From NCBI GenBank assembly GCA_019115045.1, contig DXEI01000128.1, positions 1 through 33,766 on the forward strand: a DNA stretch of 33,766 nt, in the 5' to 3' direction. The position numbers and the translations under genes are program-made. Within the stretch, counting starts at the first letter, position 1. Each line of letters opens with the position of its first letter. The notes under the pieces were generated by a model that searched no databases, was not told the origin of the DNA, and worked only from the letters and a program-made list of their open reading frames with translations. Source of the stretch: Candidatus Gemmiger excrementipullorum. Its GTDB lineage: Bacteria > Bacillota > Clostridia > Oscillospirales > Ruminococcaceae. Below, in pieces: positions 1-33,766 of the stretch.

Positions 1-1707
1 CTGCATCGTCTGCAACGTCTGGTCGACGGACACCCCGGCCGGGTCCTGCGTGTCCTGCTGCGGCGGCTCATAGGGGCCGATGCCGCAGGAAATGCGTGTG
101 ACTTTATAGATCGTTTCCTTCAGCTTTTTGCTGACTTCACGGTTGCCGCGGATGTAATCGCGGAAGGCGTCGCTGCACTCAAACAGCACATGCGCGCCGT
201 CGTAGTACGCCTTGGTGCCGCGCAAAAACGAGATCAGCATCGCGTCGTTTTCCTCGAGGTCCGCCAGCACCAGGCTCCATTGCGGGAAGGGCTCCAGCGG
301 TTTTTTGATCTTGGGCGCGGGCGGTTTGGCGGCGGCCTGCGCCGGCTGCGGGGCCGGCGCGGCAGCGGGCTGTGCCGCCGCGGGCGCGGGGCGCAGTTCC
401 GGCTGCAAAAACGCGGGTTCTTCCTCCGGCGGGGGCGGCACGTCGGCATCCCCCGGCACGGCGGGCGGGGCAGGCTGCACCGCCGGCGGGTTTTGCACCG
501 GCGGGACGACGGCCTGTGTGGGCGGCGGGGCGGCGGGGACGGCCTGCGGCGCCGGGGCGGCCGCGAACGGCTGCGGCGCGGCGGGCTGTGCGGGCTGCGG
601 CGCGGCAGCCGGGCTGGCGGATACCGCTATCTGCGGCTGCGTCAGCGAAAAGACGGCCAGTTCCAGCTCGATGCGCTGGTCGGTGCCGCGCCCCATGTTT
701 TCCAGCGCCTTGCCAAAGGCGTTGATGGCGCGCACGGCCTCGCTTTGCGGGAAGTCCTTGCGCTGGGCGTAGGCAGCTTCTTCCTCGGGCGAAACGCCGC
801 TGAGCAGCTCGGCCCCGCCGGGCAGCGAAGAGAGCATCAGGTTGCGGTAATGCCCGGCCAGCTCCATGCACAGGCGGCGCATATCGACGCTTTGCTGGCG
901 CAGCGCGGCGATCTCCTCCAGCGCCTGGACCGGCTCGCGCGCGGCGATGGCGTCGCTGATGGCGAACAGGTACCCGCGGTCGGTCACGCCAGCCATGCGG
1001 CGCACCAGCGCTTCGTCGACGTGGTTGTCGACGCCGGCGCAGGTGTCCAGGATGGACAGCGCGTCGCGCATGGCGCCGTCGGCCAGGCGGCCGATGAGCT
1101 GTGCCGCGCCGGGGTCGAGGTCTATCTGCTCCTGCCCGGCGACGTAGGCCAGGCGGGCGGCGATGTCCTGCGCCGTGATGCGCGCAAAGTCATACCGCTG
1201 GCAGCGGCTGAGGATGGTGACAGGGACTTTTTGCACCTCGGTGGTGGCCAGGATAAAGATGACATGCTCGGGCGGTTCTTCCATCGTTTTGAGCAGGGCG
1301 TTGAACGCCTGCATCGAGAGCATGTGCACCTCGTCGATGATGTATACTTTGTAGCGGCACACCGACGGCAGGTAGGCGACTTCGTCGCGCAGATCGCGGA
1401 TATCGTCAACGCCATTGTTGGAGGCGGCATCCATCTCGATGATATCGAGGATCGCGCCGCTGTCGATGCCTTTGCAGACCTCGCACTGGCAGCAGGGGTC
1501 GGGGCTGGTATGGTCCAGGCAGTTGACGGCCTTGGCGAAAATTTTGGCGCAGGTCGTCTTGCCGGTGCCGCGCGTGCCGGTGAACAGGTAGGCGTGGCCG
1601 ATGCGGCCGGCGGCGATCTGGTTTTGCAGCGCCGTGACGATGGGCTGCTGGCCCACAACGTCGGCAAAGCGCTGCGGACGCCATTTGCGATACAATGCGC
1701 GGTACAC
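1..1707 (-). CDS. dnaX: DNA polymerase III subunit gamma/tau, C-terminus runs off the left edge
   Basis: Minus-strand translation from a GTG at 1707 reads VYRALYRKWRPQRFADVVGQQPIVTALQNQIAAGRIGHAYLFTGTRGTGKTTCAKIFAKAVNC...IIDEVHMLSMQAFNALLKTMEEPPEHVIFILATTE. It has Walker A/B motifs, the Zn Cys cluster and a Pro/Ala-rich linker. The supplied ORF list shows only wrong-frame or antisense ORFs here because the GTG-started frame has no stop inside the window. Confidence 0.93.
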   Translation of the reverse strand, partial: MYRALYRKWRPQRFADVVGQQPIVTALQNQIAAGRIGHAYLFTGTRGTGKTTCAKIFAKAVNCLDHTSPDPCCQCEVCKGIDSGAILDIIEMDAASNNGVDDIRDLRDEVAYLPSVCRYKVYIIDEVHMLSMQAFNALLKTMEEPPEHVIFILATTEVQKVPVTILSRCQRYDFARITAQDIAARLAYVAGQEQIDLDPGAAQLIGRLADGAMRDALSILDTCAGVDNHVDEALVRRMAGVTDRGYLFAISDAIAAREPVQALEEIAALRQQSVDMRRLCMELAGHYRNLMLSSLPGGAELLSGVSPEEEAAYAQRKDFPQSEAVRAINAFGKALENMGRGTDQRIELELAVFSLTQPQIAVSASPAAAPQPAQPAAPQPFAAAPAPQAVPAAPPPTQAVVPPVQNPPAVQPAPPAVPGDADVPPPPEEEPAFLQPELRPAPAAAQPAAAPAPQPAQAAAKPPAPKIKKPLEPFPQWSLVLADLEENDAMLISFLRGTKAYYDGAHVLFECSDAFRDYIRGNREVSKKLKETIYKVTRISCGIGPYEPPQQDTQDPAGVSVDQTLQTMQ

Positions 1708-1736
1708 CGGCACACCCCCTTGCGTTCCCTCAAGAA

Positions 1737-1909
1737 AAAAGCGGGCAGAGCACGCGGCTGCGCCGCTTTGCATACAGATGCAGGCTTGCCGCAGCACTGG
1801 GCAAGCGCCGCTTAATGCTGCTCGGTTCCCCGCCTGACATGGTTCACAGGCTGCCCACGCACGGGGCCCACATCTGTATGCAAAACAGCGCAATGCAGCC
1901 CTGTCCGCA
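1737..1909 (-). ncRNA. ffs: Signal recognition particle RNA (scRNA/4.5S-like)
   Basis: Minus strand contains GTGAACCATGTCAGG-CGG-GGAA-CCG-AGCAGCATTAAG (domain IV with GGAA tetraloop and AGCAGC asymmetric loop). Long closing helix: TTTTGCATACAGATG (1871-1885) with CATCTGTATGCAAAG (1766-1780). Ends in GC-rich sequence followed by TTTTTTC, and sits directly upstream of dnaX as in many Firmicutes. Ends are approximate. Confidence 0.87.
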
Positions 1910-1915
1910 ACTCAT

Positions 1916-1944
1916 ATTATACACGATACCCACCGCAAATGCAA
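1916..1944 (-). promoter_or_regulatory. Sigma-A type promoter of the SRP RNA
   Basis: Minus strand TTGCAT (1939-1944), 17-bp spacer, TATAAT (1916-1921), just upstream of the inferred RNA 5' end. Confidence 0.75.
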
Positions 1945-1975
1945 GCGTTGGTTTTTGGCAGTTTGGGGCGGGCAG

Positions 1976-2740
1976 TCACCGCCGCTGCGCGGCGCGGCGC
2001 GGGTAGTAAACGCCGTCCGGCGCGCGGCACAGCGTCACGCCGAACACCTTATCCAGCACGCCGGCGGCAAAAAGCGCCTGCGGCGCATCGAACGCCGCCA
2101 GCCCGCCGCGAGCCAGCACGGCCACGCGGTCGCTGTATTGCAGCGCCTGCGCGAGATCGTGCAATACCAGCACGACAGCGTGCCCCTGCGCCGCCAGGGC
2201 GCGCAGGCGTTCCAGCAGTTCAAACTGGGCCGAAACATCCAGGTAGGCCGCCGGTTCGTCCAGCAAAATGGCCGCGCCGCCCTGCGCCAGCGCCATGGCC
2301 AGGTAGACGCGCTGGCGCTCGCCGCCCGAAAGTTCGCGCACGTCCCGCCCGGCCCAGCGCGCAACGTCGGTCTGCTGCATGGCCTGCTCGACAGCGGCGC
2401 GGTCGGCGGCGGTCATCTGGCGCGAAAAGCCCAGGTACGGGAACCGCCCGTGCCCGACCAGCGCCCGCACCGTGATGCCCGGCACAGGGCGCGTCTGCGG
2501 CATAAACGCCACGGTGCGCGCCAGTTCTTTGCGGCCATACGCCGCAAGCGGGCGGCCCTGCAGCAGGATCTGCCCGCCGGCCAGCGGCAGCTGCCGCGCC
2601 ATGGCTTTGAGCAGCGTCGTTTTGCCGCAGCCGTTGGGGCCCACCAGCGCTGTGACCTGCCCGGGGCGCACAGCGAAGCTGAGGTCTTGCAGCACCGGCG
2701 CGCCGCCGTAGCCCACCGTGACGTGTTGCAGCTCAAACAT
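1976..2740 (-). CDS. FecE/BtuD-type ABC transporter ATP-binding protein
   Basis: MFELQHVTVGYGGAPVLQDLSFAVRPGQVTALVGPNGCGKTTLLKAM...ELSGGERQRVYLAMALAQGGAAILLDEPAAYLD. Walker A, ABC signature and Walker B are present. Confidence 0.9.
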   Translation of the reverse strand: MFELQHVTVGYGGAPVLQDLSFAVRPGQVTALVGPNGCGKTTLLKAMARQLPLAGGQILLQGRPLAAYGRKELARTVAFMPQTRPVPGITVRALVGHGRFPYLGFSRQMTAADRAAVEQAMQQTDVARWAGRDVRELSGGERQRVYLAMALAQGGAAILLDEPAAYLDVSAQFELLERLRALAAQGHAVVLVLHDLAQALQYSDRVAVLARGGLAAFDAPQALFAAGVLDKVFGVTLCRAPDGVYYPRRAAQRR

Positions 2741-3737
2741 AGATCCGCCCCCTTTTGCGCAGCAGCAGGCTGAGGAAAAACGGCCCGCCGATGAGCGAGA
2801 GCAGGATGCCCACCGGCAGCTCAAACGGGGCGAACAACAGCCGGGCCGCCAGGTCGCACAGCGTCACGAGCGCCGCACCCAGCAGCGCGGCGGCAGGCAG
2901 CAGCGCCCGGTGGGCGCCGCCGGCCCATTTGCGCGCGATGTGCGGCGCCAGCAGCCCCACAAAGCTGAGCAGCCCGGCAAAGCTGACGGCCGCCCCGGCC
3001 AGCAGCGCGGCGGCCAGGATGCCCAAAAAGCGCGTGCGGCCCACAGCGAGGCCCAAAGAGGCGGCGCTTTCCTCGCCCAGGCAGAGCACGTCGAGGTCGA
3101 CGGCCAAAACCAGCGCCAGCGCCAGCCCCGCCGCGCCGTAGGGCGCAGCGCCGGCCAGCATGCGCAGCGTCACGCCGGAAAGCCCGCCCGTCAAGAACCC
3201 GGGCGAGGCAGCCGCAAGCTCCGGCCAGAGCAGTTTAAGCGTGTTGATACCGGCCGTGAGCATGCCGCTGACCGCCAGGCCCGCCAGCACCAGCGTCGTG
3301 CGCGAAAGCCCTGCCCGCCAGGCCAGCAGGTAGACGAGCACGGCGCAGCCCAGCGCGCCCAAAAACGCGGCGAACTGCGCCGCCCCCGGCACAGCGGGCG
3401 CCAGCGCCATGGCCAGCAGCGCAAAAAAACCAGCCCCGGCGTTGACGCCGATGACGTTGGGGCTGGCCATGGCGTTATTGAGCACCGCTTGCAGCAGCAC
3501 GCCGGCCGCCGCCAGCGCCGCCCCGGCAAACAGCCCGGCCAGCACGCGCGGCAGCCGCACATAGGCCACGACGCGCCAGACGGTATCGGCGGCATCCCGC
3601 GCGCAGAGCGCCCGCCACAGCTGGGCGGGCGTATACGGCTGGCTGCCCAGGCAGAGCCCGGCCGCCGCGGCGCCCAGCACGGCCAGCGCCAGCGCGGCCA
3701 GCACCGCCCCGGTTTTGTGGGTGCGCAAAGTTTCCAT
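2733..3737 (-). CDS. FecCD/BtuC-family ABC transporter permease
   Basis: 334 aa hydrophobic protein with FecCD motifs (RLPRVLAGLFAGAALAAAGVLLQAVLNNAMASPNVIGVNAGAGFFAL; SFAGLLSFVGLLAPHIARKW). Overlaps the ATPase gene. Confidence 0.93.
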   Translation of the reverse strand: METLRTHKTGAVLAALALAVLGAAAAGLCLGSQPYTPAQLWRALCARDAADTVWRVVAYVRLPRVLAGLFAGAALAAAGVLLQAVLNNAMASPNVIGVNAGAGFFALLAMALAPAVPGAAQFAAFLGALGCAVLVYLLAWRAGLSRTTLVLAGLAVSGMLTAGINTLKLLWPELAAASPGFLTGGLSGVTLRMLAGAAPYGAAGLALALVLAVDLDVLCLGEESAASLGLAVGRTRFLGILAAALLAGAAVSFAGLLSFVGLLAPHIARKWAGGAHRALLPAAALLGAALVTLCDLAARLLFAPFELPVGILLSLIGGPFFLSLLLRKRGRIYV

Positions 3738-3788
3738 GCAGACCTCTCTTGCAAATACAAAAAACGGCCGTGCCGGGGGATGCGCGGT

Positions 3789-4562
3789 TCACAGCCCCCC
3801 GGCGGCCTGTTTGAATTTTTGGCAGTACAGCTGCTGGATGCCCGGCAAGCTGCCCAAGCCCTGCAGCGTGCAGCGCACCGTAAACCCGGCCGCCTGCAGC
3901 CGGGTCTGCCAGCTGGCAGGGCTTGGCCCCGCCAGGTCGCGGCAGGCGTGCGCGCCGGCCCCCAGCAAAAACGGCATCAGGTGGACGCGGCGGCTGCCGG
4001 TGCCATGCAGCGCGGGCAGCACGTCGTCCAGCGCGGGCCAGCCGTGCAGCACCGCCACCAAAACATCCTGCCGCCCCTGCAGCGCAAAGACGCCCTGCAG
4101 CGCCGGGTAGACGACGCCGGCAAAACGGCCGGCGCCATGCCCGGCCAGCAGCAGCGTTTCGCCGGGCTGCGGCGGGCAGGCTTCGGCGACGGCGCGCACC
4201 GCGGCCACCAGGTCGGCGTTGCAGGCCAGCAGCGGCTCGCCCACCCGCAGGTGTTCAAACTTTCCCGCATAGGCGGCGGCTTCGGCACAGAGGGCTTCGT
4301 AGTCCTGCCCGTACAAAAGGTTCGTGGGCTGCACGACGACGGTGCGGCAGCCGGCGGCGGCGAGTTTTTCCAGCGCCTGGGCGGCGCTGTCGGCCGGCAG
4401 GCCGTTTTGCGCCATCCGCGCGCGCATAGCAGGGCTGGTGACGGCGCGCGCAAAGGCCCAGCCGGGCGCGGCCGCTTGCAGCGCGGCCTCGACGGCGGCG
4501 CGGTCGGCGCGCGGGCGCGGGTCCACCGCGCCGTACCCGGTGCAGAGCAAGGCGTTTTGCAT
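3789..4562 (-). CDS. cbiK: CbiK-family sirohydrochlorin/anaerobic cobaltochelatase
   Basis: [28 protein letters not shown]...[17 protein letters not shown]...[18 protein letters not shown]...[20 protein letters not shown]. The two His positions known as catalytic in CbiK (GHG and G-x-H-A contexts) are retained. Confidence 0.83.
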
Positions 4563-4582
4563 ACGTCCTCCCCCGCTGCCCG

Positions 4583-6979
4583 TCAACCCAGGATGGCCTT
4601 GGCCAGGTCGGCGCTGGCCTTGGCGTCCTTGCAGTAGAAATCGGCCCCGATCTGTTTGGCGTAGGCCGGCGTCAGCACCGCGCCGCCCACCCAGACCTGG
4701 CAGGGCAGCCCGGCTTCGTGCAGCGCGTCGATGGTCGCTTTCATGTTGGGCACCGTCGTCGTCATCAGCGCCGAAAGCCCCACCAGTCTGGCCCCGGTGG
4801 CGCGCACGGCTTCCACGACGCGTTCGGGCGGCACGTCGCGGCCGAGGTCCAGCACGTCGTAGCCGTAGTTTTCCAAAATGACGCGCACGATGTTTTTGCC
4901 GATGTCGTGCACGTCGCCCTGCACGGTGGCCAGCACGATCTTGCCTTTGCCCGCGCCGCCCGGCTGCCCCTGCGCGGCGATGGCCGCCTTGACGGCCTCG
5001 AACGCGGCCTGCGCGGCGGTGGCCGCCTGCAGCAGCTGCGGCAGAAAGACGGTGCCTTTCTCGAACCCGTCGCCAACGGCGTCCAGCGCCGGGATCAGTG
5101 AGGTGTTGACGACCGCCAGCGGCTGCTGCGTGCGCAGCGCGGCCTCGGCGGCGGCGCGGGCTTCGTCCTGCAAGCCGCGGCGCACCGCCTCAAACAGCGC
5201 GTCGCCGCTTGGCGCGTTTTGCGGCGCGGCCGGGACGGCGGCCACCGCCTGCGTTTGCAGCTGGACGTTGGCATAGGCCTGCACGTAGGCGGCGCTCTGC
5301 GGGTCCTGGGCCGTCAATACGCGGTAGGCGCGCACGGCGGCCATCATCTCGGGCGTGTTGGGGTTCATGATGGCAAGGTCCAGCCCGGCGGCCATCGCCA
5401 TCGTCAAAAACGTTGTGTTGAGGTAACCGCGGCAGGGCAGCCCAAAGCTGATGTTGGACACCCCCAGCACCGTGCGCACGCCGAGCTCCCGCTTGCAGCG
5501 CGTCAGCGCCTGCAAAGTCTGGGCCGCGCCCTCCTGCTGGGCGCTGGCGGTCAGCGTCAGGCAGTCGATGTAGACGTCCTCGCGCGGGATGCCGGCGGCG
5601 TCGGTGGCCGCCACGATGCGGCGCGCGATGGCCAGGCGGCCCTCGGCATCGTCGGGGATGCCGTGCTCGTCCAGCGTCAGGCCGACGACGGCCGCACCGT
5701 ACTTTTTACACAGCGGCAGGATGGCGTCCAGCGTTTTTTGCTCGCCATTGACGGAATTGACGATGGGCTTGCCGTTGTAGACGCGCAGCGCGCGCTCCAG
5801 CGCCGCCGGGTCGGAGGAATCCAGCTGCAGCGGCAGGTCGGTGACGGCCTGCAATTCGCAGACCAGGCGTTCCAGCACGGCGGCTTCGTCGATGCCGGGC
5901 AACCCGGCGTTGACGTCCAGCACCTCGGCCCCCGCTTCGGCCTGGGCCACGGCCTGGGCGCAGGGGTAGGCGCTGTCGCCCTCCCGCAGAGCCTGCTGCA
6001 GCCGTTTTTTGCCGGTGGGGTTGATGCGCTCGCCCACGACGGTGATGCCGTCGACTTCGACAAAGCGCACCGGTGTGCACAGGCAGCTGCGGCGCAGCGG
6101 GATCTTCTGCGCGGGGGTCTGCACCGCAAACGCGGCGCGCAGCGCGGCGATGTACGCCGGCGTGGTGCCGCAGCAGCCGCCCAGCAGCGAGACACCGGTG
6201 GCAGCGTACGCCTGCATCTGGCGGGCAAATTCTTCGGCCGTCAGGTCGTAGCTGCCGTCGAGGTTGGGCAGCCCGGCATTGGGTTTGACGAACACCGGCA
6301 CCCCGGCCGGCACCGTGCGGCACAGGCGCTGGGCAAAGGGCAGGATCTCCTGCGGGCCGAGCGAACAGTTGATGCCGACGGCATCCGCCCCCAGGCCCGC
6401 CGCCGTGACGGCGTAGCTTTCGACCGTGCAGCCGGTGAAGGTGCGGCCGTTTGCCTCAAAACTCATCGAGGTGAACACCGGCAGGGCGCTGTTTTCTTTG
6501 GCGGCCAGCACTGCGGCTTTGAGTTCGTACAGGTCGGTCATCGTCTCAACAAAGACAAAGTCCGCCCCGGCCGCCGCGCCGGCGCGCACGATCTCGGCAA
6601 ACGCAGTACAGGCGTCGGCAAACGGGAGCGTGCCGGCCGGGGCCAGCAGCTCGCCCAAAGGGCCGATGTCCAGCCCGACGAGCGCGCCGCAGGGCGCGGC
6701 GGCCTGTTTGGCGCAGGCGATGGACGCTGCCACGACTTCGGCCACCGTATGGCCGCTGCCCGCCAGCTTGCGGGCGTTGGCGCCAAAGGTGTTGGCCAGC
6801 AAAAGTTCCGCCCCGGCCGCCGCATACTCGGCATGGATGGCCGTGAGCGTCTGCGGCATTTCCAGGGCGGCCAGTTCCGGTTTTTGGCCGGGCTGCAGCC
6901 CGCGTTTTTGCAGTTCGGTGCCCATAGCGCCGTCCATAAAGACAAAACGGCGGCGGGCCCATATTTCCTCGATGCGCAC
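4583..6979 (-). CDS. metH: Cobalamin-dependent methionine synthase: homocysteine, pterin and B12-binding modules, no reactivation domain
   Basis: GTG start at 6979 after a GAGGGGAG Shine-Dalgarno. [70 protein letters not shown]. The protein ends after the B12-binding module. Confidence 0.93.
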
Positions 6980-6998
6980 AGGCGCTTCTCCCCTCTCG

Positions 6999-7667
6999 TC
7001 AGGTCGTTTTGGCAAAACAGGTCGTGCCCTGTTTGCGGTAGGCGCAGGTCTGCCGCAAATGGCAGGTCGCGCAGCCGGCCGGCGCGCCGGTGACGGGGTG
7101 CCCCGCCACGCCCAGCAGCGCCGTGGTGCTTTTGCGCGGGGCCAGCAGGTGCTGCGGCGTCACGGCCACACCGCAGCCGCGCACACTGTCCACCGCCAGG
7201 CAGAGTTCGTCGTTGAGCGCCAGCGGGCAGTCGCCGTAGCCCGGCGCAAAGCGCCCGGTCAGGTAACGGCCCTGCGCGGCCAGCTGTTCGCGCTGCTCGT
7301 CCTCCCAGTCGTCGCAGATCTGTTCGAGCATGGCGGAAGCCAGCGCGTCGGCGCAGGCGGCCAGCGCGATGTCGGTCAGTTCCAGGCGGCGCAGCAAGGT
7401 ATCCACGCCGCTGCCCAGCGTCGCGGCCAGCAGCAGCACATCGCTGCAGCCCTGCAGGTGGCGCGCCAGGTCGCTGCCGGCGTTTTGCAGCGGCAGCGCC
7501 GCGCACGGCAGCAACCGCCACACCGCGCGCGGCACAGCGGCACTGCGCACCTGCTGCTCGGCGCGGTCCAGCAGCGCCGCGGTGCGCGGGTCCGGCTGCC
7601 AGCCCGCCGCGCCCAAAAAGCGCAGCGCCATGGCGCGGTCCAGCGCCGCGGGCAGTTCGCGCCGCAT
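6999..7667 (-). CDS. Stand-alone MetH activation (AdoMet-binding reactivation) domain-like protein
   Basis: ATLGSGVDTLLRRLELTDIALAACADALASAMLEQICDDWE ... RFAPGYGDCPLALNDELCLAVD resembles the activation domain. C-terminal Cys cluster GCATCHLRQTCAYRKQGTTC. Immediately upstream of metH. Confidence 0.85.
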   Translation of the reverse strand: MRRELPAALDRAMALRFLGAAGWQPDPRTAALLDRAEQQVRSAAVPRAVWRLLPCAALPLQNAGSDLARHLQGCSDVLLLAATLGSGVDTLLRRLELTDIALAACADALASAMLEQICDDWEDEQREQLAAQGRYLTGRFAPGYGDCPLALNDELCLAVDSVRGCGVAVTPQHLLAPRKSTTALLGVAGHPVTGAPAGCATCHLRQTCAYRKQGTTCFAKTT

Positions 7668-8530
7668 TACAGCAGGTCCCGGATGCCGTCGTAGACTTTT
7701 TGCGCCACGGCGGCGTCGTTCATGGCATAGAGGTGGATGCCGTCGGCCCCGCCCTCGATCAGATCGCGCAGCTGGCGCACGGCGTAGTCGATGCCGGCGT
7801 CATACAGCGCGGCGGGGTCGTCCTGCCAGCGGGAGATCATGCGCGTAAAGTCCGACGGCAGGCTGGCCGAGGACAGCGCGACGGTGCGCTCGATCTGGCT
7901 GCGCTTGACGATGGGCATGACGCCCGCCGAGACCGGCAGCGTGATGCCCGCGCGGCGCGCCAGGTTGAGGAACCGGTAAAAGTGCATGTTGTCAAAAAAC
8001 AGCTGGGTGATCAGGTGTTCCGCCCCGGCGGCCTGCTTGATGCGCAGGTTTTCGACGTCCTGGCGCAGCGTCTCGGCCTCGGGGTGGCCCTCCGGGTAGC
8101 AGGCGCCATGCACCGAGAACCCGGGCTTTGCCTGTTTGATGAACGCCGTCAGGTCGCTGGCGTGGGCGAAATCGGCGCTTTCGGGGCGGGTGGGCGTGCG
8201 GTCGCCGCGCAGCGCCAGCACGTCGCGCACGCCGACGCGTTCGAGCTCGTCGAGGATGGCCGCCGCGCGCGCGCGGTCGTTGCCCATGCAGATCAGGTGC
8301 GCCAGCGCCGGCACGCCGCAGGCATTCTGCACGACGTCGGCCACCTCCACGGTGGAGACGCCGCCGGCCGAGCCGCCCGCGCCGAAGGTGACGCTGATAA
8401 AGTCCGGGTGCAGCGCGGCCATGGCTTGCAGCGCCGCGCGCAGCTTGTCCATCTGGGTGGTCTGCTTGGGCGGGAAACACTCGATGGAAAACACGCAGCG
8501 CTTGGCTTTGAACTGTTCGGTGATCGTCAT
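7667..8530 (-). CDS. metF: Methylenetetrahydrofolate reductase
   Basis: MTITEQFKAKRCVFSIECFPPKQTTQMDKLRAALQAMAALHPDFISVTFGAGGSA...HLICMGNDRARAAAILDELERVGVRDVLALRGDRT. Confidence 0.93.
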   Translation of the reverse strand: MTITEQFKAKRCVFSIECFPPKQTTQMDKLRAALQAMAALHPDFISVTFGAGGSAGGVSTVEVADVVQNACGVPALAHLICMGNDRARAAAILDELERVGVRDVLALRGDRTPTRPESADFAHASDLTAFIKQAKPGFSVHGACYPEGHPEAETLRQDVENLRIKQAAGAEHLITQLFFDNMHFYRFLNLARRAGITLPVSAGVMPIVKRSQIERTVALSSASLPSDFTRMISRWQDDPAALYDAGIDYAVRQLRDLIEGGADGIHLYAMNDAAVAQKVYDGIRDLL

Positions 8531-8555
8531 GACATTCTCCCCCTGTTGTGCAGTT

Positions 8556-9557
8556 TCAGGCCGCGGCGTCCTGCGCTTCCTCGTCGGGCAGGGTCGCCTG
8601 CAGCGTTCCGTTTTGGTAGGTAAAAGTAAGGGTACCCTGTTCGTCGGTGCGGTAGACGTCCACGCCACAGGCGGCGAGGCGGCGCAGCACCTCGGCATGC
8701 GGGTGGCCGTAGTCGTTATCGCGCCCGCAGCTGATGACAGCCGCCTGCGGCTGCACGACCGAGAGCAGCGCCTCGCTGCTGGAAGTGGACGAGCCATGGT
8801 GGCCCACCTTGTACAGCACCGCGTGCAGACCGCGGCCGTATTCGTCGACGAGCGCCTGTTCGGCTTCTTCCTCGGCGTCGCCGGTGGCGAGGTAGCGGAA
8901 GCCGCCCGCCGTAAACAGCAGGCAGAGCGAACCGTTGTTGGCGTCGTCCTCGTCCACAGTCAGCGCGCTGCCGCCCTGCAGAACTTGCAGCGTGCCGGAC
9001 CCCAGTGCAAAGCAGTCGCCCGGCGATGTTTCGGCCAGCGGCACGCCGGCGGCGGCCGCCTGTTCCAAAACGGCGCGCGACCAGGCGGAAGATTCCCCTG
9101 CCGGCGGGTCCCACACCGGCACCAGCAGCGTTTCGACCGGCAGCGCTTCCAGCACGGCGGCCGCGCCGCCGGTGTGGTCGGCATGCGGGTGGGTCAGCAC
9201 GAGGTAGCGCAGCCGCTCCACCCCGGCCAGCTGCAGGCTGCGCGCCAGCGCGTCGGCGGTATCGGCTGTGCCGGTGTCGATCAGACAATATTCGCCGTCC
9301 TGGCCGATGAGCACAGCGTCGCCCTGGCCGACATCCAGCACGGTGACGGTGGTGGGGCTGGCGGCCAGCAGTTCGGCGTCGGGTGCATCCAGCGGCACGC
9401 CGAACGCCGCGTACAGCTGCGTCCAGGTGGGCACACCGCCCTGCCCGCCCCGAAAAGCCACCACATAGGCAGATACGGCCAGCGCCAGCACCGCCAGGCA
9501 GATAAAAGCCCGGCGGGCCGTGCGCAGCCGGCGTTTAGTTTTCCTCGTACTGGCCAT
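8556..9557 (-). CDS. Secreted or membrane-anchored ComEC/Rec2-like metallo-beta-lactamase fold hydrolase
   Basis: N-terminal TM segment, then TVLDVGQGDAVLIGQDGEYCLIDTG...LVLTHPHADHTGG...VLYKVGHHGSSTSSSEALLSVVQPQAAVISCGRDNDYGHPH. Confidence 0.87.
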   Translation of the reverse strand: MASTRKTKRRLRTARRAFICLAVLALAVSAYVVAFRGGQGGVPTWTQLYAAFGVPLDAPDAELLAASPTTVTVLDVGQGDAVLIGQDGEYCLIDTGTADTADALARSLQLAGVERLRYLVLTHPHADHTGGAAAVLEALPVETLLVPVWDPPAGESSAWSRAVLEQAAAAGVPLAETSPGDCFALGSGTLQVLQGGSALTVDEDDANNGSLCLLFTAGGFRYLATGDAEEEAEQALVDEYGRGLHAVLYKVGHHGSSTSSSEALLSVVQPQAAVISCGRDNDYGHPHAEVLRRLAACGVDVYRTDEQGTLTFTYQNGTLQATLPDEEAQDAAA

Positions 9558-12500
9558 TCAGCTTGCGCTCCTGCCATTGGGCGCGGGTGACCAGCACCGC
9601 GCGGGGCTTGGCGCCCTCGTACGGGCCGATGACTTTTTCCTGTTCCATCTGGTCCATGATGCGGGCGGCGCGGGCATAGCCCAGCTTGCAGCGGCGCTGC
9701 AGCAGGCTCGTCGAAGCCTGCCCGGCCTCGATGACGCACTCGACCGCCTGCTCGAACATCGGGTCCAGCGCGCCGCCCTCGGCGTCGTCCTCGCCTTTTT
9801 TGCTGCCTTTTTCGGCCACGGCGCGGCGTTCCATCTCGGCGATCATCTCCTCGTCATACTGGGCCGAGGAGGTGGACTTGATAAAGCTGAGCACAGCGCT
9901 GATCTCCTCGTCGGTGACGAAGGTGCCCTGCACGCGCACCGGCTTGGACGCGCCGACGGGCAAAAACAGCATATCGCCGTTGCCCAGCAGTTTTTCGGCG
10001 CCCGAAGCGTCGAGGATGGTGCGCGAGTCGATCTGGCTGGAGACCGCGAACGCGATGCGGCTGGGGATGTTGGCCTTGATGAGGCCGGTGATGACGTCGA
10101 CGCTGGGGCGCTGCGTGGCGACGATGAGGTGGATGCCGGCCGCGCGGGCTTTCTGCGCGATGCGGCAGATGTAGTCCTCGACTTCCTTGCCGGCGACCAT
10201 CATGAGGTCGGCCAGCTCGTCGATGACGATGGCGATGTAGGGCAGGTGCTCCAGCCCGGCCTGCGCGGCCAGGCGGTTGTAGGCCTTGATCTCGCGCACG
10301 TTATTTTCGGCAAAGAGTTTGTAGCGGCGCTCCATCTCGGCCACGCTGGCGCCCAGCGCGCCGGCGGCCTTGCGCGGCTCGGTGACGACGGGCATGAGCA
10401 GGTGCGGGATGCCGTTATACTCGGCCAGTTCGACGACTTTGGGGTCGATGAGGATGAGCTTGACGTCCTCGGGCCCTGAGCGGAACAAAAAGCTGATGAT
10501 GATGGAGTTGACGCACACCGATTTGCCGCTGCCGGTGGAACCCGCGATGAGCAGGTGCGGCATCTTGCACAGGTCGGCCACCTGGGCGGTGCCGGCGATG
10601 TCCTTGCCAAGGGCCATCGTCAGCGGGCTGCGCATGTTGATGTAGTTCTGCGCCTCAAACACCGAGCGGATGTTGACGGTGGAGCGGATCTTGTTGGGCA
10701 CCTCGATGCCGACGGCCGGTTTGCCGGGGATGGGCGCCTCGATGCGCACGCCCGCCGTGGCCAGGTTGAGCGCGATGTCGTCGGCCAGGCTGGTGATGCG
10801 GCTGACCTTGATGCCGGCCTGGGGCTGCAGCTCATACCGCGTGACCGAAGGACCGCGGCAGATGTCGAGGATCTTGGTCTTGACGCCGAAACTTTCCAGC
10901 GTGTTGACGAGGGTATCGGCGTTGCGCTTCATCTCGCGCGCGGCGCCGGCTTCATCCTCGGGCGAGGTGGCGTTGAACAGGTTGAGCGAGGGGTAGCAGT
11001 AGGGCTTGGGCGGCTCCTTTTGCGCGGCAGCCAGGTCGATGGCGGCCTTGGCGGCCTGCGGCGGCGTATGCACCGGCGCGCCGGAGGAGTTGCCGACGCT
11101 GCTGCTGACCTGCAGGCGGGCGGCCTCGCCCCCCTGGGGCACGGCGAAGCTCTGCTCGGTGCCGGTGGGCTGGGCATCCAGCAGGTCGGAGAGCGGTTTG
11201 CCGGCCTGCCAGGCTTCCCCGGCCGCCTGGGCGACGTCAAAGCTGCCGCCCAGCGTGGGGATGGCCGCACCGCCCATGGCGGCGCGCAGTTCCTCCTGCG
11301 TAAGTACGCGGGTATCGCCCCGCACGCGCTCGGGCGCCGGCTGCGGCGCGGCCGGCGGTTCCGGTGCATCGGCGACCGGCACCAGCGGCGTGGCAAAATC
11401 CGCCGCGGTCTGCAGCGGGACCGAGAAGCCCTGCGTCTCTTCTTCCTCCGCCAGGCCGGCCGTGCCCTCGGCATCGTAAGGCGCATGGCCGCTGACGGCG
11501 CGGTGGATCAAAGCGTCGAGCTCGTCGCCGGCCGGGGCCTGCTGCGCGGGCTCCGGCTGCAAGGTCAGCTCAAAATCTTCCTGCGGGGCCGGCGCGGGGG
11601 CCGGGGCGGGTTCCTCTTTGGGCGCATGGTAGCGCTGCGGGTCAGAAAGATGCGAGAGCGGGTCCAGCCCAAAGGTACCGCCGGGGCCGATCTCGATGCG
11701 TTGCAGCGGGTCATGGTCGATGGCCTGCTGCAGTGCCCCCTGCTCTGCCCCGGGGCCCAGGTCCACGTCAAAGGACGCGCGCGCCGCGGCGCTGTGCGGG
11801 GCCGGGGCGGCGGCCGCCCGGGGCGCAGGCTGCGCCTGGCTGCCCGGCAGGCTGCCGGTGTCGGCAATGACGTCATACGCCGGGCGGTGGCGGGCCGGGT
11901 CGCCGGGCAGCGTGCCGGTGAGTTCCTCCAGCGATTCCTCCTGCGGGGTCTCGCCAAACAGCGGCGTGTCGTAGCCGGCCTCGCGCTCACTGCGGGCGGC
12001 CTGCAGTTTGCGGTACTGGCCGTCCACAAACTGTACGACATCGGCCGGGGTGACGGCAAAAAAGACCATCAGCCCCAGGGCGAACACCAGCAGCATGATG
12101 ACGTTGGACGCCGGGCGGCCAAACAGCGCCAGCAGCGTGCCGCCGATGGGCGCGCCGAGGACGCCGCCCTCCCAAAAGCCGGTCTGGCCGCGCATATACA
12201 GCATTTTGACGATCTCCCACGCGTTGGCGTCGCTGGTGGAAACTTTGGAGAACACCACCGGCACGCCCGCGCACAGGGCCGCCATCAGCGCCACTTTGCC
12301 CGCAAAGCGCCCTACGCGGTAACCGGACGCCAGCAGATACGCCAGGTAGAGCAGAAACGGCCCCACCAGGTAGGCTATGACGCCAAACAGGCCAAAATAC
12401 ACCCCGCGCATGGCGCGCCAGATGTTTTGCCCCGGCACCAGCACCATCGCCACGCACAGCAGCCCCAGCCCGGCCAGCAGCACGCTGGGCAGCAGGTCGG

Positions 12501-12651
12501 GGGTCTGGGCGCGGCGCTGGGCGCGGCGCGACGCGGGTTTTTGGCTGCGCGCAGACGGCGCGCGGCTGCCGGAGGAACGCGCGCGCCCCGAAGAAGCGCG
12601 CCCGGATGTTGTTTTTTTACCGCCGCCCTGGCGGGAACGAGATTGTGCCAT
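9535..12651 (-). CDS. ftsK: FtsK/SpoIIIE DNA translocase
   Basis: 1038 aa. N-terminal TM helices, Pro/Ala/Glu-rich linker, motor domain (MPHLLIAGSTGSGKSVCVNSIIISFLFR, ILIDPKVVELAEYNGIPHLL, IVATQRPSVDVITGLIKANIPSRIAFAV), C-terminal gamma winged helix (LLQRRCKLGYARAARIMDQME). Confidence 0.95.
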   Translation of the reverse strand: MAQSRSRQGGGKKTTSGRASSGRARSSGSRAPSARSQKPASRRAQRRAQTPDLLPSVLLAGLGLLCVAMVLVPGQNIWRAMRGVYFGLFGVIAYLVGPFLLYLAYLLASGYRVGRFAGKVALMAALCAGVPVVFSKVSTSDANAWEIVKMLYMRGQTGFWEGGVLGAPIGGTLLALFGRPASNVIMLLVFALGLMVFFAVTPADVVQFVDGQYRKLQAARSEREAGYDTPLFGETPQEESLEELTGTLPGDPARHRPAYDVIADTGSLPGSQAQPAPRAAAAPAPHSAAARASFDVDLGPGAEQGALQQAIDHDPLQRIEIGPGGTFGLDPLSHLSDPQRYHAPKEEPAPAPAPAPQEDFELTLQPEPAQQAPAGDELDALIHRAVSGHAPYDAEGTAGLAEEEETQGFSVPLQTAADFATPLVPVADAPEPPAAPQPAPERVRGDTRVLTQEELRAAMGGAAIPTLGGSFDVAQAAGEAWQAGKPLSDLLDAQPTGTEQSFAVPQGGEAARLQVSSSVGNSSGAPVHTPPQAAKAAIDLAAAQKEPPKPYCYPSLNLFNATSPEDEAGAAREMKRNADTLVNTLESFGVKTKILDICRGPSVTRYELQPQAGIKVSRITSLADDIALNLATAGVRIEAPIPGKPAVGIEVPNKIRSTVNIRSVFEAQNYINMRSPLTMALGKDIAGTAQVADLCKMPHLLIAGSTGSGKSVCVNSIIISFLFRSGPEDVKLILIDPKVVELAEYNGIPHLLMPVVTEPRKAAGALGASVAEMERRYKLFAENNVREIKAYNRLAAQAGLEHLPYIAIVIDELADLMMVAGKEVEDYICRIAQKARAAGIHLIVATQRPSVDVITGLIKANIPSRIAFAVSSQIDSRTILDASGAEKLLGNGDMLFLPVGASKPVRVQGTFVTDEEISAVLSFIKSTSSAQYDEEMIAEMERRAVAEKGSKKGEDDAEGGALDPMFEQAVECVIEAGQASTSLLQRRCKLGYARAARIMDQMEQEKVIGPYEGAKPRAVLVTRAQWQERKLNGQYEEN

Positions 12652-12727
12652 AGTGAAACTTTCCCCTCTGTCACTGCAAAGATCTATCCAAAAAACGGCT
12701 TACACGCCAAAAGCATATTCAGTGTTT

Positions 12728-12756
12728 ATTGTAGCACGAACGGGCGGCCTTGTAAA
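12728..12756 (-). promoter_or_regulatory. Putative promoter of the ftsK operon
   Basis: Minus strand TTTACA (12751-12756), 17-bp spacer, TACAAT (12728-12733). Confidence 0.6.
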
Positions 12757-12815
12757 GAAAAGCCGCCCGCTGTATTGCGCGGTTCCGTCCGCCGTGTGCC
12801 TCTTCCCTGCCGCGG

Positions 12816-13556
12816 TCAATGCCCGGGGGTGCGGCGCGGGGCGCGTTCGATCTCGGCATAGAGGTAGCGCAGCGCGTCGGACAGGCCGCCCAGCTCGTCG
12901 ATGAGCCCCTCCTCGACCGCCTGGCGGCCGTCGAGCACGGTACCCATATCCATGACGAGTTCGCCGGTGTTGTGCATCAGCGTGGTGAACCGGCGCGCCG
13001 TGATGCCGGAATGCCCGGCCACAAAGCCGACGATGCGCTCCTGCATCTGTTCAAAATAGCGCAGCGTCTGCGGCACGCCCAGCACCATGCCGGAATGCCG
13101 CACCGGGTGCACCGTCATGGTGGCGGTGGGCACGATGAAGCTGCGCCGGGCCGACACCGCCAGCGGGATGCCGATGGAATGCCCGCCGCCCAGCACCAGC
13201 GTGGCGCTGGGTTTGCCGACCCCGGCGATGAGCTCAGCCAGGGCGAGCCCGGCCTCGACGTCGCCGCCGACGGTGTTGAGGATGACGAGCAGGCCCTCGA
13301 TCTCGGGGTCCTCCTCAATATCGACGAGCTGGGGGATGACATGCTCATACTTGGTGGTTTTTTGGTTTTCGGGGGCCAGGCTGTGCCCCTCGATGGTGCC
13401 GATGACCGTCAGGCAGTGGATGGCGTGCCGCCCCTTGGTGGCCGGCAGGATGCCGTCCTCGGTCATAAGGTCGTGTTCGAGGCGTTTGAGGGCCGCGCTC
13501 TCGTCGGGGTTGAGGGCGGGACGGGTCTCGGTTTTGCGTTTGGCGTGATCGGGCAT
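12816..13556 (-). CDS. tepA: TepA/YmfB-like ClpP-family protein
   Basis: MPDHAKRKTE...HCLTVIGTIEGHSLAPENQKTTKYEHVIPQLVDIEEDPEIEGLLVILNTVGGDVEAGLALAELIAGVGKPSATLVLGGGHSIGIPLAVSA. Adjacent to ftsK as ymfB is to spoIIIE. AAAGGAG SD before ATG at 13556; an alternative upstream start is at 13583. Confidence 0.85.
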   Translation of the reverse strand: MPDHAKRKTETRPALNPDESAALKRLEHDLMTEDGILPATKGRHAIHCLTVIGTIEGHSLAPENQKTTKYEHVIPQLVDIEEDPEIEGLLVILNTVGGDVEAGLALAELIAGVGKPSATLVLGGGHSIGIPLAVSARRSFIVPTATMTVHPVRHSGMVLGVPQTLRYFEQMQERIVGFVAGHSGITARRFTTLMHNTGELVMDMGTVLDGRQAVEEGLIDELGGLSDALRYLYAEIERAPRRTPGH

Positions 13557-13658
13557 AGCGCTGCGCTCCTTTTTTGTTGGCATATTTCCCCCAGTATGCC
13601 CCGGCCGCGGCGGCGTTATGCGCCGGCGTGCGCCGCCCGCAAAAACTTAGATAAAAAT

Positions 13659-13687
13659 TTGACAACCTAACCGCCGGTATTTATAAT
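13659..13687 (+). promoter_or_regulatory. Consensus sigma-A promoter upstream of rex
   Basis: TTGACA (13659-13664), 17 bp, TATAAT (13682-13687): full match to consensus. A CTTATAAG palindrome follows at about 13690-13697. Confidence 0.82.
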
Positions 13688-13757
13688 ATCTTATAAGAGA
13701 GTTGAGTTTCCCCCGCGCGGCGCGGCCGCCGGGGCGATGTTGTGAGGGAGTAAGACC

Positions 13758-14396
13758 ATGCCGGTACAAAATAAAGCGTCTTTGCCCGTGATCAAACGGC
13801 TGCCAAAATATTACCGCTACCTGACCAACCTTTCCGCCGACGGGCGGGAGAAGATCTCTTCCAGCGAGTTGGCCCACATGATGGGCACCACCGCCAGCCA
13901 GGTGCGGCAGGATTTCAACTGCTTTGGAGGGTTCGGCCAGCAGGGCATCGGCTACAAGGTCGACGTGCTGCGCGCCGAGATCGGCAAGCTGCTGTTTGGC
14001 GACGGCGAGCGGCTGCCCACCATCCTGATCGGCGCGGGGCACCTGGGCTCGGCCGTGTCCAGCTTTATCAGCCGCGACACCAACGGCTACCGGCTCATCG
14101 GCGTGTTCGACGTCAAGCCGGAGCTGTTCGGCCAGACGATCTGCGGGGTGCAGATCTTCCCGCTGCGCGAACTGGCGCGCTTTTGCGCCGAGCACCACCC
14201 CACGGTGGCCGTGCTGTGCGTGCCGCGCCAGAGCGCGATGGACCTGGCCGGCGAACTGGTCGAGTACGGCATCCAGGGCGTGTGGAATTTCAGCCACTAT
14301 GACCTTTCGGTCGAATACCCGCAGCTGACGGTGGAAAACGTCCACCTGGGCGACAGCCTGATGAGCCTGGGGTATCGCCTGCGCAACCAGGAATAA
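13758..14396 (+). CDS. rex: Redox-sensing transcriptional repressor Rex
   Basis: IKRLPKYYRYLTNLSADGREKISSSELAHMMGTTASQVRQDFNCFGGFGQQGIGYKVDVLRAEI, then Rossmann segment ILIGAGHLGSAV. Confidence 0.95.
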   Translation: MPVQNKASLPVIKRLPKYYRYLTNLSADGREKISSSELAHMMGTTASQVRQDFNCFGGFGQQGIGYKVDVLRAEIGKLLFGDGERLPTILIGAGHLGSAVSSFISRDTNGYRLIGVFDVKPELFGQTICGVQIFPLRELARFCAEHHPTVAVLCVPRQSAMDLAGELVEYGIQGVWNFSHYDLSVEYPQLTVENVHLGDSLMSLGYRLRNQE

Positions 14397-14408
14397 CGGA
14401 GGGGCCCC

Positions 14409-15017
14409 ATGGCAAAACTGTATTTCCGCTACGGCGCTATGAACAGCGGCAAGACGACCGCGCTGATGCAGGTCGCCTACAACTACAAAGAGCGCGGCAT
14501 GCGCGTGCTGATCTTAAAGCCGTCCATCGACACCAAAGGGCAGGACCGCATCGTCTCGCGCCTGGGCATCGAGTGCAAGGTCGACCAGCTCGTCACGCCG
14601 GAGGTGGACATCGTCGCGCTGGTCCAAGCCGATATTGCCCAAAACGGCCCGCTGGCCTGCGTACTGTGCGACGAGAGCCAGTTTTTTACCCCCGCGCAGG
14701 CCGAACAGCTGTTTTTGGTGACGGTGGACCTGAGCGTGCCGGTGATCTGCTACGGGCTGCGGGCGGACTTTATGCTGCATGGCTTCCCCGGTTCGACCCG
14801 GCTGCTGGAGCTGGCGCATACCATTGAGGAGCTCAAGACCATCTGCGCCTGCGGGCGCAAGGCGATCTGCAACGGGCGCAAGGTCAACGGCGAGTATGTG
14901 TTTGAGGGCGCGCAGGTCGCCATCGACACCGTGGACAACGTCGAATACCAGAGCCTGTGCCCCCAGTGCTGGTACCGCGAGTACCGCGCCTTTTTAAAAC
15001 GGCACGGCAAGGGCTGA
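14409..15017 (+). CDS. tdk: Thymidine kinase
   Basis: MAKLYFRYGAMNSGKTTALMQVAYNYKERGMRVLILKP...VLCDESQFFTPAQAEQL...CYGLRADF; C-terminal Zn-type Cys residues. Confidence 0.95.
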   Translation: MAKLYFRYGAMNSGKTTALMQVAYNYKERGMRVLILKPSIDTKGQDRIVSRLGIECKVDQLVTPEVDIVALVQADIAQNGPLACVLCDESQFFTPAQAEQLFLVTVDLSVPVICYGLRADFMLHGFPGSTRLLELAHTIEELKTICACGRKAICNGRKVNGEYVFEGAQVAIDTVDNVEYQSLCPQCWYREYRAFLKRHGKG

Positions 15018-15037
15018 CGCCCGCGCCGCAGCAAAAG

Positions 15038-15069
15038 GCCGCCCGGACCTTTGCAAAGGTCCGGGCGGC
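15038..15069. terminator. Bidirectional hairpin terminator between tdk and the araC-family gene
   Basis: GCCGCCCGGACCTTTGCAAAGGTCCGGGCGGC: near-perfect stem between convergent genes, with TTTT following it on the minus strand. Confidence 0.8.
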
Positions 15070-15074
15070 TGCTG

Positions 15075-15935
15075 TTATTTGTTGCGCTTGTAATACTGGC
15101 GGTACTGCTGGGGCGAAAGGCCGGTCGCGTCCTTGAACACGCGGCGGAAATGTGCCGTGGTCATAAAGCCGGTTTTTTCGGCGATGGCGGAGATGCTCTC
15201 GGCCGATTTTTCGATACGGTTCTGCGCCTCTTTGACGCGCACGCCGTTGATGTATTCGATCAGGCTGAGGTTGGTCGATTTTTTGAACAGCCGGCTGAGG
15301 TAGTACGGGCTGATGTAAAACTGCCCCGCGATGCCGGTCAGGGTCAGTTTTTCGGCGTAATGCTGCGAGATATACGCCTGGATCTGGTCCACGATATGGT
15401 TGCTGACGCGCCCGCGCTCGCCGCCCTGCTCGCGCTGTTGGCGGCAGAGGTCTTTGAGTTCCAGCAGCAGCGTCGCCAGCATCATTTTGCGCATGGCTTC
15501 CCGCTCCTGCGAGGGGTCGCCCTCCAGCGACAGCAGCTGCTGCAGCATGCTTTGGATATGGTTTTGCTGCTTGACGGTGATGTTGGAGAGCAGATGGTTA
15601 TGCTCCTCGGTCAAAAAAGAGAAGAAGTCCACCTCCGGGAAGGCAGCCGCGATCTTTTCGAGGTATTCGCGGCTGAAATTGAGCACGACGCGGCTGGAGG
15701 GCGCGTCCCCCAGCGAAGCGGTCTTGTGGATCTGGTTTTCGCCGATGAGCACCACGCTGCCCGCGTTGACGATGTAGGCGGAATCCTCGATAAAATAGCG
15801 GCGGGTGCCGGCGATCTCGTAATAGATCTCAAACTTATGGTGGATGTGGAAGCTGGGCATATCAAAGCCGGTATCGCGGTCGATGCGCTCGATGAAAAAA
15901 TCATCCCGCGGATCGTAGGTGTATTCAGAGACCAT
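15075..15935 (-). CDS. AraC-family regulator with N-terminal cupin-like sensor domain
   Basis: MVSEYTYDPRDDFFIERIDRDTGFDMPSFHIHHKFEIYYEIAGTRRYFIED...KLTLTGIAGQFYISPYYLSRLFKKSTNLSLIEYINGVRVKEAQ...GFMTTAHFRRVFKDATGLSPQQYR. Confidence 0.92.
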   Translation of the reverse strand: MVSEYTYDPRDDFFIERIDRDTGFDMPSFHIHHKFEIYYEIAGTRRYFIEDSAYIVNAGSVVLIGENQIHKTASLGDAPSSRVVLNFSREYLEKIAAAFPEVDFFSFLTEEHNHLLSNITVKQQNHIQSMLQQLLSLEGDPSQEREAMRKMMLATLLLELKDLCRQQREQGGERGRVSNHIVDQIQAYISQHYAEKLTLTGIAGQFYISPYYLSRLFKKSTNLSLIEYINGVRVKEAQNRIEKSAESISAIAEKTGFMTTAHFRRVFKDATGLSPQQYRQYYKRNK

Positions 15936-16006
15936 GGCAGACCCTCTTTTGCGTGGTATTGCCGCGGCGCGCAACGCCGAAGCGGCTCTTTTTTGCTAAT
16001 ATGGAT

Positions 16007-16035
16007 AGAATAGCACATTTTTTGTTATTTTTCAA
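16007..16035 (-). promoter_or_regulatory. Putative promoter of the AraC-family gene
   Basis: Minus strand TTGAAA (16030-16035), 17 bp, TATTCT (16007-16012). Confidence 0.65.
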
Positions 16036-16087
16036 ATGGTTTTTTGCAAAAAATGTCCTTTTCTTACATCATTTGTGCAAAGCAAAA

Positions 16088-16114
16088 GCACCGGGTGCTG
16101 GCAGCACCCGGTGC
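16088..16114 (-). terminator. htpG terminator
   Basis: GCACCGGGTGCTGGCAGCACCCGGTGC hairpin just downstream of the htpG stop, followed by TTTTGCTTTG on the minus strand. Confidence 0.75.
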
Positions 16115-16130
16115 GGGGTCAGATCTTACC

Positions 16131-18032
16131 TTATTGCATCAGGCCGCAGACGAGCTGGGCGTAGGCCACGGGGTCGTCGATGGGCAGCCCCGCGATGAGC
16201 AGCGCCTGGTCATAGAGCAGCTCGGCATACCGGGCGACTTTGGCGCTGTCGCCGGCTTCATGCGCGGCTTTGAGCGCGGCGAACACCGGGTGGCCGGGGT
16301 TGAGTTCCAGCACCTTGGTGCTCTCGACGCCTTCGCCGTTGGGCATGCGGCGCAGCACTTTTTCCATCTCCATCGAGATGCCGCCCTCGCTGGACAGCGT
16401 GACGGGGTGCTCCTGCAGCGTGGGGTTGACCTTGACCTCCTTGACTTTGCCGTTCAGCGCTTTCTGGATCTCGTCAAACAGGTCCTTGTTCTCGGTGGCG
16501 GTCTGCTCGGCGGCTTTCTTTTCTTCCTCGGTCTCCAGGCCCAGGTCGCCGGCGTTGATGTTCTTGAACTCTTTTTCTTTATAGTCGTGCATCATCTGCA
16601 GGCAGAACTCGTCGACGTCCTCGGTGCACAGCAGCAGGTCGTAGCCCTTGCTCAGCACCAGCTGGGCGTTGGGCAGCTTGCCCAGGCGATCGAGGTCGTC
16701 GCCGGCCGCAAAGTAGATGCACTTCTGCCCCTCGGGCATGGCTTCGATATATTCGTCGAGGGTGACGTACTTCTTCTCTTTGGCGGACCAGAACAGCAGC
16801 AGGTCGGCCAGCAGGTCCTTGTGCATGCCGTAGTCGCCGTAGATGCCGAACTTGATCTGGCGGCCGAAGGATTTCCAGAACGTCTCGTACTTTTCGCGGT
16901 CGTTGACGAGCATGGCGTGCAGCTCGTTCTTGATCTTCTTCTCCAGGCTGTTGCGCATCAGCTTGAGCTGGGCGTCCTTTTGCAGCGTCTCGCGGCTGAT
17001 GTTCAGGCTCAGGTCCTCGCTGTCGACGACGCCCTTGACAAAGCTGAAGTAGTCGGGCAGCAGGTCGGCGCATTTTTCCATGATGAGCACGCCGGAAGCG
17101 TACAGCGCCAGGCCCTTCTCGTACTCTTTGGTGTAGTAGTCGTAGGGCGTGCGGCCGGGGATAAACAGCAGCGCCGTATAGGTGGCCGTGCCCTCGGTGC
17201 GGCTGGTGATGACGCGCAGCGGGTCGGTGTAGTCCATGAACTTGGACTTGTAGAACTCGTTGTAATCCTCGTCCTTGACCTCGCTCTTGGCGCGCTTCCA
17301 GATCGGCACCATGCTGTTGAGGGTCTCGAGCTCGGTGTAGGTCTCGTACTCGGGCTTGTAGTCGTCGCCGGCATCCTCCGGTTTGGGTTTCTGGCGGGAC
17401 TTTTCGCGGTACATCGTGATGGGGAAATGGATGTAGTCGCTGTATTTTTTGACAAGCCCGGCCAGCGTGTACTCGTCGAGGTAGTCGCTGTAATGCTCGG
17501 TGTCGGTATCTTCTTTCAGCACCAGGATGACCTCGGTGCCGACGTCGTCCTTGTCGGCCTCGGTCAAGGTATAGCCCTCGACGCCCTTGGACTCCCACTT
17601 CCAGGCGGTGTCCGCGCCCTGCGCGCGGGAAATAACGGTGACCTTAGACGCCACCATGAACGCCGAGTAGAAGCCGACGCCGAACTGGCCGATGATGTCG
17701 ATGTTATCGCTCTGGTTTTCGGTCTTGAAATCCAGCGAGCCGGAGCGCGCGATGGTGCCGAGGTTCTTTTCGAGCTCCTCTTTGCTCATGCCGATGCCGT
17801 TGTCGCGGATGGTCAGCGTGCGGCTGTCTTTGTCGGGCTGGATGTGGATGTGCAAATCATCCTTGCCGATGCCCATGGAGGTATCGGTCAGGCTCATGAA
17901 ATAGCGCTTGTCGCAGGCGTCCGACGCGTTGGAGATCAGCTCGCGCAGAAAGATCTCGCGGTTGGTGTAGATAGAATTGATCATCAGGTCGAGCAGTTTT
18001 TTGCTCTCGGCCTTAAATTGACGCATTGCCAT
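16131..18032 (-). CDS. htpG: Molecular chaperone HtpG (Hsp90)
   Basis: MAMRQFKAESKKLLDLMINSIYTNREIFLRELISNASDACDKRYF...LTIRDNGIGMSKEELEKNLGTIARSGS...IGQFGVGFYSAFMVASKVTV. The ORF track extends to 18065, but ATG at 18032 fits conserved HtpG N-termini better. Confidence 0.95.
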   Translation of the reverse strand: MAMRQFKAESKKLLDLMINSIYTNREIFLRELISNASDACDKRYFMSLTDTSMGIGKDDLHIHIQPDKDSRTLTIRDNGIGMSKEELEKNLGTIARSGSLDFKTENQSDNIDIIGQFGVGFYSAFMVASKVTVISRAQGADTAWKWESKGVEGYTLTEADKDDVGTEVILVLKEDTDTEHYSDYLDEYTLAGLVKKYSDYIHFPITMYREKSRQKPKPEDAGDDYKPEYETYTELETLNSMVPIWKRAKSEVKDEDYNEFYKSKFMDYTDPLRVITSRTEGTATYTALLFIPGRTPYDYYTKEYEKGLALYASGVLIMEKCADLLPDYFSFVKGVVDSEDLSLNISRETLQKDAQLKLMRNSLEKKIKNELHAMLVNDREKYETFWKSFGRQIKFGIYGDYGMHKDLLADLLLFWSAKEKKYVTLDEYIEAMPEGQKCIYFAAGDDLDRLGKLPNAQLVLSKGYDLLLCTEDVDEFCLQMMHDYKEKEFKNINAGDLGLETEEEKKAAEQTATENKDLFDEIQKALNGKVKEVKVNPTLQEHPVTLSSEGGISMEMEKVLRRMPNGEGVESTKVLELNPGHPVFAALKAAHEAGDSAKVARYAELLYDQALLIAGLPIDDPVAYAQLVCGLMQ

Positions 18033-18058
18033 GCAGAAAGACCTCTCTTTTGGGTAAA

Positions 18059-18085
18059 TTAGCACTCTTTTGCTTGAACTGCTAA
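18059..18085. promoter_or_regulatory. CIRCE-like HrcA operator, proximal copy
   Basis: TTAGCACTC-N9-AACTGCTAA against CIRCE TTAGCACTC-N9-GAGTGCTAA: left arm 9/9, right arm 7/9, exact 9-nt spacer. Confidence 0.8.
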
Positions 18086-18089
18086 ATGT

Positions 18090-18118
18090 AGTTTAGCACC
18101 CTTTGCAGCAAAGTGCAA
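18090..18118 (-). promoter_or_regulatory. Putative htpG promoter overlapping the distal CIRCE-like element
   Basis: Minus strand TTGCAC (18113-18118), 17 bp, TAAACT (18090-18095). Confidence 0.55.
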
Positions 18119-18119
18119 G
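18093..18119. promoter_or_regulatory. Second, degenerate CIRCE-like operator, distal copy
   Basis: TTAGCACCC-N9-AAGTGCAAG: left arm 8/9, right arm 6/9, exact 9-nt spacer. Confidence 0.55.
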
Positions 18120-18223
18120 GCCTTTCACAAAAAATTTAAAAAGCGCGGTTTCCCCTTTTCAAACACGCCGAATTGGGGTATGCTGTAGCTAAAGACCTTT
18201 TGCGAAAAGGATGGGATGCAACG

Positions 18224-18718
18224 ATGTCGAAATACGGCGACAAAGCCTACGAGGCATTTTTTAAAGGGTACAACTGCAGCCAGTGCGTGGCGCTGGCGTT
18301 CGCCGCCGAGATGGGCCTGACCGAGGAACAGGCGCTGAAACTTTCCTCCGGCTTTGGCGGCGGCATGGGCCGCATGCGGGAGGTATGCGGCGCGTTTTCG
18401 GGCGCGGTGCTGGTGCTGGGCGCGCTGTACGGCAACACCGACCCGGCGCTGAAAACGCAGACCTATACCGAGGTGCAGGCCCTGGCCGCGCAGTACCGCG
18501 CGCGCAGCGGCGGGGGCAGCATCGTCTGCCGCGAGCTGCTGGGCCTGAAACAGGCCGAGGGCAGCCCCGTGGCCAGCCCCCGCACGGCCGACTACTACAA
18601 AAAGCGCCCCTGCCCCGAGCTGGTGCGCCTGGCCGCCGACTTGATGGCCGAATACATAGAACAGCACCCGCGCCCGGCCGCTGACGCCGGCCAAGAGAAG
18701 GGAGACGCCCCGGTATGA
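18224..18718 (+). CDS. C_GCAxxG_C_C family protein (Cys-rich, putative redox/metal protein)
   Basis: MSKYGDKAYEAFFKGYNCSQCVALAFAAEMGLTEEQALKLSSGFGGGMGRMREVCGAFSGAVLVLG...IVCRELLG...CPELVRLAADLMAEYIE: family Cys pattern. Confidence 0.85.
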   Translation: MSKYGDKAYEAFFKGYNCSQCVALAFAAEMGLTEEQALKLSSGFGGGMGRMREVCGAFSGAVLVLGALYGNTDPALKTQTYTEVQALAAQYRARSGGGSIVCRELLGLKQAEGSPVASPRTADYYKKRPCPELVRLAADLMAEYIEQHPRPAADAGQEKGDAPV

Positions 18719-19701
18719 AGATCTTTTTTTACGCGCTGCGCCCGTTTGATGAGCTGCCCTACTGCGAGCCCAACCGCCAAAAGTACGGCATCGACTATGC
18801 CTGGACGGCCGAGACGCCGAACCCCGGCAACCTGCAGCTGGCCGAAGGCTGCGACGCCGTGAGCACCAACCCCTGCGAGGTCCGGCCCGAATACCTGGAA
18901 GCCTTTGCCCGCATGGGCGTCAAGTACCTGCCCTGCCGCAGCATAGGCTACGACCACCTGCCGCTGGACGCCGCCAAACGCCTGGGCCTGCGCGTGAGCC
19001 ACAGCCATTACCCGCCCGAGGGTGTGGCCAACTACGCCGTTATGCTGATGTTGATGGCTACGCGCAAGATGAACCAGATCATGCTGCGCGCCGCCGTGCA
19101 GGACTACTCGCTGCCCGGCAAGATGGGGCGCGACCTTTCGGGGTGCACGGTGGGCGTGGTCGGCACCGGCAAGATCGGCAGCACGGTCATCCGGCATCTG
19201 AGCGCGTTCGGCTGCAAGCTGCTGGCCTACGACCTGTACCCCAACGACGCCGTGCGCGCCTGGGCCGACTATGTGCCGCTGGCGGAACTGTACGCGCGCA
19301 GCGACGTGATCACGCTACACCTGAACGCCACGCCGGAGAACCACCACCTGATCGACGCGGCGGCCATTGCCCAAATGAAGGACGGCGTGCTGCTGGTGAA
19401 CACGGCGCGCGGGACGCTGATCGACCCGCAGGCGCTGGTAGAAGGCCTGGAAAGCGGCAAGATCGGCGGCGCCGGGCTGGACGTGGTGGAGGACGAAGCC
19501 GGCCTTTGCTACTATGACCGCCGCGGCGAAGCGCTGGCAAACCGCGAGCTGAACCTGCTGCGCAGTTTCCCCAACGTCATCGTCAGCCCGCACACGGCGT
19601 TTTACACCGACGTCAACGTGGCCAGCATGGTGGAAAGCGCCTTTGAGGCGACGGCCGCCTTTGCCGCCGGCCGCCCCTGCCCCTGCGAGGTGCCGCTGTG
19701 A
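18715..19701 (+). CDS. D-isomer specific 2-hydroxyacid dehydrogenase, D-lactate dehydrogenase/VanH-like
   Basis: GVKYLPCRSIGYDHLPLDAAKRLGLRVSHSHYPPEGVANYAVMLMLMATRK...TVGVVGTGKIGSTVIRHLSAFGCKLLAYD...LLVNTARGTLIDPQALVEGLESGKIGGAGLDVVEDE...NVIVSPHTAFYT. Confidence 0.92.
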   Translation: MKIFFYALRPFDELPYCEPNRQKYGIDYAWTAETPNPGNLQLAEGCDAVSTNPCEVRPEYLEAFARMGVKYLPCRSIGYDHLPLDAAKRLGLRVSHSHYPPEGVANYAVMLMLMATRKMNQIMLRAAVQDYSLPGKMGRDLSGCTVGVVGTGKIGSTVIRHLSAFGCKLLAYDLYPNDAVRAWADYVPLAELYARSDVITLHLNATPENHHLIDAAAIAQMKDGVLLVNTARGTLIDPQALVEGLESGKIGGAGLDVVEDEAGLCYYDRRGEALANRELNLLRSFPNVIVSPHTAFYTDVNVASMVESAFEATAAFAAGRPCPCEVPL

Positions 19702-20381
19702 GGGTGGAGCCCGGCCGCGCCGGCGAGACCTGGGCACTGGGGCCCGCCCTGGCCCCGGGCGAGCCGTTTCCCTTCGTCTGCGCGGGGTGCGGCGGCTGCT
19801 GCCGGGGCCGCCGCGACCTGGTGCTTTCGGGGTATGACCTCTACCGCATCGCGCGGCGGCTGCGGCTTTCGCCGCGCATCGCCGCGCACGCCTTCTGCAA
19901 AGAATACATCGCCCCGCAAAGCCTGCTGCCCGCCCTGTGTTTAACGCCCGACCCCCAGACCGGCGACTGCCGTTTTTTAGAGGGCGGGGCCTGCGCCATC
20001 CACGAGGCGCGGCCGCTGGCCTGCGCGCTGTACCCGCTGGGGCAAAGCATCGACCCGGCGGCCGGCACGGCCGAGTACCGCGCCCAGCTGCCGCTGTGCG
20101 GCGTGCAGGCCGGCGGGCGCACGCTGCGCGACTACCTGCGGGACGCCGGCATCGACGAGCGCACCGGCATCGACGTGCGCTGGGCCGCCGCCTGCACCGG
20201 GCTTTCGCAGCGGCTGCACGCCGCGGGCGGCGAAACGCACCCGCATTTCCGCACGGCGGTGCGGCGCATCGCCCGCGCGCTGTACTGGGACTATGCGCTG
20301 GGGGATGAATTTTACCCGCAGTTCCAGCAAAACATCGCCGCCCTGCTGCCGCTGCTGGACCGGCTGCTGGCGAAACCGTGA
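19698..20381 (+). CDS. YkgJ-family cysteine cluster protein
   Basis: FVCAGCGGCCRGRRDLVLSGYDLYRIARRL...CRFLEGGACAIHEARPLACALYPLG: characteristic Cys cluster. GTG start overlaps the upstream stop. Confidence 0.85.
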   Translation: MRVEPGRAGETWALGPALAPGEPFPFVCAGCGGCCRGRRDLVLSGYDLYRIARRLRLSPRIAAHAFCKEYIAPQSLLPALCLTPDPQTGDCRFLEGGACAIHEARPLACALYPLGQSIDPAAGTAEYRAQLPLCGVQAGGRTLRDYLRDAGIDERTGIDVRWAAACTGLSQRLHAAGGETHPHFRTAVRRIARALYWDYALGDEFYPQFQQNIAALLPLLDRLLAKP

Positions 20382-20390
20382 GCTTACAAA

Positions 20391-20426
20391 AAAACCGCTC
20401 TGCCTCGAGAGGGGCAGGGCGGTTTT
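20391..20426. terminator. Bidirectional terminator between convergent genes
   Basis: AAAACCGCTCTGCC TCGAGAG GGGCAGGGCGGTTTTT hairpin with flanking A and T tracts. Confidence 0.85.
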
Positions 20427-20432
20427 TGTATG

Positions 20433-21803
20433 TCAGCCTTGCAGCGGCAGCGTCAGGTCCACGCGCGCGCCGCGGGGCGTGTTTTGGCCAAATTCTGCGC
20501 GGCCGCCGTGGGCCTGCACGATCTGCTCAACAACATGCAGCCCCAGGATGTGGGGTGGTTCCCCCCCTTGTGGCGCGCCGTGCAGCGCCGCCAGCACGGC
20601 GGGCGGGTAGCCGGCGCCGTCGTCGGCCAGCGTGATGTGCAGCGTCTGCCCCTGTACGCGCGCCTGCACCGTGCAGTGTACAGGGCCGGGGTTGTGGCGC
20701 ACGCTGTTGCCCAGGATGTTTTCCACCGCGCGGCCCAGCAGCGCCGCGTCGGCCTGCAGGGCGGCATGCTCGGCCTCGGGGGCCAGGTCCAGCGTCACTT
20801 CGCAGCGCTGCGCCAGCGGGCCGTTGCAGAAATCCGCCGCCAGGCCGCGCAGCAGCGGCCCGGCAAAGACCGGCTGGCGGCGCAGCGGCTGCGCGCCGTA
20901 CTGCAGTTTGCTGGTAAGGTTGAGGTCCTCGATGAGGGCGCGGATGCGCTCGCTCTGGGTGCAGATGCCGCCGGCTTTCTGCCGGGCGGCGTCGGGCAGC
21001 GCGGCGTCGCGGGCCAGCTGCTCGCCCCAACCCAAAATGAGAGAGAGCGGCGTGCGGATATCGTGGCTGACGCCGGCGATCCACTGGGTGCGGGCAGCAT
21101 CGCGCTGCGCAATGATGGCGTTGCGGAGGCGCAGCTGTTCGCTGGTCTCGTTCAGGCGGCGGGCGAGTTCGCCGGTAAAGCCGGTGGTGGGCAGGTCCAC
21201 GGTGCCGCCGCGGGCCAGCACCTCGAGGCCGTCAGCCACCGTCTGCAGCGAGCGCGTGCTGCGCCAGCTGACCAGCAGGCAGCACGCCAAAATCAGCGCC
21301 AGGACCCCCGCCAGCACCCGGCCGCCGTTGGCAAACAGCCCGCGCAAAAGGTCGGGGTCGCTGTAAAAATTGTAGCGGGCGATGCTGTCTTTGGGCATGC
21401 CCAGCACCAGCAGGCCGTAGCCGCGGATCTGGCAAAAGACCGGGTAGTCCGCCAGGTACCACCGCGTAAAGGAGGCGATCTGCGTGGCGGTGTAGGGGTG
21501 GTCGAGCTCGGCGGGCAGCTGGTAGCGCCAGCGCACCTGGCCGGCATCGTCCAGCACCATGGCCCAGACGTACCCGTCCAGCCAGACTTCGGCAGACTGG
21601 GTGTCAAAGGTGAACTGCCCGGCCGCGTCGCACTGCAGATGGTCGGCGACCATCGCGCTGGTGTAGCGGAAGGTCGCGGCCTGTTTGGTGCCGTACTGGT
21701 ACCCCAGGGCGATGAGCGCCGCCACGCCCAGCGCCAGCAGCAGCAAAATGGTAAGCGCCGTGGCCAGCACATAGCGGCGCACGACGCGGGCAAAGGTTTT
21801 CAT
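20433..21803 (-). CDS. Two-component sensor histidine kinase with extracytoplasmic loop
   Basis: Two TM regions, H-box AGVSHDIRTPLSLILGWGEQLA, N-box RAVENILGNSVRHNP, G-box LADDGAGYPPAVLAAL. Confidence 0.93.
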   Translation of the reverse strand: MKTFARVVRRYVLATALTILLLLALGVAALIALGYQYGTKQAATFRYTSAMVADHLQCDAAGQFTFDTQSAEVWLDGYVWAMVLDDAGQVRWRYQLPAELDHPYTATQIASFTRWYLADYPVFCQIRGYGLLVLGMPKDSIARYNFYSDPDLLRGLFANGGRVLAGVLALILACCLLVSWRSTRSLQTVADGLEVLARGGTVDLPTTGFTGELARRLNETSEQLRLRNAIIAQRDAARTQWIAGVSHDIRTPLSLILGWGEQLARDAALPDAARQKAGGICTQSERIRALIEDLNLTSKLQYGAQPLRRQPVFAGPLLRGLAADFCNGPLAQRCEVTLDLAPEAEHAALQADAALLGRAVENILGNSVRHNPGPVHCTVQARVQGQTLHITLADDGAGYPPAVLAALHGAPQGGEPPHILGLHVVEQIVQAHGGRAEFGQNTPRGARVDLTLPLQG

Positions 21804-22519
21804 GGCGTATCCTCCCCCGCCAGCTTGTAGCCGATGCCGCGCACCGTGAGCAGGTAGCGCGGTTTGCTGGCGTTGTCCTCGATCTTTTCGCGCAGGTGGC
21901 GGATATGGACGCCCAGGGTGTTCTCGCCGCCAAAATAGTCCTGCCCCCAGACGGACTCAAACAGCGCGTCGTAGGTGACGATGTGGCCGCGGTTTTCGGC
22001 CAGTTTTTGCAGCAGCGCGCGCTCGGTGGCCGTCAAGGGCAGTGTGCGCCCGTCCGGCAGGCGCACCAGCGCGTCGGCCAGTTCCACCGTGCGGGCGCCC
22101 AGTGCCAGGCGGCCGGCCGCGCCGCGCTGCAGCTCGGCCCGGTAGGCGCGCCGCAAGATGTGCTGTACGCGCAGCAGCAGTTCCTGCATCAAAAACGGCT
22201 TGGTCAGGTAGTCGTCGGCGCCCAAGCCCAGCCCAAACAGCCGGTCGGCGTCGGCGTCCCGGGCCGAGAGGAACAGCGCCGGCACGTCGGCCTGGGCGCG
22301 CAGCTGGCGGAACAGCGCAAACCCGTCGCCGTCGGGCAGGTTGATGTCCAAAATCATCAGTTCGGGGCGGGCGGCGGCAAAAGCCGCGCGGGCCTGCGCG
22401 CAGTTTTGCGCGGTGGCGATGGTTTGGTAGCCCGCCGCGCGCAGATGCTCGCACAGCAAGGCCAGCAGGTCCGGCGTGTCGTCCACCAGCAGCAGTTTGG
22501 CGTCGTAGATCGTTTGCAT
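21800..22519 (-). CDS. OmpR/PhoB-family response regulator
   Basis: MQTIYDAKLLLVDDTPDLLALLCEHLRAAGYQTIATAQN...ELMILDINLPDGDGFALF...LGADDYLTKPF; C-terminal winged helix YDALFESVWGQDYFGGENTLGVHIRHLREKIE. Overlaps the kinase by 4 nt. Confidence 0.94.
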   Translation of the reverse strand: MQTIYDAKLLLVDDTPDLLALLCEHLRAAGYQTIATAQNCAQARAAFAAARPELMILDINLPDGDGFALFRQLRAQADVPALFLSARDADADRLFGLGLGADDYLTKPFLMQELLLRVQHILRRAYRAELQRGAAGRLALGARTVELADALVRLPDGRTLPLTATERALLQKLAENRGHIVTYDALFESVWGQDYFGGENTLGVHIRHLREKIEDNASKPRYLLTVRGIGYKLAGEDTP

Positions 22520-22592
22520 AGGGGTCTCCCCTTTCCTTTGGTTTGTATTGTACCACACCGCCCCGCCCGCGCGCCATGCGGCGGCGGCAAAT

Positions 22593-22646
22593 TTAAGGCA
22601 AAATTAAGGCGGGCTTTGGGGTGGTTTAAGCGGGCGGGTGTAACAT
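22593..22646 (+). promoter_or_regulatory. Putative response-regulator-dependent promoter of the ABC operon
   Basis: TTAAGGC at 22593 and 22604 (11 bp apart), TTAAG again at 22626 (22 bp further), then a TAACAT -10-like element at 22641. No good -35. Confidence 0.55.
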
Positions 22647-22687
22647 ACAAGCGTCCGAAGAGAAAACGAACCAAAGGAGTGGACGCT

Positions 22688-23602
22688 ATGCAAACTGTGA
22701 TCGAAACGCAAGAACTTTGCAAGGTATACGGCCAGCGCCGCGCCGTGGACGGTGTGGAACTGCACGTGCCGGAGGGCTGCGTGTACGGCTTTATCGGCCC
22801 CAACGGCGCGGGCAAAAGCACGACGATGAAGATGCTGCTGGGCCTGGTGCACCCCACGGCGGGGCGCGTATGCCTGCTGGGGCAGCCGATGACCGAGCGG
22901 AACCGCCTGGCGCTGCTGCGCCAGACCGGCAGTTTGATCGAGTCACCGTCCGGTTACCCGCACCTGACCGGCGAGGAAAATCTGCAGGTCGTGGCCGATT
23001 TGAAAGGCGTGCCGCGCAAGGACATCGACCGCGTGCTGGAGATCGTGGACCTGGCCGGGGACCGCCGCCGCAAGGTGGGGCAGTATTCGCTGGGCATGCG
23101 CCAGCGGCTGGGCATCGCCATGGCGCTGCTGGGCAGCCCGCGGCTGCTGATCCTGGACGAGCCGACCAACGGCCTGGACCCTGCCGGCATCCAGGAGATG
23201 CGCGATCTGCTGGTGCACATGCCGGAACGCACCGGCGCGACGGTGTTGGTATCAAGCCACCTGCTGGGCGAGATGGAACAGATGGCCGAACAGGTGGGCA
23301 TCATCGACCACGGCAAAATGCTGTTTGAGGGCCCGCTGCAGGCTTTGCAGCGCCACAGCCGCGGCAGTTACCGCCTGCGCGTATTGCAGCCGCAAAAGGC
23401 CGTGCCCGCCCTGCAGGCGCGCGGCGTGCCCGCCAAGTTCGCAAAAGGCGCGCTGACGCTGCCGCCGCTGCCCGACGCCGCGCTGGCCGCCGCCGTGCAG
23501 GCCGTGGCCGACGCCGGGGCCGGCGTGGTGGAGCTGACCGCGCACACCAGATCGCTGGAAGAAATTTTCCTGAGCCTGACCCAGACACGGGAGGTGAAGT
23601 GA
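22688..23602 (+). CDS. BcrA/LanF-type ABC transporter ATP-binding protein (antimicrobial peptide protection)
   Basis: MQTVIETQELCKVYGQRRAVDGVELHVPEGCVYGFIGPNGAGKSTTMKMLLGLVHPTAGRVCLLGQP...YSLGMRQRLGIAMALLGSPRLLILDEPTNGLDPAGIQEMRDLL. Confidence 0.92.
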   Translation: MQTVIETQELCKVYGQRRAVDGVELHVPEGCVYGFIGPNGAGKSTTMKMLLGLVHPTAGRVCLLGQPMTERNRLALLRQTGSLIESPSGYPHLTGEENLQVVADLKGVPRKDIDRVLEIVDLAGDRRRKVGQYSLGMRQRLGIAMALLGSPRLLILDEPTNGLDPAGIQEMRDLLVHMPERTGATVLVSSHLLGEMEQMAEQVGIIDHGKMLFEGPLQALQRHSRGSYRLRVLQPQKAVPALQARGVPAKFAKGALTLPPLPDAALAAAVQAVADAGAGVVELTAHTRSLEEIFLSLTQTREVK

Positions 23603-23603
23603 G

Positions 23604-24356
23604 ATGCCGCGCGCCCTGCATGCCGAACTGCAAAAAGCGCACCGCCGCCACGACCTGGCGGTCTGCCTGCTGGTGCCGCTGGTGATTTTGATATGGGTCG
23701 GCTACTCGGCCCCCGAGGCGGGTAGCAGCGCCGTACACCCTTTCAGCGCGCTGTTCTACATGGGCCCCACCATCGACGCCATCTTAATGCCCATCGGCAT
23801 GGCGGTGCTGGCCACCCGCCTGTGGGATGTGGAGGAAAAAGGCGATTTCCCCAAATTGCTGTACACGCTGCAAAGCCGCCGCAGCCTGTTTGCCGCCAAA
23901 GCGGTGCTGGGCTTTGGCGAGGTGCTGCTCATCGCCGTGCTGGAGACCGCCATTTTGCTGGCGCTGGGCTGGTGGAAGGGCTACCCCGACGCCCTGCCGG
24001 CTGCGCACATCCTCTACCACTTTGTGTGTACGCTGGCGGTCTGCGTGATGCTGTTTGCATCGGAACTGCTGCTGGCCGTATTGCTGGCAAACCCGCTGCC
24101 CGCGCTGTGCGTCGGCGTGACGGGCGCGCTGGTGGGGCTGTTCTCGGCCTTTATGCCGCCCATCGTCAGCCTGTTTGTGCCGTGGGGGTATTTTATCCCG
24201 TTGAGTTCGTTTGTGCTGGCCAGCTGGGACGCCGATACCCGCATCGCCGTCTACGGCATGCGGGCGTTCCGCCCGCTGCTGCTTGCGTGGGTGGTGGTGC
24301 TGGCGGCCGCGTTCTTTGCGTTTGCCTGGCGCGCCGTGCGCGAAAAGGAGGTATGA
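23604..24356 (+). CDS. LanE/MutE-like ABC-2 permease subunit
   Basis: 250 aa, six predicted TM segments; directly follows the ATPase and precedes a second permease. Confidence 0.8.
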   Translation: MPRALHAELQKAHRRHDLAVCLLVPLVILIWVGYSAPEAGSSAVHPFSALFYMGPTIDAILMPIGMAVLATRLWDVEEKGDFPKLLYTLQSRRSLFAAKAVLGFGEVLLIAVLETAILLALGWWKGYPDALPAAHILYHFVCTLAVCVMLFASELLLAVLLANPLPALCVGVTGALVGLFSAFMPPIVSLFVPWGYFIPLSSFVLASWDADTRIAVYGMRAFRPLLLAWVVVLAAAFFAFAWRAVREKEV

Positions 24357-24359
24357 GCC

Positions 24360-25094
24360 ATGTTTTTGCGCTGTTTCCGGGCGGAGGACCGTAAACTGCA
24401 CGCTTCGCCGATCTGGATCTTGTTTTTTCTGCTGCCGGTCATCTCGGCCGTGTACGGCACCTTCAACTACCTGCAAAACCTTGGCATTTTGCAGGACCAA
24501 TGGTACAGCCTGTGGACGCAGCACACGCTGTTTTACGCGCTGTTCTTTTACCCGGTGCTGGTGGGCGTCTATGCCGCCTACCTGTGGCGGCTGGAACACC
24601 GCGGCCACAACTGGAACCTGATCATGGCGGCGCCGGTGCGGCCGCTGGCGCTGTTTTTGGCCAAATACGTCGTCGTGCTCAAGCTGGTTTTGCTGACGCA
24701 GCTGCTGGTGTTTGGGCTGTATGTACTGTGCGGCAAGGCGTTTGCGCACCTGCCCGGCCGGCCGCCGGTAGAGACCCTTCTGTTTTTGCTGCGCGGGCTG
24801 GTGGGCGGCCAGTGCGTCATCGCCTTGCAGCTGGTGCTCTCGATGCTGATCCGCAGTTTTGCAGTGCCGGTATTTATCGGTTTGGCGGGCGGCGTGGCCG
24901 GTATGCTTTGCGCCAGCAAAGGCGCGGGGCTGGCGTTCCCCTACGCGCTGATGCAGGTGGGCATGAACGCCAACAAGAGCGAGGACCTGCTGGCCGGGCA
25001 GTACGGCGGGTTTTTGCTGGCTTCGGCCTTGTGGCTGGCGCTGTTTTTGGTGCTGGCGCACCTGCTGCTGACGCGGCGGGACGTGCGCGCCTGA
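24360..25094 (+). CDS. LanG/MutG-like ABC-2 permease subunit
   Basis: 244 aa, six predicted TM segments, starts MFLRCFRAEDRKLHASPIWILFFLLPVISAVYGTFNY; third gene of the F-E-G type operon. Confidence 0.82.
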   Translation: MFLRCFRAEDRKLHASPIWILFFLLPVISAVYGTFNYLQNLGILQDQWYSLWTQHTLFYALFFYPVLVGVYAAYLWRLEHRGHNWNLIMAAPVRPLALFLAKYVVVLKLVLLTQLLVFGLYVLCGKAFAHLPGRPPVETLLFLLRGLVGGQCVIALQLVLSMLIRSFAVPVFIGLAGGVAGMLCASKGAGLAFPYALMQVGMNANKSEDLLAGQYGGFLLASALWLALFLVLAHLLLTRRDVRA

Positions 25095-25104
25095 ACTTTG
25101 GGCA

Positions 25105-25133
25105 TTGCGCAGGCGGGCCGGGCGCGGTATAAT
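25105..25133 (+). promoter_or_regulatory. Putative promoter of the downstream hypothetical gene
   Basis: TTGCGC (25105-25110), 17 bp, TATAAT (25128-25133). Confidence 0.7.
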
Positions 25134-25162
25134 AGAGCCAACAAACCAAGGGAGGCCGTGCC

Positions 25163-25564
25163 ATGACCGCCAACGCCGCTGATTTTGCCGGGCCCGCCTG
25201 CGGGCGCCGGTATGAGAAAGAACTGGAAACGCATTTCCGCGACTGCCTGCTGTTTTACCTGGACGGGCGCATCCGCTTTGAGCGCTACTGCTACGGCGAA
25301 GCCGCCTGCCTGGTGTTCAGCGTGTGGGCGCACGGCTTTGACGCCGACGGCAGCATCCTGTGGGACAAAGAGCCGGAATTTGAGAGCCAGCGCACCGCCC
25401 TGCCCCACGTATTGACCGACGTGCAGAACGACGGCGACGCTTTGCAGTTTGACGGCGCGCGCAAGCGCTATGTCAAGACCGAACAATTTGCCGAGGATAA
25501 ACCCAACGGTTACGGCGCGCTGAAGGTGTTCTGGCTCAAACAACGCCGCAAAAAGCAGGCATAA
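25163..25564 (+). CDS. Hypothetical protein, 133 aa
   Basis: ATG with upstream GGGAGG SD and its own promoter; MTANAADFAGPACGRRYEKELETHFRDCLLFYLDGRIRFERYCYGEAACLVFSVWAHGFDADGSILW. No family recognised. Confidence 0.75.
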   Translation: MTANAADFAGPACGRRYEKELETHFRDCLLFYLDGRIRFERYCYGEAACLVFSVWAHGFDADGSILWDKEPEFESQRTALPHVLTDVQNDGDALQFDGARKRYVKTEQFAEDKPNGYGALKVFWLKQRRKKQA

Positions 25565-25644
25565 CGCCGTGCAGGCCGGGGCCTGCATAACATACGCAAA
25601 CGGGCCTGCTGCAAAATGGCCCGCGCCCAAGATCATGCACCAAA

Positions 25645-25689
25645 ATCGACCCGCAGAAGAAGCCCAAACGGCTTCCTTTGCGGGTCGAT
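25645..25689. terminator. Long near-perfect hairpin between convergent genes, probable terminator
   Basis: ATCGACCCGCAGAAGAAGCC CAAAC GGCTTCCTTTGCGGGTCGAT: 20-bp stem with one A-C mismatch and one G-T pair, 5-nt loop; TTTTGG follows on the minus strand. Confidence 0.6.
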
Positions 25690-25795
25690 CCGTCTTGTTG
25701 TGCCTGCCTTTTTGTGCAAACTGCCATTGCATTTTCATTTTGCAGCGCGCCCGCTTTTTGCCCCGGCAAGCCCGCTGCGGTTACGCGCGGTTTTT

Positions 25796-27658
25796 TTATT
25801 CTTCCACAAGGCGGACGCTGCCGCCCTGCGTCTCGACCCGGAACAGCGTCTTGTCCCGGATCGCCTGCGGGTCTGCAAACAGGGCGCCGTACCCTTCCAC
25901 AAACTGTGCGTCGGCATGGTAGATATACAGGTGGGTATCCTCTTGCAGCGCCTGTGCGAACGCTTCCACGCTCAGATTTTGGGTCCAGACGTCCCCCTCG
26001 TCATACGGCGGGCCTAAGCTCCAGGCCCGGGTGGCGGATTTGACCGGCGTAAAAGCATAGCAGTGGATGGTATAATCGAATCCGTTATCCTGCTGGCAGA
26101 GGATATAGACGCGGTCAGTTTGCGCGTCCAGCTTATCCAGTACCTGCTGCGGGACTTCGCGCTGACGGCGCAGCTCGATACTGGCTGCAGCCGACTGCTG
26201 CTGCGACACGGTGAGCGCCCGCAGACCGGAACGATCCACCGCGAGCAGCAAAAATGCCAACACGACATAGCAAACACCGCCCGGTACACGCCCGCTTTGG
26301 GAAAACCTGTCCACCAGCAGCCCGCCCAAAAAGGCAAACATAGCCGTTAGATAGGTACTGAGATACCGGTCAAAGGACGCCAGGCGTTCGGCCTCATAGG
26401 CCGTAAATGTAAACAGGTACAACAGCAGCAGAGACAGCGCGTACACCGCATAACCGGTCGCCACCCCCAGCAGGCACAGCGCATACCGCTTTTGCGCCCT
26501 GCGTTCGCGCCGCAGCAGCGCAAGCACAACCGCCCCGCACGCAAGAAACAGCACGCCCCAGCCAACAGCGGAAAAACGGAGGGTATCCCCAAACGCATAC
26601 TGCGCCGGATCCAGCACCGCATGTGCAAAATTGCGGATAGTGCTTTTTTGGTATTCTTCCCCCCGCCCGGTCAGCAGCCCCCAAACATTTTGCAGGGTAA
26701 GGTTGCTTGTGCTCCACGCTTCCTGGGTATCGGTCAGCCGCAAGTACAGGTCCCAAGAATATTTTCCAGCCAGCACCGCCGCAAAAGGAAGGCAACCCCA
26801 AACCAGCTTTTTGCGGCCCGGCCAATCCTTTTGGAGCAACATGATTTCCACCGTCAGCACCAGCACCGCGATCAACGCCAGGCCTGTGCCGGACGCTTTG
26901 ACCAGCGGCAGCACAAAACATGCCGCGCACAAAAGCAGCAAATCCGACGGACGGCGCTCCTCAGCGAAAGCGACAAACAAAACGTAAGCCAGGATGATCC
27001 CCAAAAGTGTGTCAACGTAGATCGTTGTCAAGGCCGCGGCATTGAACATACACGGCAAAAGCAACACCGAAGCCGTCACCGCCAAAATGCGGCCCACGTT
27101 TTTCCATTGCAGGCTTCGCAGCCAGGGTAGTAGCAACGCAAACAAGAAAAGGCCTGCACTGCGGAAGGTGTCACTTTCCTGAAACGTACCGGAAAGTTTA
27201 CACCAGAAATAGGCAAACAGCGAGGCAGCCGGCGGATAACCGCGGAATGTCGTAGTAGCCTGGGCAACATTGCCCAGGCGGTCCAAGCTGTACATGTTTT
27301 TGATGACGAGCCCCCAGTGGGAAAACTCGTCCCATTCCGAGAACATCCGCCCCCTGTGGCCAAACCAGACCAGCGCTAAAAAAGCACAGAACACCAGCAA
27401 CCCCGGCGTTAGGACAAGACTGTGCACAGCCGGTCTGTTCTGCCACGCTTTAACAGCGAGGACCGCCAGCGTCGCCGCCGCCAGCACGAGGACCGCTATA
27501 AACCCGGCCTGCAAGTTTCCCAAAAGCCCACTGATATACAAGACGGCAATGATGCCAAAAATGGAAAGGGGAAACAGTTCTTCGATCCTTCTTTGCAGCA
27601 ACAGGGCAAGCGCCCCGGAAAAGCAGATCAGGACCCCGCCCGCCAGCAATGTACTCAT
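25796..27658 (-). CDS. Large polytopic membrane protein, putative GT-C-type glycosyltransferase or polymerase
   Basis: 620 aa with many TM segments, an early acidic loop GRMFSEWDEFSHWGLVIKNMYSL...FRGYPPAASLFAYFW and a C-terminal soluble domain; follows a GT2/GtrA gene. Confidence 0.75.
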   Translation of the reverse strand: MSTLLAGGVLICFSGALALLLQRRIEELFPLSIFGIIAVLYISGLLGNLQAGFIAVLVLAAATLAVLAVKAWQNRPAVHSLVLTPGLLVFCAFLALVWFGHRGRMFSEWDEFSHWGLVIKNMYSLDRLGNVAQATTTFRGYPPAASLFAYFWCKLSGTFQESDTFRSAGLFLFALLLPWLRSLQWKNVGRILAVTASVLLLPCMFNAAALTTIYVDTLLGIILAYVLFVAFAEERRPSDLLLLCAACFVLPLVKASGTGLALIAVLVLTVEIMLLQKDWPGRKKLVWGCLPFAAVLAGKYSWDLYLRLTDTQEAWSTSNLTLQNVWGLLTGRGEEYQKSTIRNFAHAVLDPAQYAFGDTLRFSAVGWGVLFLACGAVVLALLRRERRAQKRYALCLLGVATGYAVYALSLLLLYLFTFTAYEAERLASFDRYLSTYLTAMFAFLGGLLVDRFSQSGRVPGGVCYVVLAFLLLAVDRSGLRALTVSQQQSAAASIELRRQREVPQQVLDKLDAQTDRVYILCQQDNGFDYTIHCYAFTPVKSATRAWSLGPPYDEGDVWTQNLSVEAFAQALQEDTHLYIYHADAQFVEGYGALFADPQAIRDKTLFRVETQGGSVRLVEE

Positions 27659-27663
27659 CAGGT

Positions 27664-28740
27664 TCAGCGCTCCTCTTTCCGGCCTTTAAACACCCAGTTT
27701 TGCTGCACCTTAAAACTCAGCAAAAACAAAACGGTATCGACCAGCATTTTGATAACAGACTCGTTCAAAAGCGGCACAAGGCTGTACAGCTTTGTGACAA
27801 AAAAGGCAGAGCACAGCATCTGCACCGCCGCCAAGGTATAATACTTTGGCAGCGCATACCGGTTTTTCCCGCGGTCTTGGAATACGGTTTTTTTATTGAG
27901 CAGGTAGTTGACCGCCGAAGAAATCAGGCGTGCCAACACCGTTGCCGCTAAAATGTACAAACCTGGTAGCACCGGTTTAAGCAGAGCGGTGAACGCCGTG
28001 AAAAAGAGGATATCGACAACAAACGAGGACAGCGACGATGCAATAAACTTAAAAAACACCGAGTAAATGCGGATTGAATCCAACAGTGGATTAAAGTGAG
28101 AGGAGGCGTTTTCTTCCAGATAAACGGTCGCGATAGGGACTTCTACGATTTGAACACCATATTGCTTGCAGTCGATCAGCATATTCATCTCGTACTCAAA
28201 CCGTTCCCCTACAGTTGCCAGGAACTTCCGCACCAGCGCCGTCGGGATCGCACGCAATCCAGTTTGGGTGTCTGACACCTTGACACCGCAAAGGGCGCTG
28301 AAGACATGCCGGGTAAGGATATTGCCGAATTTGCTGCGCAGCGGCACGTTGGCGCTGCCAAAATCTCGGCAGCCCATCGTCAGCTTGTCCCGATTGGCCC
28401 ACAGCGACGCCGCGCAAGCGTTGATATCATCAATCTGGTGCTGCCCATCTGCATCCACCGTCACGACACCCGCCTTATCAGCAAAGTTCTGCAAAAATTC
28501 ATTGAACGCCGTCTTTAGCGCGCGCCCCTTGCCCTGGTTCACACAATGGTGCAGCACGCAGCATCCATACTGCTGCTGCGCAGCGCAAAAAATCGCGTCG
28601 TATTCCGGAGCGCTGCCGTCGTTCACCAAAATGATATGCGTATAACCGCTTTGCCGCAAGCGGCCCAATAGATCCAGCAGCTTTTGATCCGGATCAAGCG
28701 CCGGGATTGCGATCACGATTTGTTTTTTGTCAAATGCCAT
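27664..28740 (-). CDS. Family 2 glycosyltransferase fused to a GtrA-like membrane domain
   Basis: N-terminus IVIAIPALDPDQKLLDLLGRLRQSGYTHIILVNDGS...VVTVDADGQHQIDDINACAASL; C-terminus FFKFIASSLSSFVVDILFFTAF...LARLISSAVNYLLNKKTVFQ...LSFKVQQNWVFKGRK. Confidence 0.9.
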   Translation of the reverse strand: MAFDKKQIVIAIPALDPDQKLLDLLGRLRQSGYTHIILVNDGSAPEYDAIFCAAQQQYGCCVLHHCVNQGKGRALKTAFNEFLQNFADKAGVVTVDADGQHQIDDINACAASLWANRDKLTMGCRDFGSANVPLRSKFGNILTRHVFSALCGVKVSDTQTGLRAIPTALVRKFLATVGERFEYEMNMLIDCKQYGVQIVEVPIATVYLEENASSHFNPLLDSIRIYSVFFKFIASSLSSFVVDILFFTAFTALLKPVLPGLYILAATVLARLISSAVNYLLNKKTVFQDRGKNRYALPKYYTLAAVQMLCSAFFVTKLYSLVPLLNESVIKMLVDTVLFLLSFKVQQNWVFKGRKEER

Positions 28741-28861
28741 TCTGGTTTCTCCTGTTTCAATAGGTTTCTGGCCCTTGCGCAGGCGTCAAGCAAAATGCGC
28801 TGTCCCAGACCTTATATCGGCGCACAGCCCTTAGGCGGTTTCGGCCGGTGTCATCCATTTC

Positions 28862-28891
28862 ATTATAGTGTATCTGCTTATCGTATCGCAA
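28862..28891 (-). promoter_or_regulatory. Putative promoter of the GT2-GtrA/membrane protein operon
   Basis: Minus strand TTGCGA (28886-28891), 18 bp, TATAAT (28862-28867). Confidence 0.6.
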
Positions 28892-29055
28892 TAGATTTTC
28901 GTGATTTTGCAAAAATTCAATTACTGGAAGAAGCCGGCGCCTTGCACGGATAACGCGCTGCGCTTTGTCGGCGCCCCGGCCTGCCCCGTTTGTGCAGGCG
29001 CTGTGCATAACCCGCCCCCGGCGCGCCTATACTGGTGGACGGGAGGGATGCCGTT

Positions 29056-30306
29056 TTGAATCCGTTTACAGAAAAACCCGACAAAAACACACCGCTGTTC
29101 GTCGACTGGGAAGCCCTGTGGGTGGAGCCGTACGACAAACACGAAGTCGACCCGTACACCCGCACCCGCATCATTTTGATGACGGGCACCGAGTTTGAGA
29201 ACGTGTGGTTCGGCCACCAGTTTTCGCGCTGTGTGCGGGACAACGACCTGCGCCGCCGCCTGGCGGTGCTGCGCCGCAGCGAACAGCAGCAGCAAAAACT
29301 GCTGACCCATTTGAAACCGGCCGATGAGACCGCGCTGGAACACACCATCGGCTACGAGCAGCTGGCCACCGACCTGACGGCCCACCTGGCCGCGCGGGTG
29401 GAAAGCCCCGACGTCAAAAATGCGCTGGATTTTGCGCTGCTGGAAGATTTTGACCACCTGTACCGCTACGCCGACTACCTGGACGCCACGACCGGCGAAA
29501 AGGCCGAGGATCTTGTGGGCCGCTATACCGAGATCATGCCCGGGCGGCCCACCATCGCCCACCACCGCCACCCCGACGACACCATCCGCCGCCCGATGCT
29601 GGCCAAAAAGCCGGCGACCATCGATGTGCTGGCGGCCAACGTCATCACGGCGGCCGAGCAGCAGACGATGAACTATTATATGAACACCGCCGCGCTGTGG
29701 CCCGACGAGACCGGCCGCCGCCTGTACCAGGAGATCGGCATGGTGGAGGAGCAGCACGTCACGCAGTACGGCAGCCTGCTGGACCCGCGCATGACGCCGC
29801 TGCAAAACCTGCTGGTGCACCAGTATGTTGAGTGCTGGCTGTACTGGAGCTGCGCCGAGACCGAGACCGACCGCCGCATCCGCAAAGTATGGCAGCGGCT
29901 GCTGGCGCAGGAACTGCTGCACCTGCACCTGGCGCACGACCTGCTGCGCGAGTACGAGGGCAAGGAATGGCAGCAGGTGTTGCCGGACGCCGACTTCCCC
30001 GCCCCACTGCGGTTGGAGAGCAACATCGACTACGTGCGCGAGGTGCTGGCCAACACCGTGTACAACACCGCCGTGCGCGAGGACTATGCCGACACACGCG
30101 AACTGGCGCAGCACGACACCTTTGCCGAGTACCAGCACACCGTGAACACCCCGCAGAAAAACGTGATGAGCCATGCGTTTTTGCAGCAGTATATCGGGGA
30201 GCACGGGCAGGACTACCGCTTTGAGACCGAGCCCCACCCCGTGGAAGCGCTGCAGGACCGTACCAAAGACAACGTGAGCGTGGGCCGCATGGGCAAAGCG
30301 AAATAA
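29056..30306 (+). CDS. Uncharacterised protein, putative ferritin-like four-helix (diiron-type) fold
   Basis: TTG start at 29056 after GGGAGGG (the GTG at 29035 lies upstream of the SD). Spaced helical motifs ALLEDFDHLYRYADYL, EIGMVEEQHVTQYGSLL, LVHQYVECWLYWSCAETE, LAQELLHLHLAHDLLREYE. The CDS call is strong; the fold is inference. Confidence 0.85.
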   Translation: MNPFTEKPDKNTPLFVDWEALWVEPYDKHEVDPYTRTRIILMTGTEFENVWFGHQFSRCVRDNDLRRRLAVLRRSEQQQQKLLTHLKPADETALEHTIGYEQLATDLTAHLAARVESPDVKNALDFALLEDFDHLYRYADYLDATTGEKAEDLVGRYTEIMPGRPTIAHHRHPDDTIRRPMLAKKPATIDVLAANVITAAEQQTMNYYMNTAALWPDETGRRLYQEIGMVEEQHVTQYGSLLDPRMTPLQNLLVHQYVECWLYWSCAETETDRRIRKVWQRLLAQELLHLHLAHDLLREYEGKEWQQVLPDADFPAPLRLESNIDYVREVLANTVYNTAVREDYADTRELAQHDTFAEYQHTVNTPQKNVMSHAFLQQYIGEHGQDYRFETEPHPVEALQDRTKDNVSVGRMGKAK

Positions 30307-30330
30307 CGCCGGTTTTATAGCCTCTATAAC

Positions 30331-30364
30331 AAACAGCCGCCGCGCAAAAGCGCGACGGCTGTTT
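30331..30364. terminator. Hairpin terminator between convergent genes
   Basis: AAACAGCCGCCGCGC AAAA GCGCGACGGCTGTTT. Confidence 0.7.
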
Positions 30365-30413
30365 GGTTCTTGCCTGCTGGTTTTACAAAGAATTTTTTGC
30401 TTTGGGTCAAGGT

Positions 30414-31550
30414 TCAAGCGGGATCGTCTGCGAACAGCACCTTGGTTATCGCTTTTGCACGGCGTTCTATCGTCAGCCCCTCCGCCTTTTTCAGGGCGGC
30501 TTGCGACATTCTTTTTCGCAAAGCGGGATCGTTTTTCAGGCGCAGGATGGCGTCCTGTAACTGCCCTTCATCACTCTCATCGATCCGTATCGAACAGCTT
30601 TCGTCCAGGATCTCGTCATTGAAATCCTTGTTGGAGGAGATGACCGGCAGCCCGCAAGCCAACGCTTCAATGATCGCATTGCAGCATCCTTCTGCCTTGG
30701 TCGGCAGTACAAAGATATCCCCACAGTTTACATACGCAACGATTTCATCATGCGGGACTTTATCACAAAACAGGATGTTTTTACAAGTCGGCGGTTCCTC
30801 CCCCTGGCCGACAAAAATCGAATACACATCGTCCAGCCGATCAAGCACATGGACCAGCTGCCGGATCCCTTTTCTTTCGATAAAGCCCCCGACAAACACG
30901 ATGACAAACCGGTCCTGTGCGATCCCGCATTTTTCCCGCGCTTCTGCCTGCGGGATCGGGTAAAACTCATCCTTTCGGTAACCGTTCACCACGACCGTAG
31001 TGCGTTCGGGCGTTACCAACCCTGCTTCTACGCTTTCTTTCCGGTTTTTGGCGGACGCGCAAATCACACTGGCGATCCTGTCCAGGGTATCCTGACGCAG
31101 CATATACGGGTGGATCGTAAGTTCGCATTCACTCGCCTGCACATAAATCGGCACCGGCTGATTTTTTAACGCGATCGCCGTCATCAAGCCAACGTGCCAA
31201 AAATAGCAGTAAACCGCATCGCAAGGCCCGGCTGCTTTTACGCCTTTGCGGATGGCTCTCTCCATAAGCAGTTCAGCGACCCTTTGCAGCAACGGGTTTC
31301 CTGTATTGGAAAATGTAATGATATATGGGCGGATCACCCGAATCGGTTTGCCCTCCGGGGAAATATCCAAAACCTCATACGGTTTTGCCGGCATACGCCG
31401 CACGATATTTTTTGTTACGCTTTGCGGCGCCACGACCACGCATTCTACCCCTTCTTTGGAGAGGGAATAACACAACTGCTGTACAAAAGGGAAAAGAGGC
31501 TCCCCTTTATATGGATAAAATTCCGATATGATGCAAACTCGTTTTTTTAT
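30414..31550 (-). CDS. GT-B fold family 4-type glycosyltransferase; apparent start codon ATA (possible pseudogene)
   Basis: Reading frame extends upstream of the listed TTG (31475): (ATA)KKRVCIISEFYPYKGEPLFPFVQQLCYSLSKEGVECVVVAPQ...VIVFVGGFIERKGIRQLV...GDIFVLPTKAEGCCNAIIEALACGLPVISS. No ATG/GTG/TTG lies between the upstream in-frame TGA and the conserved N-terminus. Confidence 0.8.
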   Translation of the reverse strand: MKKRVCIISEFYPYKGEPLFPFVQQLCYSLSKEGVECVVVAPQSVTKNIVRRMPAKPYEVLDISPEGKPIRVIRPYIITFSNTGNPLLQRVAELLMERAIRKGVKAAGPCDAVYCYFWHVGLMTAIALKNQPVPIYVQASECELTIHPYMLRQDTLDRIASVICASAKNRKESVEAGLVTPERTTVVVNGYRKDEFYPIPQAEAREKCGIAQDRFVIVFVGGFIERKGIRQLVHVLDRLDDVYSIFVGQGEEPPTCKNILFCDKVPHDEIVAYVNCGDIFVLPTKAEGCCNAIIEALACGLPVISSNKDFNDEILDESCSIRIDESDEGQLQDAILRLKNDPALRKRMSQAALKKAEGLTIERRAKAITKVLFADDPA

Positions 31551-31554
31551 CGTG

Positions 31555-32642
31555 TTATCTGCTTTCTGTTTTCAGGCAAGCGCGCACCTTTTGGCAAAAA
31601 AGTTCGTTCTCCTGCCGGGCCGTTTGGATGACTTGCTGTGCATATTGTGCAAATTTTTCTGTATCCAGCGCCTAATACCAATCCCACAAGCCATCCAGTG
31701 AGCGAACCGTCCCCAGGTCCAGCGCATAGGCATACGGGCCCGCACATTCCGCCATCGCTGTGCCCGGACTTACCAGCAACGGTTTTTTGTAGATCGCCCC
31801 GTCGTAATATTTATTGGATATTGCATACTTTACCAGCGGACTTTCATTGCCATAGCAATTGAACACCAAGTCACTGGCCCCATAAATAGCAGGACGATCC
31901 CCCGGGGAAAAAGCCCCCATCATCTGTATTCGGTCGTTATGTACACGCCGCACATATTCTGAAACCTCTGTTCCATTCGCCTCATTGCCGTAAAATCGGA
32001 AGATAAAACGGTCGTCCTTTTCGACCAGTTCGATCAGCTGTTTGCATTGTGTTTCGTAAGAAATGCTGCCAATATAAGAGATGACGACCTTTTCCCCTGC
32101 CGCTTTCGTAAACGCCGGGCAAGCGGTGACGCTTTCCTCCATAGTAAAGTTGTGGCAAACGCAGTATTCTGCCGGCGGCAGAAAGTTGACAAATCCGGGG
32201 GAAGAGATCGCCCGCATTGCCGCACCAGCCAGCACCTTGCTTTCCATACGGTAATACGGGCCAAAATGTTCCTGCGTATAGTCCCGAATATCTACAAGGT
32301 ATCTGCCCGGATACCGCTTCGTTAAAAAGCCGGACAGCAAAACTGCGGGAAATGTTGTCAGCACGATCAGAAAATCATACCGATTCTTTTGTATCGTGCG
32401 TTTTGCATTGCGCGCATACAGCAAAAAATTGAGGGCCTTTTCATATTTGGGAGCCGCCAGCGCCCCTTTTCCATACCATGGCAGGGCAATATAGGGCCGA
32501 CGCTTTGTTTCTTGCAGCGACCGGTCGCGGTCAAAATACAGCACGTCATATTCCACCCCCGGTACCGAGCGCAGAATTTCTTCATACATCTTCAGAAATG
32601 CGCATACCGCATATTCTGAAACATTACGATCCCGATTTTCAT
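31555..32642 (-). pseudogene. Glycosyltransferase gene disrupted by an N-terminal frameshift and an in-frame TAG near the C-terminus
   Basis: ATG at 32642 gives MKIGIVMFQNMRYAHF then TGA (32592-32594); a +1 nt correction continues as LKMYEEILRSVPGVEYDVLYFDRDRS... The main ORF stops at TAG (31672-31674) after GLWDWY, then stays open in frame: ALDTEKFAQYAQQVIQTARQENELFCQKVRACLKTESR to TAA (31555-31557). Confidence 0.8.
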
Positions 32643-32646
32643 ATTT

Positions 32647-32709
32647 TCACCCTGCCAAAAACTTGATCAGCTCATAGGCCCAGCGGTAAAACCAGTACCC
32701 TTTGCTCAT
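32647..32709 (-). other. Small ORF or C-terminal remnant, MSKGYWFYRWAYELIKFLAG
   Basis: TGA at 32647-32649 lies 4 nt before the ATG of the glycosyltransferase pseudogene. Only 20 codons plus stop. Confidence 0.35.
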
Positions 32710-32986
32710 GCCGTATTTCCTATAGGTCCCCTATGTGATCTGTACGCGGCGTCTGACTTCCGCCAAACTTTTTTACTGTGACCAACATTTTGCCCCCTGC
32801 CTGGGCGTAACGGCGTGCCCTCAGCATACTTTTTGCAAAATGCAATACCGCGTCATGCTGCCGGAGGCACGCGGGTCTCCTTCCTTGGTCCGTCCCATTC
32901 CGTTTTCTATCTTATCCCGTGCACATCCAAAGCATTCGACGGGCCGGCGCGGCCAAAGCTGCAACGCCCTGCGTAAAAGCACCGGT

Positions 32987-33010
32987 ATGACCGCATTTGC
33001 GGTCATTATA
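32987..33010 (-). promoter_or_regulatory. Extended -10 promoter overlapping a perfect inverted repeat
   Basis: Minus strand TGGTATAAT (TATAAT at 33005-33010) running into ATGACCGCA-AA-TGCGGTCAT (32987-33006). Confidence 0.55.
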
Positions 33011-33131
33011 CCACATCTGCTTTTTAATTGCACCTTACCGCAATGTACGCCCCTGCTTTATGATTTTCACTTTCACGGTATCCTGCGCCGGCGGCGTTCA
33101 TGCTGACAGCCTCTCACCTATTTTGACCGCC

Positions 33132-33641
33132 TCAGCCTGCAATCAGGTCTGGGAAATTCTTTTCAGCAAGGGCATAGGCTTCGCGGTCAAACACGACGAG
33201 GGAAACGTCCATCGCGTGCGTCTGCAAAAAGGCACGGATGGTGTCGACGGCCACCTGCAGCGCCTGGGCCTTGGGGTAGCCGTACACCCCGGCCGAAATC
33301 AGCGGGAACGCGACGCTGCGGCAGCCGTGCGCCGCGGCCAGTTCCAGCGAAGTGCGGTAGGCCGAGGTCAGCAGTGCTTGCTCGCCACGTTGGCCGCCAT
33401 ACCAGACCGGCCCCACGGTGTGGATGACATACCGTGCGGGCAGGCGGTACCCCTTGGTGATCTTGGCCTGGCCGGTGCGGCAGCCGCCCAGCGTGCGGCA
33501 TTCTGCCAGCAGCTGCGGCCCGGCCGCGCGGTGGATGGCACCGTCGACGCCCCCGCCGCCCAGCAAACTCTCGTTGGCAGCGTTGACGATGGCGTCCACC
33601 GGCATGGTGGTGATATCGCTGCGGACGATCTGTAGCGGCAT
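33132..33641 (-). CDS. Macro-domain protein (YmdB/MacroD-like O-acetyl-ADP-ribose deacetylase)
   Basis: [80 protein letters not shown]...[17 protein letters not shown]. Confidence 0.94.
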
Positions 33642-33766
33642 ACAAACACCTCCCTGTACTGCGCAGTTCTTGCGGAACCTTTGTTTTCTTAATGTCGCTC
33701 GCGCTTGGTTTAATCTCATCATACCACGAACGCCCGGCGCTGGCAAATGGAAAACCACCGCACATT

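Follow-up and report, generated by a model that had tools for sequence, protein, structure and literature searches.

Putative tandem HrcA operators upstream of htpG in Gemmiger, the distal one superimposed on the promoter

Results

We analysed a stretch of 33,766 nt (the window) from contig DXEI01000128.1 of Candidatus Gemmiger excrementipullorum. The source genome is a Gemmiger, with an HtpG that is 90-99% identical to those of its closest named relatives, Gemmiger MAGs and G. formicilis. The htpG gene, coding for the bacterial Hsp90 (profile NF003555, 2.9e-208), occupies positions 16131..18032 of the minus strand and is read leftward. A probable ribosome binding site, GAGAGG (18042..18047, minus strand), lies 9 nt before its ATG at 18032. 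On the plus strand, a gene of the C-GCAxxG-C-C family (18224-18718, ATG at 18224) diverges from htpG and adjoins it throughout Gemmiger and its sister lineage. It is followed by a plus-strand gene (18715-19701) for a D-2-hydroxyacid dehydrogenase, a relative of VanH-type D-lactate dehydrogenases that scores below the curated cut-offs of those families.

Two 27-bp inverted repeats of the CIRCE type, 34 bp apart from start to start and each with a 9-nt spacer, lie upstream of htpG, with the coordinates and letters given in an earlier note on this DNA. The proximal repeat (18059-18085, minus strand) reads TTAGCACTC-N9-AACTGCTAA in forward-strand letters and TTAGCAGTT-N9-GAGTGCTAA towards htpG, and the distal repeat (18093-18119, minus strand), a putative operator, reads TTAGCACCC-N9-AAGTGCAAG and CTTGCACTT-N9-GGGTGCTAA, respectively. 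The complete order towards htpG is CTTGCACTT-tgctgcaaa-GGGTGCTAA-actacat-TTAGCAGTT-caagcaaaa-GAGTGCTAA, and then GAGAGG. Mismatches were counted out of 18 against TTAGCACTC-N9-GAGTGCTAA with a spacer of exactly 9 nt. By this measure the proximal site, with 2/18 mismatches, is the only CIRCE with ≤3 mismatches in the window, where shuffles led us to expect 0, and the distal site has 4 mismatches (3-6 in the genus), its outer left arm departing from the consensus at position 1 (C for T) and position 3 (T for A). A site with ≤4 mismatches turned up in 15/20000 shuffles of the 138-bp intergenic remainder, counting both strands. A scoring matrix built from CIRCE sites that precede htpG in other genera ranked the proximal site first and the distal site second in the window, with scores of 27.2 and 11.9 on the htpG strand and -0.8 for the next best match.

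The distal site is superimposed on the htpG promoter TTGCAC-17-TAAACT, which the earlier note had also recognised and which is kept across the genus. The -35 box TTGCAC (18113..18118, minus strand) falls inside the left arm, and the first three bases of the -10 box TAAACT (18090..18095, minus strand) form part of the right arm. In the -35 box, TTGC and the last C are invariant and the fifth base is A in 26/28 Gemmiger rows; the last three places are mostly occupied by other bases in relatives, which also mostly have TAT at the place of the first -10 bases. From this promoter, transcription would be expected to start at about 18083, at the edge of the proximal CIRCE, which itself sits between the promoter and the start codon. 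We dropped an alternative promoter, TTGAAA-18-TAAATT (18162-18133), for lack of sequence conservation at that place.

HrcA is encoded in the genome (PF01628, 4.5e-34; TIGR00331 above cut-off), and an alignment of this protein with the solved HrcA homolog 1stz spans almost all of its sequence and takes in the DNA-binding part. A pattern search at ≤3 mismatches located five CIRCE sites in the whole genome and none for the reversed control pattern. Apart from the htpG site, they precede hrcA-grpE, groES, a clpB-like gene (Clp_N and AAA domains) and an Hsp20 gene, and other Gemmiger species have CIRCE before the same genes. This places htpG in a predicted HrcA regulon of at least five units. The CIRCE/HrcA reading of the proximal site, as proposed in the earlier note, is well supported by sequence comparison because hrcA is present, CIRCE precedes both hrcA and groES, and nearly all relatives keep the proximal site.

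The sites before the clpB-like and hsp20 genes were seen in L002, L003, L004 and L005 (own genome C100, C17, C86, C88). Both clpB and hsp20 are controlled by CtsR in many Firmicutes. CtsR was absent from 25/25 Gemmiger genomes and present in just 15/99 genomes of the family. Because CIRCE stands at these two genes and CtsR is rare in the family, some of the CtsR regulon may have passed to HrcA. We rejected the loss of CtsR as a reason for the distal htpG site, since most genomes of the family are without CtsR too. In two Gemmiger species, a CIRCE-like site with 3 mismatches (L267:1132-1158 and L272:1084-1110) lies after a TTGACA- or TTGACG-type promoter and before a gene for a CobW-family GTPase (PF02492), possibly a new HrcA target.

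Outside the genus, CIRCE at htpG was the usual arrangement. Among 100 upstream regions sampled from other genera of the family, 96 carried a site with ≤3 mismatches, 62 of them perfect, whereas shuffled controls never reached ≤4 mismatches. In a phylum-wide sample, CIRCE was present at htpG in 22/36 cases, and 17/26 families had it at ≤2 mismatches. On this comparison, the predicted HrcA/CIRCE link of htpG is the rule in the family and common in the phylum. Three genomes of two other genera have a different htpG tandem (L159 in G132, L162 in G042 and L163 in G164), with a second CIRCE-like copy 23 bp downstream that shares part of the first copy's arm; its origin is separate from that in Gemmiger.

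Within Gemmiger, the proximal site has 0-2 mismatches in all rows. The distal site lies exactly 34 bp from it in 28 of 29 distinct upstream sequences, with 3-6 mismatches; the exception, L054, has an indel and has lost the distal site, with the proximal one kept. Across the 28 rows, the distal arms hold 1.85 and 1.65 bits per column, whereas the spacer has 0.54 and the upstream flank 0.64, and in most rows the matrix score is 11.9 to 18.5, far above background. The strong proximal and weak distal sites described in the earlier note are therefore supported as a tandem by conservation throughout the genus. Five Gemmiger sequences have a weak distal site (5-6 mismatches). Because the distal site is weak in these five and lost in L054 without loss of the proximal site, it is not essential. 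The sister lineage (L063/L064, with the same sequence in G150) has a poor version with 6 mismatches. This lineage aside, the distal site was not found at the 34-bp register in any other genus checked, where the lowest count was 8 mismatches. In an HtpG tree in which a few forks are poorly supported, the weak versions form two clades nested among strong ones, a pattern that fits one gain followed by partial decay.

At the place of the distal site, relatives have an ordinary promoter, often C-TTGATT-TT ... TAT, and the same promoter register shows 3-6 mismatches to CIRCE in Gemmiger but 6-12 in other genera. The differences that make a CIRCE in Gemmiger are C5, A6, C7, G19, A20, T22, G23, C24 and A27. 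Compared with 61 aligned outgroup promoters, C5 and C7 of the left arm are invariant in Gemmiger (34% and 11% in the outgroup), as are T22 and G23 (36% and 23%), and G19 and A27 reach 89% and 68% (15% and 2%). Some conserved bases (TTG, TG-N-TA) are accounted for by the promoter alone, but the arms are conserved beyond promoter needs, with positions 5, 7, 19-21 and 27 moved to CIRCE bases. Several of the changes, C5, C7 and A27 above all, take the promoter away from the promoter consensus, which suggests that some DNA-binding protein distinct from RNA polymerase has exerted selection. Where the distal site has been lost or weakened, in L054 and L046, TATAGT replaces TAAACT and is closer to the promoter consensus. 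The restriction of the distal copy to Gemmiger and its sister lineage, together with promoter bases turned into CIRCE bases, suggests a real second HrcA operator that has grown inside the promoter.

Discussion

We consider it probable that this Gemmiger species has its htpG under class I (HrcA/CIRCE) heat-shock control through two operators, the distal one grown in the promoter. An HrcA dimer on the proximal CIRCE would sit over the transcription start, and another dimer, held less tightly at the distal site, would cover the -35 and -10 boxes and exclude RNA polymerase. With GroE titrated by unfolded proteins, HrcA would become inactive and leave both sites. Such a loss of activity is established for the HrcA of B. 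subtilis, and we assume it for Gemmiger. We infer that HrcA binds here and represses, as well as whatever tightness or grading the second site may add; graded repression by a strong and a weak site is plausible. Because 34 bp corresponds to about 3.2 helical turns, the dimers would be on different faces of the helix, and cooperativity is not predicted.

The proximal site would be an inheritance from a clostridial ancestor, and the distal site would have arisen at the root of Gemmiger, or shortly before it, through base changes in the existing promoter, with which it now shares bases. Somewhat more guardedly, we favour the view that the -35 and -10 boxes of htpG evolved in place into a functional second operator at the base of the genus, that selection for repressor binding holds the promoter off consensus, and that living species retain intermediate and decayed stages.

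It is also conceivable, though rather unlikely, that the proximal CIRCE is the only operator and that the distal repeat is simply the htpG promoter of the genus, with an extended -10 (TGC-TAAACT) and an unchanging -35 region, and owes its likeness to CIRCE to descent and chance. The two boxes do fall exactly on the distal arms, the family-wide pattern C-TTGATT-TT already agrees with the arm at several bases, and the arms have decayed in some Gemmiger species. However, the Gemmiger changes at positions 5, 7 and 27 leave the promoter consensus and approach CIRCE, matrix scores in most rows are far above background, and G19, A20 and G21 fall in the promoter spacer, where to our knowledge sigma-A has no base preference.

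We give still less credence to the idea that HrcA controls both directions, with the distal site acting for the divergent C-GCAxxG-C-C family gene instead of, or in addition to, htpG. That gene stays beside htpG in the genus and the sister lineage, but what the distal site overlaps is the conserved promoter of htpG and no recognised promoter of the divergent gene, and the sole promoter-like match of a consensus scan lies on the htpG strand in sequence that is not conserved. The least credible proposal is that of the earlier note, a recent rewiring of Hsp90 into the HrcA regulon. It took its cue from B. subtilis, where htpG is a class IV heat-shock gene under positive control (PMC3408451, and the title of Versteeg 2003 in its reference list). 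It is contradicted by the frequency of CIRCE at htpG in the family and the phylum, and by published accounts of two Clostridium species: HrcA control of htpG is already proposed for C. acetobutylicum (CAC3315, PMC3828012) and for C. cellulovorans, where an exact CIRCE is reported at hsp90 (Clocel_0510, PMC8336468). B. subtilis is the wrong yardstick for htpG in the Gemmiger group.

Both Clostridium species resemble Gemmiger in having CIRCE upstream of htpG, HrcA in the genome and a class I assignment. Their passages on htpG mention no second site, whereas Gemmiger has a putative second operator on the promoter. The arms of the groESL CIRCE of Streptococcus thermophilus, TTAGCAGTT-N9-GAGTGCTAA, are identical to those of the Gemmiger proximal site (PMC3192767), but that is a single CIRCE at another gene, and Gemmiger htpG has two sites. 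Two CIRCE elements on one promoter are already known. The dnaK operon of Lactococcus lactis, as cited in PMC1676014, has two that overlap the promoter, and hrcA of L. plantarum also has two (PMC3842655). As described there, these cases share with Gemmiger htpG the presence of two CIRCE-type elements per promoter and, in L. lactis, the promoter overlap, but they concern a different gene in a distant lineage, and the distal Gemmiger copy is degenerate and visibly derived from a promoter. Our literature search found no paper under tandem CIRCE and none on Gemmiger with HrcA. What is new here is the distal copy at Gemmiger htpG, which is of note mainly for its evolutionary series.

For the biology of these bacteria, this reading would place the Hsp90 of Gemmiger from the gut, and that of most of the family, in the HrcA class, instead of in class IV, where analogy with B. 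subtilis would put it. The distal site would also provide a clean comparative series of a promoter gaining a repressor site base by base.
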